Positions 1 through 64,000 of a DNA stretch of 64,000 bases are shown here, piece by piece; positions within the stretch are counted from its first letter, which is position 1; each line of letters opens with the position of its first letter. The notes under the pieces are model-generated. The model searched no databases and was not told the origin of the DNA. It was given only the letters and a program-made list of their open reading frames with translations. Origin of the DNA: Hoeflea sp. YIM 152468. GTDB lineage: Bacteria; Pseudomonadota; Alphaproteobacteria; Rhizobiales; Rhizobiaceae. Position numbers and translations under genes: made by a program. The stretch is from NCBI RefSeq assembly GCF_029210485.1, contig NZ_JARGET010000011.1, positions 62,001 through 126,000 of the forward strand, read 5' to 3'.

Positions 1-1
1 C

Positions 2-1336
2 AACGCCGCAGTCGCCGATGATGGCGGCGAAATCGGGCGAGCCCAGTGGCTGCAGGCGCTGGCCTGCCGGGTGCCTGCCAGCGTGCACATGAACCCGGTG
101 CTGCTCAAGCCGCAGTCGGAAACCGGATCGCAAGTGGTGGTTCAGGGAAAAGTGTTCGGTCAGGCGCGGGGCCGCGATTACCAGGCGCTCAAGCCAAAAT
201 TGATGGCTGCAGTGATGGAAAGCTTTGCCACGGTCGCACATGGCGCCGATCTGGTGCTGGTGGAGGGCGCGGGATCTCCTGCCGAAATCAACCTGCGGGC
301 GGGCGATATCGCCAATATGGGCTTTGCGACGGCGGCAGGTGTGCCGGTGGTGCTGGTCGCAGACATCGATCGCGGCGGCGTCATCGCCTCGGTGGTGGGC
401 ACGCACCGGATCTTGCCGGACCAAGACCGGGCGATGATTGCGGGCTATCTGATCAACAAGTTCCGTGGCGACGTCAGTCTGTTTGATGACGGGATTTCGG
501 CAATCAGGGACTTCACCGGATGGCCGTGCCTGGGGGTGATTCCATGGCTCAAAGCCGCGGCACGGCTGCCGGCAGAAGATTCCGTGGCGCTGGAACGTCT
601 CACACGGGGTGAGGCGCGGGCGCTCAAGATTGCCGTGCCGGTGCTGTCGCGGATCGCCAATTTCGATGATTTCGATCCGCTCAGGTCCGAGCCGGAGGTG
701 GAACTGGTGTTCGTGCGCCCCGGCGAGCGGCTGCCGGACGACGCCGGACTGGTGATTGTCCCCGGGTCGAAATCGACCATAGCTGATCTCGCTGATTTTC
801 GCCTGCAGGGCTGGGACCAGGACTTGCAGGCACACCGCCGCCGCGGCGGCCGGATCATCGGCATCTGCGGCGGCTATCAGATGCTGGGGCGTAGCGTCAG
901 CGACCCGGAAAGGCTGGAAGGCGGAGACACCGTGGCCGAAGGCTTGGGGCTGCTCGACATCGAGACCGAGATGCGGCCCGGAAAGCGGGTTCGCAACACG
1001 CAGGCCCGGTCGGCAGAGCACGAGATCGACCTCTCCGGTTACGAGATTCATCTTGGCGTCAGCCACGGTCCGGATTGCGCGCGGCCGATGACCATTCTCA
1101 ATGGACGTCCCGATGGTGCCATCTCGCCCGATGGCAAGGTCAAGGGGACCTATCTGCATGGCCTGTTTGGATCGGACGCCTATCGCGCACAGCTGTTGAG
1201 GGAATTCGGCGTGCAGGCCGGAATGATCAACTACCGTCAGGATGTTGACACCGCGCTCGATGAAATCGCCAGCGATCTTGACCGGCTGGTCGGGTTTGAG
1301 CAGCTCGTCGCCGCCGCCGGCCTCTTTCGCCGTTGA
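2..1336 (+). CDS. cobQ: Cobyric acid synthase (glutamine-hydrolysing), 5' end cut by window edge
   Basis: The reading frame is already open at base 2, so the N-terminal part (roughly 40 residues by comparison with the usual ~485) lies outside the window; 444 residues are visible. CobQ amidates the b, d, e and g carboxylates of adenosylcobyrinic acid a,c-diamide, using glutamine and ATP. The first visible stretch (GGEIGRAQ, then MNPVLLKPQSE) belongs to the dethiobiotin-synthetase-like ATP domain. The C-terminal class-I-like glutaminase domain carries the nucleophile Cys in GICGGYQML (near 866) and a His in YLHGLFGSD (near 1155). It ends about 60 bp before the cobalamin riboswitch, so it is probably transcribed separately from the genes behind it. 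Confidence 0.95.
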   Translation, partial: NAAVADDGGEIGRAQWLQALACRVPASVHMNPVLLKPQSETGSQVVVQGKVFGQARGRDYQALKPKLMAAVMESFATVAHGADLVLVEGAGSPAEINLRAGDIANMGFATAAGVPVVLVADIDRGGVIASVVGTHRILPDQDRAMIAGYLINKFRGDVSLFDDGISAIRDFTGWPCLGVIPWLKAAARLPAEDSVALERLTRGEARALKIAVPVLSRIANFDDFDPLRSEPEVELVFVRPGERLPDDAGLVIVPGSKSTIADLADFRLQGWDQDLQAHRRRGGRIIGICGGYQMLGRSVSDPERLEGGDTVAEGLGLLDIETEMRPGKRVRNTQARSAEHEIDLSGYEIHLGVSHGPDCARPMTILNGRPDGAISPDGKVKGTYLHGLFGSDAYRAQLLREFGVQAGMINYRQDVDTALDEIASDLDRLVGFEQLVAAAGLFRR

Positions 1337-1395
1337 GAGATCAGAGGATGGCGCTGTTGCGATTGACAGTCTGGCGCGCCAGTCCTATCAATTGT

Positions 1396-1765
1396 GGTTC
1401 GGATGGTTCCAGAAATCCAAACTGGATTTCCGGATCAAAAGGGAATGCGACGGGATGGACCCAATCAGGGCATCTTTATCGCAGCCGACCCCGCGACTGT
1501 AGAGCGGTTAGGCAGATGTCACCGGCCCAGGAAGACCAGAATAGCGGGAAACAATGGTGTTTTTCGCGATTTCGAGGCCCCGGACCGGACAAGCCACTGA
1601 CGTGGCGGCATGATCAATCGGCGCGGACGCCTCTTTGTCTACGAATCGTCCCGTTTTCATGACCGCAATCACCGTTGGGAAGGCCGGCATTTGCTGCTGT
1701 TGATGGCAACATCGACGTGACCCGCGAGCCAGGAGACCTGCCATTCGCACCGGTTGAGAGCCGGA
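1396..1765 (+). ncRNA. Cobalamin riboswitch, unusually long, ahead of cbtB
   Basis: The conserved elements appear in the right order. GGATCAAAAGGGAAT lies near 1432, the core GCAGCC..CCCGCgACTGTA near 1481-1502, GCCACTG at 1593-1599 and GGGAAGGC near 1677. The B12 box GAGCCAGGAGACCTGCC (1726-1742) matches the consensus in full. The stretches between the core and GCCACTG (about 88 nt) and between GCCACTG and GGGAAGGC (about 78 nt) are much longer than in a compact class, so peripheral helices are enlarged. It should repress the cobalt-uptake and cobalamin operon behind it when adenosylcobalamin is present. The outer boundaries are approximate. Confidence 0.9.
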
Positions 1766-1766
1766 C

Positions 1767-1791
1767 CTTCGGGAGAAACGTTCTCCCGAAG
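1767..1791 (+). promoter_or_regulatory. Hairpin between riboswitch and cbtB ribosome binding site
   Basis: This is a perfect 11-bp stem, CTTCGGGAGAA and its complement, closed by a 3-nt loop. It ends about 8 bp before the cbtB Shine-Dalgarno ACGGAGG (1799-1805). No T-run follows, so it is not an ordinary intrinsic terminator. It may be part of the riboswitch expression platform and act on translation; that is inference. Confidence 0.55.
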
Positions 1792-1809
1792 TCACCCACG
1801 GAGGTTGTC

Positions 1810-1989
1810 ATGACTGCTCATACTCAAACGCTTTCCCTGACCGATCGCATCGGTGCGCGTACTCTTGCCGGCCTGATGGCGCTGGCCATCGGCTCGATTC
1901 TGGTGTTCGGCGTTGGCCTGGCCAATTCGCAGGCGCTGCACGATGCAGCGCACGACACCCGCCATTCCTACGGCTTTCCCTGCCACTAA
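1810..1989 (+). CDS. cbtB: Cobalt transporter subunit CbtB
   Basis: A 59-residue protein with one membrane segment (about residues 18-38) and a C-terminal metal-binding tail, HDTRHSYGFPCH, which is the hallmark of CbtB. With CbtA it forms a predicted cobalt uptake system that is usually controlled by a cobalamin riboswitch, as here. ATG 1810 is chosen because ACGGAGG lies just upstream and the product matches the family length. The open frame extends further upstream, but only through riboswitch sequence. CbtA follows after 12 bp. Confidence 0.93.
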   Translation: MTAHTQTLSLTDRIGARTLAGLMALAIGSILVFGVGLANSQALHDAAHDTRHSYGFPCH

Positions 1990-2001
1990 GGGGCTGAGAT
2001 C

Positions 2002-2757
2002 ATGATTGTCAGGTTGCTCCTGGCGGCTTTGGCCGCCGGGCTCATTGCCGGTATGGCGATGACGCCCGCTCAATATGTCAAAACGATTCCCCTGATCATG
2101 CAGGCCGAGGCTTACGAAGGCTCCGGGGCCGGACATTCGCATGGTGCGGGTGAAACCGCCGCCGCCGCTGCGGCGACGCCCGGTCACAGCCACGACGCCG
2201 GTGATGCGCACGGGGCGCATGGCCATGACGACGAGTCGATGCTCGGTTTCGGCCGGCTGGGCGACACTGTTCTCGCCAATCTTGTTGCCGGTGCCGGCTT
2301 TTCCCTGATGCTCGCCGCGGTGGCCTTGCTGACGGGTATCCATTTCCCGGTCGGCCGCGAGGGTCTGACGCGCGGTGTGCTGCTCGGCGCTGCCGCCTGG
2401 TTTTGCGTCCAGCTCGCACCGGCCATGAGCCTGCCGCCGGCGGTTCCGGGGTTTCCCTATGCTGATCTCGGCAACCGGCAGATCTGGTGGGTGGTCGCTG
2501 TGCTGATGTCGGGCATCGGCGTCTGGTGCATCGCGTTGCGTCCGGAATGGCCGCTCAAGGTTCTGGGTCTGGTGGTGATCGTCGCCCCGCATCTGTGGGG
2601 GTCGCCGGTGCCTGAAGATCTCTCGAGTGAGGTGCCGGCGTATATCGCCTCGGCCTATGCCGCAGCTTCGCTGGCGACAACGCTGTTCTTCTGGCTGTTG
2701 CTCGGTGGTCTCATCGGGCATTTCCTCTCCCGTGTTCCCGAGGAAGCACCGGCGTGA
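2002..2757 (+). CDS. cbtA: Cobalt transporter subunit CbtA
   Basis: A 251-residue integral membrane protein with several hydrophobic segments. A large His-rich loop at about residues 45-80 (HSHGAG.., [17 protein letters not shown]) is likely to bind cobalt outside the membrane. CbtA proteins are co-encoded with CbtB and are predicted cobalt permeases; transport has been inferred mostly from B12-dependent regulation and gene context. Its stop overlaps the cobP GTG start by 4 bp, so translation is probably coupled. Confidence 0.92.
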
Positions 2758-3278
2758 CAAGCGGTTTGCCACCAGTGACGCTGGTGCTCGGTGGTGCAAG
2801 GTCAGGCAAATCCGCGTTCGCTGAAGGGTTGGTTGAACAGGCTTCGGCCGACCGGCTCTATCTGGCGACGGGGCAGGCCCGGGACGATGAAATGCGTGAC
2901 CGGATCGCTGTGCACCAACACCGGCGGGGCGAGGGGTGGCAGACACTCGAAGCGCCGGTTGAGCTGGCGCAGGCGCTGAAGACCTGCGCCCGCGCCGACC
3001 GCCCGGTGCTGGTCGATTGCCTGACGCTGTGGGTCACCAATCTGATGCTTGGCGACCACGATCTCGGCATGGCCTTTGACGGACTTGCCGCCACCATTCC
3101 GATCCTCAAGGGCCCGGTGGTCCTTGTCTCCAATGAAGTCGGCCTCGGCATTGTGCCCGACAACGCCATGGCGCGCGCGTTCCGCGATCATGCCGGCCGT
3201 CTTCACCAGTTAATCGCAAGTCTGGCCGACGAAGTCCATTTCGTCGCCGCCGGCCTGCCACTCAAAATGAAGGGCTGA
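2754..3278 (+). CDS. cobP: Adenosylcobinamide kinase / adenosylcobinamide-phosphate guanylyltransferase
   Basis: A bifunctional enzyme of nucleotide-loop assembly (CobU in enteric bacteria). It phosphorylates adenosylcobinamide and then adds GMP from GTP to give AdoCbi-GDP. The P-loop GGARSGKS is at residues 13-20, and the 174-residue length is typical. It starts with GTG inside the cbtA stop (GTGA overlap). It sits between cobalt uptake (cbtBA) and cobW in one operon under the riboswitch. The genes for the next steps (CobV, DMB phosphoribosyltransferase) are not in this window. Confidence 0.95.
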
Positions 3279-3282
3279 CGCC

Positions 3283-4335
<1,053 letters not shown>

Positions 4336-4340
4336 CCCCG

Positions 4341-7300
4341 ATGCACCTGCTTGTTGCACAGAAGGGAAGCTTGAGCGATGGCGATGAGGCCGTCGATCTC
4401 GGACAGAGCCCCGGTGACATTCTGTTCTTGAGTGCGGCGGATACTGAACTGGCCAGCATCGCAGCAGCACGGCAGACGACAGGTCAATTGAACTGGCGTC
4501 TGGCGAGCCTGAGCGATCTCAAACATCCGATGTCGGTCGACACCTTTGTGGCGAAGATGGCGCCGAAGGCCAGGCTGGTGATCGTCCGTGCGCTCGGCGG
4601 CGCGAGCTATTTTGCCTATGCGCTGGAAAGCCTGCACGCCGCATCAATCGCCAACGGCTTCAAGATTGCGGCGCTTCCCGGCGATGACCGGCCTGATCCG
4701 GGGCTGGAGCCGCTGTCGACGCTGGAGGCGGCGCAGCGCGACCAGCTTTGGGCCTATCTGATCGAAGGCGGCGCCGAGAATGCCCGCGGCCTGATCGAGT
4801 ATGCCGAGGCCCTGATTGAAGGCGGCGAGCGGCCCGCACCGGCCGCGCCGTTGCTCAAGGCGGGGTTGTGGCATCCGACCGTCAGCAGCCCCGAGCTTGC
4901 GGATCTGAGCAGGGACTGGATCAAAGACGCGCCGGTGGTGGCGATCTGTTTTTACCGGGCGCTGGTGCAGAGCGGTCAGACCGCGCCGGTACGCGCCTTG
5001 TGCGAGGCGCTCAAAGCCGGGGGCGCCAATGCGCTGCCGATTTTTGTCTCGAGCCTCAAGGATCCGGTTTCGGTTGGCACAGTGGAGGCGATTTTTGCCG
5101 ATGCCGCACCCGACGTGGTGATCAATGCCACCGGCTTTGCGGTGTCGTCGCCCGGAAGCCAGACCAAGGGCACAGTGCTGGAATCGACCGGTGCGCCGGT
5201 GCTGCAGGCCGTGTTTGCCGGCGGGGGACGCGAAGCCTGGGCCGCATCGCAGCAGGGTCTGACCTCGCGTGATCTGGCGATGCATGTGGCATTGCCCGAA
5301 GTTGATGGCCGGGTGCTGGCCCGGGCGGTGTCGTTCAAATCGGCGGCGCGGTTTGACGAGATGGTTGAGGCCAATATCGTCACCCATGCGCCGGAGCCGG
5401 ACCGGGTGCAGTTTGTCGCCGAACTGGCATCGCGCTGGGCGCGGTTGGCGCGGACGCCAGCGGCTGAGCGCCGGGTGGCCATTGTGCTGGCCAATTATCC
5501 CAACCGGGACGGCCGCATCGCCAATGGCGTCGGGCTTGATACACCGGCAGGCACCGTCGAGGTGCTGCGGGCTATGGCCGAAACCGGATACCAGGCGGGC
5601 GAGCTCCCCGCTGACGGCGATGCGCTGGTGCATGCATTGAAGGCCGGGCCGACCAATGCCATTGGCGACGGCCGCAGCGGCGGCGTGCCGCTGACGCTTG
5701 ACGACTATCAGGCGTTTTTCGAGACGCTCGACGCGTCGATCCGAAGTGCGGTGACCGAGCGCTGGGGCGCACCGGAAGCCGACCCGTTTTATCGCGATGG
5801 GGCGTTTCATCTGGCGCTGCTGAGATTCGGCAATGTTGCTGTCGGCATCCAGCCCGCCCGCGGTTACAACATCGACCCCAAGGCCAGCTATCATGCGCCG
5901 GATCTGGTGCCGCCGCATGGCTATTTCGCCTTCTATGCCTGGCTGCGCCGGAGCTTCGATGTCCATGCAGTTGTGCATATGGGCAAGCATGGCAATCTCG
6001 AATGGCTGCCGGGCAAGGCGCTGGCCTTGTCGCAGAGCTGCTATCCGGAAGCCGTGCTCGGGCCGCTGCCGCATGTCTATCCGTTCATCGTCAATGATCC
6101 GGGCGAGGGGACACAGGCCAAGCGGCGCACCTCGGCGGTGATCATCGACCATCTGACGCCGCCCTTGACCCGGGCCGAGAGCTACGGGCCGCTGAGGGAT
6201 CTCGAAGCGCTGGTCGATGAGTTTTACGAGGCGTCGGGTCACGACCCGCGACGGTTGAAGTTGCTCAAAGCCCAGATCCTCGACCTGGTACGTGATATCG
6301 GACTGGATGCCGATGCCGGAATCGTGCCGGGCGATGATGATGATCTGGCGCTGGAAAAGCTCGACGCCTGGCTGTGCGACCTCAAGGAAATGCAGATCCG
6401 CGACGGGCTGCACATTTTCGGGCTCTCGCCCGAGGGCGGGCTGCTGATCGACCTCACGGTGGCGCTGGCGCGGATCAAGCGCGGCGAAGCGCCAGGTGAG
6501 GACAGCCTGCAGCGGGCGATCGCGCGGGACATGGAGTTCACCGGGTTCGACCCGCTCGATTGCCCGATGGCAGAGCCATGGACCGGGCCGAAGCCTTCAA
6601 TCCTGCAAGTGGTCTCGGACGATCTCTGGCGCACCCACGGCGACACCGTCGAGCGGATCGAGCTGCTGGCGATCGAGCTGGTCTCGGGCCGCGTCGCATT
6701 GCCGGAAAACTGGCCGGCCACGGCTGCAGTGATGGAGAACATCCAGACCCTGATCAGACCCTCGGTGGAGGCCTGCGGTGCCGCCGAAATCCAAGGTCTG
6801 CTGACGGCGCTTGATGGCCGTTTCGTGGCACCCGGACCCTCCGGCGCGCCAACGCGGGGACGACCCGATGTGCTGCCGACGGGACGCAATTTCTACTCAG
6901 TCGACAGCCGCGCGGTGCCGACGCCGGCGGCGTGGGAGCTGGGCCGGAAATCGGCGGAACTGCTGGTCACCCGGCATGCGCAGGATCACGGCGAATGGCC
7001 GACCTCGATGGCGCTGACCGCCTGGGGCACGTCGAACATGCGTACCGGCGGCGATGATATCGCCCAGGCGCTGGCGCTGATTGGGGCAAAGCCGGTCTGG
7101 GATCCTGCTTCGCGGCGGGTCACCGGCTACGAGATCATTCCCCTGGCAATGATGCGCCGGCCGCGGGTTGATGTGACCCTGCGAATTTCGGGATTTTTCC
7201 GAGACGCCTTTCCGGATCAGATCGCGCTGTTTGACCGGGCTACCCGCGCTGTTGCGGCGCTGGACGAGGAGGAAGCGGACAATCCGCTGGCCGCCCGGGC

Positions 7301-8090
7301 GCGGGCTGAGACCGCCGGGCTGATCGCCGGTGGGGCATCTCCGGAGGCTGCCGCACGGCAGTCCTCGTTCCGGGTGTTCGGCTCCAAGCCAGGCGCCTAT
7401 GGCGCAGGCCTGCAGGCGCTGATGGACGAGGGCGGCTGGACCGAGCGCAGCGAACTGGCCGAGGCTTTCGTCGTCTGGGGCGGCTATGCCTATGGCGCGG
7501 GCAACGAAGGTCAGGCGGCGCACGAGCTGTTCGAGCAGCGGCTGTCGACGGTCGAGGCGGTGGTTCAGAACCAGGACAACCGCGAGCATGACCTGCTCGA
7601 TTCCGATGACTATTACCAGTTCGAAGGTGGCATGACGGCGGCGGTGGAAGCGGCCCGGGGAAGCCGTCCCGCGATCTATCACAATGACCATTCGCGGCCC
7701 GAGCGTCCGGTGATCCGCTCACTGGAAGAAGAAATTGCCCGCGTTGTGCGGGGCCGGGCGGTCAATCCGAAATGGATCGACGGCGTCAAGCGTCACGGCT
7801 ACAAGGGCGCCTTCGAGATGGCGGCGACCGTCGACTATCTGTTTGCTTTTGCCGCGACCACCGGAGCGGTGCGTGACGCCCATTTCGAGGCCGTCTACCA
7901 GGCCTACCTGATGGACGAGGACACGCTGGCGTTCCTGCGCGACAAGAATCCGGACGCGCTCAGGGAAATGGCGGCGAAATTCGATGAAGCGATCGACCGG
8001 GGACTGTGGACGCCGAAGAGCAATTCGGCCAGATTTGTGCTCGCTGAAGCTGGCGACAAGCTTATGCCAGATCACGGAGACCGGGCATGA
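4341..8090 (+). CDS. cobN: Cobaltochelatase subunit CobN (late, aerobic cobalt insertion)
   Basis: This 1249-residue protein is the large subunit of the ATP-dependent chelatase CobNST, which inserts Co2+ into hydrogenobyrinic acid a,c-diamide. It belongs with the BchH/ChlH magnesium chelatase subunits, and the length is normal. Typical segments include HMGKHGNLEWLPGK and the C-terminal EMAATVDYLFAFAATTGAV. The partner subunits CobS and CobT are not here; in alphaproteobacteria they are commonly encoded elsewhere. The start has no competitor: the N-terminus MHLLVAQKG matches CobN proteins. The stop overlaps the acetyltransferase start (ATGA). Confidence 0.96.
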   Translation: MHLLVAQKGSLSDGDEAVDLGQSPGDILFLSAADTELASIAAARQTTGQLNWRLASLSDLKHPMSVDTFVAKMAPKARLVIVRALGGASYFAYALESLHAASIANGFKIAALPGDDRPDPGLEPLSTLEAAQRDQLWAYLIEGGAENARGLIEYAEALIEGGERPAPAAPLLKAGLWHPTVSSPELADLSRDWIKDAPVVAICFYRALVQSGQTAPVRALCEALKAGGANALPIFVSSLKDPVSVGTVEAIFADAAPDVVINATGFAVSSPGSQTKGTVLESTGAPVLQAVFAGGGREAWAASQQGLTSRDLAMHVALPEVDGRVLARAVSFKSAARFDEMVEANIVTHAPEPDRVQFVAELASRWARLARTPAAERRVAIVLANYPNRDGRIANGVGLDTPAGTVEVLRAMAETGYQAGELPADGDALVHALKAGPTNAIGDGRSGGVPLTLDDYQAFFETLDASIRSAVTERWGAPEADPFYRDGAFHLALLRFGNVAVGIQPARGYNIDPKASYHAPDLVPPHGYFAFYAWLRRSFDVHAVVHMGKHGNLEWLPGKALALSQSCYPEAVLGPLPHVYPFIVNDPGEGTQAKRRTSAVIIDHLTPPLTRAESYGPLRDLEALVDEFYEASGHDPRRLKLLKAQILDLVRDIGLDADAGIVPGDDDDLALEKLDAWLCDLKEMQIRDGLHIFGLSPEGGLLIDLTVALARIKRGEAPGEDSLQRAIARDMEFTGFDPLDCPMAEPWTGPKPSILQVVSDDLWRTHGDTVERIELLAIELVSGRVALPENWPATAAVMENIQTLIRPSVEACGAAEIQGLLTALDGRFVAPGPSGAPTRGRPDVLPTGRNFYSVDSRAVPTPAAWELGRKSAELLVTRHAQDHGEWPTSMALTAWGTSNMRTGGDDIAQALALIGAKPVWDPASRRVTGYEIIPLAMMRRPRVDVTLRISGFFRDAFPDQIALFDRATRAVAALDEEEADNPLAARARAETAGLIAGGASPEAAARQSSFRVFGSKPGAYGAGLQALMDEGGWTERSELAEAFVVWGGYAYGAGNEGQAAHELFEQRLSTVEAVVQNQDNREHDLLDSDDYYQFEGGMTAAVEAARGSRPAIYHNDHSRPERPVIRSLEEEIARVVRGRAVNPKWIDGVKRHGYKGAFEMAATVDYLFAFAATTGAVRDAHFEAVYQAYLMDEDTLAFLRDKNPDALREMAAKFDEAIDRGLWTPKSNSARFVLAEAGDKLMPDHGDRA

Positions 8091-8530
8091 CACTGGCAAT
8101 TTTCACGGTTGAAGGCGAAGGCAGGGATTTTGCCGATACGGTCGAAGCCATCATCGATGGCACGGCAGCCAAGCTTGGGTTGCCGTTCGAGCCTGAGCAG
8201 CTGCAGCTCAAGGCCTGTGATGCGACCGGAGAACTGGCTGGCGGGCTGACCGCGCACACGGTTCAGGACTGGCTGTTCATCAAGCTGCTCGGCATTGCCG
8301 AAGCCCAGCGTGGCAGCGGTGCCGGCCGTGCGCTTCTGGCCCGGGCGGAGGAGTTTGCCCGGCAGAAGCGGCTGGTCGGGGTCTATCTCGACACGTTCGC
8401 CTTCCAGGCGCCGGGATTTTACCAGAGTATGGGCTATACTGAATGCGGTCGATTGCCGGCGGTTGATGGCGCGGCGCAACGGATCTGGTTCGCCAAGACC
8501 TTTGATGACACTGCGGATAACAAGATCTGA
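8087..8530 (+). CDS. GNAT-family N-acetyltransferase inside the cobalamin operon
   Basis: A 147-residue GNAT protein. The acetyl-CoA-binding motif appears as QRGSGAGRALL near residues 72-82, and the C-terminal part (YLDTFAFQAPGFYQSMGYTE) is typical of motif B. The substrate cannot be told from sequence. The ATGA overlap with cobN and the position ahead of cobO put it in the riboswitch-controlled operon, so a role linked to cobalamin or amine metabolites is possible but unproven. It has no cobalamin-specific signature. Confidence 0.8.
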   Translation: MTLAIFTVEGEGRDFADTVEAIIDGTAAKLGLPFEPEQLQLKACDATGELAGGLTAHTVQDWLFIKLLGIAEAQRGSGAGRALLARAEEFARQKRLVGVYLDTFAFQAPGFYQSMGYTECGRLPAVDGAAQRIWFAKTFDDTADNKI

Positions 8531-8594
8531 GGAATGCAACTTGAACCGGCAGGTATTGCCGGTCAGGATTGATGATGAACAGGGATGCACCGAG

Positions 8595-9233
8595 ATGAGC
8601 GAACGTGGAAAAATCACAGACACCATGAGCGAAGAGCAGCTCAATGAGCGCCATGCCGAAAAGATGAAGAAGAAGAAGGTCGCGCGTGACAAGATCATTG
8701 CCACCAAAACCATCGAGAAGGGCCTGGTGATCGTTCACACCGGCAAGGGCAAGGGCAAGTCGACGGCGGCCTTCGGCATGATCTTTCGCGCCATCGGCAA
8801 CGGCATGAAGGTCGGCATCGTCCAGTTCGTCAAGGGCAAATGGTCGACCGGTGAACGCAAGGTATTGGAAGCCTTCCCCGACCAGGTGACAATGGCGACG
8901 ATGGGGCAGGGCTTTACCTGGGAAACCCAGGATCGTGGACGCGATATCGCGGCTGCGGGTGAAGCCTGGCAGAAGGCCCGCGAGATGATCCTTGATCCCG
9001 AGATCGACATGGTGCTGTGCGACGAGCTCAACATCGTGCTGCGCTACGACTATCTCGATGTCGCTGACGTGATCGAAACGCTGAAGGCCAAGCCGGAGAT
9101 GAAGCATGTCATCATCACCGGCCGCAACGCCAAGGAAGAGCTGATCGAATTTGCCGATCTGGTCACCGAGATGGAAGTGATCAAGCATCCGTTCCGCTCC
9201 GGTGTGAAGGCGCAGGTCGGGGTGGAGTTCTAA
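8595..9233 (+). CDS. cobO: Cob(I)yrinic acid a,c-diamide adenosyltransferase
   Basis: CobO (CobA/BtuR family) attaches the 5'-deoxyadenosyl group of ATP to cob(I)yrinic acid a,c-diamide. The 212 residues are the normal length. The inverted P-loop TGKGKGKST is at residues 49-57, and RNAKEELIEFADLVTEM and the C-terminal HPFRSGVKAQ.GVEF are family hallmarks. The frame is open further upstream, but ATG 8595 gives the family N-terminus MSE(..)LN.RHAEKMKKKK. It is the last gene of the cbtB-cobO operon. Confidence 0.95.
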   Translation: MSERGKITDTMSEEQLNERHAEKMKKKKVARDKIIATKTIEKGLVIVHTGKGKGKSTAAFGMIFRAIGNGMKVGIVQFVKGKWSTGERKVLEAFPDQVTMATMGQGFTWETQDRGRDIAAAGEAWQKAREMILDPEIDMVLCDELNIVLRYDYLDVADVIETLKAKPEMKHVIITGRNAKEELIEFADLVTEMEVIKHPFRSGVKAQVGVEF

Positions 9234-9243
9234 TGCCTGTCGC

Positions 9244-9369
9244 GTGGCGAGCCTGCCGGCAAGCTGGCGGTTCCAGGCTCTGGTCGCGGCGGTGTTTGCA
9301 GCACTGACCGCGATCTTGGCCAGGATCGGCATCAACAAGCTCGGAAGTGATCTGGCCACCTTCATCCGT
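9244..9369 (+). pseudogene. 5' remnant of a small EamA-type transporter gene
   Basis: Starting at a GTG, 42 codons encode a recognisable first part of the short (~140-residue) EamA/DMT transporter family: SWRFQALVAAVFAALTAI, then IGINKLGSDLATFIR. After FIR the similarity stops abruptly and the rest of the frame (to 9528) is not membrane-like and runs antisense into the next gene. About two thirds of the gene seems deleted. The assignment rests on recall of the family pattern, not on a search. Confidence 0.5.
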
Positions 9370-9457
9370 CCCTTGCGTGATCATGCTGGGGCCTGGCCGT
9401 GTTTTGATCGCGCTCAAATCACGGTGAAACAGGCAGTGCCGGCAAGCGCGGCAAGGC

Positions 9458-9694
9458 TTACTCGTCCGGGTCACATTCCTCAATGTAGCATGTATCATTG
9501 GATGGCGTCAGACGGGCGCATTCGTTGAGCGCGCGCTCGATCGCATCCTCCTCATACTCGTAGTCATAGCTGTAGCCATAGGTGCCATCAGAGGCGAGGG
9601 CGATGCAGCCCCAGGCCAGGGCAGGGCTCGCCGAGGACACGGCAACAATTGCGGCGCAAAGGCCCGCCAGCAGCAATTTCCCAGATGCCTTCAT
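9458..9694 (-). CDS. Small secreted DUF4189-like protein
   Basis: A 78-residue protein with a clear signal peptide (MKASGKLLLAGLCAAIVAVSS, cut after ALA near residue 28). The short mature domain begins WGCIALASDGTYGYSYDY and carries three further Cys residues, resembling DUF4189 proteins. The in-frame ATG at 9694 was preferred over an upstream start because it places the signal peptide at the N-terminus. The mature end is strongly acidic (EECDPDE). Function is unknown; it is not obviously tied to the cobalamin genes around it. Confidence 0.65.
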   Translation of the reverse strand: MKASGKLLLAGLCAAIVAVSSASPALAWGCIALASDGTYGYSYDYEYEEDAIERALNECARLTPSNDTCYIEECDPDE

Positions 9695-9774
9695 GATCAA
9701 ACCCCAAAAGAATTCCCAATCGCGGCACATTATGCTTTTCCCTTGGAGAAGCAATGCGGAATATTCCTTGGTCG

Positions 9775-10560
9775 TCAGATGTTTAACCAGATCCGGATCG
9801 GGTTTGCCGGATCGGCGAGAAGCTTCGCCGCAAGTGCGATGCAGGTGATCACCAAGAGCGGCTTGATGATCCTGGCGCCGTTTTTCATCGCCAGCCGTGA
9901 TCCGGCTTGGGCACCGGCGAACTGGGCGGCGCCCATCATCAGTCCGATCTTCCAGGAAATCACGCCGACAAAGGCAAACACCGCAAAGCCGCCGAGATTG
10001 GAGGCAAAGTTCAACAGCTTTGTATGGGCTGTGGCCTTGAGCAGGCCGAAGCCTGCAAGCGCAACGAAGGCCAGCATGTAGAACGATCCGGCGCCGGGAC
10101 CGAAGACACCGTCATAAAAACCGATCACCGGCACGATCATCAGGCCGAAGAGAAACGGCGAAAGCCGCCGGGCGCGATCAATGTCGCCCATATTCGGCTT
10201 GACCGCGAAATATAGCGCAATGGCGACCAGCAGGAACGGCAGGAAGGCGCGGAAAATATCTCCGGGAATGACGGTGGCCAGGATCGCACCAAGCGCCGAA
10301 CCTGCTGCTGCCAGCAGCGCGGGGCCGATCTGGCTCTTGAGGTCGACATGGCCTTTGCGGGCATAGGCAACGGTTGCCGAGCCCGAACCGAACAGGCCCT
10401 GCAGCTTGTTGGTGCCAAGCGCTTCAACCGGAGAGAAGCCAGCCAGCAGCAGCGCCGGCACCGCGATCAGACCGCCGCCGCCGGCGATCGAATCGACAAA
10501 ACCGGCCATGAAAGCCGCCGCCAGCAGCAGCAAGGTCAGAATCAGTGTCGGATCGTCCAT
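9775..10560 (-). CDS. TSUP (TauE/SafE) family membrane permease
   Basis: A 261-residue polytopic protein with about eight hydrophobic segments and two family repeats. The first repeat has FVDSIAGGGGLIAVPALL and LGTNKLQGLFGS; the second has GFYDGVFGPGAGSFYMLAFV and LLNFASNLGG. TSUP proteins export sulfite, sulfoacetate or other organosulfur and C2 compounds; the substrate here is unknown. ATG 10560 (MDDPT) is chosen over an in-frame GTG nine codons upstream. It lies inside the cobalamin locus but on the opposite strand. Confidence 0.9.
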   Translation of the reverse strand: MDDPTLILTLLLLAAAFMAGFVDSIAGGGGLIAVPALLLAGFSPVEALGTNKLQGLFGSGSATVAYARKGHVDLKSQIGPALLAAAGSALGAILATVIPGDIFRAFLPFLLVAIALYFAVKPNMGDIDRARRLSPFLFGLMIVPVIGFYDGVFGPGAGSFYMLAFVALAGFGLLKATAHTKLLNFASNLGGFAVFAFVGVISWKIGLMMGAAQFAGAQAGSRLAMKNGARIIKPLLVITCIALAAKLLADPANPIRIWLNI

Positions 10561-11013
10561 GAATTGCCTGTCTTTGGGAATGTGCACGCGGATGCGCGCG
10601 GGAAGCTATGGCATGCAGCGCATCGCTGGACAATCGGCTTGCGCTTGCTGTCCCGCCAATTCCCGGGGGAATCCTCCTCGACCGGAGGGGGCTGGCGCAA
10701 GCAGTGACATGTCATGTTCTGATGACCCGGACGCTCCAGCGCAAGCCGGATTGGATTGGCGCGCTTCAGCTCCTGTCTGAAAGTCCGTGAGAGACGCCAA
10801 GCTACCGATGCTGGTGCGGATGGTGTGTGCGGGCGGCGTTTTGCTGCTTTGACAGGTTGACACAGCCGTGCGATCCGCTTTTCTAGACGGCAGGGTGGCG
10901 ACCGCAGGCCAACACCATCGTGGATGGCGGCGACGGTCGGCTGATCGGCTGGATGGCCATGCTGCTCGGGCCGGGCTTGAGCCGGCGCGGATGACCAAGG
11001 AAAAGGGTAGCCC
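10561..11013. other. Intergenic stretch between divergent TSUP and TerB genes
   Basis: About 450 bp without a convincing gene. It must carry the promoters of the two divergent genes. I looked for a B12 box, other riboswitch cores, terminators and repeats and saw none. The short open frames here lack ribosome binding sites and family features. Confidence 0.5.
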
Positions 11014-11436
11014 ATGACTGATGCGGCAAAAGACAACGGAACGTTCGGCGAGCGGGTGCGGGCTTTTCTCGATCTGAATACGTCAATGGACAAGGTGGCA
11101 AACGATCGGATGCTGACTGCCGAACTGCTGCTGCTGGTGAGAATGTCCTTTGCCAACAAGGCGGTCGACCCTGCCGAAGCCGATGCGTTTGCCGCCATCT
11201 GCACCCGGCTGCTGGGGCTTAATGGCGACGAACTGACCGACATCCTCAAATATCTCAATGATTTCGGCTACGAGACCACCGACGCCCAGGCGGCAGATAT
11301 GCTGGCGGGTCTCGATGAAGCGCGCAAACGCCAAATTCTTGATCATATGGCCATGGTTGCCAAGGCTGATGGCGAAGTCGATCCGCGCGAACGGCGTCTG
11401 CTGGAAGCGACGGCGCGGCGGCTGGGTTTCGCCTGA
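11014..11436 (+). CDS. TerB-domain protein
   Basis: A 140-residue, wholly helical, soluble protein. It has the TerB/DUF533 pattern: LLLLVRMSFANKAVDPAEADAF.. in the first half and MAMVAKADGEVDPRERRLLE in the second, each with an acidic DG/D-E loop typical of TerB-like metal-binding helices. TerB domains occur in tellurite-resistance and other stress proteins, but no ter operon is present. Function here is unknown. It is a lone gene between the two cobalamin blocks. Confidence 0.75.
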   Translation: MTDAAKDNGTFGERVRAFLDLNTSMDKVANDRMLTAELLLLVRMSFANKAVDPAEADAFAAICTRLLGLNGDELTDILKYLNDFGYETTDAQAADMLAGLDEARKRQILDHMAMVAKADGEVDPRERRLLEATARRLGFA

Positions 11437-11706
11437 CACGATTTCCCAAACCGCGCGTTCGGTTTTGGCGCAGATCAGCGTCTGGTTGCCGCATTCGGTG
11501 TTTGACCTGCAAATCCCGAACGCCTATGACATGGACTCATGTGCGACGGCGCCTGATGACAGGCTGAGAACTATTCCGGTGCGACCGACTTAATTCAAGG
11601 GTCAACTCCGGAGCTGTCCAGTTCGGTAAGATGAGAGGATCCCTGTGGTCGTTTCGCTTCATCCGGCGTATCGTGCTGAAGTTGTCACGCTGTCCGGAGG
11701 CTACCG

Positions 11707-11946
11707 ATGCGCACCCTTGTCTACTCCCTGATTTTCTCGATTCCCGGCGCGTCGCTCGCGCTCGCTCATGGTGGCCATGTCGGCGAACTGGCCGGCCACT
11801 CGCATTGGGTCGGCTGGGCTGCGGCTGCGGCGGCAGGTGCCATTGCGGCCTGGGCGATCAAGCGCGGCACCAGGAAGAAGTCAAACGCCCAGAACAATGC
11901 TGACGAAGCCGAATCCGACGCGCGACCAGACTCCGCGGAGGCTTGA
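11707..11946 (+). CDS. Small His-rich membrane protein (DUF6732-like) ahead of CbiX
   Basis: A 79-residue protein with a signal-like N-terminus ending ..LALAHGG. The His-rich segment HGGHVGELAGHSHW follows (about residues 20-33), then one membrane helix (about 34-50) and a polar charged tail. The start has a strong CGGAGG ribosome binding site. It ends 3 bp before the TTG start of the CbiX gene, so the two are co-translated. The His motif and the partner suggest cobalt handling; this is inference. The family name is from memory. Confidence 0.75.
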   Translation: MRTLVYSLIFSIPGASLALAHGGHVGELAGHSHWVGWAAAAAAGAIAAWAIKRGTRKKSNAQNNADEAESDARPDSAEA

Positions 11947-11949
11947 GTT

Positions 11950-13176
11950 TTGAGCAAGACAGAGATTCCCGAGACGACCGGCATCATGGTGTGCGGTCAC
12001 GGCAGCCGCAACCAGAACGCTGCCCAGCAATTCGCCACCGTGGCCGAAGGACTCAAAGCCCGTTATCCGGACACGCCGGTGGAATATGGCTATCTCGAAT
12101 TCTGCAACCCGGTGATTTCCGAAGGGCTCGACCGGCTTCGCGCCAAGGGTGTCACGCGGGTGCTGGCGGTGCCGGGCATGCTGTTTGCCGCTGGCCACGC
12201 CAAGAACGACATTCCCTCGGTGCTCAACACCTACCAGGCGCAAAATCCGGGCATGGTGATCAGCTACGGACGCGAACTGGGCATTGATCTGAAGATGATC
12301 CGCGCTGCAGGCGAACGGATCCAGCAGGCGCTCGACACGGCCAACAAGGAGCAGGGCGAGGTTGCGCTGCATGATACGCTGCTGATGGTGGTTGGCCGCG
12401 GATCGTCCGATCCGGACGCCAATTCCAACGCATCGAAGGTGATGCGGATGCTGTGGGAAGGCTTTGGCTTCGGCTGGGCCGAGACCTGCTATTCGGGCGT
12501 CACGTTTCCGCTGGTCGGTCCGGGGCTCAGTCATGCAGCCAAGCTCGGCTACAAGCGCATCATCGTGTTTCCGTATTTCCTGTTCACCGGCGTGCTGGTC
12601 AAGCGGATCTATGCGCAGACCGACGAGGTGGCGGCCAGCCATCCCGATATCCAGTTCATCAAGGCTTCCTATCTCAACGATCATCCGCTGGTGATCGACA
12701 CCTTCCAGGACCGGGTGCAGGAGATCCTCGATGGTCAGGCGCTGATGAACTGCCAGATGTGCAAGTACCGCGAGCAGGTGCTGGGCTTTGAGGCCGAAGT
12801 GGGGTTGCCGCAGGAAAGCCACCACCACCATGTCGAAGGCATTGGCGGCGGGCTGGAGGATTGCCCCTGCAAGGGCGATTGCGATGCCTCGTGCCGCGAG
12901 GAAGAGTTCTGCAAGGAGCACGGGCTGCCGTGGACGCCGGTGCACAGTCATGCAAGTCCGGCAGATCTGGAACCTGTGCATGATCATTCGCACGCGCATG
13001 ACCATAGCCACGGGCACGATCATCATCATGGCCACGGGCATAGCCACGATCATGTCCACGGGCATGACCACGGGCATGACCACAGCCACTCCCACTCCCA
13101 CGATCATCATCACCATCCCTATCCGCATGCCGACCATCCGCATGGCCCACGGTCGATGGAAAAGAAGAAGGCCTGA
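11950..13176 (+). CDS. cbiX: Long CbiX-type cobalt chelatase with MxCxxC and His-rich tail
   Basis: A 408-residue chelatase of the sirohydrochlorin/CbiX family. Two chelatase halves are visible: the first begins GIMVCGHGSRNQNA, and the second carries YKRIIVFPYFLFTGVL. Residues 266-271 read MNCQMC, the MxCxxC motif described for the long CbiX of Bacillus megaterium, which binds an Fe-S centre. A second Cys cluster follows (CPCKGDCDASC), and the last ~70 residues are a His-rich tail. CbiX inserts Co2+ early, into sirohydrochlorin. The start is TTG 11950, with GGAGG 8 bp upstream. It heads the cobH-cobM block. Confidence 0.88.
   Translation: MSKTEIPETTGIMVCGHGSRNQNAAQQFATVAEGLKARYPDTPVEYGYLEFCNPVISEGLDRLRAKGVTRVLAVPGMLFAAGHAKNDIPSVLNTYQAQNPGMVISYGRELGIDLKMIRAAGERIQQALDTANKEQGEVALHDTLLMVVGRGSSDPDANSNASKVMRMLWEGFGFGWAETCYSGVTFPLVGPGLSHAAKLGYKRIIVFPYFLFTGVLVKRIYAQTDEVAASHPDIQFIKASYLNDHPLVIDTFQDRVQEILDGQALMNCQMCKYREQVLGFEAEVGLPQESHHHHVEGIGGGLEDCPCKGDCDASCREEEFCKEHGLPWTPVHSHASPADLEPVHDHSHAHDHSHGHDHHHGHGHSHDHVHGHDHGHDHSHSHSHDHHHHPYPHADHPHGPRSMEKKKA
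12977..13125 (+). repeat. Degenerate His-codon repeats in the CbiX tail
   Basis: Short imperfect repeats built from CAT/CAC, GAC and GGC codons (for example CATGACCA, CACGGGCATGACCA) encode the HDHSHGHDHH tail. They are coding and not an independent element. Such stretches tend to vary in length between strains. Confidence 0.7.
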
Positions 13177-13179
13177 GGC

Positions 13180-13821
13180 ATGGTTGCCTCCGCCCCCATC
13201 CGCGATCCGGCTGAAATCTACCGGAAGTCCTTCGCCATCATCCGCGCGGAGGCCGATCTTGCGCGGTTTGATGCCGATTCCCAGGAGGTGGTGGTCCGGA
13301 TGATCCATGCCTGCGGCATGGTGGATCTGGCTGCTGATATCGTTGTCTCATCAGAACTGACGGCATCCGCGCGGGCTGCGCTGCAGGCTGGTGCACCGGT
13401 GCTGTGTGATGTGGAAATGGTGCGTCAGGGTATAATCACCCGGCTGATGCCTGCCGGCAACGAGGTGCTGTGCCTGCTCAATGAGCCGCAGGTGCGCGTG
13501 ATCGCGGCGCGCGATGCGACCACCCGGTCTGCGGCGCAGGTCGATCTGTGGGTCGAGCGGATGGCGGGTGCGGTGATTGCGATCGGCAATGCACCGACGG
13601 CTTTGTTCCGGCTGCTCGAACTGATCGATGCAGGAGCGCCCAGGCCGGCAGCGATACTCGGCATACCTGTGGGGTTCGTCGGCGCGGTGGAAAGCAAGGA
13701 CGCGCTGATTGCGAATCCGCGCGGAGTCGAGTTTCTCGCGGTCAAAGGCCGTCGTGGCGGCAGTGCGCTGGCCAGTTCGGCTGTCAACGCGATTGCCGGA
13801 GGGCTTGAAGGGCATGGCTGA
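13180..13821 (+). CDS. cobH: Precorrin-8X methylmutase
   Basis: CobH moves the methyl group from C-11 to C-12 of precorrin-8X, giving hydrogenobyrinic acid. The protein has 213 residues, and the catalytic His is His43 in MIHACGM, with the family segment [15 protein letters not shown] just before it. The end of the gene overlaps the cobL start by 8 bp. In aerobic loci cobG usually precedes cobH; here the long cbiX takes that place. Confidence 0.96.
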
Positions 13822-15037
13822 GGCTCCGTGGCTGACCATCATCGGCATCGGCGACAATGGTCTCGACAGTCTGACACCGCCGGCGCGAATGCTGTTTGAG
13901 GCGGCGCAGACCATCATTGCACCGGAGCGGGTGCTGGCGCGGATTGACTGCGGCGGGCGCGAAACCATTGCCTGGACCTTCGGCATCAAGGAAACACTCG
14001 CCTTTGTTATGGCGCGGCGCGGAACGCCGGTGACGATCCTCGCCACCGGCGACCCGATGTTTTTTGGCGTCGGCGCCACCTTGATGCGTCACATGGATGC
14101 TGCGGAGATGCGGGTGATCCCGTCGCCTTCGGCCTTCTCCCTGGCCGCCGCACGGCTTGGATGGGCGCTGCAGGACGTGGCGATGATATCGCTGCATGGG
14201 CGCTCGGTGCACGGGCTGGCCGCACATGTCCAGCCAGGCAACCGGATCCTTGCGCTGACCTCGACCGGCCAAACGGTGATCGAGGCCGCCCAGATCCTGA
14301 GCGCGGGCGGCTATGGCCGGTCCGCGATGCATGTGCTTGAACATATCGGCGGGCCGGATGAGCGCAGCAAGGTTCTGCGCGCCGACCGGATTGCTGCTGA
14401 CAAGCCGAACTTCGCCGATTTCAACACGCTGGCAATTGAATGTGAAACTCAGCCGGGAACGGTGCTGCTGCCGTCCGTTCCGGGCCTTCCAGATGAGGCT
14501 TTTGAGCATGACGGGCAATTGACCAAGCGGGAGGTCAGGGCGATGACGCTGGCCCGGCTAGGCCCTGTTCCCGGAGGACTGATGTGGGATGTCGGTGCGG
14601 GGTGCGGGTCAATCGGGATCGAGTGGATTCGGGCTGCCCGGGGCGCCAAGGCGATCGCCATTGAAGCCAGCGACGCGCGCCGGACCATGATGGCACGCAA
14701 TGCCATCGCCCTGGGTGCGCCGGGGCTGGATATCATCGCAGGCACGGCGCCAGATGCGCTTGCCGATCTTGCAAGTCCGGATGCGGTTTTCATCGGCGGC
14801 GGCGTCTCGCATGACGGCGTCTTTGAGGCCGCATGGGACGCGCTCAAGCCCTCGGGCCGCATGGTTGCCAATGCGGTGACGGTGGAAGGTGAGGCGCGAC
14901 TGTTCGCGCTGCACGCAGTGCATGGCGGCGAGTTGATCCGCCTGCAGGTGAGCCGTGCCGAACCGGTCGGCCGCTACCTCGGCTGGAAGCCGATGATGCC
15001 CGTGACGCTCTGGTCGGTGACCAAGGAGCAGGCATGA
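13814..15037 (+). CDS. cobL: Precorrin-6Y C5,15-methyltransferase (decarboxylating)
   Basis: A 407-residue fusion of a CbiE-type methyltransferase (N-terminal ~200 residues; [11 protein letters not shown] start, [11 protein letters not shown] motif) and a CbiT-type Rossmann methyltransferase (C-terminal; [18 protein letters not shown] site). Together they methylate C-5 and C-15 and decarboxylate the C-12 acetate. The frame is open 35 codons further upstream within cobH; ATG 13814 is chosen because it gives the family N-terminus. The stop overlaps the cobI start (ATGA). Confidence 0.95.
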
Positions 15038-15762
15038 CCGGTAAATTGTACGGGCTCGGACTTGGTCCGGGCGATCCCGATCTGATCACGTTGAAGGCGC
15101 ACAAGATCCTGCAAAGGGTTCCGGTGATCGCCTGGCCTGCGCCCGACACGGGCCCGAGTTTTGCCCGCGCCATCGCCGCCCCGCATCTGCCCGGCGGCCA
15201 GATGGAAATACCGATTGTGGTGCCGATGCGGACCGACCGGTTTCCGGCGCGCGACGTCTATGACAAGGCCTCCGTCGAAATTGCGGCGCATCTCGATGTT
15301 GGCCGCGACGTGGCGGTGCTGTGCGAGGGAGATCCGTTCTTCTACGGCTCGTTCATGTATGTATTCGAGCGGCTGGCGGCCAAGTACCCGACCGAAGTGG
15401 TTCCGGGTGTCTCTTCGATGATGGCTGCAGCCAGTGCGGCCGGTCGGCCGCTGGCGGCGCGCAACGATGTGCTCACCGTTCTGCCGGGGCCACTTGGCAA
15501 CGAAGAGCTCACAAAAAGAATCAACGCGTCAGATGCATTAGCGATCATTAAGATAGGCAGGCATTTCAACCGCTTGCGCGCGCTAATTGGCAAAATGAAT
15601 CTGCTGCCTCATGCATTTTATGTCGAGCGGGTTTCCCTCGAGGCGGAACGCCTGATGCCGCTTGCGGAGGTGGCAGAAGACACCGCCCCCTATTTTTCGA
15701 TGATCCTGATCTACAAGGGCGGCGAGGACTGGATCCAGACCCTGCCCGGGAGCAAAGCATGA
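15034..15762 (+). CDS. cobI: Precorrin-2 C20-methyltransferase
   Basis: A 242-residue SAM-dependent tetrapyrrole methylase that converts precorrin-2 to precorrin-3A. The N-terminal LYGLGLGPGDPDLITLKA and the motifs CEGDPFFYGSFMY and VVPGVSSMMAAA are diagnostic of CobI/CbiL. The sequence alone does not say whether the substrate already carries cobalt, which matters in this mixed locus. Both ends overlap their neighbours by 4 bp. Confidence 0.95.
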   Translation: MTGKLYGLGLGPGDPDLITLKAHKILQRVPVIAWPAPDTGPSFARAIAAPHLPGGQMEIPIVVPMRTDRFPARDVYDKASVEIAAHLDVGRDVAVLCEGDPFFYGSFMYVFERLAAKYPTEVVPGVSSMMAAASAAGRPLAARNDVLTVLPGPLGNEELTKRINASDALAIIKIGRHFNRLRALIGKMNLLPHAFYVERVSLEAERLMPLAEVAEDTAPYFSMILIYKGGEDWIQTLPGSKA

Positions 15763-17609
15763 CCACATCTGCCGCCATTCTCATTCTCTCCGAGGCTGCC
15801 TTGCCAATGGCGCGGCGCATCGCTGCTGCAACCGGTGGCGAAGTGCATGGACTGGCCCGGCGTATCACCGGAACCGTTGACGTAACCTTTACGGAGACAG
15901 ACCAACATTTGGGGGGGCTGTTTCGTGACGGCCGAACCATTGTCGCGCTGATGGCATCGGGGGCGGTGATCCGGCTGCTGGCGCCACACCTTAATGACAA
16001 GATGAGCGAGCCGCCGGTCATCGCTGTTGCCGAAGACGGGTCTGCGGTTATTCCCCTGCTTGGCGGCCATCACGGGGCCAATGATCTGGCGCGCAAGATC
16101 GCGGATCGGATTGAAGGTTTCGCCGCCATCACCACGGCGGGCGATCTCAAATTCGGCGTTGCGCTGGATGCGCCGCCGGAAGGCTGGGTTCTAGCCAATC
16201 CGGAAAACGCCAAGCAGGTGATGGCCGATCTGGTGGCCGGCAGTTCCGTGCGGCTTGAGGGGGAAGCGCTATGGCTGGCGGAAAGCGGGCTGGAACTTTC
16301 AGCGGATGCTGAGATCGCGTTGGTGGCGTCAGATCGTGCAATCCCCGTCCCGGCGGATGGTCTGCTTTACCATCCCAAATCTCTGGTGCTGGGGATCGGA
16401 TGCGAGCGCGGCGCTGATGGTGATGAAGCTCTGGGCCTTGCGCTCGATAGCCTGGCTCAGTCGGGTCTGTCGCCCGCATCGGTGGGGCTTGTGGCTTCCA
16501 TCGACGTGAAGGCCGACGAGGCAGCAGTGCACCATGTGGCGAGCCATTTTGGTTGCCCGGCCCGGTTCTTTGATGCGGCAACGCTTGAAGCGGAAACGCC
16601 GCGGCTGAAACACCCCTCCGACATCGTCTTTGCCGAAGTCGGATGCCATGGTGTGTCCGAGGGCGCGGCACTGGCGGCAGTCGGTGCAGCTGGCGAGCTG
16701 GTTGCGGAAAAGCGCAAGAGCCGCCGCGCCACCTGCGCCATCGCGCGCGCGACGGCGCCGTTCACGACCGCCAATCTGCCGGGCAGGGCGCGGGGCAAAT
16801 TGATGGTGGTCGGCATCGGGCCGGGGTCTGATGGCTGGCGCTCGCCAGAGGTTTCGCAAATGGTTTCTGTTTCGACGGATCTGGTTGGCTACTCGCTCTA
16901 TCTCGATCTGCTCGGGCCGCTGGCCAGCGGCAAGGCGCGGCATGATTTCGATCTCGGCAAGGAAGAGGCGCGGGTGCGTCACGCCATGGAGCTCGCCGGC
17001 AAGGGCAAGTCGGTGGCGCTGGTCTGTTCCGGTGACGCCGGGATTTACGCCATGGCGACGCTGGTGTTTGAACTGCTCGACAAGGCCGATGGTCCCGAGG
17101 GCCTGACGGCAGAGGCACGGCGGATCGAGATTGCGGTCTCGCCCGGCATCTCGGCGTTGCAGGCAGCTGCCGCGCGCGCCGGTGCGCCGCTGGGGCATGA
17201 TTTCTGCACCATCTCGCTGTCGGACCTGCTGACGCCGTGGGAAGACATCAAGCGCCGGGTCACTGCGGCGGGCGAGGGTGATTTCGTCATCGCGTTCTAC
17301 AATCCGGTGTCAAAGAAGCGCCGCACCCAACTGGCCTGGGCGCGCGACACGCTGCTCGAGCATCGCCCGGCCTCGACGCCGGTGATTCTTGCGACCAATC
17401 TGGGCCGAGACGGCGAGCTGATCCGCATCGTGCCGCTGGGTGCACTCGAAGTCGACGATGTCGACATGCTGACCGTGGTCGTGGTCGGCTCATCCAACTC
17501 CTCGACGGTTGCCACCGGCGACGGCAGGACCTGGGTCTACACACCGCGCGGTTACGCCCGCAAGCAAGGCACCGCCATGACATCTATCGTTTCAGGAGAC
17601 GCGGCATGA
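15759..17609 (+). CDS. cobJ: CbiG-CobJ fusion: cobalt-precorrin-5A hydrolase-like domain + precorrin-3B C17-methyltransferase
   Basis: A 616-residue fusion. Residues 1 to about 340 are a full CbiG: an N-terminal domain with MASGAVIRLLAP and LLGGHHGANDLARKIA, a linker, and a C-terminal CobE-like domain starting near YHPKSLVLGIGCERG. From residue ~346 (GKLMVVGIGPGSDGW) to the end is the C17-methyltransferase (CSGDAGIYAMA, SPGISALQAAAARAG, IAFYNPVSKKR). The second domain contracts the ring. CbiG opens the delta-lactone formed in the anaerobic route; the aerobic route normally has only CobE. No frameshift separates the domains. Confidence 0.93.
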   Translation: MTTSAAILILSEAALPMARRIAAATGGEVHGLARRITGTVDVTFTETDQHLGGLFRDGRTIVALMASGAVIRLLAPHLNDKMSEPPVIAVAEDGSAVIPLLGGHHGANDLARKIADRIEGFAAITTAGDLKFGVALDAPPEGWVLANPENAKQVMADLVAGSSVRLEGEALWLAESGLELSADAEIALVASDRAIPVPADGLLYHPKSLVLGIGCERGADGDEALGLALDSLAQSGLSPASVGLVASIDVKADEAAVHHVASHFGCPARFFDAATLEAETPRLKHPSDIVFAEVGCHGVSEGAALAAVGAAGELVAEKRKSRRATCAIARATAPFTTANLPGRARGKLMVVGIGPGSDGWRSPEVSQMVSVSTDLVGYSLYLDLLGPLASGKARHDFDLGKEEARVRHAMELAGKGKSVALVCSGDAGIYAMATLVFELLDKADGPEGLTAEARRIEIAVSPGISALQAAAARAGAPLGHDFCTISLSDLLTPWEDIKRRVTAAGEGDFVIAFYNPVSKKRRTQLAWARDTLLEHRPASTPVILATNLGRDGELIRIVPLGALEVDDVDMLTVVVVGSSNSSTVATGDGRTWVYTPRGYARKQGTAMTSIVSGDAA

Positions 17610-18388
17610 CCGTCTATTTCATCGGCGCCGGACCTGGCGCACCCGACCTCATCACCGTGCGTGGATTGAAGCTGATTGAGCGCTGCCCGGTGTGTCTTTA
17701 TGCCGGTTCGCTGGTACCCGAAGAGATCGTCCACGCGGCGCCGGAAACTGCGCTGGTCAAGGACACCGCGCCGATGCATCTCGACGAGATCATTGCCGAC
17801 ATGAAAACAGCGCATGAAGCCGGTCAGGATGTGGCGCGGGTACATTCGGGCGACCCGGCGATCTATGGTGCGGTGGCCGAGCAGATGCGGCGGCTGGATG
17901 CACTTGAGATCGATTATGAAGTGGTGCCCGGTGTGCCGGCCTTTGCCGGCGTGGCGGCACGGCTCGCCACCGAACTGACGTTGCCGGAAGTCGCCCAGAC
18001 CATCATCATCACCCGCACCGGGATGAAGGCGTCGTCGATGCCGGAATTCGAACAGCTGGAAATTCTCGGCCAATCGCGGGCGACGCTGGCGATCCATCTG
18101 TCGATCCGCAATCTCGATTATGTGCGGCGGTCGCTGGAACCTTACTATGGTGCCGACTGCCCGGTGGTGATTGCCTACCGCGCCACCTGGCCGGATGAGC
18201 TGTTCATTCGCACCACGCTTGAGGGCATGAAGGAAGAGGTGCGCAAGCACAAGATCACCCGCACGGCGCTGATCATGGTCGGAAAGGTGTTTGGCGATGT
18301 CAGTTTTCGCGACAGTGATCTCTACAATGCCGAGTACTCGCATGTGCTCAGGAATGTCGGAAAGAAGAAGAAGGTGAAGGCCGCTTGA
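17606..18388 (+). CDS. cobM: Precorrin-4 C11-methyltransferase
   Basis: A 260-residue SAM-dependent methylase acting at C-11. The start MTVYFIGAGPGAPDLITVRG and the motifs CLYAGSLVPEE, VHSGDPAIYGA and VVPGVPAFAG match CobM/CbiF. It ends with a Lys-rich tail (KKKKVKAA). It overlaps cobJ by 4 bp and is the last gene of the cbiX-cobM run; the next gene converges 14 bp away. Confidence 0.95.
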   Translation: MTVYFIGAGPGAPDLITVRGLKLIERCPVCLYAGSLVPEEIVHAAPETALVKDTAPMHLDEIIADMKTAHEAGQDVARVHSGDPAIYGAVAEQMRRLDALEIDYEVVPGVPAFAGVAARLATELTLPEVAQTIIITRTGMKASSMPEFEQLEILGQSRATLAIHLSIRNLDYVRRSLEPYYGADCPVVIAYRATWPDELFIRTTLEGMKEEVRKHKITRTALIMVGKVFGDVSFRDSDLYNAEYSHVLRNVGKKKKVKAA

Positions 18389-18401
18389 GCCGCACTGAGC
18401 C

Positions 18402-18782
18402 TCACTCCGGCGAATAATCCGGCAGTTCGGCCTGTTGCTTCTTTGGCAGGCCTGTGCGGACGCGCCAATAGGACTGGAAGATGCGGTCGCGGAGTTCGCC
18501 GGGCTCCATATCCCACGGCAGCAACACCCATGAACGATGGAAATACGGCGCTTTGGTCCCGACGCCCATTTCGATCAACATTGTCGCGGTTTCCACGCTA
18601 TCGGTCTTGATCGCGACGCCTGGCGTCACAGCGCCGATCGAGGCGAACATCTTGCCACCGATCTTCCAGGCATCGTGGCCTCCACCCCAGGGGTCGGACA
18701 CTTCGGCGCCTGGCAAACTTGCGCATATGGAATTGACTGTTTGGCGGCTCACGGGGTTGGTTCCCTGTTCAATCGGGCCCAT
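18402..18782 (-). CDS. MmcQ/YjbR-family protein
   Basis: A protein of about 126 residues with the MmcQ/YjbR fold pattern: an N-terminal helix ..ICASLPGAEVSDPWGGGHDAWKIGGKMFA, then VAIKTDS, and the C-terminal SWVLLPWDME..LRDRIFQSYWRVR..LPKK. YjbR resembles DNA-binding domains, but its role is unknown. The start is uncertain: an in-frame upstream ATG would give 148 residues, but residues 1-22 of that form do not look like the family. It is probably unrelated to cobalamin. Confidence 0.75.
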   Translation of the reverse strand: MGPIEQGTNPVSRQTVNSICASLPGAEVSDPWGGGHDAWKIGGKMFASIGAVTPGVAIKTDSVETATMLIEMGVGTKAPYFHRSWVLLPWDMEPGELRDRIFQSYWRVRTGLPKKQQAELPDYSPE

Positions 18783-18854
18783 TTTGCCATGGGCATCAGG
18801 CGTGCGGCAACCGCTGCAACCAAAATGCGGAAAGCCATCGGCAGCCAAAAAATT

Positions 18855-19553
18855 TTAGACTTCTCGCCCGACCATGATCACCGGCAGCCCCAACTGCCGT
18901 GCCGCTTCGATCTTGGCGTAGGACGCCTTGCCGCCTGAATTGCGGCAGACGATGTGGCTGATCGAATGGGCGATCAGCAGCAGTGTCTCCACCGCTGCGC
19001 TGTCGCCGGGACGGCCCAGGACCAGAGCATGGTCGGGGAGCTCCAGAGGGGTCTCCGGCAGGTCGATCATGCGGACGACGAAATGCACGTCGTCGCGGCT
19101 GGCAAACAGGCCGATATGTTGCGAGCCCAAGGCCAGCAGCACGCGGGCGCGGGGCGGGATCGCGTCACGCGCCTGTTCCAGTGTTTCGACTTCTATCCAG
19201 TTGTCGCCTTGCTGCCTGACCCACGGCGTTCGCGTCCGGATCTCGAGCGGCACGCCGGCGAGTTTGCAGGCGTCAATCGCGTTGGCGCTGATCTGGCGGG
19301 CAAACGGATGAGTGGCGTCGATGAGACGGGTGACGCAGTTTTCCTGCAGATAGGAGGCGAGCCCCTCGACACCACCAAAGCCGCCGCTGCGGACTTCGCC
19401 TTCCAGCGGTGCAGGTTCTCTTGTGCGGCCGGCCAGCGAGGTGATGATCCGGGCCCCGGGTTTTGCCGCGACCAGTTGGCTTGCCAGCTTTGCAGCTTCC
19501 GCCGTGCCACCCAGGATCAGAATGGTCTCACGCGATTGGCTGTCAGCTGGCAT
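18855..19553 (-). CDS. cobK: Precorrin-6A reductase
   Basis: CobK/CbiJ reduces precorrin-6A with NADPH. The sequence shows the N-terminal nucleotide-binding ILILGGTAEAAKLA, the segment LIDATHPFARQISANA and the C-terminal VCRNSGGKASYAKIEAARQLGLPVIMV, all diagnostic. ATG 19553 (MPADSQ) is preferred over 19592, giving 232 residues. It starts within the last codons of cbiD, so the two form a minus-strand pair opposite to the other cob genes. Confidence 0.94.
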   Translation of the reverse strand: MPADSQSRETILILGGTAEAAKLASQLVAAKPGARIITSLAGRTREPAPLEGEVRSGGFGGVEGLASYLQENCVTRLIDATHPFARQISANAIDACKLAGVPLEIRTRTPWVRQQGDNWIEVETLEQARDAIPPRARVLLALGSQHIGLFASRDDVHFVVRMIDLPETPLELPDHALVLGRPGDSAAVETLLLIAHSISHIVCRNSGGKASYAKIEAARQLGLPVIMVGREV

Positions 19554-20652
19554 GGGCAAGCAGGGCTCCGGCGCGATCGGTGACCATGACATCGACTGCG
19601 ACCGGCGCGCCGCGCAATGTATCGAGTGTCACAGTGCGGGCTTGGGCGGCGATGGCGGCCGGGAGATCAAGTCCCTGATCTCGAGTCAATTCAAGCACTT
19701 CCATCGCTGTGTTGGCAGACAGAATCCGCTCCCTCAATTCCACATGAGCGCCCAGAGTTTCAGCTTGTCCGGCCAGCCATTGCATGTCGACCTGGCTGCG
19801 GCCCGAATGCAGGTCGAGTGCGCCCTGGGCGAGCTTGCTCAGCTTGGCAAAACCGCCGGCGATGGTCAGGCGCGGCACCGGATGAACACGGAGATATTTG
19901 AGCAGGCCGCCGGCGAAATCGCCCATGTCGAGACAGGCGACATCGGGGAGACCGTGAAAACTTTGCGCGGTTTTTTCCGAGGTCGAGCCCGTGGCGCCGA
20001 GTACATGCGGAAATCCTTCGGCGCGGGCGACGTCGATGCCGCGATGGATCGAGTGGATCCAGGCGGCGCAGGAATAGGGATGGACGATGCCTGTGGTGCC
20101 GAGCACCGAGAGCCCGCCGATGATACCCAGCCGCGGGTTCCAGGTCTGCAGCGCCAGTTCAGCGCCATTCTCGATGGCGATCTCGATCTCGATGTCGGGC
20201 GAGATCCGATGTGCGCTGCAGAGGGCTGTGACAACCTCGGTCATCATCCTGCGGGGAACCGGATTGATGGCGGCTTCGCCTACAGCAATCGGCAAGCCGG
20301 CTTTGGTGACGGTGCCGACGCCGTCACCGGCCCTGAAGACAATGCCCGCGCCTTCGGGCAAACGGCGTACACTTGCCATGACAAGCGCGCCGTGGGTGAC
20401 ATCAGGGTCGTCGCCCGCATCCTTGATGATGCCGGCCATGGCGTGTTGATCACTGCGCGCCTCGCGGGCGAGCGGAAAATATGGCTGTTCTCCCTTGGGC
20501 AGGGTGATTGTCACCGGATCGGGAAAGTCCCCGGCAAGCAGCGCGGTCAATGCGGCCTTGGTGGCGGCTGTTGCGCACGCGCCGGTGGTCCAGCCGCGGC
20601 GCAGCGCCGTGGCGGGTTTTTCCATCCGGATTTCGTTTTCGCCAGCGTCCAT
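19543..20652 (-). CDS. cbiD: Cobalt-precorrin-5B C1-methyltransferase
   Basis: A protein of 369 residues, as usual for CbiD. The diagnostic N-terminus is RRGWTTGACATAATKAAL, followed by GDGVGTVTKAGLPI..GEAAINPVPR, and later GTTGIVHPYSCAAW and IAGGFAKLSKLAQG. CbiD methylates C-1 in the anaerobic pathway; in many alphaproteobacteria it stands in for CobF. The open frame runs on upstream to 21660, but only as antisense of cobA. ATG 20652 gives the family N-terminus. It is divergent from cobA, with about 108 bp between the starts. Confidence 0.93.
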   Translation of the reverse strand: MDAGENEIRMEKPATALRRGWTTGACATAATKAALTALLAGDFPDPVTITLPKGEQPYFPLAREARSDQHAMAGIIKDAGDDPDVTHGALVMASVRRLPEGAGIVFRAGDGVGTVTKAGLPIAVGEAAINPVPRRMMTEVVTALCSAHRISPDIEIEIAIENGAELALQTWNPRLGIIGGLSVLGTTGIVHPYSCAAWIHSIHRGIDVARAEGFPHVLGATGSTSEKTAQSFHGLPDVACLDMGDFAGGLLKYLRVHPVPRLTIAGGFAKLSKLAQGALDLHSGRSQVDMQWLAGQAETLGAHVELRERILSANTAMEVLELTRDQGLDLPAAIAAQARTVTLDTLRGAPVAVDVMVTDRAGALLAHAS

Positions 20653-20760
20653 GTCGCAGTTCTTGATCGTGTCTTGCCTGTTGCCGTTATAGAGTGTGAT
20701 TGATACGGGTGTAACCCTCGGGGCCTGACGGTAGAGCGTCGGTTGAATGAATGGAATAGC

Positions 20761-21606
20761 ATGACTGACTGGCAACACAATCTGCCGCAGATGGAGCCGG
20801 GCGAGGTCTGGCTTGTGGGAGCCGGGCCGGGCGATCCGGGCCTGCTGACCCTGCATGCCGCCAATGCGCTCAGCCAGGCTGACGTGATCATTCATGACGC
20901 GCTCGTCAACGCCGATTGCCTCAAGCTGGCACGAACCGGAGCCAGCCTCGAATATGCCGGCAAACGCGGCGGCAAACCCTCGGCCAAACAACGTGACATT
21001 TCGTTGCGGCTGGTCGAGCTGGCGCGCGAGGGGCATCGCGTGTTGCGGCTCAAGGGCGGTGATCCGTTTGTCTTCGGCCGAGGCGGGGAGGAAGCATTGA
21101 CGCTGGTCGAGAATCACATTCCGTTCCGGATCGTGCCGGGGATCACCGCCGGAATCGGCGGGCTTGCCTATGCCGGGATCCCGGTGACCCATCGCGACAC
21201 CAACCACACGGTGACCTTTCTGACCGGGCACGATTCGTCCGGCCTGGTGCCCGACCGGATTGACTGGGTCGGCGTGGCGCGCGGCAGCCAGGTGATTGTG
21301 ATGTACATGGCGATGAAACATATTTCGACCATTGCCGCGCGCCTGATCGACGCGGGACGTGATGCCGATGAGCCGGTGGCCTTCGTCACCGATGCGTCGA
21401 CCGCCGCGCAGAATGTGCTCGAGACGACGCTTGGCCGCGCTGCGGTCGATGTTGCGGCGTCCGGTCTGCAACCGCCGGCCATCGTTGTTGTCGGACAAGT
21501 GGTGCGACTCCGGTCGGCGCTTGACTGGATGGGAGCCGCCGCCGGCAGGGTGCTGACCGCAGACCCGCTTGGAAACCGCGCCGAGGCGCAGAAAGATACC
21601 GCATGA
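20761..21606 (+). CDS. cobA: Uroporphyrinogen-III C-methyltransferase
   Basis: SUMT makes precorrin-2 by methylating uroporphyrinogen III at C-2 and C-7. At 281 residues it matches the Pseudomonas denitrificans enzyme closely: VWLVGAGPGDPGLLTLHA, LRLKGGDPFVFGRGGEE, VPGITAGIGGLAYAGIP. ATG 20761 (MTDWQ) is preferred to 20743 because it fits the family length and has GGAA just upstream. No siroheme-synthase (CysG) fusion is present. It leads the cobA-B-C-D operon. Confidence 0.95.
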   Translation: MTDWQHNLPQMEPGEVWLVGAGPGDPGLLTLHAANALSQADVIIHDALVNADCLKLARTGASLEYAGKRGGKPSAKQRDISLRLVELAREGHRVLRLKGGDPFVFGRGGEEALTLVENHIPFRIVPGITAGIGGLAYAGIPVTHRDTNHTVTFLTGHDSSGLVPDRIDWVGVARGSQVIVMYMAMKHISTIAARLIDAGRDADEPVAFVTDASTAAQNVLETTLGRAAVDVAASGLQPPAIVVVGQVVRLRSALDWMGAAAGRVLTADPLGNRAEAQKDTA

Positions 21607-22904
21607 CCGGTTTGATGATTGCCGCGCCCCAGTCCGGCGCCGGCAAGACAACTGTGACATTGGGCCTGCTCAGGGCGTTCAAGCGCCGCGGCGTGGCGCT
21701 GGCACCTGGCAAGGCGGGGCCGGACTATATTGATCCGGCCTTTCATGCCGCCGCCAGCGGCCGGTCCTGTCTCAATTATGATCCGTGGGCGATGCGCAGT
21801 GATCTGCTCTTGGCCAATGCATCGCTGCAATCGCAGGGCGGACGCATGCTTTTGATCGAGGCGATGATGGGTCTGTTTGACGGTGCAGCGGACGGCTCGG
21901 GTTCGGCTGGTGATCTTGCAGGGTTACTCGGACTGCCGGTCATATTGGTGATCAATTGCGCCAGCATGTCACATTCGGTGGCGGCGCTGGCGCACGGATT
22001 TGCCAATTTCCATCCAGACGTGCTGGTGCCAGGTGTCATTCTCAACCAGGTCGGCAGTGCACGACATGAAGGCATGCTGCGCCAGGCACTCGAGAAAGCC
22101 CGCATCGACGTGATCGGGGCGCTGCCGCGAAACGAAAAACTGAGGCTGCCGCAGCGCCATCTGGGACTGGTGCAGGCCAGTGAGAACGATCAGCTGGCGA
22201 CGTTGATCGATGATGCGGCCGACATGATGGAGAGCCGCATTGATCTCGACAAGCTGTTGAGGCTGGCGCAAAGGGCGCTCCCCAAGCCGTCTCCGGCAAA
22301 TATTCCGCGGCTTCCGCCACCAGGGCAGAAGATCGCGGTGGCGCGGGACATCGCCTTCGCTTTCGCCTATGATCATATGCTGCTTGGCTGGCAGAGGCGG
22401 GGGGCGGAATTGTCGTTCTTTTCGCCGCTGGCCGATGAAGCCCCCGACGCCGGTTGCGACGCTGTGGTGCTGCCGGGCGGGTATCCTGAGCTTCATGCCG
22501 GTCGCATCGCCGGTGCGAAAACCTTCAAGGCGGGTATGAAGGCAGCCATTGACCGGGGCATTCCTGTCTATGGCGAGTGCGGAGGCTACATGGTGCTGGG
22601 CGACGGGTTGATAGACGGGGAGGGTGCGCGCCACGAGATGCTCGGTGCGTTGCCGCTGGTGAGCAGCTTTGCCGAGCCCAAGCGGCATCTGGGTTATCGC
22701 CGCCTGGTGCCGATGCCTGGTTTTTTCTGGAACATGGAGCTGTCGGCGCATGAGTTTCACTACGCCGGCATTGTGTCGGAAGGCGAGGCGGACGGGCGGT
22801 TGTTTTCATCGCGCGATGCACTCGGTGCCGATCTTGGCGCGGCCGGTCTGAGACGCGGCAATGTCGCCGGCTCCTTCATGCATGTGATTGACAGAATCGA
22901 TTAG
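21603..22904 (+). CDS. cobB: Cobyrinic (hydrogenobyrinic) acid a,c-diamide synthase
   Basis: A 433-residue glutamine amidotransferase that amidates the a and c side chains. It has an N-terminal ATPase domain (GLMIAAPQSGAGKTTVTLGLL) and a C-terminal glutaminase domain with the Cys in YGECGGYMVLG, then GYRRLVP and AHEFHYA. CobB (hydrogenobyrinate) and CbiA (cobyrinate) types are hard to separate by sequence alone. The start overlaps cobA (ATGA). Confidence 0.94.
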   Translation: MTGLMIAAPQSGAGKTTVTLGLLRAFKRRGVALAPGKAGPDYIDPAFHAAASGRSCLNYDPWAMRSDLLLANASLQSQGGRMLLIEAMMGLFDGAADGSGSAGDLAGLLGLPVILVINCASMSHSVAALAHGFANFHPDVLVPGVILNQVGSARHEGMLRQALEKARIDVIGALPRNEKLRLPQRHLGLVQASENDQLATLIDDAADMMESRIDLDKLLRLAQRALPKPSPANIPRLPPPGQKIAVARDIAFAFAYDHMLLGWQRRGAELSFFSPLADEAPDAGCDAVVLPGGYPELHAGRIAGAKTFKAGMKAAIDRGIPVYGECGGYMVLGDGLIDGEGARHEMLGALPLVSSFAEPKRHLGYRRLVPMPGFFWNMELSAHEFHYAGIVSEGEADGRLFSSRDALGADLGAAGLRRGNVAGSFMHVIDRID

Positions 22905-22909
22905 AGAAA

Positions 22910-23932
22910 ATGAAACCGATCGAAGACCCCATCGCCCATGGCGGGGCGCTGTCGCAGGCAATCGCGCGGCACGGTGGCACGGCGTCGGAGTGGCTGGACC
23001 TGTCGACCGGGATCAGCCCCTTCAGCCTGCCGCTGCCGGAGCTTGCGGCCGATGTCTGGCGGCGTTTGCCGGACCCGGGCGAGGTTCAGCGGGTCTGCGA
23101 ACTGGCCAAACGCCATTATGGGGGTGCAGTGGTGCCGATCGCGGTGCCTGGCTCTCAGGCCGCCATTCAGCAGCTTCCCTGGCTGACGCCGAACGCGGCG
23201 GAAGTCGCCATCGTCTCTCCGACCTATGGCGAATACCAGATGGCCTTTCGCCGGATGGACATAGCGGTTGCCCCTATCGATGCGCTTGATGCGGCTGCGG
23301 CGACGAGGGCAAGTGCGGCCGTGCTGGCAAACCCCAACAACCCGGACGGGCGGGTGACGCCGCGCGATGACATTTTCGGCTTCGCCCGCTCGCAGCGTCA
23401 CCGTCTGGTCATTGTGGATGAGGCCTTTGCCGATTTGCGGCAGGACTTGTCGATGGCCGGAGCCGCCGGTGTGGAACCCAACCTGATTGTCCTGCGCTCG
23501 TTCGGCAAGTTTTTCGGCCTTGCCGGCCTGCGGCTGGGCTTTGTCTTCGCCGAAGCAGGCCTTGCCAACATCATCAGCGACCGGCTGGGGCCGTGGGCTG
23601 TGTCGGGCCCGGCGCTGGCGATCGCCGCTCATGCGTTTACACGCGATGATCTGGTCAATGAGCTTCGCGCCAAGCTGGACAAGGCACACCGGATAACGCG
23701 ATCAGCGCTGAACATGGCGCGGGTGTCAATCACCGGCGAGACGCCGCTGTTTTTCTGTTGCGAGGTGGGCGACGGGGCAGCGGTGCGGGATGCTTTGGCG
23801 GAGCACCAGCTCCTGGTGCGCGCCTTTGATCATAGCCCTTCGCTGATCCGTATCGGTCTGGTGCCTGACGATCTCTCTGCCGTCCGGCTCCGCGAGACCT
23901 TGCGAATTGTCGGCGCGCGAGCGGTGTCGTGA
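22910..23932 (+). CDS. cobC: L-threonine-O-3-phosphate decarboxylase
   Basis: A PLP-dependent fold-I enzyme of 340 residues, similar to histidinol-phosphate aminotransferase. It makes (R)-1-amino-2-propanol phosphate for the nucleotide loop. Motifs are LDLSTGISPF, LANPNNPDGRV, VIVDEAFAD and the PLP-Lys segment RSFGKFFGLAGLRLGF. Position next to cobD, overlapping it by 4 bp (GTGA), supports CobC rather than HisC. Confidence 0.93.
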   Translation: MKPIEDPIAHGGALSQAIARHGGTASEWLDLSTGISPFSLPLPELAADVWRRLPDPGEVQRVCELAKRHYGGAVVPIAVPGSQAAIQQLPWLTPNAAEVAIVSPTYGEYQMAFRRMDIAVAPIDALDAAAATRASAAVLANPNNPDGRVTPRDDIFGFARSQRHRLVIVDEAFADLRQDLSMAGAAGVEPNLIVLRSFGKFFGLAGLRLGFVFAEAGLANIISDRLGPWAVSGPALAIAAHAFTRDDLVNELRAKLDKAHRITRSALNMARVSITGETPLFFCCEVGDGAAVRDALAEHQLLVRAFDHSPSLIRIGLVPDDLSAVRLRETLRIVGARAVS

Positions 23933-24900
23933 GCCATCTGCTGGTGTTGCTGCTGGCCCTGGTCGGCGACCGGGTTGTCGGGGATCCGGACTGGCTCTGG
24001 CGGCGGATCAGTCATCCGGTGGTGTTTTTCGGTTACGCCATCGGGTTTGCCGACAGCCGCTTCAACCGGTCCTCGGATGGCGCCAAGCTGCGCCGTTGCA
24101 AGGGATGGATCGTCCTTGTCCTTCTGCTGGGGCTGTCTGCGCTTGGCGGTTGGGCTCTGGCATGCCTGTTCGGCGGGCTTGGTGTTGCCGGAATGGCGTT
24201 TGAGGTGGTGGTGGTGGCGGTTTTTCTGGCGCAGAAAAGCCTTGCAGACCATGTCATCGCGGTGGCCGACGGCTTGCGTGAAGGGGGGGTGGCCGGAGGC
24301 CGAACAGCGGTGGCGATGATCGTCGGGCGAGATCCCGATGTGCTGGACCAGGCGGGGGTTTCACGCGCCGCGATCGAAAGCCTGGCTGAGAATTTTTCGG
24401 ACGGGATCATCGCGCCGGCTCTGTGGTATGCGCTTTTGGGTCTGCCTGGCCTGTTGGCCTACAAGATGCTCAACACTGCCGATTCAATGATCGGGCATCT
24501 CAATGAGCGTCACGGAGATTTCGGGCGCGGCGCGGCGAAGCTGGATGATTTGGCCAACTGGCCCGCGGCGCGGCTGTCGGCTGTGCTGATCGCGGCCGGC
24601 GCCGGGCTGGCGCGGGGAACCACTTCCATGCGCAACGCGATGGAGGCGGCGCTGGTGGATTCCGGGCTGCATCGCTCACCCAATGCGGGTTGGCCCGAAG
24701 CGGCCATGGCTGGAGCCCTTGGCCTGGCGCTTGCCGGACCACGTCAGTATGGCGGCGAGATGGTCATGGAACCCAGCCTGAATGCTTCCGGGCGCCAGCA
24801 AGCCGGCGAGGGCGACATACGGGCGGCACTGAGCGTCTTCGAGCGTGCCTGCGACTGCCTTGCCACGATCGTTCTACTGTCAATTCTGTTTTGCATTTAA
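23929..24900 (+). CDS. cobD: Adenosylcobinamide-phosphate synthase
   Basis: CobD (CbiB) is an inner-membrane enzyme that joins aminopropanol phosphate to adenosylcobyric acid. The 323-residue protein has several hydrophobic segments and the family motifs GDPDWLWRRISHPVVFFG, AIESLAENFSDGIIAPALWY and NTADSMIGHLNERH. The GTG start overlaps cobC. It is the last cobalamin gene of the window; the sequence after its stop becomes AT-rich. Confidence 0.95.
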   Translation: MSHLLVLLLALVGDRVVGDPDWLWRRISHPVVFFGYAIGFADSRFNRSSDGAKLRRCKGWIVLVLLLGLSALGGWALACLFGGLGVAGMAFEVVVVAVFLAQKSLADHVIAVADGLREGGVAGGRTAVAMIVGRDPDVLDQAGVSRAAIESLAENFSDGIIAPALWYALLGLPGLLAYKMLNTADSMIGHLNERHGDFGRGAAKLDDLANWPAARLSAVLIAAGAGLARGTTSMRNAMEAALVDSGLHRSPNAGWPEAAMAGALGLALAGPRQYGGEMVMEPSLNASGRQQAGEGDIRAALSVFERACDCLATIVLLSILFCI

Positions 24901-25031
24901 CTCCGCTATATCAATTGGTTAATTTGAAGTGTCGAATTTGCCACCGCATTTTAACTTTAACTCATCGGCTCATCTGTATAAATTGGTCTTCGGCTAGTAC
25001 AATCAGGTACAGGGCAATTGGGGAGACACAT
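24901..25031 (+). promoter_or_regulatory. AT-rich leader/promoter region of the YkuD gene
   Basis: These 131 bp are clearly richer in A+T than their surroundings and precede a strong ribosome binding site (GGGGAGA, about 25020-25026) 6 bp before the ATG. A promoter is very likely, but I cannot fix the -35/-10 boxes. No terminator for the cobA-cobD operon is evident here. Confidence 0.45.
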
Positions 25032-25463
25032 ATGCGCAATCTGTTTTTGGCTGGGATTCTTGCCCTTTCACTGCTGCCGCTGTCGGCGGCTTCCGCGTTC
25101 GCAGCCAAGCTTGTGGCCAATGTGGATATTTCATCGCAGACCATGGTGGTCAGCTACAACGGCAAGGTAAAGTACAAGTGGCCTGTTTCCACCGGCCGCA
25201 AGGGATACTCGACTCCGACCGGTTCCTATTCGGCCAAATGGCTGTCACGCCATCACCGGTCCCGCAAATACAACAATGCGCCGATGCCCTATGCGGTGTT
25301 TTATCATCGCGGCTATGCCGTGCATGCGACCTACGATACCAAGCGGCTCGGACGTGTTGCTTCGCATGGTTGCGTTCGTCTGGCGCCGGAACATGCGGCA
25401 AAGTTCTTTTCGCTTGTGCAAAAGACCGGCAACAGCAACACCCGCATTGTCGTCAAACACTGA
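25032..25463 (+). CDS. Small YkuD-type L,D-transpeptidase
   Basis: A 143-residue exported protein: a signal peptide (MRNLFLAGILALSLLPLSAA, cut after AFA near residue 24), then a single YkuD domain. The catalytic motif HGCVRL lies in RVASHGCVRLAPEHA, with the upstream His in YAVHATYD. YkuD enzymes form 3-3 cross-links in peptidoglycan or link lipoproteins to it. ATG 25032 is preferred over the longer open frame since it starts the signal peptide directly after a strong GGGGAGA. Confidence 0.92.
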   Translation: MRNLFLAGILALSLLPLSAASAFAAKLVANVDISSQTMVVSYNGKVKYKWPVSTGRKGYSTPTGSYSAKWLSRHHRSRKYNNAPMPYAVFYHRGYAVHATYDTKRLGRVASHGCVRLAPEHAAKFFSLVQKTGNSNTRIVVKH

Positions 25464-25473
25464 TCCATACACC

Positions 25474-25534
25474 GGGCCTGGCGCAAATCAGGCCCACCGC
25501 AACGCCGCGCGATCATCTGAAATGAGCGGCGTTG
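25474..25534. repeat. Two hairpins between convergent genes
   Basis: GGGCCTG pairs with CAGGCCC (25474-25480 with 25489-25495, 8-nt loop). CAACGCCGC pairs with GCGGCGTTG (25500-25508 with 25526-25534, 17-nt loop). They lie between the ends of the YkuD gene and lpxXL. Neither is followed by a T-run, so they are weak terminator candidates at best. Confidence 0.4.
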
Positions 25535-25566
25535 CCTGACGGATGGTGAGTTCGAACCGGCTCGAG

Positions 25567-26511
25567 CTATTTGATCAGGTGCTTGATTTGCCAGCGGTCA
25601 TGGAACCACTGCCACTGACCTGGGTGCTCGCGCACCCAGCTTTCCACCTTGTCATTGAGCAATTGTGCTGTGGCGGCAATATCGACGCCGCCGCCGGGCT
25701 GGCGCGGAATCGGTATGGCCGGCTCTATCTCAAGCCGGTGCCGGCCATTTGGAAGCCGGATCGAGCGCGCCGGATAGACATCGCATTCATACTGACGCAC
25801 CAGTTTTGCCAGCAGCGGATTGGTGTGAGCGTCGAGCCCGAAGAAGCGGGTCTTTGCGCCCTTGTGGAATTTCTGATCGACCAGCAGACCGACACCGCGA
25901 CCGCTTTCGAGCCGCCGTGCCAGGGCAAATGCCGCGCCCGCGCGTGAAGGCACCAGATGGCCCATGGAGGTTTGCCGTGCGGCAAGGACCTTCGCGGCGA
26001 TGTAGGGGTTGTTGGGCGGACGAAACAGCGCCATCACGTCAAGTCCGTAGCTTGCAGCGGCTATCGGCAGCAATTCGAAATTCCCGGTATGCGCCGTGAA
26101 GACGATGAACGGTTTATTGGTGTCGCGCAATTTCAGGAAAATCTCTGCGCCTTCCACCTCGATGCGGCCAGGTTCACTGGCTTCTGGATCGAAGTCGAAA
26201 AGCTGATCGAGAAAGACGTACTCGGTCGCCAGCCGGGACATGTTTCCCCACATGTCTCTGGCGATCATTTCGTGCTCGGCTTCGGTTTTTTCCGGGTAAG
26301 CCCGGGCAAGGTTGGTCAATGCCAGCTTGTGCCGCCGGGTCAACGGTCCGATGCGGCGGGCCATCCGGTCGACGAAACCGATCGCCGGGTCGGCGGGAAA
26401 CAGCGCGATCAGCCGCAGCAGGCTGAAGATCATGTGCGCGATCAGCCAGTCCTTTGTTCGCCGCAGAGCGATGACGAGGCGTGTTAGCACCATGCGTGTT
26501 GGAGTTGCCAT
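25567..26511 (-). CDS. lpxXL: Lipid A very-long-chain acyltransferase
   Basis: A protein of the LpxL/LpxM (HtrB/MsbB) acyltransferase family, 314 residues. It has an N-terminal hydrophobic segment, the catalytic H-X4-E motif at His141-Glu146 (HTGNFE) and the typical VDQKFHKGAKTRFFG segment. As the last gene of the acpXL operon it should transfer the 27-hydroxyoctacosanoyl chain from AcpXL to lipid A, as in Rhizobium. The gene family and the context agree. Confidence 0.93.
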   Translation of the reverse strand: MATPTRMVLTRLVIALRRTKDWLIAHMIFSLLRLIALFPADPAIGFVDRMARRIGPLTRRHKLALTNLARAYPEKTEAEHEMIARDMWGNMSRLATEYVFLDQLFDFDPEASEPGRIEVEGAEIFLKLRDTNKPFIVFTAHTGNFELLPIAAASYGLDVMALFRPPNNPYIAAKVLAARQTSMGHLVPSRAGAAFALARRLESGRGVGLLVDQKFHKGAKTRFFGLDAHTNPLLAKLVRQYECDVYPARSIRLPNGRHRLEIEPAIPIPRQPGGGVDIAATAQLLNDKVESWVREHPGQWQWFHDRWQIKHLIK

Positions 26512-26526
26512 GACGCTCTACTGGCC

Positions 26527-27555
26527 TCAATCCATCCGCAGAATGATCTTGCCGAACACGTCCCGGCCTTCCATGCGGGCCAGCGCAGTGTCGATCTCGT
26601 CGAAGCCGACTTCGGTGTCGATAACCGGCCGGACCTGATTTGCTGCCATTTTCTGCATGGCGTCGGCCATGTTTTCCATCCGGCAGCCAAACGAACCGAT
26701 CAGCTTGAGTTGCTGCTGGAACAGCATCATCAGGTTCATCTGCGTCGACACGCCCGAGGTCGAGCCGCAGGTGACCAGACGACCGCCACGCTTGAGCGAG
26801 AGCATTGATCCGGCCCAGGTGTCGGCACCGACATGCTCGAACACCACATCGACGCCGCGCTTCTTGGTGAGCTTGCGCACCACACCCTCGAACCGGTCCT
26901 CGCGGTAATTGATCACGTGGTCTGCACCGAGCGCTTTGGCCGGCTCGATCTTGGCGTCGGACCCGACGGTGGTGATGACGGTGCAGCCGATCTTCTTGGC
27001 GAGCTGGATCGCTGCAGAGCCAATCCCCGACCCACCGGCGTGGATCAAAATGGTTTCACCCGGCTCAAGCCTGGCATTGTCGAACAGCATGTGCTCGACA
27101 GTGCCGAAGGTGACCGGGGCCACGGCCGCGCCGATCGGGGTTACCCCGGGCGGCGCCGGCACCAGAAGCCGCGCCGGCAGATTGACTTTTTCCTGGGCGA
27201 AGCCGTCGAGATGGAAACCGTGGACGCCACTGACGTGTTCACACAGATTGTCGCGGCCTTCGCGGCAGGGACGGCACAGGCCGCAGGTGCGGGCGCCGTA
27301 GATTGAAACAAGTTGCCCCGGAAGCAGGCCGGCTACACCGTGACCAATGGCATCGACCACGCCGGATGCTTCCGCGCCAATGACCAGCGGCATCTTGCGC
27401 TTGGCAAACGCCATGCCGCGCCAGCCCCAGACATCGATATGGTTGAGCGCAACTGCCTTGATCGAGATTGTGGCTTCGCCGATGCCCGGAGGTGGGGGAG
27501 GAGGCAGGTCGACCGTCTCAAGCTTGCGATCTTCGATCAGTTGCAGTGCCCGCAT
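26527..27555 (-). CDS. Zinc-type alcohol dehydrogenase of the acpXL operon
   Basis: A 342-residue medium-chain dehydrogenase (MDR). The structural-zinc Cys cluster is CGLCRPCREGRDNLC and the nucleotide-binding site is IHAGGSGIGSAAIQLAKK. The homolog in Rhizobium sits at the same place, between fabF1XL and lpxXL; its substrate is not known, though a part in the 27-OH acyl chain is assumed. ATG 27555 (MRALQL) follows AAGGA and fits the family N-terminus better than the open frame start at 27624. Confidence 0.88.
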   Translation of the reverse strand: MRALQLIEDRKLETVDLPPPPPPGIGEATISIKAVALNHIDVWGWRGMAFAKRKMPLVIGAEASGVVDAIGHGVAGLLPGQLVSIYGARTCGLCRPCREGRDNLCEHVSGVHGFHLDGFAQEKVNLPARLLVPAPPGVTPIGAAVAPVTFGTVEHMLFDNARLEPGETILIHAGGSGIGSAAIQLAKKIGCTVITTVGSDAKIEPAKALGADHVINYREDRFEGVVRKLTKKRGVDVVFEHVGADTWAGSMLSLKRGGRLVTCGSTSGVSTQMNLMMLFQQQLKLIGSFGCRMENMADAMQKMAANQVRPVIDTEVGFDEIDTALARMEGRDVFGKIILRMD

Positions 27556-27716
27556 TACTTTGTTCCTTCGCAGCTCGGCGGAATCATGCCCGGCGCCAAT
27601 GTACGCGCAGGGTGGTCTGTACACCGGGCATCCAGCTGAACGCTTTGCTTTGGCGTTCAGCCTCGAGTGGATGCAAGATCCAGATGGGTCCGGCGGTTGC
27701 CGGTGCGGGAGATGAC

Positions 27717-29003
27717 TTAAGCGGGTTCAGCCGCCATGACAAGGCATGCGTTCTGTCCGCCGAATCCAAAAGAATTCGATAGCACGCTGGTGACTGTCGC
27801 GTCGCGCTTGACGTTGGCAACCACATCGAGCGGAATTGTGGGGTCCGGATTGTCGTAATTGATGGTGGGCGGAAGCGTGCCTGTGGAGATGGTCAGCAGA
27901 GAAAAGACTGCTTCAAGTGCCCCGGCGGCAGTCAGTGTATGGCCGATCATCGACTTGTTGGAGGAGACCGGAACTTCGGCCATGCGGTCGCCGAAGACTT
28001 CGGACAGGGCCAGGTATTCCATCTTGTCGTTTTCCGGCGTCGAGGTGCCATGGGCGTTGACGTAGCCGATCTGGTCGGCTGAAATTCCGGCATCGTCGAG
28101 GGCTGCGCGAATGGTGGCGATTGCCGGTGCGCCACCCGGCGAAGAGCGTGTGCGGTGGAAGTGATCGGCCTTTTCGCCACAACCACTGATGATGCCAAGG
28201 ATCCTGGCGCCGCGGCTGACCGCAGCTTCAAGTGATTCCAGCACAAGTGTCGCGGCGCCTTCGGCAATGACAAAACCGTCGCGATCCTTGGTGAAGGGAC
28301 GCGAGGCCTTCTCTGGCGGATCATTGTTGGTGGACAGGGCCGACAGCAAGGAGAACCGGATCAGGGCTTCGGCACTGACCGACCCGTCGGTGGCGACGCT
28401 CAGGGCGCGGTTGGTGCGGCCCTGACGGATCGCCTCGACCCCCAACTGGATGGCGGTGGCGCCAGAGGCACAGGCGGTGGAAAGCGTCACGGGCAGTCCC
28501 CGGGTTCCGAACCGCTCGGCCAGCCGCTCGGAAATGGCGCCATACAAAAAAGCCTCATGAAGAACCGGATCGGCCTTCTCGCGCAGGATCGCGAGAAACT
28601 GCTCATAGGCATTTCCCGTCATCTGCTCTGGCCGGACCCGGTCGCCGAGTTCAAAACGTGCATTCCACTCCGGCTCGATGGGCGGGGCGGCAAGAAACAG
28701 CGGGCCGTCAAAATCTCCCGACACGCCGGCCTGCGCCAAAGCCTCGATCGTGGTTTCTCGGGCAAATGCATAGGAGCGTTCCACCGCATTGGGCACCGGG
28801 ATGTCGATAAAGTCGACCATGCCGCAGATCCGGGTTGAGAGGCCCTCGCAGGGAAACCGTGTGATCGGGTGGATACCGGATGTGCCGGCGGTCAGGGCGG
28901 CCCAATTGTCTTTCACCCCCTGGCCCAGCGAGGTGACGACTCCCATGCCGGTGACAGCGACAAGCGGACGGCCAAGATGATCTTTGTAGGCAGAGTTGCT
29001 CAT
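27717..29003 (-). CDS. fabF1XL: 3-oxoacyl-ACP synthase of very-long-chain acyl synthesis, active form
   Basis: A FabF-type condensing enzyme of 428 residues with a full Cys-His-His triad: Cys178 in STACASGA, His318 in NAHGTSTPEND and His355 in SNKSMIGHTL. With its neighbour fabF2XL it should extend the acyl chain on AcpXL up to C28. It starts 13 bp after fabF2XL ends; about 160 bp separate it from the dehydrogenase gene downstream. Confidence 0.93.
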   Translation of the reverse strand: MSNSAYKDHLGRPLVAVTGMGVVTSLGQGVKDNWAALTAGTSGIHPITRFPCEGLSTRICGMVDFIDIPVPNAVERSYAFARETTIEALAQAGVSGDFDGPLFLAAPPIEPEWNARFELGDRVRPEQMTGNAYEQFLAILREKADPVLHEAFLYGAISERLAERFGTRGLPVTLSTACASGATAIQLGVEAIRQGRTNRALSVATDGSVSAEALIRFSLLSALSTNNDPPEKASRPFTKDRDGFVIAEGAATLVLESLEAAVSRGARILGIISGCGEKADHFHRTRSSPGGAPAIATIRAALDDAGISADQIGYVNAHGTSTPENDKMEYLALSEVFGDRMAEVPVSSNKSMIGHTLTAAGALEAVFSLLTISTGTLPPTINYDNPDPTIPLDVVANVKRDATVTSVLSNSFGFGGQNACLVMAAEPA

Positions 29004-29016
29004 GACTTTCTCCGTC

Positions 29017-30222
29017 TCATGACGTCCTCGTCAGGCGGGCGATGCCTTCGCCGCGGACATGACCAATGGTGGTCACGATTGCCGAGTTTGCGGCGGTCGA
29101 TGCAGGAGCGTCCTCGCCTGCTGCAAACGGGCTGATCGGCGCCGCATCGTCGAGTGCCAGGCAGGCAAGCGCCACTGCTGTGGGGAAGTGCGCTTCGACG
29201 GAATGACCAACGAGGGCTCCGACGGTTCGCAGCGGAGTGGCCGGGAAGCGGCTCTTCAAAAAGGCTCTTTCCCGGGCACTGAGGTCCGGATAGCCGCTGG
29301 CTCCGGAAAACACCACCGTGTCTGCACCGCCGTCGGATGCACCGGCGTCATCGGCGAGACGGGTGAGCCGCTTTTCCAGCCGGCCGTCGTCGCGGGGACC
29401 GCGATCTCCGAAAACCGCTTCCAGACGGGCGTAGACATGCGCACCCCGCGCCTGCGCATGCTCCAGCGATTCGAGCACCAGGAAAGCCCCCGAAGCTCCC
29501 AGATTCATGCCGTTTGCGGTTCCATCCTGGTTCCAGAATGGTGCGGTCGGGTCTTTGCCAAGGCCCTGGATCGTCTCCATCACCATCAGCATGTCGAGAC
29601 GCTCGGAGACGAACGCGCCGCCCGCCAGACAATGGGTCGATTGTCCGGCTGCAATGCGTGCGTAAGCTGTTTCCACGGCGGAAATCCCGGCACCTTCCTC
29701 GCCCATCAACGTTCGCGACGATCCGGTGACTTTGTGGACAATGGATATGTTGCCCGCGAGCAGGTTGGACAATTGTGCAAGGAACAGGGTGGGGCGCAAT
29801 TCGGTGGTCAGTTTGTCATTGAGCAATTGCTCCCGGTCGTTGCGCTTGCGGCTTTCTTCAATGATCAGCGTGTCGGCCGCGATATCGCGCTCGCCCCCGC
29901 CGGCGGCAACAATCATGTCCATTGAGGCGCAAGCCTCGGCATCGTCCTTGAAGCCGGCGTCATCGAGGGCAAGGCCGGCTGCGTAGACGCCAAGCCGCTG
30001 CCAGTTCTCCATCTGGCGCTGATCGCCACGGCGCGGGATCTGCGCCGACCAGTCGATCTCGGGCAACGGGTAGACCGTGTAGGGAGCGAAGCGTTCGCTG
30101 TCGGTCACCCGGTCCGGCGCGGTGCTTGCAAACAACTGGTCACGATGCGCCTGGCGCCCGACGCCCAGTGCGGTCACCAGCCCGATTCCGGTCACGACCA
30201 CCTGATGGCTTGGTTCTGTCAT
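29017..30222 (-). CDS. fabF2XL: Ketosynthase-like protein lacking the catalytic Cys (chain-length-factor-like)
   Basis: A protein of 401 residues with the thiolase/ketosynthase fold (start VVVTGIGLVTALG; C-terminal GALVGHSVEAHFPTAVAL). The catalytic Cys position reads VTGSSRTLMG (residues 165-174) with no Cys, and the NAHGT His is replaced by VFSGASGYPD (residues 304-312). Only the second His (His340) remains. This is like the KS-beta or chain-length factor of type II polyketide synthases, and suggests a heterodimer with fabF1XL. The start overlaps fabZXL (ATGA). Confidence 0.9.
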   Translation of the reverse strand: MTEPSHQVVVTGIGLVTALGVGRQAHRDQLFASTAPDRVTDSERFAPYTVYPLPEIDWSAQIPRRGDQRQMENWQRLGVYAAGLALDDAGFKDDAEACASMDMIVAAGGGERDIAADTLIIEESRKRNDREQLLNDKLTTELRPTLFLAQLSNLLAGNISIVHKVTGSSRTLMGEEGAGISAVETAYARIAAGQSTHCLAGGAFVSERLDMLMVMETIQGLGKDPTAPFWNQDGTANGMNLGASGAFLVLESLEHAQARGAHVYARLEAVFGDRGPRDDGRLEKRLTRLADDAGASDGGADTVVFSGASGYPDLSARERAFLKSRFPATPLRTVGALVGHSVEAHFPTAVALACLALDDAAPISPFAAGEDAPASTAANSAIVTTIGHVRGEGIARLTRTS

Positions 30223-30704
30223 TGCCGTTCTCCTGCGACGTCCGCCATGGCAGCCAAAAGGCCCACTTCAGCGGCGCGATTTTGAACAATGTCGGCCAGC
30301 GGAACCTGATCAAAGGGAAGAGTCTTGAGTTTGAGTTGGCAATCAGCCACTTTCTTGCCGCCACTCATGATCTTCGCCTTGATGACCGCATAACCCGAGC
30401 CTTCGTGCTCGAGTGTCGCGGTGATCTCCAGATCCGCGCCAGGCTTGACGAAATCGCGCATCTTGGCGCTGTCCACCGACATCAGAAACGGCATTGCCGC
30501 GAAATCAGTTTTGGCCAATATCAGAAAGCCGCCGGCCTGAGCCATGGTTTCGATCAACAAGACGCCCGGAACCAGCGGCATGCCGGGAAAATGGCCTTCG
30601 AAAACGGGGCTCGCATCCGGAACAGTCGCCCTTGCAACCAGCGTATCCGCATCAAGGTTCAGTGCCTCGATCCGGTCGATCATCTGGAAATATTCTAGCT
30701 GCAT
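30219..30704 (-). CDS. fabZXL: 3-hydroxyacyl-ACP dehydratase of the acpXL operon
   Basis: A hotdog-fold dehydratase (161 residues). The catalytic pair is His38 in EGHFPGMPLVPGVLL and Glu52 in IETMAQAGG. It removes water in the elongation cycle of the very-long-chain acyl group. ATG 30704 (MQLEYF) is preferred over an in-frame TTG six codons upstream because it has a purine-rich ACGGGG before it. It lies 24 bp behind acpXL. Confidence 0.9.
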   Translation of the reverse strand: MQLEYFQMIDRIEALNLDADTLVARATVPDASPVFEGHFPGMPLVPGVLLIETMAQAGGFLILAKTDFAAMPFLMSVDSAKMRDFVKPGADLEITATLEHEGSGYAVIKAKIMSGGKKVADCQLKLKTLPFDQVPLADIVQNRAAEVGLLAAMADVAGERQ

Positions 30705-30728
30705 GGAATGCCCCGTTGCCAAGGGGCG

Positions 30729-31007
30729 TCAGCCCTTTGCAGCCCTCAGTTCATCGATCTTGGTGCAGAGGTTGCCAAGAACGAAGTACTCCTCGGTGGA
30801 AGCCTTGCCGTCGTTGACTTCCTGGGTCCATTGTTCGAGCGGAATCTTGATGCCGAACTCTTTGTCGACCGCAAAAACAATGTCGAGAAAATCGAGGCTG
30901 TCGATGCCCAAATCATCAATGGTGTGGCTTTCAGTGGTGATGGAATCGCGGTCAATCTCGCTCGTCTCGGCGATGATGTCAGCGACCTTGTCAAATGTTG
31001 CGGTCAC
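30729..31007 (-). CDS. acpXL: Acyl carrier protein AcpXL for the 27-hydroxyoctacosanoyl chain of lipid A
   Basis: A 92-residue acyl carrier protein, nearly the Rhizobium AcpXL in pattern: [19 protein letters not shown], with phosphopantetheine Ser37 in [15 protein letters not shown], and [11 protein letters not shown]. The start is a GTG at 31007, preceded by GAGG; the longer open frame (113 residues) would add a non-family N-terminus. It is the first gene of the six-gene operon acpXL-fabZXL-fabF2XL-fabF1XL-adh-lpxXL. Confidence 0.95.
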
Positions 31008-31134
31008 GCTTGCTACCTCATTGAATGGTGGTTTGGGCGAAGCTATAGAAAAATCCGGAGCAAAAGCCAATGGCTTCTTTCTCCGGCGATTTTCAGCGCA
31101 GGCCCGGCAGCCAAGTCAAAAGGCGCAGAAAAGC

Positions 31135-32484
31135 TCAGACTGCGAGCGAATGGCGGGCAACTCCGGTGCCGAAATAACTGTCGAATGCGGAGGCCACGGA
31201 GCGGACGAACGGTCTGCCTTTTGCCGTGATCTGGAGCAGGCCATTGGCGTATTCGATCATGCCGTCGGTGTCACAGCCGGCCAGATACTCGGCTTCGTCC
31301 AGGATGGATTCGGCAGGGGCGCCAAATTCCTGCCGCAAAGCGGCGAAGGAGAAAGCGAAGTCGCACATCAGCAATTCGATGATGCGGGCGCGGATCCGAT
31401 CCTCCGTCGTCAACTCGAAACCGCGCACCACTGCAAGGCGACCGAGATTGACCTGTCTCTGGTATTGGCCGGTCGAGGGCTGGTTCTGGATGTAGCCTTG
31501 CGGCAGTTGCCCGATCGACGAGGCCCCCAAGCCGATCAGCGCATCGGCTGTATCGCTGGTGTAACCCTGGAAATTGCGGCGCATCGCACCCGACGCGGCG
31601 GCAATGGCCAAGCTGTCGGCCGGCAGGGCGAAATGATCGATGCCAATCGCGGTGTAGCCGGCGGCGGTCAGCGCCGAGGCCGCGTGGTTCATCTGTGCAA
31701 ACCGCTCGGTGAGATCCGGCAGCGCTGATTCGTCGATCATCTTCTGGTGGGTCTTCATCCACGGCACATGCGCATAGCCAAACAGCGCGATCCTGTCGGG
31801 TGTGAGCGAGAGAACCTGTTTGATGGTGCGGTCGACGGAGTGGCGTGTCTGATGCGGAAGGCCATACAGCACATCGCAATTGACCGAGCGGACGCCGCGC
31901 GCCCGCACCTGTTCAACGACCTCGCGGGTCTGGTCGAATGTCTGCTCCCGGTTGATCGCCTTCTGGACCTTGTCGTCGAAATCCTGAACCCCGATCGATG
32001 CACGGGTCATGCCGATGGCGGCAAGCGCATCATATCTGTCAGCGGTCAGGTCATTGGGGTCCATTTCAACACTGATCTCGGCGTCGGGATCGAAATTGAA
32101 GCGGCTGCGCAACGCCTGGTTCAGAGCCATCATGTCGTCAGGGCGCAGCATCGTCGGTGAGCCGCCGCCCAGATGCAGCGCGGTGACCCTGCAGCCCGGA
32201 TCGATCAGTCCGGAAATGGTGTCGATCTCGTGGCTGAGAGCTGCAAGGTAGGTTGTCAACGGATCGTATTTCAGTGTCTGTTTGGTGTTGCAGCCGCAAA
32301 ACCAGCAGAGGCGATCACACCAGGGGATATGGATGTAAAGGGATAGGGTCTGCCCCGGCGTCAGGCTGCGCAGCCAACGGGCATATACATCTGCATCAAT
32401 ACCGGCATGGAAATGCGGCGCCGTCGGGTAACTGGTGTAGCGTGGCGCCGGACCACCGTGTTTGCGAATGAACTCTTTTTGCAT
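31135..32484 (-). CDS. hemN: Oxygen-independent coproporphyrinogen III oxidase
   Basis: A radical-SAM enzyme of 449 residues. The Fe-S motif is CDRLCWFCGC (Cys56, Cys60, Cys63, Cys65), and YTSYPTAPHF and LHLGGGSPTML are HemN hallmarks. It decarboxylates two propionates to give protoporphyrinogen IX without oxygen. ATG 32484 (MQKEF) is preferred over 32505. An FNR/FixK-type box lies about 55 bp upstream, which fits induction at low oxygen. Confidence 0.94.
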   Translation of the reverse strand: MQKEFIRKHGGPAPRYTSYPTAPHFHAGIDADVYARWLRSLTPGQTLSLYIHIPWCDRLCWFCGCNTKQTLKYDPLTTYLAALSHEIDTISGLIDPGCRVTALHLGGGSPTMLRPDDMMALNQALRSRFNFDPDAEISVEMDPNDLTADRYDALAAIGMTRASIGVQDFDDKVQKAINREQTFDQTREVVEQVRARGVRSVNCDVLYGLPHQTRHSVDRTIKQVLSLTPDRIALFGYAHVPWMKTHQKMIDESALPDLTERFAQMNHAASALTAAGYTAIGIDHFALPADSLAIAAASGAMRRNFQGYTSDTADALIGLGASSIGQLPQGYIQNQPSTGQYQRQVNLGRLAVVRGFELTTEDRIRARIIELLMCDFAFSFAALRQEFGAPAESILDEAEYLAGCDTDGMIEYANGLLQITAKGRPFVRSVASAFDSYFGTGVARHSLAV

Positions 32485-32538
32485 GAACCAGCCTCTCAGT
32501 TGCAAAGCTGGTCATTGCGGATCGGCTGTCATGTTGCC

Positions 32539-32552
32539 TTGACCTTGATCAA
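32539..32552 (-). promoter_or_regulatory. FNR/FixK-type box upstream of hemN
   Basis: On the minus strand it reads TTGATCAAGGTCAA, matching TTGAT-N4-ATCAA at 9 of 10 fixed positions. It lies 55 bp before the hemN start codon. Anaerobic hemN control by FnrN/FixK is well known in rhizobia. Confidence 0.75.
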
Positions 32553-33138
32553 ACCTGCCGGTGTTTGTGGTGTCATTGCAGGCGCGTTTTTCAGCGACCA
32601 GCTTATCGATCTCAACAGGCAATCGACCCGCCCGCGTGTTGAGGCCGGCTGTGCCGTAACACCGTCAAAGGCATTTTGCCGAAGATGCGAATCAGCTCGA
32701 TTTGCCGATTCGGTGAGTGAAACGAGCCGAAACGCGGCTTTCTCGTGCCATTCTCGGCGCGACGCTGGGTGATTAATCAGGTCAAACCGGAAATCGTTCA
32801 CGGTTTTGAGCAAGGCAAACACACGGTCCGGCGGCGTGGGTTGATGCGGCTGACCCAATGCAGCCTGGGCGGCGGGAGGGCGGAGCCAGGTTTTCTCTCT
32901 TGCGTGCAGTGTTTCTTATTTCCAAACATTTTCAATGGTTTGTCTTTCCTGACACGGTTTGCGTCAGTCGCCGGGAAACCAAGCTGGCTTCATCAGATCC
33001 GGAGTGCTGCGGGCTTCCAGTCTGGATCGGCCGGCATGGAACGCTGTTGTCTTGGCGGGCGGTGCTTGCAGTCTAGTGGCAATTGTCCTTATACAGGAAA
33101 CACTAAAGTCAATCCGACAAGAACAATTCGGAGGCCGG
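32553..33138. other. Intergenic stretch between hemN and the PAS gene
   Basis: Nearly 590 bp with no gene I can support. Open frames exist on both strands (for example 32529-32858 minus), but they lack ribosome binding sites and family features. The promoters of hemN and the PAS gene must lie here. Confidence 0.45.
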
Positions 33139-33837
33139 ATGCTGTCTGCTCTTATCGAGAGATTCGAAAAGCTGAGCAAAGACTTGGTTCTGTCCGTGCG
33201 CCGTGGTGATGAGACTGATATCAATATGCTTGATGCGCGTCTCAAGCCGCTGACCCGTCGCATATTCGATTTCCGGGCGCGCAATTGCAGCGAAGTCATC
33301 ACGCAAATCGGGTTCTTCAATCAGCTTTGCATGCACAATAGCGAGGATGACAGCAGTGTTAGACGCTACACAGCCATGGTGGCAGAGCTGTCTAACCGCT
33401 ATCGCGATGTGGTCGACTGCGCCGAGACTGACTTGCCGAAGTTTCCGAAGATACCCTTGAGTGATGGCTATGATCCATCTGTGCAGGACATGATTCTGGA
33501 TTCGGTGCCGGAACGGGTCGCCGTGGTCAGCCGTGATTACCGCTATATCTATTGTAATCAACGCAACGCCGATTTTCATGACAAGCGGCCCTGCGATTTT
33601 ATCGGCAAACACATGGTCGAAATGATTGGCGTCAATCGTTTTCAGTCCCGGGCGGGACCGCGCATTGATCAGTGTTTTTCAGGCGCGAGTGTCTCTTACA
33701 CCTATGAGATTTCCGATCGGAGCGGTCAGATGTTCGAGGTGGATTGCCGGATGACGCCGATGACCGGTCTGGACAAGTCCATCGCCGGCGCAATCATCAT
33801 ACTGACCATGCAACCGATGTTTGCCTCGACTGCTTGA
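33139..33837 (+). CDS. Orphan PAS-domain protein
   Basis: A 232-residue cytoplasmic protein. Residues 1 to ~115 are helical and charged (LIERFEKLSKDLVLSVRRGDE..), with Cys in NFRARNC-like context. A PAS domain follows (about 122-228: DSVPERVAVVSRDYRYIYCN.., then SGASVSYTYEIS, MFEVDCRMTPM). There is no kinase, GGDEF, EAL or DNA-binding domain, so it would have to act through a partner. ATG 33139 has GGAGG 4-8 bp upstream; the open frame before it (60 codons) looks non-coding. Its ligand is unknown. Confidence 0.75.
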   Translation: MLSALIERFEKLSKDLVLSVRRGDETDINMLDARLKPLTRRIFDFRARNCSEVITQIGFFNQLCMHNSEDDSSVRRYTAMVAELSNRYRDVVDCAETDLPKFPKIPLSDGYDPSVQDMILDSVPERVAVVSRDYRYIYCNQRNADFHDKRPCDFIGKHMVEMIGVNRFQSRAGPRIDQCFSGASVSYTYEISDRSGQMFEVDCRMTPMTGLDKSIAGAIIILTMQPMFASTA

Positions 33838-34199
33838 CAGACGGGCGGGGCTGTCTGCCAGTGCTCGCGCCGAAAAAACCGGGTTGTCCTGCAGGGCTGC
33901 CGCGGTGTCGGCGAAATCAGGCTTTGCGACACAGATCCATGACCAAATCTGACAGGGTGCCCGAAGCCTATTGACGTTTACGTTTACGTCAACGATGCTC
34001 CAATTCCTGCTGCATCCGGCTCGACTCCGTGCGCGCCATTTGCCAAACAGGTTGGAAAGGTCGCATGGCCGGGCGGTGCGCGTGGAAACCAGGCCTGTGA
34101 GGCCCGGGTTTCAGGATCGGCGCCAAAGCCCGTTGTTGGATTGATTTGATGCTTCTGTCTGACTAAGGAAACGCTCGAATCTAAAGGTGAGGAATTCCG
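33838..34199. other. Intergenic stretch ahead of the ETF-QO gene
   Basis: About 360 bp without a gene. The only structured signal is the palindrome at 33971-33992, described separately. A ribosome binding site (GGTGAGGA, about 34186-34193) serves the ETF-QO gene. Confidence 0.5.
33971..33992 (+). promoter_or_regulatory. LiuR-like palindrome upstream of the ETF-QO gene
   Basis: The outer arms TTGACGT and ACGTCAA are perfect complements, 8 bp apart, and a third ACGT sits between them. The right part, TTTACGTTTACGTCAA, resembles sites I recall for the MerR-family regulator LiuR, which controls branched-chain amino acid breakdown. ETF-QO is a plausible target because it takes the electrons of that pathway. 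The regulator gene is not in the window. Confidence 0.6.
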
Positions 34200-35864
34200 A
34201 TGAGTGATGTTGTTGAGCCCGTGGAACGCGAGAGCATGGAGTTTGATGTTGTGATCGTGGGGGCAGGTCCGGCCGGACTTTCCGCTGCCATCCGGCTCAA
34301 ACAGGTCGACCCTGAACTTACGGTTGTCGTTTTGGAGAAAGGCGGCGAGGTGGGCGCGCACATTCTTTCGGGCGCTGTGGTCGATCCGGTGGGTATCGAC
34401 AAGCTCATTCCTGATTGGCGCGATGATCCCGATCATCCGTTCAAGACCGCCGTCACTGCGGATCATTTCCTGGTGCTTGGGCCTGCCGGCTCTGTCCGGC
34501 TGCCGAATTTCATGATGCCGCCATTGATGAACAATCACGGCAACTACATCGTTTCGCTCTCCAACGTGACCAAATGGCTTGGCGACCGCGCAGAGGCTCT
34601 GGGTGTGGAGATTTATCCCGGGTTTGCCGCCAGCGAAGTGCTGACCAATGACGAGGGCGCGGTGATCGGCGTTGCCACCGGCGATATGGGGGTGGAGCGC
34701 AACGGCGAACCGGGTCCGAATTATGCCCGCGGCATGGCGCTCTTGGGCAAATATGTGCTGATTGGCGAGGGGGTGCGCGGCTCGCTGGCCAAACAACTGA
34801 TTTCGATGTTCAAGCTTGATGAAGGCCGCGAACCACAGAAATACGGCATTGGCCTGAAAGAGCTGTGGCAGGTCAAACCCGAGAACCACAAGCCCGGTCT
34901 GGTGCAGCACTCGTTTGGCTGGCCGCTGGATCTGAAAACCGGTGGTGGCTCGTTTCTGTATCATCTCGAAGACAACCAGGTCGCTGTCGGCTTCGTCGTT
35001 CATCTGAATTACAAGAACCCGTGGCTGTCTCCGTTCGAGGAATTCCAGCGTTTCAAGACCCATCCGGCGGTTGCGCCGGTGTTCGAGGGCGGCAAGCGTC
35101 TGGGATACGGCGCACGCGCCATTTCCGAAGGCGGCTGGCAATCGGTGCCGAAGCTTGCCTTCCCGGGCGGCGCGCTGATCGGCTGCTCGGCCGGTTTTGT
35201 CAATGTCGCCCGTATCAAGGGATCGCACAACGCGGTGCTGTCGGGGATGATGGCGGCGGAGCACGCAGCCGAAGCGATTGCGAGCGGACGGGCGCAGGAT
35301 ACGCTCGACGGTTACGATGCGGCCTGGCGCACATCGGAGATCGGTGCGGATCTGAAGAAGGTGCGCAACGTCAAGCCGCTGTGGTCGAAACTCGGCACCA
35401 TCGGCGGCGTGGCGCTCGGCGGGCTGGACATGTGGCTCAACACCCTGTTCGGCATTTCGCCGTTCGGTACGATGGGTCACGGCAAGCCGGATTATGCGGC
35501 GCTGGAGCCGGCGTCACAGCACAAGAAGATCGACTATCCCAAGCCGGACGGTGTGCTGACCTTCGACAAGCTGTCCTCGGTGTTCTTGTCCAACACCAAT
35601 CACGAGGAAGATCAGCCGGTGCATCTGCAGGTCAAGGACATGGCGCTGCAGAAATCCTCCGAGCATGATGTCTATGGCGGTCCTTCGCAGCGCTATTGCC
35701 CGGCCGGAGTCTATGAATGGGTTGAGACCAGCGGCACACCGACCTTCGTGATCAACGCGCAGAATTGCGTGCACTGCAAGACCTGCGACATCAAGGACCC
35801 GAACCAGAATATCAACTGGGTGCCGCCACAGGGTGGCGAAGGACCGGTCTATACCAACATGTAA
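34200..35864 (+). CDS. Electron transfer flavoprotein-ubiquinone oxidoreductase
   Basis: ETF-QO passes electrons from acyl-CoA dehydrogenases (through ETF) to ubiquinone at the inner membrane. The protein has 554 residues: an N-terminal FAD site (VIVGAGPAGLSAAIRL, from residue 18), a middle part with GGGSFLYHLEDNQVAVGFV, and a C-terminal 4Fe-4S domain with Cys in RYCPAGVYEW and NCVHCKTCDIKDPNQNI. The length and cofactors are complete. It stands alone, behind a LiuR-like palindrome. Confidence 0.96.
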   Translation: MSDVVEPVERESMEFDVVIVGAGPAGLSAAIRLKQVDPELTVVVLEKGGEVGAHILSGAVVDPVGIDKLIPDWRDDPDHPFKTAVTADHFLVLGPAGSVRLPNFMMPPLMNNHGNYIVSLSNVTKWLGDRAEALGVEIYPGFAASEVLTNDEGAVIGVATGDMGVERNGEPGPNYARGMALLGKYVLIGEGVRGSLAKQLISMFKLDEGREPQKYGIGLKELWQVKPENHKPGLVQHSFGWPLDLKTGGGSFLYHLEDNQVAVGFVVHLNYKNPWLSPFEEFQRFKTHPAVAPVFEGGKRLGYGARAISEGGWQSVPKLAFPGGALIGCSAGFVNVARIKGSHNAVLSGMMAAEHAAEAIASGRAQDTLDGYDAAWRTSEIGADLKKVRNVKPLWSKLGTIGGVALGGLDMWLNTLFGISPFGTMGHGKPDYAALEPASQHKKIDYPKPDGVLTFDKLSSVFLSNTNHEEDQPVHLQVKDMALQKSSEHDVYGGPSQRYCPAGVYEWVETSGTPTFVINAQNCVHCKTCDIKDPNQNINWVPPQGGEGPVYTNM

Positions 35865-36051
35865 GGGGAAGGCCGGGCAGGGCGGGGTGCGCTGCCGCGC
35901 CTTGCTTGACATCGCGCCTGTGTGGTGCCGAGTTGATCTGCCGTTCGCCCGAGCGGCAGACCAGGTGTGTTTGTCGGTCATTCTGCCGTTGGTGCGTGAT
36001 TGCGATAAGATCCTAGCGACTGTCGCGTTTGGCTGAACCAGCCATTGGGCC

Positions 36052-36112
36052 GCCCCCTCGCTGGAAGGGGCAGAGATGCCAATTGATCTGCCACAGCCGG
36101 CTTGTCGCCGGC
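36052..36112. repeat. Pair of hairpins, possible remnant of a rhizobial palindromic repeat
   Basis: GCCCC (36052-36056) pairs with GGGGC (36067-36071), and GCCGGC (36096-36101) pairs with GCCGGC (36107-36112). The general make-up (CCCCTC..GGAAGGGGCAGAGATGCC) recalls the small RIME-like palindromic elements of rhizobial genomes. A second copy cannot be shown in this window. Confidence 0.35.
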
Positions 36113-36136
36113 AGGGGAGTGCTCTAAGCCCAAGCG

Positions 36137-36493
36137 ATGCGCATTCTCGATAACATCATAACTGACCGCGGGTCGAAATATGCAGTCTCGGGAGGACCCT
36201 GCGCATCCGAGGAAGAGGCTAGAGCCTTTGTCAAGGCGCTCTGCCGCAAGAAGAAATTCGCCAAGGCGTCACACAATACATGGGCCCTGCTGCGTGCCGA
36301 TGCGCCATTGAAGAACGATGATGGCGAGGCAGGTGCGGGCATGGTGATCTTGCGGATGCTGGAGCGGGAAGGATTGCGCGACCATATCATCGTGGTGACG
36401 CGATGGTTTGGCGGCAAGCATCTGGGCGGCGATCGCTTTCGGCACGTGCAGGAAGCGGTGCGGATTTATCTTTCCGATCTGCGCGCAAACTGA
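36137..36493 (+). CDS. Short IMPACT/YigZ-domain protein
   Basis: A protein of 118 residues that corresponds to only the N-terminal IMPACT (UPF0029) domain. It has S.G.CASEEEARAFV, ASHNTWALLRAD, KNDDGEAGAGMVIL and the hallmark VVTRWFGGKHLGGDRF. YigZ proteins usually reach ~200 residues with a second, EF-G-like domain, which is absent here. A role in translation under stress is assumed for IMPACT proteins; for this short form nothing is known to me. Confidence 0.8.
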   Translation: MRILDNIITDRGSKYAVSGGPCASEEEARAFVKALCRKKKFAKASHNTWALLRADAPLKNDDGEAGAGMVILRMLEREGLRDHIIVVTRWFGGKHLGGDRFRHVQEAVRIYLSDLRAN

Positions 36494-36668
36494 AGCAGGG
36501 TGTCGAGCGTCAATCTGGCCGATTGCCGAGCTTGACGGTGATTGCGGCGAACGGCACATCTTCCGACAGATAGGGGCACTGCCATATGCGGCAAGGTCTT
36601 GCGACAGCCAAACCTATGAAATCGCTCTGCCCGAATTGAAGTCCAGCAGGGTCTGCGAACAGGTCAGG

Positions 36669-36698
36669 AAAAAACGGCGGGATCGGGGGGATCCCGCC
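36669..36698 (-). terminator. Intrinsic terminator of amn
   Basis: On the minus strand a perfect 9-bp stem (GGCGGGATC with GATCCCGCC, 5-nt loop) is followed by GTTTTTT. It starts 9 bp after the amn stop codon, which makes it the clearest intrinsic terminator of the window. Confidence 0.92.
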
Positions 36699-36707
36699 TC
36701 TTGTCTG

Positions 36708-38207
36708 TCACTGAAACGCGGTCTCGAAAAAACTTCTGAGCTTGCGGGAATGCAGCCGCTCGGGCGGCATGGCGGCGAGCTTTTGCATCGCCAGCAGACC
36801 GATCTGAAGATGCTGGTTGACTTGCATCTTGTAGAAGGCCGACGCCATGCCGGGCAATTTCAATTCACCATGCAGCGGCTTGTCGGAGACGCAGAGCAGC
36901 GTGCCATAGGGGACGCGGAAGCGGAACCCGTTGGCGGCGATGGTGGCCGATTCCATATCGAGCGCGATGGCACGCGACTGGGACAGGCGCTGCACCGGGC
37001 CGCGCTGGTCCCGCAGTTCCCAGTTGCGGTTGTCGATGGTGGCGACCGTGCCGGTGCGCATGATGCGTTTGAGGTCGTAACCTTCAAGCCCTGTGACTTC
37101 GGCAACGGCGTCCTGAAGAGCAACCTGCACTTCGGCCAGCGCCGGGATCGGCACCCAGGCCGGCAGATCGTCATCAAGCACGTGATCCTCGCGGACATAG
37201 GCGTGGGCGAGCACGTAGTCGCCGAGATTCTGGCTGTTGCGCAGGCCGGCGCAGTGCCCCAGCATCAACCAGACATGCGGGCGCAACACCGCGATGTGAT
37301 CGGTGATGGTCTTGGCGTTGGACGGGCCGACGCCGATGTTGACCACGGTGATGCCGTTGTGGTTCTTGGCCTTGAGATGGTAGGCGGGCATTTGCGGCAG
37401 CCGTGGCGGCGCAACGCCCTCGGTCGGGCTGCCATGACCGACCGGTGTAATCAGATTTCCCGGTTCGACGAAAAACTCATAATCGTCGTTGCCTTCGGCC
37501 ATCAGCGAACGGGCGTGGGCACAGAATTCGTCGACGTAGAACTGGTAATTGGTAAACAGCACGAAGTTCTGAAAATGGTCGGGCGCGGTCGCGGTGTAAT
37601 GGGACAGGCGCGCCAGGGAATAGTCGACGCGTTGGGCCTTGAACGGCGCCAGGGGCAGCAATTCGCCGGGTCCGGGTTCATACATTCCGTTGACGATCTC
37701 GTCGTCGGTGGTGGCGAGATCGGGGGTGTCGAACAAATCGCGCAAAGGCATGTCGAGTTTCTCGGCAACTGCCGCCTCGACATAGGCACCTTCGCCAAAG
37801 GCAAAATGCAGGGGAATGGGCGTGTTGGATTCGGAAATCACAAGCGGTGTGCCGTGATTGCGCAACAGCAATTCAAACTGCTTTTTCAGGTAACTGCGGA
37901 ACAGAGCTGGCCGGGTGATGGTCGCGGCATAGTGGCCCGGCGAGACCACATGCCCGTAGGACAGTCGGGTATCGACCATGCCAAAGGATTTTGTCTCGAA
38001 GCTTATCTGGGGATAGTAGGCCCGGTAGCGGCCTGTCGGCTTTTCCGTGGCGATCCTTTGGAAGGCCTCGCACAAAAAGCGGGTGTTGCGATCATAAATG
38101 GCTTCCAGTGCCGCAACCGCGTCGGCCGCATCGGAAAACTCCTGCGGACCAATCGGATCGGGGGAAATGAAGCCATTCGCTGTGGGGGGAGAGATTCGAT
38201 GATTCAT
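36708..38207 (-). CDS. amn: AMP nucleosidase
   Basis: Amn splits AMP into adenine and ribose 5-phosphate and helps control the adenylate pool. The 499-residue length is normal. The N-terminal AMP-nucleosidase domain (RYRAYYPQISFETKSFGMVDTR-type segment) is followed by a nucleoside-phosphorylase-like catalytic domain (VVNIGVGPSNAKTITDH, MLGHCAGLRNSQNLGDY, ALDMESATIAANG). It is a single gene with its own terminator. Confidence 0.95.
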   Translation of the reverse strand: MNHRISPPTANGFISPDPIGPQEFSDAADAVAALEAIYDRNTRFLCEAFQRIATEKPTGRYRAYYPQISFETKSFGMVDTRLSYGHVVSPGHYAATITRPALFRSYLKKQFELLLRNHGTPLVISESNTPIPLHFAFGEGAYVEAAVAEKLDMPLRDLFDTPDLATTDDEIVNGMYEPGPGELLPLAPFKAQRVDYSLARLSHYTATAPDHFQNFVLFTNYQFYVDEFCAHARSLMAEGNDDYEFFVEPGNLITPVGHGSPTEGVAPPRLPQMPAYHLKAKNHNGITVVNIGVGPSNAKTITDHIAVLRPHVWLMLGHCAGLRNSQNLGDYVLAHAYVREDHVLDDDLPAWVPIPALAEVQVALQDAVAEVTGLEGYDLKRIMRTGTVATIDNRNWELRDQRGPVQRLSQSRAIALDMESATIAANGFRFRVPYGTLLCVSDKPLHGELKLPGMASAFYKMQVNQHLQIGLLAMQKLAAMPPERLHSRKLRSFFETAFQ

Positions 38208-38325
38208 GCATCGTTATATCCGAGAAATGATGACAAGGAAAAGACGACCATTTCAGAAAGGACTTTCAGTCAATCCCATCCAGCTCTTGGGGTCTCAAAT
38301 CGGGCTTGTGCCCGCCAGGCCGGTT

Positions 38326-38499
38326 TTACATGCTGTTACGCTGCAGGCTGATGTAAAGAACGAACCCCGCGCCCGACAGGCCGGAATCCCTGTCACCGGT
38401 CTTGGCATACGCGTAGGCGCCGACAGGCCCAACCAGAAAGGCGGCCAAGGCGATTATCCGCAGCATAGTGGCAATGGCAACGTGGAGATGCAGAGTCAT
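38326..38499 (-). CDS. Small membrane protein, 57 residues, unrecognised
   Basis: An open frame from ATG 38499 with a good AGAGGA ribosome binding site 7 bp upstream. The product has one hydrophobic segment (about residues 7-30; MLRIIALAAFLVGPVGAYA), a short polar part (KTGDRDSGLSG) and a weakly hydrophobic end. It lies 22 bp behind the next small gene on the same strand. I do not recognise the family. The good start signal and the tandem layout make it more than a chance frame. Confidence 0.55.
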   Translation of the reverse strand: MTLHLHVAIATMLRIIALAAFLVGPVGAYAYAKTGDRDSGLSGAGFVLYISLQRNSM

Positions 38500-38521
38500 G
38501 TATTGTCCTCTCGGGCCGGTC

Positions 38522-38692
38522 TCAGTGTGAAACCGTGCAATTCAGGTCGGGATGGAAAACACAGGCATCGATCGCGCCATTGCGCCAACCGGCGGTCCGC
38601 CTTGCGGAATTGGCGACCGCTGCAGCCATCAGCAGGGCGAAGATCACGAAAATCAGGCTGATGATGGTGAGGCGGCGTGGCAGCGTGCTCAT
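38522..38692 (-). CDS. Small membrane protein, 56 residues, unrecognised
   Basis: From ATG 38692 the product has a basic start (MSTLPRRLT), one membrane helix (IISLIFVIFALLMAAAVA, about residues 10-27) and a polar tail with two Cys (DACVFHPDLNC). The open frame extends 26 codons further upstream with no membrane or family feature. It is the first of a tandem pair with the 57-residue protein. Function is unknown. Confidence 0.55.
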   Translation of the reverse strand: MSTLPRRLTIISLIFVIFALLMAAAVANSARRTAGWRNGAIDACVFHPDLNCTVSH

Positions 38693-39080
38693 GCAAATGT
38701 TTTCCCGTTGTTGGAAACACCTTCGCATTTGCAGTCTGAACAGCGCCTGAGATGGCCGTTCATCTGGCATTCAAACAGGTTAATGGCGCGACGCGGGAAG
38801 GCCATGCGGGGGCGGTATGCGCCGTGCCGGATCACCGTCGCAGCACGAACAGCATTCGCCAAGTCTCATGCTATCTGGCGAACAAGCCGCCGAAGGTCAT
38901 CAAACTCAGAGCAAGCAGACCATGCGCGGCCGCTGCCGGAACCGGAAATTTGACGCGGTGAACAAAGCCGGTGACCAGCCCATGATGCCATGGGCGCTCA
39001 GCCGAACCGGCCGTCGTTTGGGCGACTCCGCCGGTTGGACAGCGTCAACCAGACCGCGCGATCCAATCTCGTGCCAACGA
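38693..39080. other. Intergenic stretch between small-protein genes and DUF2147 gene
   Basis: About 390 bp with no gene I can support. The overlapping open frames on both strands look random. The promoter of the small-protein pair should be at its left end. Confidence 0.4.
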
Positions 39081-39114
39081 AAAAAACCCGCGCCGGTTTG
39101 CAGCACGGGTTTTT
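39081..39114 (-). terminator. Intrinsic terminator behind the DUF2147 gene
   Basis: The arms AAAAACCCG and CGGGTTTTT flank a ~15-nt loop. On the minus strand this gives an A-T extended hairpin with a run of T, 28 bp after the DUF2147 stop codon. It could work in both directions. Confidence 0.75.
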
Positions 39115-39141
39115 CTTGTCAGGCGTTGCAATGGCGCCGAA

Positions 39142-39480
39142 TTACATTTTGGCCCAGTTTTCCGAACGGCACAGAACGCCAAGGACACAGCCCTTCATTT
39201 TCATCGTGTTTCCGGAAATAGACGCGGAGCCTGAATAGGTCTTGTCTTTCGCCGGATCGGTGATCGTGCCGGAATAGCCGCCGCCCTTGGCGGTCATCTT
39301 GCCGATGCGTTTGCCGGCATGCTTGCCGGTCTTGAGCGTCACGCAATAAGAGCCGCCGCAGGCGGAAATTGCCGCCGTTTCACCGCTCTTGGTCTTCCAG
39401 TTGCCTTCGATCGGGTCGGCCAGCGCCGGGGCAGTCATGGCGGCAACAAGTGCGCCAGCTACAATCAGTTTGCGGATCAT
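39142..39480 (-). CDS. Secreted DUF2147 protein
   Basis: A 112-residue exported protein: a signal peptide (MIRKLIVAGALVAAMTAPALA) and one DUF2147 domain that starts DPIEGNWKTKSGETAAI and ends MKGCVLGVLCRSENWAKM. DUF2147 proteins are small periplasmic beta-barrels of unknown function, some of them linked to lipid or stress responses. It has a LiuR-like palindrome about 50 bp upstream and its own terminator. Confidence 0.85.
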   Translation of the reverse strand: MIRKLIVAGALVAAMTAPALADPIEGNWKTKSGETAAISACGGSYCVTLKTGKHAGKRIGKMTAKGGGYSGTITDPAKDKTYSGSASISGNTMKMKGCVLGVLCRSENWAKM

Positions 39481-39530
39481 GGTGTTCCTCCAAAGGATAA
39501 ACGCTTCCTCAAGCGTATTTCTTACTTAAC

Positions 39531-39544
39531 TTACGTCTACGTAA
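39531..39544 (-). promoter_or_regulatory. LiuR/FadP-like palindrome upstream of the DUF2147 gene
   Basis: TTACGTCTACGTAA is a palindrome: TTACGT and ACGTAA around a 2-bp centre. It lies 50 bp before the DUF2147 start codon, where a repressor could act. It shares the ACGT-NN-ACGT core with the site upstream of the ETF-QO gene. Confidence 0.55.
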
Positions 39545-39940
39545 AGGTAAACTGGCAATTCCAAGCCTGAAGCAGATTTCTGCGGCGAAAAATGCCCGCG
39601 GTTTTTCACAGGCTTTTCCAGATCCGCTCCGGTTTTCAGACAATGCGATGGATGTTTGGTTAGCCGTTGGTAACTTTTTCAACGTTCCCCGGGAGCCGAT
39701 ATTTGGCTGGTTTGGCCGGAAGCCAACGGCTTGGATGTTTAACAAAATCCCAAATTTACCAAGCCTTTGGACTTTGTTGGTCTCCAGTTAAGCATGCAAT
39801 TTAACGCGCTTTTTAGTCGATTGCGACACAGTTCAATCCAACAACACAGCGCCGGGCCAAACCGGACGCACAGACAAGCATGGTGGCTCTCAAGAGCTGA
39901 CAGGGACAACGAAACAAAGATAGTTACAGGGATCGAGACA
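39545..39940. other. Intergenic stretch between DUF2147 and Sel1-like genes
   Basis: Roughly 400 bp, richer in A+T than the flanks, with no gene I can support. Promoters of the two divergent genes are expected here. Confidence 0.4.
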
Positions 39941-40207
39941 ATGGCACGTTACGAAATTCATGATCAGGATCAGGCCACCATCGGCGGCGAAGCCAGGGCA
40001 GACGTGTTCTGCGAAATGGGTCTGATGTATGCGACCGGACGCGAATGCGAAGTCGATTATGTCGCTGCTCACAAATGGCTCAACATTGCCGCGATCAAGG
40101 GCTCGGACCGGGCCGCGACATTGCGCGCCGAACTGGCGGAAAGCATGAGCAAGGCCGACCTTGCCTCAGCCCTTCGTGCCGCACGCGAATGGATGACCAT
40201 GCATTGA
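39941..40207 (+). CDS. Small Sel1-repeat-like protein
   Basis: An 88-residue protein carrying one Sel1-like unit: FCEMGLMYATGRECEVDYVAAHKWLNIAA followed by a helical tail. Sel1 repeats mediate protein contacts. ATG 39941 is preferred to the longer frame from 39767 because the extra sequence is not conserved-looking; CAGGGATCGAGACA precedes the start. Function is unknown; such small Sel1 proteins are common in rhizobia. Confidence 0.7.
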   Translation: MARYEIHDQDQATIGGEARADVFCEMGLMYATGRECEVDYVAAHKWLNIAAIKGSDRAATLRAELAESMSKADLASALRAAREWMTMH

Positions 40208-40270
40208 GGCTATCCCAAGGGCAGCGAGATGAAGGTCAAACCCTCCAGTGAACGGAAAGGCTGGACCTCG

Positions 40271-40726
40271 TCAGTGACCAAAATAGGCGCATGTTATTTG
40301 TGAGAGCGGCGGTTGATTGTCTTGAGTGGCGATGATGAACGACTTGTCTTCTTGCTTCGTGCACAATGGCAGAAGCGCGACGGCATAGCCCTTAGCCTCA
40401 ATACAGCGGTTTATATAGCGCGTGCGGATCGACTGATTAGCGTCGATATTGGAGTAAGTTGGTGCGATGTTGACTGCTCCGACACGATAGCATGAGGTAG
40501 AGTTGCCATAAGTGTTGCATTGTAAGGTTCCCGGGTTGGAGTAACCTGGGCTGACCGCAACAGTCATAGCGCGAGGGATAGCCTGTATCGCGGCAAAGTC
40601 GCATTGATCAAAAACGGCTTGCCTCTCTGCAAGCGTCGATCCCTCTCGGTGGATAATGGATTGCGGCTCGGAAGCGGTGCAGCCAGTGATTGAAATAGCG
40701 AGTATCGCTACAAACCAATTTTTCAT
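40271..40726 (-). CDS. Putative lipoprotein, composition unlike its neighbours
   Basis: A 151-residue protein with a lipoprotein signal (MKNWFVAILAISITGC, lipobox ITGC). The mature part has several Cys (DQCDFAAI, LQCNTYGNSTSCY, NRCIEAKGY, LPLCTK) and a C-terminus ..QITCAYFGH. The RYINRCIEAKGY segment is common in small proteobacterial lipoproteins. The gene and the stretch upstream (40727-40800) are clearly richer in A+T than the rest of the window, which suggests recent transfer. Function is unknown. Confidence 0.75.
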   Translation of the reverse strand: MKNWFVAILAISITGCTASEPQSIIHREGSTLAERQAVFDQCDFAAIQAIPRAMTVAVSPGYSNPGTLQCNTYGNSTSCYRVGAVNIAPTYSNIDANQSIRTRYINRCIEAKGYAVALLPLCTKQEDKSFIIATQDNQPPLSQITCAYFGH

Positions 40727-40802
40727 GTAATATTCTCATTTAAGTAATTGGAATTATAATTAAAAACAAAAATACTTTTGGTGGAAAAGTCTACGCGGCG
40801 AT

Positions 40803-41921
40803 CTATCTGAGATCAAGCGCCGTGATGACTTCTGACAAGGCTTCTTGAAAAACATCGATCTCCGCCTCTGGACCTGTCGAGATGCGTATGCAGCGGTTGA
40901 GCGGCGCCACGCCGGGCATGCGGATGAAGACGCCGCGGGCCACGAGGGCGTCGAGGACCGCCTTGGCATAGGCTGCGTCCCGTCCGCAATCAATGGTGAC
41001 GAAATTGGTCGCCGAGGCGATCGGCGTGAAACCATGGCCTTGTGCAATGGTTGCAATGCGGTCGCGCGATGCGGCCACCTGCGCGACCACCTGCCCGAGC
41101 CATGCCTGGTCCTGAAGCGCCGCGCGCGCCGCCACCTGGCCAAGGCGGTTGACGCCGAAATGATTGCGCACCCGGTGAAACATCGACACCGTCTCCTCGA
41201 CGCCGAAGACATAGCCGACCCGTTGGCCGGCGAGGCCGTAGGCTTTTGAAAATGTCCGGAACCTGAGCACATTGGGCATGTCGGAAAGGGCTGAGATGGC
41301 GGGCAGGGCGGAGGCCGGGGCAGTTTCGCCATAGGCTTCGTCGAGCACCAGCAGGGTGGTTTCCGGCAGGGCTTTGGCGAAGGCGGTCACCGTTTTGGCC
41401 GAATGCCAGGTGCCCATCGGATTGTCGGGATTGGAGAGATAGACCAGCGGGGCGTTTTCCCGGCGAACGGCTTCGACAAGCGCATCGAGATCCTCGTGAT
41501 CGTCGCGGTAGGGCACGGTGATCAGCCTGCCGCCGAAGCCCGCAACATGGAAATTGAACGTGGGATAGGCGCCAAGCGAGGTGACCACCGGGGTGCCGGG
41601 TTCGACGATCAGCCGCACCAGTAGGCCCAGAAGGGCGTCAATGCCCTCGCCAATCACCACTCGCTCCGGCGCCAGACCAAGATGGGCGCCAAGCGCCACA
41701 CGCAGATCATGGTTTTCCGGATCGGCGTAACGCCAGCTCAGCGGCGCTTCGCGGGTGATGGCCTCAATCACCGAAGGCGCGGGACCGAAGCCGCTCTCAT
41801 TGGCGCCAAGCCGGGCCAGGAATTTTTCGCCCCGCGCCCGTTCCTGGGTTTCAGGCCCGACAAACGGCACGGTGGGCGGCAGCGATTCGGCAAGGCCGGT
41901 GAAGCGGGAGAAAGCGGGCAT
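40803..41921 (-). CDS. HisC-like PLP aminotransferase
   Basis: A class-I/II aminotransferase of 372 residues. It has the PLP features LGANESGFGPAPSV, LSNPDNPMGTW, LVLDEAYGE and Lys in RTFSKAYGLAGQRVGY. It resembles histidinol-phosphate aminotransferases, but no his genes are near; an aromatic or other substrate is possible. ATG 41921 (MPAFSRF) is preferred over 41966. The start region upstream is shared with the divergent AEC transporter gene. Confidence 0.85.
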   Translation of the reverse strand: MPAFSRFTGLAESLPPTVPFVGPETQERARGEKFLARLGANESGFGPAPSVIEAITREAPLSWRYADPENHDLRVALGAHLGLAPERVVIGEGIDALLGLLVRLIVEPGTPVVTSLGAYPTFNFHVAGFGGRLITVPYRDDHEDLDALVEAVRRENAPLVYLSNPDNPMGTWHSAKTVTAFAKALPETTLLVLDEAYGETAPASALPAISALSDMPNVLRFRTFSKAYGLAGQRVGYVFGVEETVSMFHRVRNHFGVNRLGQVAARAALQDQAWLGQVVAQVAASRDRIATIAQGHGFTPIASATNFVTIDCGRDAAYAKAVLDALVARGVFIRMPGVAPLNRCIRISTGPEAEIDVFQEALSEVITALDLR

Positions 41922-42305
41922 GGCGGAATCCGTCCTCAGTAAATTACCAGAAATCCCTAGCGGCAATGAGGCATGGCTTCAAGCAGTCAGAGCGTCTTTG
42001 CCGCATAGCCAAGGTGTAGGGGCAAGTTCACCACATGGACACAACGCAGGCGCACCGGCGCTCGATGCCTCTCCAGAGAGGGAAAAGGGGCTGACCTGGC
42101 CGCCGCCCTTCGTCCGAGCGACGACTTTTGCAGGCCACCGCGACTTGAGCTCTTGTCCATGCAGCTACGGGAACATGTCGCCACGTGCTCCGCACGCGCG
42201 GTAAATCAGACCGGCGGTCGGGCATCGATGCAACCGGCCACTTTGCCTCGCGGTCCGGAGCGGTTAAGACCAAAGGCCCGCTATCAAGTTCCGAGGCGCA
42301 CGCCC
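41922..42305. other. Intergenic stretch between aminotransferase and AEC transporter genes
   Basis: About 380 bp between divergent genes. I see no gene, clear repeat or operator; it should hold two promoters. Confidence 0.4.
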
Positions 42306-43262
42306 ATGCCCCCCTTTGCCGAAACCATCCTTGTTGTCTTCACGCTGATCGCGATCGGCTATGGGGCTGCGGCCTTGCGGGTGCTCAAGCCGGAGACCGG
42401 GGAAGGGCTGTCGGATTTCGTCTTTACCATTGCGGTTCCGCTCTTGTTGTTTCGCACCATCGCGACAGCAAGTTTCGATCAGGGATTGCCCTGGGCGGTG
42501 TGGGTGACCTACTTCACAGCCGTGCTTCTGACCTGGGGGTCGGCGCATGCGGTCATTCGTGCAGGCTTTGGCCGTGATGCGCGGTCGGGTGTGGTGGCCG
42601 GTGTGACGGCGGCGTTTTCCAATCTGGTGCTGCTCGGGATTCCTTTCATCACCGGTCTCTACGGCGAGCCCGGATTGGCGGTGCTGTCGCAGATCGTGTC
42701 GATTCACCTGCCGATCATGATGGCGGCGTCGATCATTCTGTTCGAGTGGGGGCTCAAGCGCGATGGCGCCGGCACCGGGGCCAAATCCCTTTCCGCCCTG
42801 CTTTCAGGCTTTCTGCGCCAGTTGATTTCCAATCCGATGATCATCGGCATTCTGGGCGGCATACTGGTGCGGCTGACAGGCCTCGCAATTCCCGGTGTCG
42901 CCGACCGGGTGATTGCCAGCCTCGCCAGCGTCGCCGGCCCCGTGGCATTGTTTGCGATGGGCTTCTCGCTGCGCGGCTATGGCATAAGAGGCCAGGTGCC
43001 GCAGGCTTTGACGATGGTCTCCCTGAAGCTTCTGCTGATGCCGGCGGTGGCTCTGGGCATGGCGCTGCTGCTGGATCTGCCGGACCTGCAGGCCAAGGTG
43101 GTGGTCGCCGCCGCCGCTCTGCCCGCCGGGGTCAACGCCTGGCTGATTGCCAGCCGTTTCGGCACCGGCCAGCGGCTCGCCTCGACCTCCATGACGCTCG
43201 GAACGGCGATCGCGGCGGTGTCGACGGGGGTCTGGCTTTTCATTGCCGACGCAGTCCTGTGA
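42306..43262 (+). CDS. AEC-family (auxin efflux carrier-like) transporter
   Basis: A 318-residue membrane protein with about ten hydrophobic segments in two halves. Family features are FVFTIAVPLLLFRTIA in the first half, NLVLLGIPFITGLYG in the middle and VVAAAALPAGVNAWLIA near the end. AEC carriers move organic anions such as malate or malonate; substrate unknown. ATG 42306 is chosen because the open frame upstream (51 codons) is not membrane-like. Confidence 0.88.
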   Translation: MPPFAETILVVFTLIAIGYGAAALRVLKPETGEGLSDFVFTIAVPLLLFRTIATASFDQGLPWAVWVTYFTAVLLTWGSAHAVIRAGFGRDARSGVVAGVTAAFSNLVLLGIPFITGLYGEPGLAVLSQIVSIHLPIMMAASIILFEWGLKRDGAGTGAKSLSALLSGFLRQLISNPMIIGILGGILVRLTGLAIPGVADRVIASLASVAGPVALFAMGFSLRGYGIRGQVPQALTMVSLKLLLMPAVALGMALLLDLPDLQAKVVVAAAALPAGVNAWLIASRFGTGQRLASTSMTLGTAIAAVSTGVWLFIADAVL

Positions 43263-43296
43263 CCACTTTGTCCACCGGCAAGAGGTGTTGTTTTTC

Positions 43297-43314
43297 TTTC
43301 GTTTGTTTTCTTTT
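43297..43314 (+). promoter_or_regulatory. Candidate GlpR operator ahead of glpD
   Basis: TTTCGTTTGTTTTCTTTT lies about 60 bp before glpD. It is close to TTTCGTTTCTTTCGTTTT upstream of the GlpR-like gene (56465-56482), with three mismatches in 18. DeoR-type repressors often bind such T-rich direct repeats. Confidence 0.55.
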
Positions 43315-43374
43315 GACATTCGCCAGGGTTTCGAATTAGAAAAAGTTACGGGTTGTGCGTGACTGGAGAGGCCA

Positions 43375-44880
43375 ATGGCACAGGACAAGCTCTACGACGT
43401 TTTCGTCATTGGCGGCGGTATCAACGGATGCGGCATCGCCCGCGATGCGATCGGGCGTGGTTATTCGGTGTTTCTCGCCGAAATGAACGATCTCGCTTCC
43501 GGTACCTCGTCCTGGTCATCCAAACTCATTCATGGCGGCTTCCGCTATCTCGAATATTACGAGTTCCGGCTGGTCCGCGAAGCCTTGAGCGAGCGTGAAG
43601 TGCTGTTGTCGAATGCGCCGCATATCATCTGGCCGATGCGCTTTGTGCTGCCGCACCACAAGGACATGCGGCCGGCCTGGTTGCTCCGGCTTGGCCTGTT
43701 TCTCTACGATCATATCGGTACCCGCAAGCTGCTGCCCGGCACCACGACGGTCAATCTGAAAACATCACCGGTGGGAAAGCCGCTCAAGCCGCTGTTTTCC
43801 AAAGGATTCGAGTATTCCGATTGCTGGGTTAACGATGCCAGGCTGGTGGTGCTCAATGCCCGGGATGCGGCAGATCGCGGTGCCGAAATCCGCACCCGAA
43901 CCGAGGTGGTGTCGGCCGAGCGCAAGGATGGTGTCTGGGAAATCGAAGTGACGGACCGGGCAAGCGGCGTGCGCGAGACGGTGCGGGCACGGCTGATCGT
44001 CAATGCCGGCGGACCCTGGGTCGACCGCATCCTGTCCGGTGTTGTGGGGCGCAAGGACGCGCACAATGTGCGGCTGGTGCAGGGCAGCCACATCGTGGTG
44101 CCGAAACTGCACGATCATGACCGCGCCTATATTTTCCAGAACGGCGACGGGCGGATCATTTTTGCACTCCCCTATGAAGAGGATTTCACCCTGATCGGCA
44201 CCACCGATCAGGATTACACCGGCGATCCGAAAGACGTGGTGATTACCGATCCGGAAATCGACTACCTGTGCGCGGCGGCGAGCGAGTATTTCGCCAAGCC
44301 GGTGCAGCGCGATTCGATTGTCTGGACCTATTCCGGCGTCCGGCCGCTGTATGATGACGGAGCGTCCGCAGCCCAGGAAGCAACCCGCGATTACGTGCTC
44401 AAGCCCGACACGGCAGAAGGCGCGCCGCTGCTCAACATTTTTGGCGGCAAGATCACCACCTACCGCAAACTGGCGGAATCAATGCTGGAGCTGATTGAAG
44501 CCCGGCTTGGCAAGAAGGCAGCCCCCTGGACCCACCGGGCCGCCTTGCCGGGCGGCGATTTTCCCGCCGACGGGTTCGATGCGCAGGTGGCCCGGTTGCT
44601 TGCCGACTATCCGTTTCTCGACCCGAAGCAAGCCCGGCGCTATTTCCGCCAGTATGGCACCAAGGCACGGGTTCTGCTCGGCGGATGCTCCAGCCGGGAA
44701 GCTCTGGGACAGCATTTTGGCTATGGTCTTTATGCGCTGGAAGTGGATTATCTGATCGCCCAGGAATGGGCGAGGGAAGCCGCCGACGTGATCTGGCGGC
44801 GATCAAAGCGCGGGCTGCGGCTCGACAAGGACCAGGTTGCCGCGCTTGATGCCTATATGACCGGCAAACGCGCCGTATAA
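43375..44880 (+). CDS. glpD: Aerobic glycerol-3-phosphate dehydrogenase
   Basis: A FAD enzyme of 501 residues that oxidises glycerol 3-phosphate to dihydroxyacetone phosphate and feeds the quinone pool. It has the FAD site VFVIGGGINGCGIARDA, the segment TSSWSSKLIHGGFRYLE and FGGKITTYRKLAE. Complete, with a GGAGAGG ribosome binding site. glpK follows 66 bp downstream on the same strand, forming a glycerol operon. Confidence 0.96.
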   Translation: MAQDKLYDVFVIGGGINGCGIARDAIGRGYSVFLAEMNDLASGTSSWSSKLIHGGFRYLEYYEFRLVREALSEREVLLSNAPHIIWPMRFVLPHHKDMRPAWLLRLGLFLYDHIGTRKLLPGTTTVNLKTSPVGKPLKPLFSKGFEYSDCWVNDARLVVLNARDAADRGAEIRTRTEVVSAERKDGVWEIEVTDRASGVRETVRARLIVNAGGPWVDRILSGVVGRKDAHNVRLVQGSHIVVPKLHDHDRAYIFQNGDGRIIFALPYEEDFTLIGTTDQDYTGDPKDVVITDPEIDYLCAAASEYFAKPVQRDSIVWTYSGVRPLYDDGASAAQEATRDYVLKPDTAEGAPLLNIFGGKITTYRKLAESMLELIEARLGKKAAPWTHRAALPGGDFPADGFDAQVARLLADYPFLDPKQARRYFRQYGTKARVLLGGCSSREALGQHFGYGLYALEVDYLIAQEWAREAADVIWRRSKRGLRLDKDQVAALDAYMTGKRAV

Positions 44881-44946
44881 GGGTGACGCTGTCATGACCC
44901 GGATTTTGCTGATCCGGGTCAGGTATGGCGAGCAGGGGAGGACACA

Positions 44947-46440
44947 ATGAGCGGATACATACTGGCAATCGACCAGGGCACCACATCGAGCCGCGCCATC
45001 GTTTTCGACAGCGAGATGCGCATTGCCGGTGTCGGTCAGCAGGAATTCGAGCAGTTCTACCCGCAATCGGGCTGGGTCGAGCACGATCCCGAGGAAATCT
45101 GGCAAACGGTGGTCTCGACGGTCAAGCAGGCGCTGAAACGGGCCGGCATTGGCGCATCGGAGGTTTCGGCGATCGGTATTACCAATCAGCGCGAGACGGT
45201 GGTCGTGTGGGACCGTGAAACCGGCGAACCGATCCACAAGGCGATTGTCTGGCAGGATCGCCGAACTTCGTCCTATTGCGACAAACTCAAGCGCCAGGAC
45301 CTGGAAAAGACCTTCACGGCCAAGACCGGCCTGCTGCTTGATCCCTATTTTTCCGGCACGAAGCTGTCCTGGCTGCTCAGCACTGTTAAAGGCGCACGGA
45401 GCCGAGCGGCGCGCGGCGAAATTTGCTTCGGCACCATCGACACATTCCTGATCTGGCGGCTGACCGGCGGCAGGTCGTTTGTCACCGACGCGACCAATGC
45501 CTCGCGCACGCTGATGTTCAACATAAAGACCCAGGAGTGGGACCCGGAACTGCTCGAGATCCTGCGGATCCCGGTAGAAATGCTGCCGGAAATCAAGGAC
45601 TGTGCGGCCGATTTCGGCATCACCGAGAAGGCCCTGTTTGGTGCCGAAATTCCAATTCTGGGTGTGGCGGGCGACCAGCAGGCGGCAACCATTGGCCAGG
45701 CCTGTTTCGAGCCCGGCATGCTGAAATCGACCTATGGGACGGGGTGTTTTGCGCTGCTCAACACCGGCGAGGACCTGGTGCGGTCGAAGAACCGGCTGCT
45801 GACCACCATTGCCTACCGGCTCGACGGCAAGGTCACCTATGCGCTGGAAGGCTCAATCTTCATTGCCGGAGCGGCAGTGCAGTGGCTGCGCGACGGCATC
45901 AAGGTGATCAACAAGGCCGAGCACAGCGGCGATCTGGCGGCTGAGGCCGATCCGACACAGGATGTCTATCTGGTGCCGGCCTTTACCGGTCTGGGTGCGC
46001 CGCACTGGGATGCTGATGCACGCGGCGCGATCTACGGCATGACCCGCAACACCGGTCCGGCCGAATTCGCGCGCGCGGCGCTGGAGGCGGTTTGCTACCA
46101 GACGCGGGATTTGCTTGATGCGATGCGGAAGGACTGGAAGAGTTCGGAGGCTGATACGGTGCTGCGCGTCGATGGCGGCATGGTGGCGTCCGACTGGACC
46201 ATGCAACGGCTTGCCGACATCCTCGATGTTCCGGTCGACCGGCCGACGATCCTTGAAACCACGGCGCTGGGTGCTGCCTGGCTGGCGGGAAGCCGCGCCG
46301 GGGTGTGGCCCAAAGAAAAGGCGTTTGCCAAGGCCTGGGCGCGCGACAGGCAGTTCAAGCCCGAGATGGACGACAAGACCCGCAACGCCAAGCTCAAGGG
46401 CTGGCGCGACGCGGTGCGGCGGACGCTGAGCCAGGGCTGA
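44947..46440 (+). CDS. glpK: Glycerol kinase
   Basis: A FGGY-family kinase of 497 residues that makes glycerol 3-phosphate. Motifs are [16 protein letters not shown] at the N-terminus, [17 protein letters not shown], and the C-terminal signature [14 protein letters not shown]. Full length. Together with glpD it makes glycerol usable; no glpF or glycerol ABC transporter gene is present in the window. Confidence 0.97.
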
Positions 46441-46455
46441 AGGTTAGCAGTCAGA

Positions 46456-46477
46456 CCGCGCGGCATCGCGGGGTTTT
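46456..46477 (+). terminator. Possible terminator behind glpK
   Basis: A 5-bp GC stem (CCGCG with CGCGG, 6-nt loop) is followed by GGTTTT, 16 bp after the glpK stop. The stem is short and the T-run weak. Confidence 0.45.
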
Positions 46478-46569
46478 GGCGTTTGGCGAAAATGCTGTAG
46501 ATTTTGCCCGGTATCGCCTTTGTCCTGCCAGATGGCGGGCAGGAACCGGATGCTGAGGGGAGTCATTTC

Positions 46570-46941
46570 ATGCAGCTTGGCGCATTTTCACTCAGTCTCG
46601 CCGTCAAGGATCTGGCGGTATCGAGAGCGTTTTACGAAAAACTCGGATTTGAAGCCTTTGGCGGCGACGCGGCGCAGGGCTGGCTGATCATGAACAATGG
46701 TGGATGCGTGATTGGGCTTTTCCAGGGGATGTTTGAAAAGAACATGCTGACCTTCAACCCGGGCTGGCGTGAAACCGCCGAGCCGCTGGCGGAGTTTACC
46801 GATGTGCGCGCGTTGCAGAAGCAACTCAAAACCAAGGGAGTTGCGTTCGACGTCGAGGCGGACGAAACCACCACCGGGCCAGCGAGTTTTCTGGTCATGG
46901 ACCCGGACGGCAATCCGATTCTTGTCGATCAGCACCGCTGA
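46570..46941 (+). CDS. VOC-superfamily (glyoxalase-like) protein
   Basis: A 123-residue protein with the paired beta-alpha-beta-beta-beta pattern of the vicinal-oxygen-chelate fold: [23 protein letters not shown] at the start and [18 protein letters not shown] at the end. Such proteins include glyoxalases, ring-cleaving dioxygenases and antibiotic-binding proteins; which one is unknown. ATG 46570 has GAGGGGAG just upstream. Confidence 0.85.
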
Positions 46942-47081
46942 CGGCAGACCGATCAGGGCCGGAAGGGGATGCAGGCATCGGGTTGGGTGCTGTTCAGTCT
47001 TTGAGTCGGCCAAACACTTTACTGCCTTGCTTTCACATGCATTCAAGCAGATGCGAAACTATCCTTCTTCCGGATTGACGC

Positions 47082-48440
47082 CTATTCGATGAAGCTGACA
47101 TTGACCCCCGGCGTCACCATGCCGGCCAGTTCCTCTGCATCCCAATTGGTCAGCCGCACGCAGCCGTGGCTCTGGGTCTTGCCGATGGCGGAAGGTTCGG
47201 GCGTGCCGTGGATGCCATAGGTGGGTTTGGACAAGGCAATCCAGATGGTGCCAACCGGGCCATTCGGCCCGGGCGGAACCTGCAGAATCTTGTCATTGTT
47301 GCCCTGCTTGAAATTGATTTTCGGATTGTAGGTATAGCCGGGATTGTGGGCGATGCGTTCGATGGTCACGTCTCCCGATGGCGATGGCGTGTCGCTTGAT
47401 CCGATCGTGGCAGGATAAGCTGCCAGAAGCTTGCCATTGGCATCATAGGCGCGAACCTGCTTGCGGCCCTTGTCGGCAATGATGCGGGTGACCACGCCGG
47501 TCTTTTTCGGGCCGATATTGACCACCTTGATCTGAACCCCGGGCAGGGTGAAATCGACATCCGGGTTGAGGGCTTTGAGATAGGCCTCATCCATGTGGAA
47601 GCGTTCGGCCAGCATCTCGAGTGTCGAGGTGTAGGCCAGGCGCTCCAGTTGCGCCTTCTCGGCATAATCGGTCGGGATCGAGGCCACGAACGGGCCTGCG
47701 GCGTCTTCCGCCGTGATGGTGTAGGTGGTGAACGCCAAGCCACCGCCTGCAGCAAGACGGCTGACGACAAGATCGGTATCCGCAGGATCAATGCGCTCGC
47801 CGGTTGCTTCCTCCCAGGCGTCAATGGCCTTGTTGACATTGGAGCCCATGCGCCCGTCAATGACACCCGGAGAGATGCCGTTGCGGTCAAGATAGACCTG
47901 CAAGGCAGCCACCTGGGCTTTTGACAATGCCGGAGCCTTCGGAGTCGTCCGGTGCTGCTGTTCGGCCTTCGCTGGCGGCGTTTCGACGGTGGGAGCCTTG
48001 ATGATATCCGGTGCATCCGGCACAGTGCCGGTCATCGGGTTGAGATCGCGGCGTTCTATGCCTGCGCCGCTCTCCGGCATGGAGGCAAAGTCATCGCGGC
48101 GGAACTGTTGGCGCGGCGGCAACGGCCGCTCGGGAAACCGAGCGGCGTCCCGCTGGCGCCCAACACCGCTCTGCTGCTGGTATTGCCAGGCCGGGATTTC
48201 GAAACCGATTACCTGGTTCCAGTTGTCAATGAGAAGACGCCGCCCCTGATTGTCGATGACAATGCGAACCGAACCGGCCTCGGGGATGTCTCGCATCAAG
48301 TTACCATCAACAGTAACGAGAACCATGCGCTGGCCGCCATACTGATCAGCAAATGCCTGCGGCGCGGAGACGGGGCATGCCATCAGGAGTGCCACAGTCA
48401 GGAGCGCTGCGGCGGAGCGGAATCGGGCGGTCGTCATCAT
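47082..48440 (-). CDS. L,D-transpeptidase with peptidoglycan-binding domain
   Basis: A 452-residue exported enzyme: signal peptide (residues 1-31, cut after AFA), a long Pro/Gln-rich linker, a PG_binding_1-like domain (about 170-225: LQVYLDRNGISPGVIDGRMGSNV-type), and a C-terminal YkuD domain (about 320-452) with HGCVRL in TQSHGCVRLTNWDAEEL. It should cross-link or anchor peptidoglycan in the periplasm. This is the second YkuD enzyme of the window and much larger than the one at 25032. Confidence 0.92.
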   Translation of the reverse strand: MMTTARFRSAAALLTVALLMACPVSAPQAFADQYGGQRMVLVTVDGNLMRDIPEAGSVRIVIDNQGRRLLIDNWNQVIGFEIPAWQYQQQSGVGRQRDAARFPERPLPPRQQFRRDDFASMPESGAGIERRDLNPMTGTVPDAPDIIKAPTVETPPAKAEQQHRTTPKAPALSKAQVAALQVYLDRNGISPGVIDGRMGSNVNKAIDAWEEATGERIDPADTDLVVSRLAAGGGLAFTTYTITAEDAAGPFVASIPTDYAEKAQLERLAYTSTLEMLAERFHMDEAYLKALNPDVDFTLPGVQIKVVNIGPKKTGVVTRIIADKGRKQVRAYDANGKLLAAYPATIGSSDTPSPSGDVTIERIAHNPGYTYNPKINFKQGNNDKILQVPPGPNGPVGTIWIALSKPTYGIHGTPEPSAIGKTQSHGCVRLTNWDAEELAGMVTPGVNVSFIE

Positions 48441-48531
48441 CTGGTCAACCTGCGGCTAGGAACGACAATAATGCCACCATCATTGTCACGGGCTGCTGAA
48501 TACAAGCTGAACAAACGGTTTAAAACCGGCT

Positions 48532-50768
<2,237 letters not shown>

Positions 50769-50769
50769 G

Positions 50770-51975
50770 TCAGACCCGTTCCAAAGCGATGGCGATGCCC
50801 TGGCCGACACCGATGCACATCGTGGCCAGAGCCAGCTTTTCCTTGCGGATGGCAAGTTCGAGCGCGGCGGTGCCGGTGATCCGGGCGCCGGACATGCCAA
50901 GCGGATGGCCGAGCGCAATGGCGCCGCCATTGGGGTTGATGTGTTCGGCGTCCTCGTCGAGGCCAAGCTGGCGCAGGACGGCGATGCCTTGGCTGGCAAA
51001 GGCTTCATTGAGTTCGATCACGCCGAAATCGCTCGGCTTGAGACCCAGGCGGGCGCAGAGATTCCGGGTCGCCGGAGCCGGACCGATGCCCATGATGCGC
51101 GGCTCGACACCGGCAGTGGCGCCGCCGACAATGCGGGCGATGGGCGTCAGCCCATATTTCTTCGCCGCCGCCTCGCTGGCAATGATCAGGGCCGCCGCCC
51201 CGTCATTGACACCTGAGGCATTGCCGGCCGTGACGCTGCCGCCTGCGCGGAAGGGTGTGGGCAGTTTGGCCAGTTGTTCCGGTGTGGTGCCGGGACGCGG
51301 ATGCTCATCGGTGTCGACGACAATCGGGTCGCCCTTGCGGCGCGGGATTGTCACGGCGACGATTTCCCTGGCGAAACGGCCTGAATCCTGTCCCTTGCCG
51401 GCCCGGCTCTGGCTGCGCAGCGCGAAAGCGTCCTGATCATCGCGTGTGATGTTGAAATCCGCAGCGACGTTCTCACCGGTTTCCGGCATCGAATTAATGC
51501 CATACTGGGCTTTCATCAGCGGATTGACGAAGCGCCAGCCGATGGTGGTGTCATGGATTTCCGCCTTGCGCGAGAATGCGCTGTCGGCCTTGGGCATGAC
51601 AAACGGCGCGCGCGACATGCTCTCGACACCGCCTGCAATGACGAGGTCTGCCTCGTCGGAGCGGATGATGCGGGCGGCTGCGAGCACGGCGTCCATACCA
51701 GAGCCGCACAAGCGGTTGATGGTGGTGCCGGGGACCGTGACCGGCAATCCGGCCAGCAGCGCCGACATTCTGCCGACGTTGCGGTTGTCTTCGCCGGCCT
51801 GGTTGGCGCAGCCATAATAGAGCTCGTCAACGCTCTCCCAATCGACACCGGGATTGCGCTCGGTAAGCGCCCGGATCGGAATTGCCCCAAGGTCATCGGC
51901 ACGGACAGTGGAGAGAGCACCGCCAAATCGACCAATCGGGGTACGGACGTAATCACAGATAAAAGCTTCGGCCAT
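50770..51975 (-). CDS. pcaF: 3-oxoadipyl-CoA thiolase
   Basis: A thiolase of 401 residues that splits 3-oxoadipyl-CoA into succinyl-CoA and acetyl-CoA. The acyl-binding Cys is in NRLCGSGMDAV, the His in NPNGGAIALGHPLGMSG and the C-terminal Cys in TMCIGVGQG. The N-terminus (AFICDYVRTPIGRFGGAL) is that of PcaF. Its start overlaps the last base of pcaJ. Confidence 0.95.
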   Translation of the reverse strand: MAEAFICDYVRTPIGRFGGALSTVRADDLGAIPIRALTERNPGVDWESVDELYYGCANQAGEDNRNVGRMSALLAGLPVTVPGTTINRLCGSGMDAVLAAARIIRSDEADLVIAGGVESMSRAPFVMPKADSAFSRKAEIHDTTIGWRFVNPLMKAQYGINSMPETGENVAADFNITRDDQDAFALRSQSRAGKGQDSGRFAREIVAVTIPRRKGDPIVVDTDEHPRPGTTPEQLAKLPTPFRAGGSVTAGNASGVNDGAAALIIASEAAAKKYGLTPIARIVGGATAGVEPRIMGIGPAPATRNLCARLGLKPSDFGVIELNEAFASQGIAVLRQLGLDEDAEHINPNGGAIALGHPLGMSGARITGTAALELAIRKEKLALATMCIGVGQGIAIALERV

Positions 51976-52769
51976 CAGGCGGCTTCTCCAGTTTTCCCGC
52001 CGGAATGGGCGGCTTTTGTACGGGCATTGAGATCGCGCAGCGTTGTCAGTTCGACACCGGATGGTCGCGATGTTTGGGCAAGGTCTTCAGCGAAACGGAC
52101 GGTCCAGCCGCAATTGTCCTGAACCATTTCACGGGTCACACCGGGATGCAGAGACACCACCGTGAATTCCCGCGTTACCGGATCGGGCTTCCAGACTGCA
52201 AGGTCTGTGACCATCAGGGTCGGTCCCTTGGTGGAGATCCCGAGCCGCTGGCGATGGTCGCCGCCTTCGCCATGACCAAAGCTGGTGAAGAAATCGATCT
52301 TGTCGACCATCGCGCGCTTGGACTGCTTCAGGGTGATGAAAATCTCGCCGCAGGATGAGGCGATCTCCGGCGCACCGCCGCCGCCGGGCAGGCGGGTCTT
52401 GGGCGTGTCATAATCGCCGATGACGGTGGTGTTGATGTTGCCGAACCGGTCGATCTGGGCCGCGCCCAGAAAGCCGACGGTCACCCGGCCGCCCTGCAGC
52501 CAGTAGCGGAACATCTCCGGCACCGATACCGTGGTCACCGCAGTGTCGCACAGTTCGCCGTCGCCGATCGACAGCGGCAGAACCTGCGGTGCGGTGCCGA
52601 TGGTCCCGCTCTCATAAATCAGGGTGACATCCGGCGCATGGGTCAGGCGGGCGACATTGCAGGCTGCCGAAGGCGCGCCAATGCCGACGAAGCAGACATC
52701 CGAATTCTTCAGCGCACGGGAGGCTGCAATGGTCATCATTTCGTCGGAGGTGAAATCAGGTTCGCTCAT
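51975..52769 (-). CDS. pcaJ: 3-oxoadipate CoA-transferase subunit B
   Basis: A 264-residue subunit of the family-I CoA transferase. The catalytic Glu is in the YESGTIG segment, and GFLGAAQIDRFGNINTTVIG and LPGGGGAPEIAS are typical. With PcaI it moves CoA from succinyl-CoA to 3-oxoadipate. It overlaps pcaI by 4 bp (ATGA). Confidence 0.93.
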   Translation of the reverse strand: MSEPDFTSDEMMTIAASRALKNSDVCFVGIGAPSAACNVARLTHAPDVTLIYESGTIGTAPQVLPLSIGDGELCDTAVTTVSVPEMFRYWLQGGRVTVGFLGAAQIDRFGNINTTVIGDYDTPKTRLPGGGGAPEIASSCGEIFITLKQSKRAMVDKIDFFTSFGHGEGGDHRQRLGISTKGPTLMVTDLAVWKPDPVTREFTVVSLHPGVTREMVQDNCGWTVRFAEDLAQTSRPSGVELTTLRDLNARTKAAHSGGKTGEAA

Positions 52770-53620
52770 GCTGCGCTCCTCAAATGTTTGATCCTGTCGG
52801 CGAAATCCTCGGGCGTTGCGTCGAGAACATTGTCCTTCATCCAGGCAAGGAAGCGGTCGCGGTCAGCGGCAATCTTGTCCCAGGCGATATAGCTGGCATT
52901 GTCGCGCGGATAGTAGCCATGCGCATAGGAAGGGTGCGCGCCGCCCGGCACCAGTGAGATTGCGGTGACGGTCCAGCCCGGCAGGACACAGGCGTTGGGG
53001 TGGGTGTCGAGATCGTCCACGATCTCTTCGACGGTGACCACCGAGCGCTTAGCCGCCAGCACCGCCTCCTTCTGCACGCCGACGATGCCCTCGATCAGCA
53101 CATTGCCCTTACGGTCGGCTTTCTGGGCGTGAATGAAGGTGACATCCGGCCGGATCGCCGGGACGGCGGCCAGTTCCTCGCCGGTAAACGGGCAGGTGAC
53201 CGACTTGATGTTTGGGTTGACCCTGGCCAGCTCTGCGCCCTTGTAGCCGCGGAAGGTGGCGAAGGGGAGGCCGGCGGCACCGGCCTCATAGGCGTTTGCC
53301 ATGGCGGCGTGGGAATGCTCCTCGATCTCGATCCGGTTGGGCCAGCCGTTTTCGACGGAATCACGCAGCCGCCGGAGCAGACCGACGCCCGGATTGCCGG
53401 CATAGGAGAAAATGAGCTTGCGCACAGCGCCCATGCCGATCAACTGGTCATAGACGACATCCGGGGTCATTCGCACAAGGGTCAGATCCTTGATGCCCTG
53501 ACGGATTGCCTCATGGGCACTGGCATGCGGGATCAGATGGGTGAATCCCTCAAAGGCAACGGTGTCGCCCGCTTTGAGGTTCTGCGCCACCGCTTCGGGC
53601 AGCGTCATAAAATGAGCCAT
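52766..53620 (-). CDS. pcaI: 3-oxoadipate CoA-transferase subunit A
   Basis: A 284-residue partner of PcaJ, with the family-I pattern VAFEGFTHLIPHASAHEAIRQG-type start, FSYAGNPGVGLL and the C-terminal ALV-like PNACVLPGWTVTAI. The length is that of the longer CatI/PcaI subtype. The pair works between PcaD and PcaF in the pathway, although pcaD itself is not found here. Confidence 0.93.
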   Translation of the reverse strand: MAHFMTLPEAVAQNLKAGDTVAFEGFTHLIPHASAHEAIRQGIKDLTLVRMTPDVVYDQLIGMGAVRKLIFSYAGNPGVGLLRRLRDSVENGWPNRIEIEEHSHAAMANAYEAGAAGLPFATFRGYKGAELARVNPNIKSVTCPFTGEELAAVPAIRPDVTFIHAQKADRKGNVLIEGIVGVQKEAVLAAKRSVVTVEEIVDDLDTHPNACVLPGWTVTAISLVPGGAHPSYAHGYYPRDNASYIAWDKIAADRDRFLAWMKDNVLDATPEDFADRIKHLRSAA

Positions 53621-53634
53621 GGCTTGCTTCGCTC

Positions 53635-54243
53635 TCAGATATCGAAAAACACGGTTTCCTGCGGTCCTTGCAGATGGATGTCGTGGATGTAGCTGTTGCC
53701 GTCGCGCCTGGCGATCAGCGTGGTGACACGGTCACGGTGTTCAATGCGTCCCAGCACCGGGTCAGCGGCATTGGCTTCTGCCTCGTCGTCGAAATAAATC
53801 CGGGTGTTGAGCCCCAGATTGATGCCGCGGGCGGCGATCCAGACATTGATATGGGGGGCCTGCATCCGGCCATCGGGAAAGGCAACCCGGCCTGGCTTGA
53901 CGGTTTCGAAACGGAAGATTCCGGTTTCGGCATGGGCGGGGGCCCGTCCCCAGCCTGAAAAATCCGATTCAGCAGTTTGATGGTAGATCCCGTCCGCGTC
54001 GGCCTGCCAGATTTCCACGAGCGCATCGGTGAGCAGATACCCGCCGCCATCGAAGACCCGGCCTTCAAGGGTAATACGTTCGCCCTTGGTCTGGTCGGTG
54101 ACCATGGTTGCACCAAGGTCGGTATCGTAGACGCCTGTTATGCCGCAGAAGTTCGGTGTCAGGCCGATATGGACGTAGGGACCAGCGGTCTGCGATGCCG
54201 ATTCCTTGACGGGATAAAGCGGCCTTTCGATCGGTGTCGCCAT
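53635..54243 (-). CDS. pcaG: Protocatechuate 3,4-dioxygenase alpha subunit
   Basis: A 202-residue intradiol dioxygenase subunit. The start SASQTAGPYVHIGLTPNF, then DALVEIWQADADGIYH and PHINVWIAARGIN, identify PcaG. The alpha subunit lacks the iron ligands but forms the active-site pocket together with PcaH. It lies 1 bp behind pcaH. Confidence 0.95.
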   Translation of the reverse strand: MATPIERPLYPVKESASQTAGPYVHIGLTPNFCGITGVYDTDLGATMVTDQTKGERITLEGRVFDGGGYLLTDALVEIWQADADGIYHQTAESDFSGWGRAPAHAETGIFRFETVKPGRVAFPDGRMQAPHINVWIAARGINLGLNTRIYFDDEAEANAADPVLGRIEHRDRVTTLIARRDGNSYIHDIHLQGPQETVFFDI

Positions 54244-54244
54244 G

Positions 54245-54985
54245 TCAATTTCCCTCCATTCGGTTTTCGAACAGCGTCGAACGGCTACCGCGCAGAACGA
54301 TATCGAAGCGGTAGGTCAGCGCATCCATCGGCGCGCTCGCCTCCATGTCGAGCCGGGCCGTCAACTGACCGACCGCGCGGTCGTCGTTGATGGTGCGCAC
54401 AATCGGGCAGCGCGAAATCAGCGGGTCGCCCTCGAAGTACATCTGGGTGATCAGTCGCTGGGCAAAACCATGGCCGAATACCGAAAAATGGATATGGGCC
54501 GGGCGCCATTCATTCGGACCATTTGGCCAGGGGTAGGGGCCTGGGCGAACGGTGCGGAAGGCATAGGCGCCGTCATCGCCCGATAGGGTGCGGCCGCAGC
54601 CGCCGAAATTTGGATCCAGCGGCGCCAGATAACCGTCCTTCTTGTGCCGATACCGTCCGCCGGCATTGGCCTGCCAGAATTCGATCAGCACACCTGGGAC
54701 CGGCTGGCCGCGTTCGTCGAGAACCCGACCCTGAACCATGATGCGCTCACCGATGGCACTCATGCCCGGCTGGGCGAAATTGAGGATCAGGTCATTGTCG
54801 AGCGGACCGATGATCTCGTGGCCGAATGCCGGGCCGGAGGTCTCCGACACCGAGTTGCCGAAGGCTACCAGCGCGCGTGACGGAGATCTCAGGATCGAGG
54901 TCTTGTAGTCAGGCGTATAGGCTTTGGGATGCCACGACCGGTCTCTGGGGAAAAAATTGGCGATGGGGGGCCGGTTGGACTTCAT
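54245..54985 (-). CDS. pcaH: Protocatechuate 3,4-dioxygenase beta subunit
   Basis: A 246-residue iron-binding subunit. The Fe(III) ligands are visible: Tyr in [11 protein letters not shown], Tyr in [11 protein letters not shown], and the two His of [11 protein letters not shown]. It opens the ring of protocatechuate between the hydroxyl groups, giving 3-carboxy-cis,cis-muconate. ATG 54985 (MKSNRP) overlaps the pcaC stop by 4 bp; the longer open frame runs back into pcaC. Confidence 0.96.
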
Positions 54986-55377
54986 GATGTGATCTCTCCC
55001 CGCTCGGCCTTCATCTCGGCGAAGGTCTGTTTGGCGATGCGAAAGGCGGTGTTGGCGGCAGGCACACCGGCGTAGATCGCCACATGCAGGAGGGCCTCGC
55101 AAATGTCGTCCTCACTGGCGCCGGTGTTGGCCGTGGCGCGGACATGCATGGCCACTTCCTCGTCGTGTCCGAGTGCCGCGAGCAGCGCTATGGTGACGAT
55201 GGAGCGGTCTCGCAGGCTCCAGTTCGGCCGTGCCCACAGGCCTTCCCAGGCGCTTGCGGTGATCATGTCCTGAAACGGAGCGTCAAAGGGCGACTTGGCG
55301 GCGATCGACCTGTCGACATGAGCATCACCCAGCACCGCTCGCCGTGTCTGTTCGCCGATGGATTTGGTCATTGCCAT
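54982..55377 (-). CDS. pcaC: 4-carboxymuconolactone decarboxylase
   Basis: A 131-residue AhpD-like helical protein. [15 protein letters not shown] at the start and [25 protein letters not shown]-type core segments identify PcaC. It makes 3-oxoadipate enol-lactone. ATG 55377 has CAGGGA 5-9 bp upstream. It is the first gene of the operon; in Agrobacterium and Sinorhizobium pcaD stands before it, but here pcaQ follows directly on the other side. Confidence 0.93.
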
Positions 55378-55460
55378 TCAGTCCCTGCTTTCTGTCTCAT
55401 TGCGGAACTCACTTTACATATTGGAATGGAAATGAATAATGATTTTTTCTGGCATTACCA

Positions 55461-55476
55461 ATACCGGAATGGGTAT
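55461..55476. promoter_or_regulatory. Candidate PcaQ binding site
   Basis: ATACC and GGTAT form a perfect inverted repeat around GGAATG. The 16-bp layout is close to the ATAACC-N4-GGTTAA motif I recall for PcaQ of Sinorhizobium. It lies about 84 bp upstream of the pcaC start and overlaps the chosen pcaQ start codon, which would fit activation of pcaC and self-control of pcaQ. Confidence 0.5.
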
Positions 55477-56392
55477 GGATATCTCACGGCGAATAAAAAT
55501 CCGACATCTTGAAGCCTTTGTTGAAGTGGCGCGTCAGAAAAGTGTGGGCCGTGCAGCGATTACCTTGTCGCTGACCCAGCCGGCGGTGACGCGGACGATT
55601 CGCGAACTTGAGCAGATCGTAGGCGCGGCGCTGATCGAACGCGACGGCCGGGGCATCAGGCTATCACATCAGGGCGAGGTTTTCCTGTCGCATGCGGGGT
55701 CCGGCCTTGCGGCGGTGCGTGGCGGCATAGCGGCCCTGACCAACGTCACCACGATGACAGGACCCCCGGTGCGCGTTGGCGCCCTGCCTACGGTGTCGGT
55801 CACTGTCATGCCGAGCGCGGTGGTCGAGTTTCTTGATTCACGGCTGAAAAGCCCGCTGCGGGTTACCACCGGTGAAAACCGCGTGCTGCTTGATCAGCTG
55901 CGCAAGGGAGATCTGGACCTGGTCATGGGGCGGATGCCCGCGCCGGAGAACATGACAAGTCTCAGATTCGAACCGCTTTACCGCGACCGGGTGGTGTTCA
56001 TCGTCTCCAGGTCCCACCCGCTTTCAGGCCAGCGGCAAGTGGCTGCCGACATTCTGGCGCACCATCCGGTGCTGGTGCCTCCGGAGGGATCGATCATCCA
56101 CCCCTATGTCGAGCGGGTGATGCTGGAGCAGGGTATGGCGCGTCCCGTGCGGGCGGTCGAGACGGTGTCGGACAGTTTCGGCCGGGCGTTCCTGCGGGCT
56201 GCCGACGCGATCTGGATCATTTCCCGCGGCGTGGTGGCGGCGGAGCTCGAGTCCGGCGAATTCGTCGAACTCCCGATCGATACCGGATCGACCATGGGCG
56301 CGGTTGGTCTGATTACCCGGGATGTGGACCGCCCGCATGACGCAGCCCAGTTTTTTGCCGATATTCTCCGGCGGCGGACCGCCAGTGCCTAG
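55475..56392 (+). CDS. pcaQ: LysR-type activator of the pca operon
   Basis: A LysR regulator of 305 residues: an N-terminal helix-turn-helix (RIKIRHLEAFVEVARQKSVG.. then SLTQPAVTRTIRELE) and a substrate-binding domain with GALPTVSVTVMPSAV. The pattern and the divergent position to pcaC identify PcaQ, whose inducer in rhizobia is carboxymuconolactone. ATG 55475 (MDISRR) fits the family N-terminus; an in-frame ATG at 55439 would add 12 residues. Confidence 0.9.
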   Translation: MDISRRIKIRHLEAFVEVARQKSVGRAAITLSLTQPAVTRTIRELEQIVGAALIERDGRGIRLSHQGEVFLSHAGSGLAAVRGGIAALTNVTTMTGPPVRVGALPTVSVTVMPSAVVEFLDSRLKSPLRVTTGENRVLLDQLRKGDLDLVMGRMPAPENMTSLRFEPLYRDRVVFIVSRSHPLSGQRQVAADILAHHPVLVPPEGSIIHPYVERVMLEQGMARPVRAVETVSDSFGRAFLRAADAIWIISRGVVAAELESGEFVELPIDTGSTMGAVGLITRDVDRPHDAAQFFADILRRRTASA

Positions 56393-56464
56393 AAAGGCAG
56401 GGCGGATGGTTAGGGTGCAGTCCCATCGGGGATCGTCGGGTCACTGCACAATGCGCATTGTGAT

Positions 56465-56482
56465 TTTCGTTTCTTTCGTTTT
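56465..56482 (+). promoter_or_regulatory. Candidate autoregulatory GlpR operator
   Basis: TTTCGTTTCTTTCGTTTT contains TTTCGTTT twice, as direct repeats with a 1-bp offset between units, 43 bp before the DeoR-family start codon. A close copy lies upstream of glpD (43297-43314). Confidence 0.55.
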
Positions 56483-56524
56483 AGACTGGGTGTGAACCCA
56501 ACGCAGCCTGGATGACACCTGACC

Positions 56525-57295
56525 ATGTACCTAGCACCTCGACATTCCGAGATTATCGAATTGGCCAAAACCGACGGCCGCGTTCTGGTCGAGGATCTGG
56601 CGTCGCGCTTTGAGGTGACGCCGCAGACCATTCGCAAGGATCTCAACGAGTTGTGCGAGCGGCAACTGCTGATGCGCATCCATGGCGGCGCGATCATTCC
56701 GTCTGGAACTCAGAATATGGAATATGCGCAACGCGGAAAGATTGCGGCCGAGGAGAAGCAGACCATCGGCACGGCAGCCGCGGCGCTGATCCCCGACAAC
56801 GCTTCGCTGTTCATCAACATAGGCACGACAACCGAGGCTGTCAGTCAGGCCCTGCTGCGACATGGCCGCTTGATGATCATCACCAACAACATCAACGTCG
56901 CCAACCGGATGCGGACCTATCCGCAATTCGAAGTGGTGATCGCCGGTGGTGTGGTGCGCTCATCAGATGGCGGCATAGTTGGCGAAGCCGCAGTGGACTT
57001 TATCCGGCAGTTCAAAGTCGATTATGCGGTGATCGGAACGTCTGCGATCGACCATGACGGCGCCTTGCTGGATTACGATTTCCGGGAAGTCAAAGTGGCC
57101 CAAGCGATCATCGCCAATGCCCGGCATGTCATTCTGGTCGCCGATTCGACCAAATTCGAACGCACAGCGCCGGTCCGTATCGGCCATCTCGGTCAGGTCG
57201 ACACCTTCGTGACGGAATATTGCCCGGATGAACGCATTCGTGAAATCTGCCTCGAGTCTGATGTCGAACTGATCGAGACTATGCGGATTCCCTAG
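56525..57295 (+). CDS. glpR: DeoR-family repressor, GlpR-like
   Basis: A 256-residue DeoR regulator: an N-terminal winged helix (RHSEIIELAKTDGRVLVEDLA.., VTPQTIRKDLNELCE) and a sugar-phosphate-binding DeoRC domain (NIGTTTEAVSQAL, IVGEAAVDFIRQFKVDYAVIG). The stretch GTSAIDHDGALLDYDFREVKVAQAI is close to the same region of E. coli GlpR. The likely inducer is glycerol 3-phosphate and the likely target glpDK, ~12 kb away; a shared repeat upstream of both supports this. Confidence 0.82.
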   Translation: MYLAPRHSEIIELAKTDGRVLVEDLASRFEVTPQTIRKDLNELCERQLLMRIHGGAIIPSGTQNMEYAQRGKIAAEEKQTIGTAAAALIPDNASLFINIGTTTEAVSQALLRHGRLMIITNNINVANRMRTYPQFEVVIAGGVVRSSDGGIVGEAAVDFIRQFKVDYAVIGTSAIDHDGALLDYDFREVKVAQAIIANARHVILVADSTKFERTAPVRIGHLGQVDTFVTEYCPDERIREICLESDVELIETMRIP

Positions 57296-57301
57296 GGGGC
57301 G

Positions 57302-58099
57302 TCAGCCGAGTTTGCGCGCTTTTGCGACGGCGGCGTCGAGCCCTTCGGCGATGGCATCTGCGATGGACGAATTCTTCATCACCAGAAGCCCTGCCGCGGT
57401 CGTGCCTGCATAATCAATCATCTCCTGAACCTGGTCTGATGGCGTGGCATTGCTGTGCGCCATCACCGCGCCAGCGGACAGGAAGAGCTGGCGCACAGCG
57501 CGGTCGGCCATGGTTGGTGAAATCCCTGCCTTGACAGCGTAATCAATCATGCACTCGGCATAGAATGCGACGAATCCGGGAACCGGTCCCGTCAGGGCGG
57601 TGAAGTGATCCAGGTGCGTCTCGTCTTCGATCTCGTCAGTCGAACCACAAGCCTGGAAAATCTCGGTCACGCGTGCACGGTCTGCGGAATCGATCTTGGG
57701 CGAGGCAATCCATGGACTGTAGGCCAGGCCGATTGCCGCAGCGGGACTGCTCATCGCCCGGACGACGCGATCAGAGCCGGTCAATTCCTCAACTATGTTG
57801 AGGGGAATCCCCGCCATCACCGAGACCACCAGGCGGCCCGGAACATGAATGGAGATTTCCGGGGCCAATGCGGGCGGAACACACAGAATGATCACCTCGC
57901 AGGCAGCGCCCAATTCGGTGTTGTCACGAGTTACCTTCATTTCGGGGTATTGCTCGAATCCGGCCCTGCTGCCGCTTCGGCTTGAAATCCAGAAATCGGA
58001 GGCCGGAACAATCTTGCGATCCAGCAAGGTGCGGGACATGGCGCCACCCAGCATTCCCGAGCCACCGATTATTCCAATTGAGCGCGCACTGGCCACCAT
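57302..58099 (-). CDS. Pyrroline-5-carboxylate reductase-like protein
   Basis: A ProC-family protein of 265 residues. It has the NAD(P) site IGIIGGSGMLGGAMSRTLL, VIILCVPPALAPEI, VSVMAGIPLNIVEE and the C-terminal SNATPSDQVQEMIDYAGTTAAGLLVM, which matches the ProC end (..P..LRD.V.SPGGTT..G). The central part differs from housekeeping ProC, so it may act on another imine. It converges on glpR with 6 bp between stops. Confidence 0.82.
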   Translation of the reverse strand: MVASARSIGIIGGSGMLGGAMSRTLLDRKIVPASDFWISSRSGSRAGFEQYPEMKVTRDNTELGAACEVIILCVPPALAPEISIHVPGRLVVSVMAGIPLNIVEELTGSDRVVRAMSSPAAAIGLAYSPWIASPKIDSADRARVTEIFQACGSTDEIEDETHLDHFTALTGPVPGFVAFYAECMIDYAVKAGISPTMADRAVRQLFLSAGAVMAHSNATPSDQVQEMIDYAGTTAAGLLVMKNSSIADAIAEGLDAAVAKARKLG

Positions 58100-58549
58100 T
58101 CAACTCCTCGAGATAGTAAGCACATGACTTGATGTCCGATCCCCCCGCTGTTTTCGCAGGTTCGAAATTGCCTTTGTCGTGTTGCCTGGGTCGCAGAGCT
58201 TCAAGGTGTGGCGGCCGTCAAGTTCAAGTGCATGAATAAAAACCAATAACTGGATCAAATACCGGCGGCCTGCGCGATTCCTATACAGGTGTCAGCCTGA
58301 TTGTGGCCGAACTTATTGCAAAGAGTATATCTGTTGCTGCAATGCAACCGACCCAAGCTGGTTTATACTCGAAAGCATGAATTGCGGTCGTGGTACTTTT
58401 TTGGCCCAGGTGTTGCCTCTATATAGCCCGGGACGGAAATCCCAGCTAGACATCCGATCGTGCTCGTGCGGTCACTGGCGTGCACGGGTTTCGAGGTTGC
58501 CCGTTTGGGTCGGGATTCAGGTAAAAACATTATTGAGAGCAGATTGATT
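58100..58549. other. Intergenic stretch between P5CR-like gene and RND operon
   Basis: About 450 bp between divergent genes. ATTGCA (58315-58320) and TGCAAT (58338-58343) form a short inverted repeat with a 17-bp spacer that could be an operator, but it is weak evidence. I see no gene or terminator. Confidence 0.4.
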
Positions 58550-59698
58550 ATGGCCATGCCAAGGTTTCATACCGTTGCCGCGTTTGTAGTGCTGGCTGTC
58601 TCCGCCGCCTGGGTGCTGACGGGTGAGTTCTCGTCAATTGGCAGTGCGGCTCCCGATGAAGCGGACCAGGCCCCGAAGACAGAGCAGGCGACGACGGAAG
58701 AGCCGCAGAAGATCTTGCGTACCGTTGCGGTGATCGAGCCGCCCTTCATCCAGCACAACCGCATCATCCGCGTATCAGGCGTCACCGCGCCGGACAAACG
58801 CACCACGCTTGCCACGAGAAGTGCGGGAATACTGGGTGAGCTGAAAGTCGAAAAAGGCGACCAGGTGCAGACCGGAGATGTGGTTCTGGTGCTTGATGGC
58901 GCCGAAAAACAATCGATGGTGGAGACCGCCGAAGCCTTGCTGGTTCAGCGCAGGAAGGAAGCCGAAAACGTCGAAAGGCTGGCCAAGACCGGCATTGTGC
59001 CGACAACTCAGATCGACACCGCCCGCTCGGCTCTGGCATCGGCCCGCTCGCAGCTGGAAGCCGCACAGGCCGATATCGACAGGCTGACGGTGGTCGCACC
59101 CTTTTCCGGAACTATCGACCAGGTGATGGTCGAAGAGGGCAGCTGGCTGCCCTCAGGCGAACCGGCTGCCGTGCTCCTGCAGCTTGATCCGGTTGTGGCG
59201 CTGGGCGAAGTCAGCGAGCGCGAAATCTCCCATGTCACCGTCGGGCGCGAAGCCGACGTCCGGTTGATCAGCGGGGAAATTGTCTCCGGCAGAGTTCGCC
59301 ACGTCAGCCTGGAAGCCACGCCAGGGACCCGGACCTTCCCGATCGAGGTGGCGATCACCAATCCCGACAACAAGGTGCCGGCGGGCATGACGGCCGAAAT
59401 CATGATCAAGGCGGAAGCCGTGATGGCCGTCAAGCTGCCGCGCTCGGTGGTGACGCTCGACAGCGCCGGCAATCTCGGGCTGCGTATCCTCAACGCCGAC
59501 AATACGGTCGGATTCGTGCCGATTGACCTGATCGATGATTCGCCTGAAGGACTGGTGTTGAGCGGCGTTCCCCTGGACGCCAAGATCATCGTCGCCGGCC
59601 AGGATCTGGTCAGTGAAGGTGAAACCGTCAATGCAGTTCCGGCCAATGCGGATCTGGTGGCCGGAGCCAGCGCTGAAAGCCTGGAGCCGCTGCGATGA
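58550..59698 (+). CDS. RND efflux periplasmic adaptor (membrane fusion protein)
   Basis: A 382-residue HlyD/AcrA-type adaptor with an N-terminal membrane anchor or signal (FHTVAAFVVLAVSAAWVL). The barrel-sandwich halves GILGELKVEKGDQVQTGDVVLVLD and APFSGTIDQVMVEEGSWL flank a short helical hairpin (about residues 125-185). It should link the RND pump behind it to an outer-membrane channel. An alternative ATG at 58556 is two codons downstream. The stop overlaps the pump gene (ATGA). Confidence 0.9.
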   Translation: MAMPRFHTVAAFVVLAVSAAWVLTGEFSSIGSAAPDEADQAPKTEQATTEEPQKILRTVAVIEPPFIQHNRIIRVSGVTAPDKRTTLATRSAGILGELKVEKGDQVQTGDVVLVLDGAEKQSMVETAEALLVQRRKEAENVERLAKTGIVPTTQIDTARSALASARSQLEAAQADIDRLTVVAPFSGTIDQVMVEEGSWLPSGEPAAVLLQLDPVVALGEVSEREISHVTVGREADVRLISGEIVSGRVRHVSLEATPGTRTFPIEVAITNPDNKVPAGMTAEIMIKAEAVMAVKLPRSVVTLDSAGNLGLRILNADNTVGFVPIDLIDDSPEGLVLSGVPLDAKIIVAGQDLVSEGETVNAVPANADLVAGASAESLEPLR

Positions 59699-62600
59699 AT
59701 TTTGTCGATGTCGCCATCCGCAATGCGCGGCTGACACTGGCGGTGCTGCTGTTCCTGGTCGTCGCCGGATCAATGGCCTATGTGTCGATCCCCAAGGAGG
59801 CCGAGCCGGACATCCAGATCCCGATTATTTATGTCAGTCTGGGCTACGCCGGAATTTCGCCTGAGGATTCGGAACGGTTGCTGTTGCGGCCTCTGGAGAC
59901 ACGGCTGAAGAACATCACCGGCGTCAAGGAAATGCGCTCCACCGCCTATCAGGGTGGCGGCAATGTGGTGATCGAATTTAACGCCGGGGCGGATCTGGCC
60001 AAGGCGCTCGAAGATGTGCGCAACAAGGTGTCCGACGCCAAACCGGATCTGCCGCAGGGTGCCGACGAACCGACGGTGAACGAGGTCAACATCTCGGAGT
60101 TCCCGGTGCTGGTGGTGACGCTGGCGGGCGATGTGCCCGAACGCGCCCTGACACGGGCAGCGCGCGAGTTGCGCGACCGGATCGAGGACGTCGGCGGTGT
60201 GCTTGATGCCTCGTTGCAGGGCGCGCGCGAGGATCTGGTCGAAGTGATCATCGACCCGGTAAAGCTGTCATCCTATGGCATGCAGCTCGATCAGTTGATT
60301 GCGGGGGTCAATGCCTCCAACTCGGTTGTGGCGGCCGGTGCGCTCGAGGGGGAGGAGGGCCGCTATGCGGTCAAGGTGCCGTTGCTGATCGAGACAGTGG
60401 AAGATGTTGCCAACCTGCCGATCATTGCCGGATCAAACGCGGTGGTGCGGGCGCGAGACCTGGCGACCATCCGCTCGACTTTCAAGGATGCCGAAACCGT
60501 GACCCGGCTCAATGGCAAGCCGGCCATCGCCATCGAAGTGTCCAAGCGCACAGGTGCAAACCTTGTCGAGACCGTCGATGCGGTCAAGGCCGTGGCGGTC
60601 GAGTTTGAATCGCTGTTGCCGGAAGGCGCGGCCATTGGTTTCAGCCAGGACAAATCGACCTCGATCCGGCAATTGCTCAGCGATTTGCAGAATTCGGTGC
60701 TGACCGCGGTGATCCTGGTGTTCATTGTGATCCTCTATGCGCTTTCGGGCCGGGCCTCCTTGCTGATCGGGTTTGCCATTCCGGCCTCCTTCCTGATGGG
60801 CATACTGGCGCTGTCGCTGGCCGGTCTGACCGTCAACATCGTGGTGCTGTTCAGCTTGATCCTCGCTGTCGGCATGCTGGTCGATGACGCCATCATTGTC
60901 ACCGAGTTTGCCGAACGCCGGATGGCGGAGGGCATGGACCGGCGGGATGCGTTTTCGTTGGCGGCCAAACGCATGGCGGGGCCGGTGACGGCTGCGACAT
61001 TGACCCGCGTGGCGGCGTTTTCGCCGCTGTTGTTCTGGCCCGGCGTGGTTGGCGAGTTCATGAAATACATGCCGATCACGCTGATCGCGACGCTGTCGGC
61101 GTCGTTGCTGTACGCGCTGGTGTTTACGCCGACCCTTGGCGCGATGTTCGCCAAGCCGACGGTCGAGGATGGCCCCAAGCGCGACGGGCTCTACATGAAG
61201 TTTGTCGCGCGGGCTGTCCGGCATCCGTTCATCGTTGTGGCGTTCACCCTGGCTGCGCTGATTGTGGTGCCGGTGGTCTATGGCAAATACGGCAAGGGGG
61301 TCGAGTTCTTTCCCAATGTCGAACCTGACTACGGACTTTTGTACGTGCATGCCCGCGGCAACCTTTCGCTGGATGAAAAGGATGCGGCTGTCCGCATGGT
61401 CGAAAAGCGGATTCTCGGCTGGCCCGGCCTGACAAGTGTTTACACCCGTGTCGGAAAGGTCGGAGGCGGCGGCAACAATGTCGCTGAAGATGTGGTCGGG
61501 GTGATCCAGTACGAATTCGTCGATTGGCGCGAACGCAAGCCGGCGGGTGCAATTCTGGATGATTTTCGCCGCGAACTCACCGGTTTCCCCGGGGTTGATA
61601 TCGAGGTGCTGGTGCCGCAAGGCGGTCCGCCGACCGGCAAGGCAATCCAGATTCAGCTGTCGGCGGCGGATCCATCCGGTCTGGCCGCGGTGGCGCGCAA
61701 GGTGGCGGCGCAACTTGAGGCGACGCCGGGTGTCATCGACGTGTCAGATGGCCTTCCGCCGCCCGGCGTGGACTGGGAGATCAAGGTCGACCGGGCGGTT
61801 GCAGCCCGCTATGGCATAGGTCCTTCGGCGGTAGGAACCGTGGTGCAACTGGTGACGACCGGTCTCAAGCTGACCGATTACCGTCCAGCAGGGGCTGATG
61901 ACGCGGTTGATATCAGGCTGAGACTGCCCCAAGACCGGCGGACGCTGTCGACCCTTGATGACCTCAGAATAGAGACCAGCCAGGGGTCGGTCCCGATTTC
62001 CAATTTTGTCACCCGCGAACCGGCGGCCAGCGTCGGAACGCTCACCCGGATTGACGGCGTGCGCACGATCACGGTTCAGGCAGGGCTGAATGAAGGGATT
62101 CAGGCAGATCCGGTGCGTCAGGGGATTGTCTCCGAGCTCGAGAAAGCCAATCTGGAAGATCTCGGCATCCGCTGGAAGCTCGCCGGCGAAGACGAGGAGC
62201 AGAAGGCCGCAGGCGAGTTCCTGAGCAAGGCGTTTGGCGCGGCGATCTTTTTGATTTTCGTCGTGCTTCTGGCCCAGTTCAACAAATTCCTGTCGGTGGC
62301 ACTGGTGCTGTCTGCGGTGGTGATGTCGACTATTGGCGTGTTCCTCGGCCTGCTGATTATGGGTCAGCCGCTGGGCGTCGTGATGACCGGCATCGGCATC
62401 ATCGCGCTGGCAGGCGTGGTGGTGAACAACAACATCGTGCTGATCGATACTTACGATCATTTGCGCCGTGAAGGCATGGACAAGCTCGAGGCCATTCTTG
62501 AAACCTGCCGCGAGCGCGCGCGCCCGGTGGTGCTGACGGCCGTAACCGCGATTCTGGGTGTGCTGCCGATTGCCTTCGGGTTCAACCTCGAGATCATGGC

Positions 62601-62838
62601 GCATGAGACCACCTATGGGGCTCCGTCGACGCAGTGGTGGATCTCGTTGTCGAGCGCCATCGTCTTCGGGCTGGCGTTTTCAACAATTCTCACGCTTGTG
62701 GTCACGCCGTCGCTGTTGATGATCGTCACGCGGTCGCACGACAGCAAGGTTGTGGCCTGGTGGCAGCGGATGAAGGCGCGGGTCGGACTTGGCCGCAAAG
62801 CGGCAGCGCCAGATGCGCGGGCTGAACCGGCGGAGTAA
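59695..62838 (+). CDS. RND-family efflux pump, inner-membrane permease
   Basis: A 1047-residue AcrB-type transporter: first membrane helix at residues 12-30, then periplasmic porter domains, a TM2-TM6 block (from about residue 340) and the repeated second half. The proton-relay acidic pair is in GMLVDDAIIVTEFAERR, and FGIxIA-like GIGIIALAGVVVNNNIVLID marks the second half. It resembles the multidrug branch; substrate unknown. No outer-membrane channel gene or regulator is next to it. Confidence 0.93.
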   Translation: MNFVDVAIRNARLTLAVLLFLVVAGSMAYVSIPKEAEPDIQIPIIYVSLGYAGISPEDSERLLLRPLETRLKNITGVKEMRSTAYQGGGNVVIEFNAGADLAKALEDVRNKVSDAKPDLPQGADEPTVNEVNISEFPVLVVTLAGDVPERALTRAARELRDRIEDVGGVLDASLQGAREDLVEVIIDPVKLSSYGMQLDQLIAGVNASNSVVAAGALEGEEGRYAVKVPLLIETVEDVANLPIIAGSNAVVRARDLATIRSTFKDAETVTRLNGKPAIAIEVSKRTGANLVETVDAVKAVAVEFESLLPEGAAIGFSQDKSTSIRQLLSDLQNSVLTAVILVFIVILYALSGRASLLIGFAIPASFLMGILALSLAGLTVNIVVLFSLILAVGMLVDDAIIVTEFAERRMAEGMDRRDAFSLAAKRMAGPVTAATLTRVAAFSPLLFWPGVVGEFMKYMPITLIATLSASLLYALVFTPTLGAMFAKPTVEDGPKRDGLYMKFVARAVRHPFIVVAFTLAALIVVPVVYGKYGKGVEFFPNVEPDYGLLYVHARGNLSLDEKDAAVRMVEKRILGWPGLTSVYTRVGKVGGGGNNVAEDVVGVIQYEFVDWRERKPAGAILDDFRRELTGFPGVDIEVLVPQGGPPTGKAIQIQLSAADPSGLAAVARKVAAQLEATPGVIDVSDGLPPPGVDWEIKVDRAVAARYGIGPSAVGTVVQLVTTGLKLTDYRPAGADDAVDIRLRLPQDRRTLSTLDDLRIETSQGSVPISNFVTREPAASVGTLTRIDGVRTITVQAGLNEGIQADPVRQGIVSELEKANLEDLGIRWKLAGEDEEQKAAGEFLSKAFGAAIFLIFVVLLAQFNKFLSVALVLSAVVMSTIGVFLGLLIMGQPLGVVMTGIGIIALAGVVVNNNIVLIDTYDHLRREGMDKLEAILETCRERARPVVLTAVTAILGVLPIAFGFNLEIMAHETTYGAPSTQWWISLSSAIVFGLAFSTILTLVVTPSLLMIVTRSHDSKVVAWWQRMKARVGLGRKAAAPDARAEPAE

Positions 62839-63002
62839 GGAAGGCCTCAGCATTCCGGCAGGCTTGAGAGGGCGTTCAGCGGGCGGCACCACTGCCAAAC
62901 CGGGTTGGCGCAACGATGAACTGACCGGTTGATGTCGGCGCCTTGACACAGGTCGAGGCATAAAGCCCTCCGGCGACCTGCTGCTGGCAAGACCGACAGG
63001 GC

Positions 63003-64000
63003 TCAGACAGGGATCACCGGCAGCGATTCCGGGGCCTGACGGGTCAGCAAGGCCGAACCGTCGGCGGTCACAACCAGATTGTCTTCGTGGACCATCATCC
63101 GTCCATCCGTCAGCTCGACCGATGGCTCAAGTGTCAACACCATGCCCGGCTGCAGCACCGTTTCATCCCGCAGCGTGATCGACGGCCACTCGGTCAGTTG
63201 CATGCCGAGGCCATGCCCCATCCGGCCAACGCCGCTGCCGCCGGGGAAATCCTTGTCAAGAACACTTTGCATCGCACGATAAAGGTCGGCGCAAGTGGCG
63301 CCCGGGCGCGCGGATTGCAGGCCGGCGCCGGTGGCTTCGAGCAACGCTGCATAGGCCTTTTCAGCCTCTGCCGGGGCATGGCCGAAGGCGAAGTTGCGGT
63401 CAAAATCGCAGAAATAGCCGTCGAAGATGGCGCCCGTGTCGAGCATCAGGATGTCGCCGGCGCCGGCGCGGCGCGGCGAGGGCGGCGAGATGATATCGGT
63501 GTATCCGCCCGGCCCGGCGCCACCGACGAGGTAATCAACATCGTCAATGCCCCGCTCCAGGCAGACGATCTTGAAGCGCCGGAAAATCTCGATCTCACTC
63601 ATGCCCGCGCTCAGCATGGCCGGCAACGCGTCGAACACATCGGAAACGATTGCGCAGGCATGGGCGATTTTCTTCACTTCGGCCGCCGACTTTACCATCC
63701 GCAGAGTCCTGATGACAGCGGTGGCATCGGTGAACTCAACGTTCGGCAAAGCCGCGCGCAGGCGGCGAAAATCGCCCAAAGGCATGCGCAAATGAGTCTC
63801 CGGTCCTTCCGGAATGCCAATGCGGGCATTGTCGCCGAGTACCTCCCGCATTGTGGCGGCCAGCAGGGAAACGCCTTCATCTTCCGGCTGCGGTGAGTCC
63901 CAACTGCGCACGTCATCAAGCCAGGTGTTGAGGAGACATTCGCGGCCGATTGCGGGTACGACCGCGACCGGCTTGCCGGTGGACGGGACCAGCAGGAACC
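63003..64000 (-). CDS. M24-family peptidase (Xaa-Pro aminopeptidase-like), N-terminal end cut by window edge
   Basis: The frame is open to the window edge, so the start lies beyond 64000; 332 residues are visible. The end of a creatinase-like N-terminal domain (FLLVPSTGKPVAVVP, then LDDVRSWDSPQPEDEG) is followed by the pita-bread catalytic domain. Metal ligands are visible: Asp in MLDTGA, Asp in FCDFDRNF, His in MGHGLGMQLTEWP, Glu in LEPSVE and Glu in VHEDN. It could be a proline dipeptidase or another creatinase-fold enzyme; the substrate is not certain. Confidence 0.9.
   Translation of the reverse strand, partial: FLLVPSTGKPVAVVPAIGRECLLNTWLDDVRSWDSPQPEDEGVSLLAATMREVLGDNARIGIPEGPETHLRMPLGDFRRLRAALPNVEFTDATAVIRTLRMVKSAAEVKKIAHACAIVSDVFDALPAMLSAGMSEIEIFRRFKIVCLERGIDDVDYLVGGAGPGGYTDIISPPSPRRAGAGDILMLDTGAIFDGYFCDFDRNFAFGHAPAEAEKAYAALLEATGAGLQSARPGATCADLYRAMQSVLDKDFPGGSGVGRMGHGLGMQLTEWPSITLRDETVLQPGMVLTLEPSVELTDGRMMVHEDNLVVTADGSALLTRQAPESLPVIPV

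Follow-up and report, generated by a model that had tools for sequence, protein, structure and literature searches.

CbiX proteins have been described with catalytic His residues in either half of the protein. As summarized in a review (PMC7689651), the catalytic His residues of Bacillus megaterium CbiXL lie in the N-terminal domain, whereas those of Paracoccus CbiX lie in the C-terminal domain; CbiXL further carries a 4Fe-4S center and a His-rich extension, the latter being dispensable for metal insertion. The Paracoccus enzyme was reported to be a ferrochelatase of siroheme synthesis in which His127 and His187 are essential, and this assignment was extended to alphaproteobacteria (Bali et al., 2014; PMC4063343). 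The same review gives HPxxGxDH as the motif of the HupE/UreJ permeases (PMC7689651). For cobalamin riboswitches, the ligand pocket is placed in P3–P6 in one study (PMC11260477), and another describes the B12 box as contributing the 3′ strands of P3 and P6 (PMC2258182). Our literature search, which covered mainly open-access papers, returned no paper on the domain of unknown function DUF6732. Titles and abstract openings of the papers listed contained no description of a cbiX leader such as that reported below, and the accessible part of PMC3766115 makes no mention of cbiX.

We analyzed a stretch of 64,000 nucleotides from Hoeflea sp. YIM 152468 (hereafter the window), to which all coordinates refer unless stated otherwise. 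The gene for a long sirohydrochlorin chelatase, cbiX (11950–13176, + strand; 408 residues, TTG start), was identified by Pfam search (PF01903, 5.7e-54) and homologue alignment. The ORF upstream (11707–11946, + strand; 79 residues, 23 homologues) belongs to DUF6732 (PF20506; 1e-16, 61 bits against a curated cut-off of 27), and in the ORF listing its stop codon is separated from the TTG start by 3 nt, in agreement with the arrangement given in the preliminary description. Directly after cbiX, the operon continues with cobH/cbiC (13180–13821, + strand; PF02570, 1.1e-68), followed by genes read as cobL, cobI, and cbiG-cobJ. The CbiG–CobJ fusion was recognized by Pfam; cobL and cobI, as well as CobN, CobW, cobM, cobU, and cobO, were assigned by reading the sequence, with no family search.

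The DUF6732–cbiX operon is headed by a conserved, covarying RNA that folds as a three-way junction. A strongly conserved block was found 5′ of the operon in 18 genomes of the genus and beyond, even where DUF6732 is missing, and the model R1 was built solely from leaders of cbiX operons. In the window, the core of the leader spans 11540–11621 (+ strand; 96.1 bits by cmsearch, a score obtained with the window locus, L001, in the R1 training set). It comprises a closing helix (11545–11550/11613–11618), P2 (11551–11555/11560–11564), P4 (11575–11579/11608–11612), and P5 (11583–11586/11600–11603 and 11589–11591/11597–11599), all on the + strand. An alignment of 28 leaders contained 95 cells with both sides of a pair changed, distributed over 23 pairs, compared with 29.9 in shuffled and 10–33 in slid controls. 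The corresponding value for 79 sequences aligned with R1, a set that leans toward P2, P4, and P5 and not toward the closing helix, which is absent from the model, was 193, compared with 54.2 shuffled and 14–53 slid. The closing helix itself was 97.4% paired in these 79 sequences, with both-side changes in five of its six pairs. Rfam searches at E ≤ 5 returned no cobalamin or other riboswitch match for positions 11350–11960 of the window or for 14 further loci; the window leader gave just two matches, both to unrelated eukaryotic RNA families and both below the gathering threshold. Seven leaders from the class sample (L077–L081, L083, and L084) had no cobalamin match at that threshold. None of the microRNA, snoRNA, and other Rfam matches at the window and the 14 loci reached it, and all were regarded as chance.

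The relationship of the leader to cobalamin riboswitches emerged from the places at which R1 matched elsewhere. In 385 genomes of the class, R1 matched 55 places: seven cbiX leaders, six of which were training sequences, 45 cobalamin riboswitches (23 confirmed by Rfam RF00174 and 22 by J6/3 and B12 box), and three places with neither element, which are probably chance matches. The matches sit in the 5′ part of the 23 Rfam-confirmed riboswitches, and the P4–P5 arm of two riboswitches (L082 and L085) is almost identical to that of the leader. In the RF00174 structure, the partner of the GACGGC-equivalent strand is the far 3′ end, beyond the B12 box, and the box itself is paired with GGG; the leader lacks this GGG, and the partner of its GACGGC is GCUGUC, immediately past P4. 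The best match to J6/3 had two to four mismatches in all 25 cbiX leaders inspected and none in a full riboswitch (L016). Among the best 80 of 398 loci that encode a CbiX relative in a collection of named genomes, it had one to four mismatches (one in three loci), and such matches can coincide with the P4 strand, L213 being an example. For the B12 box, the best match had at least three mismatches in 24 of the 25 leaders, the remaining leader (L060) having one, at its ribosome-binding site; the range was one to six in the best 80 of 398, with one mismatch in two loci. By contrast, 22 of the 25 class-sample hits to which the motif test was applied had zero or one. The leader thus looks like a cobalamin riboswitch stripped of everything between P4 and the closing strand. 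We infer that it descends from such a riboswitch by loss of J6/3, the B12 box, and P6, whereupon the freed strand would have paired with GCUGUC. At L016 (2460–2690, − strand of that locus), cbiX lies behind a full cobalamin riboswitch, a possible ancestral state of the leader.

The leader was present 5′ of cbiX in each of the best 80 of 398 loci, with scores of 48–101 bits; some of these come from R1 training genomes, and the set covers soil and marine bacteria, with Hoeflea, Ciceribacter, Rhizobium, Allorhizobium, Agrobacterium vitis, Pararhizobium, Ahrensia, and others. Among 61 relatives, it preceded cbiX in 30 of the 32 genomes encoding CbiX (in G442 only as a partial match of 24.1 bits), the R1 search giving no leader 5′ of cbiX in G423 and G431. 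Across the class, seven of the cbiX loci examined (the best 30 of 109 genomes) carried an R1 leader, one (L016) the full riboswitch, and 22 no R1 match within the up to 1.5 kb of upstream sequence examined. Seven DUF6732 loci of a phylum-wide sample gave weak R1 matches (22–40 bits), one of them (L070) being a training sequence. R1 also matched 23 places away from cbiX in the relatives, of which 20 had J6/3 and the B12 box and three were leader-like. The leader-like elements of G425 and G412 precede a CbiG_C-type gene (read as cobE), a tetrapyrrole methylase gene (read as cobA), and cobB; that of G423 precedes cobH, behind which lie the presumed cobL, cobI, and cbiG-cobJ genes.

Downstream of the core, RNAalifold analysis of 18 sequences of the genus delineated a probable expression platform (11662–11700, + strand), in which the Shine–Dalgarno sequence of DUF6732 lies within a hairpin conserved across the genus; UCCGG (11662–11666) can pair with CCGGA (11694–11698) at that Shine–Dalgarno sequence. 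In the group with cbiX directly after the leader (37 sequences), a GCUUCGU/ACGAAGC hairpin lies just 5′ of cbiX. A segment of the pre-start hairpin (11671–11678, + strand) shows partial complementarity to the leader's 5′ flank (11539–11546), a possible alternative pairing. The same eight-pair combination was found in 25 of the best 80 of 398 loci, 59 of which could be anchored for this count and 21 could not. Shuffling scored by the longest helix gave no significance for this pairing. Swapping 18 distinct pairs gave none either, with 161 of 2000 swaps reaching the observed value; when 27 distinct 5′ segments taken from 40 loci were swapped, the observed mean was reached in 6 of 500. The pairing would allow a switch, and the evidence for it is suggestive and modest at best. 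The leader is probably a riboswitch-derived regulatory RNA for corrin synthesis that acts at the ribosome-binding site. It would repress translation by masking this site, following the state of the corrin pathway, and, on the model of cobalamin riboswitches (PMC10653944), the folded core would be the state that represses.

What the leader senses may be read in three ways. It could still be a functional cobalamin riboswitch that has diverged past Rfam detection and binds adenosylcobalamin, as its position before B12 genes, its nearly identical P4–P5 arm, and the recovery of 45 cobalamin riboswitches by R1 in the class sample would suggest. We find this doubtful, given that J6/3 has at least two mismatches in all 25 leaders inspected, that the B12 box has at least three in 24 of them, and that the closing helix uses a strand that RF00174 pairs with the 3′ end. 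The missing pocket and the helices kept across families would suit a riboswitch-derived element that binds a protein or stabilizes the RNA, with no small-molecule sensing; we regard this as rather unlikely, since a corrin-synthesis operon follows in every case examined, which fits pathway feedback. Tentatively, and as a proposal short of even likelihood, we suggest that the leader belongs to a new RNA class, sensing a metabolite or a metal, that arose when a cobalamin riboswitch lost its pocket by deletion. Such an RNA would respond to another cue from the corrin pathway, for instance cobalt supply or an early tetrapyrrole intermediate, and set entry into corrin synthesis across Rhizobiaceae, with full cobalamin riboswitches of the same genomes controlling uptake and late steps.

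We then considered the proteins encoded behind the leader. The three elements attributed to CbiX in the preliminary description were all located in the 408-residue ORF: the MNCQMC motif (12745–12762, + strand; residues 266–271, with Cys conserved in 55 of 55 homologues), the second Cys cluster (12862–12912, + strand; residues 305–321, CPCKGDCDASC...FC), and a His-rich tail (12943–13137, + strand; residues about 332–396) that is predicted to be disordered, with block mean pLDDT values of 36–48. Between the MNCQMC motif and the second Cys cluster lies an HHHH block (residues 291–294), which, together with MNCxxC (Cys268 and Cys271), was invariant in the 55 aligned homologues; four of 59 loci had been dropped from this set because the anchor motif was not found. 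Cys305, Cys307, Cys311, and Cys315 were present in 28 of the 55 homologues, namely all 25 members of the family of the window CbiX together with L062, L028, and L063, in the last two of which the cluster differs; Cys321 was present in 25. The C-terminal region of CbiX in L028 and L063 carries a differently written second Cys cluster, DCxLCDxFCxGxCR. In the preliminary description, the second cluster was noted as a feature not known from the long CbiX of Bacillus. His-rich ends are seen among the aligned homologues, and the end of the tail, HPYPHADHP, is well conserved among 26 aligned sequences. An AlphaFold model built with 26 sequences had a mean pLDDT of 72.2, the chelatase core being mostly confident to about residue 260 and the part past it of low confidence. 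The MNCQMC motif, the extra Cys residues, and the His tail may bind an Fe-S cluster or store metal, in an accessory capacity.

His17 and His83, a catalytic-type pair in the N-terminal domain, were invariant in all 55 homologues, and the equivalent places in the second half of the protein hold no His in a half-to-half alignment (GRGS and GVLV). A PDB search with residues 1–300 (E ≤ 1) gave as top matches 6jv6 and 5zt7, named sirohydrochlorin ferrochelatase, which we take to be SirB of Bacillus; Paracoccus CbiX was not among the 11 PDB sequences matched. The His pair of the window CbiX aligns with His residues of 6jv6 and 5zt7. The position of the pair is therefore no proof of cobalt, because the solved sirohydrochlorin ferrochelatases have the same N-terminal His pair. 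Nevertheless, the position of the active site argues, at the level of sequence, that the window CbiX is of the CbiXL type and unlike the Paracoccus siroheme enzyme.

The distribution of corrin genes in the 61 relatives bears on the metal. CbiX was found in 32 genomes and a CobG-like match in 20, with no overlap and nine genomes having neither. CobG-like here denotes a match of at least 184 bits; 16 of the 20 exceed the curated cut-off, and G410, G430, G419, and G433 (231.7, 222.6, 197.8, and 184.1 bits) are below it and were still counted. Matches to CobG scoring no more than 162 bits were taken as sulfite/nitrite reductases or other proteins; the one in the genome of the window lies close to cysG. 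Because the His pair is N-terminal and CbiX excludes CobG-like genes, cobalt is the likely metal of the window CbiX, which would insert Co2+ into sirohydrochlorin and so lead to ring contraction without the O2-dependent CobG. CbiD was detected in 30 of the 32 CbiX genomes, the two misses being genomes 75–77% complete, and in 9 of the 20 CobG-like genomes. These nine, with CbiD and a CobG-like gene and without CbiX, are G408, G409, G416–G419, G428, G429, and G438. The genome of the window also encodes CbiD (G000:C3:81822–82604) and CobK, and with the CbiG–CobJ fusion the early-insertion route looks complete on paper. Early cobalt insertion would not be the sole reading, given the CobN-like gene in the cluster and CobS in all 61 relatives; this very ubiquity made CobS uninformative as a marker of late insertion. 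The cluster thus holds both a CobN-like late cobaltochelatase gene (4341–8090) and the early-type chelatase gene cbiX (11950–13176). Upstream, a full cobalamin riboswitch (1387–1759, + strand; 68.1 bits) precedes the gene for CbtA (2002–2754), behind which lie genes read as cobU, cobW, and cobN, so that with the cbiX leader two kinds of B12-related leader occur in one gene cluster.

The linkage of DUF6732 to cbiX was examined by profile searches of 385 class genomes (7 with a match), 61 relatives (21), and 398 genomes of the phylum (12), adjacency being judged against CbiX places or by tblastn in the flanks. DUF6732 lay directly 5′ of cbiX in 7 of 7, 21 of 21, and 10 of 12 of these genomes, respectively, or in 35 of 37 distinct genomes over the union of the three samples. 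The idea that DUF6732-like genes might occur mostly away from cobalamin genes, raised in the preliminary description as an argument against the pairing, is thus not borne out. The two non-adjacent matches were the weakest in the phylum sample (28.2 and 22.7 bits), and one adjacent match, in G084, was below the curated cut-off (21.9 bits) and contained one internal stop. The converse linkage fails, with no DUF6732 match in 11 of the 32 CbiX genomes among the relatives. By motif search, a DUF6732-like gene stood between leader and cbiX in 35 of the best 80 of 398 loci (the call in L203 having picked the wrong frame), and none was found in the other 45; DUF6732 is therefore regarded as accessory. 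In L018 and L063, the slot between leader and cbiX is occupied by a HupE_UreJ permease. L065 has in this slot a small single-helix protein that begins signal-like and carries HEGH and HSHGE; its genome (G427) gives no match to the DUF6732 Pfam model. In L064, the slot holds another small signal-plus-helix protein, without His.

The DUF6732 protein consists, in order, of a signal-peptide-like stretch, HGGHVGELAGHSHW, a single hydrophobic helix, and a basic followed by an acidic tail. The 23 homologues, which had been selected by the His motif itself, share a signal-like start, HxGHxGxxAGHxH, a single helix rich in Ala, and then basic residues ahead of a tail that is mostly acidic. By the positive-inside rule, basic residues lie on the cytosolic side of the membrane. 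Because a signal-like stretch precedes the His motif and a hydrophobic helix and basic residues follow it, the motif is probably outside the membrane, on the periplasmic side and away from the cytosolic CbiX. This topology argues against a simple hand-off to CbiX and favors a protein that captures cobalt on the outside or assists a permease, CbtA being one candidate. DUF6732 would be exported to the periplasmic face, hold Co2+ by HxGH...GHSH, and aid cobalt supply as an optional component, filling the slot taken by HupE in some relatives. The earlier proposal that the pair passes cobalt from the membrane straight to the chelatase thus stands in part: a role in cobalt is supported by the corrin operon, HupE_UreJ in the same slot, CbtA in the window, and the mutual exclusion of CbiX and CobG-like genes, and the direct transfer is disfavored by the predicted topology.

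Two other functions of the pair have to be weighed against this reading. CbiX might be a sirohydrochlorin ferrochelatase for siroheme as in Paracoccus, with DUF6732 and the tail serving iron; this would accord with the extension of the Paracoccus role to alphaproteobacteria in that report (PMC4063343) and with the names of the best PDB matches of the window CbiX. We downgraded this iron/siroheme role to an improbable one on the active-site position, CysG, and CobG data: the His pair is N-terminal in 55 of 55 homologues, as in B. megaterium CbiXL, versus C-terminal in Paracoccus according to the review cited above (PMC7689651); the CysG N-domain occurs in 31 of the 32 CbiX relatives, so siroheme need not depend on CbiX; and CbiX excludes CobG-like genes and heads a corrin operon. 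DUF6732, for its part, could be a membrane anchor or regulator of CbiX and no metal carrier, since its acidic tail is predicted to be cytosolic, on the same side as CbiX, and the 3-nt distance between stop and start suggests coupled translation. That HxGH...GHxH occurs in all 23 listed homologues (chosen by that motif) and is predicted to lie outside, and that in L018 and L063 the slot is filled by HupE, makes this somewhat unlikely.

Taken as a whole, we consider it fairly probable that the locus is the head of a corrin operon, with early cobalt insertion, DUF6732 as an aid to supply, and a riboswitch-derived leader repressing translation. If true, a riboswitch class has given rise to a smaller RNA that retains just part of the aptamer. 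The leader makes it tractable to test how rhizobia control their entry into corrin synthesis; close relatives, in which CbiX and CobG exclude each other, provide a natural comparison of early versus late cobalt insertion; and the uncharacterized DUF6732 gains a place as a partner of CbiX.

In comparison with the described systems, the window CbiX resembles B. megaterium CbiXL (Leech et al., 2003, as covered in the review PMC7689651) in its N-terminal His pair, MXCXXC, and His-rich extension. With Paracoccus pantotrophus CbiX it shares membership of the CbiX-family class II chelatases in an alphaproteobacterium; the catalytic His residues of the latter are C-terminal, whereas the pair of the window CbiX is N-terminal, a contrast drawn from the equivalent places in the two halves of the window CbiX. 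DUF6732 shares with the HupE/UreJ family (PF04955) the slot before cbiX in L018 and L063 and, with the HupE of L018, a signal-like start followed by HxGH, but it has one predicted helix, gives no match to PF04955 at E ≤ 0.1, and does not contain HPxxGxDH. The leader has in common with class I cobalamin riboswitches (RF00174) the P2 hairpin, P4 with the GGUGC...AAAUCC internal loop, the P5 arm, and the place before B12 genes. It differs from them in having no J6/3 and no B12 box, hence no P6, in the loss of the GGG of P3, and in being closed as a three-way junction by GACGGC/GCUGUC, and it falls below Rfam recognition.
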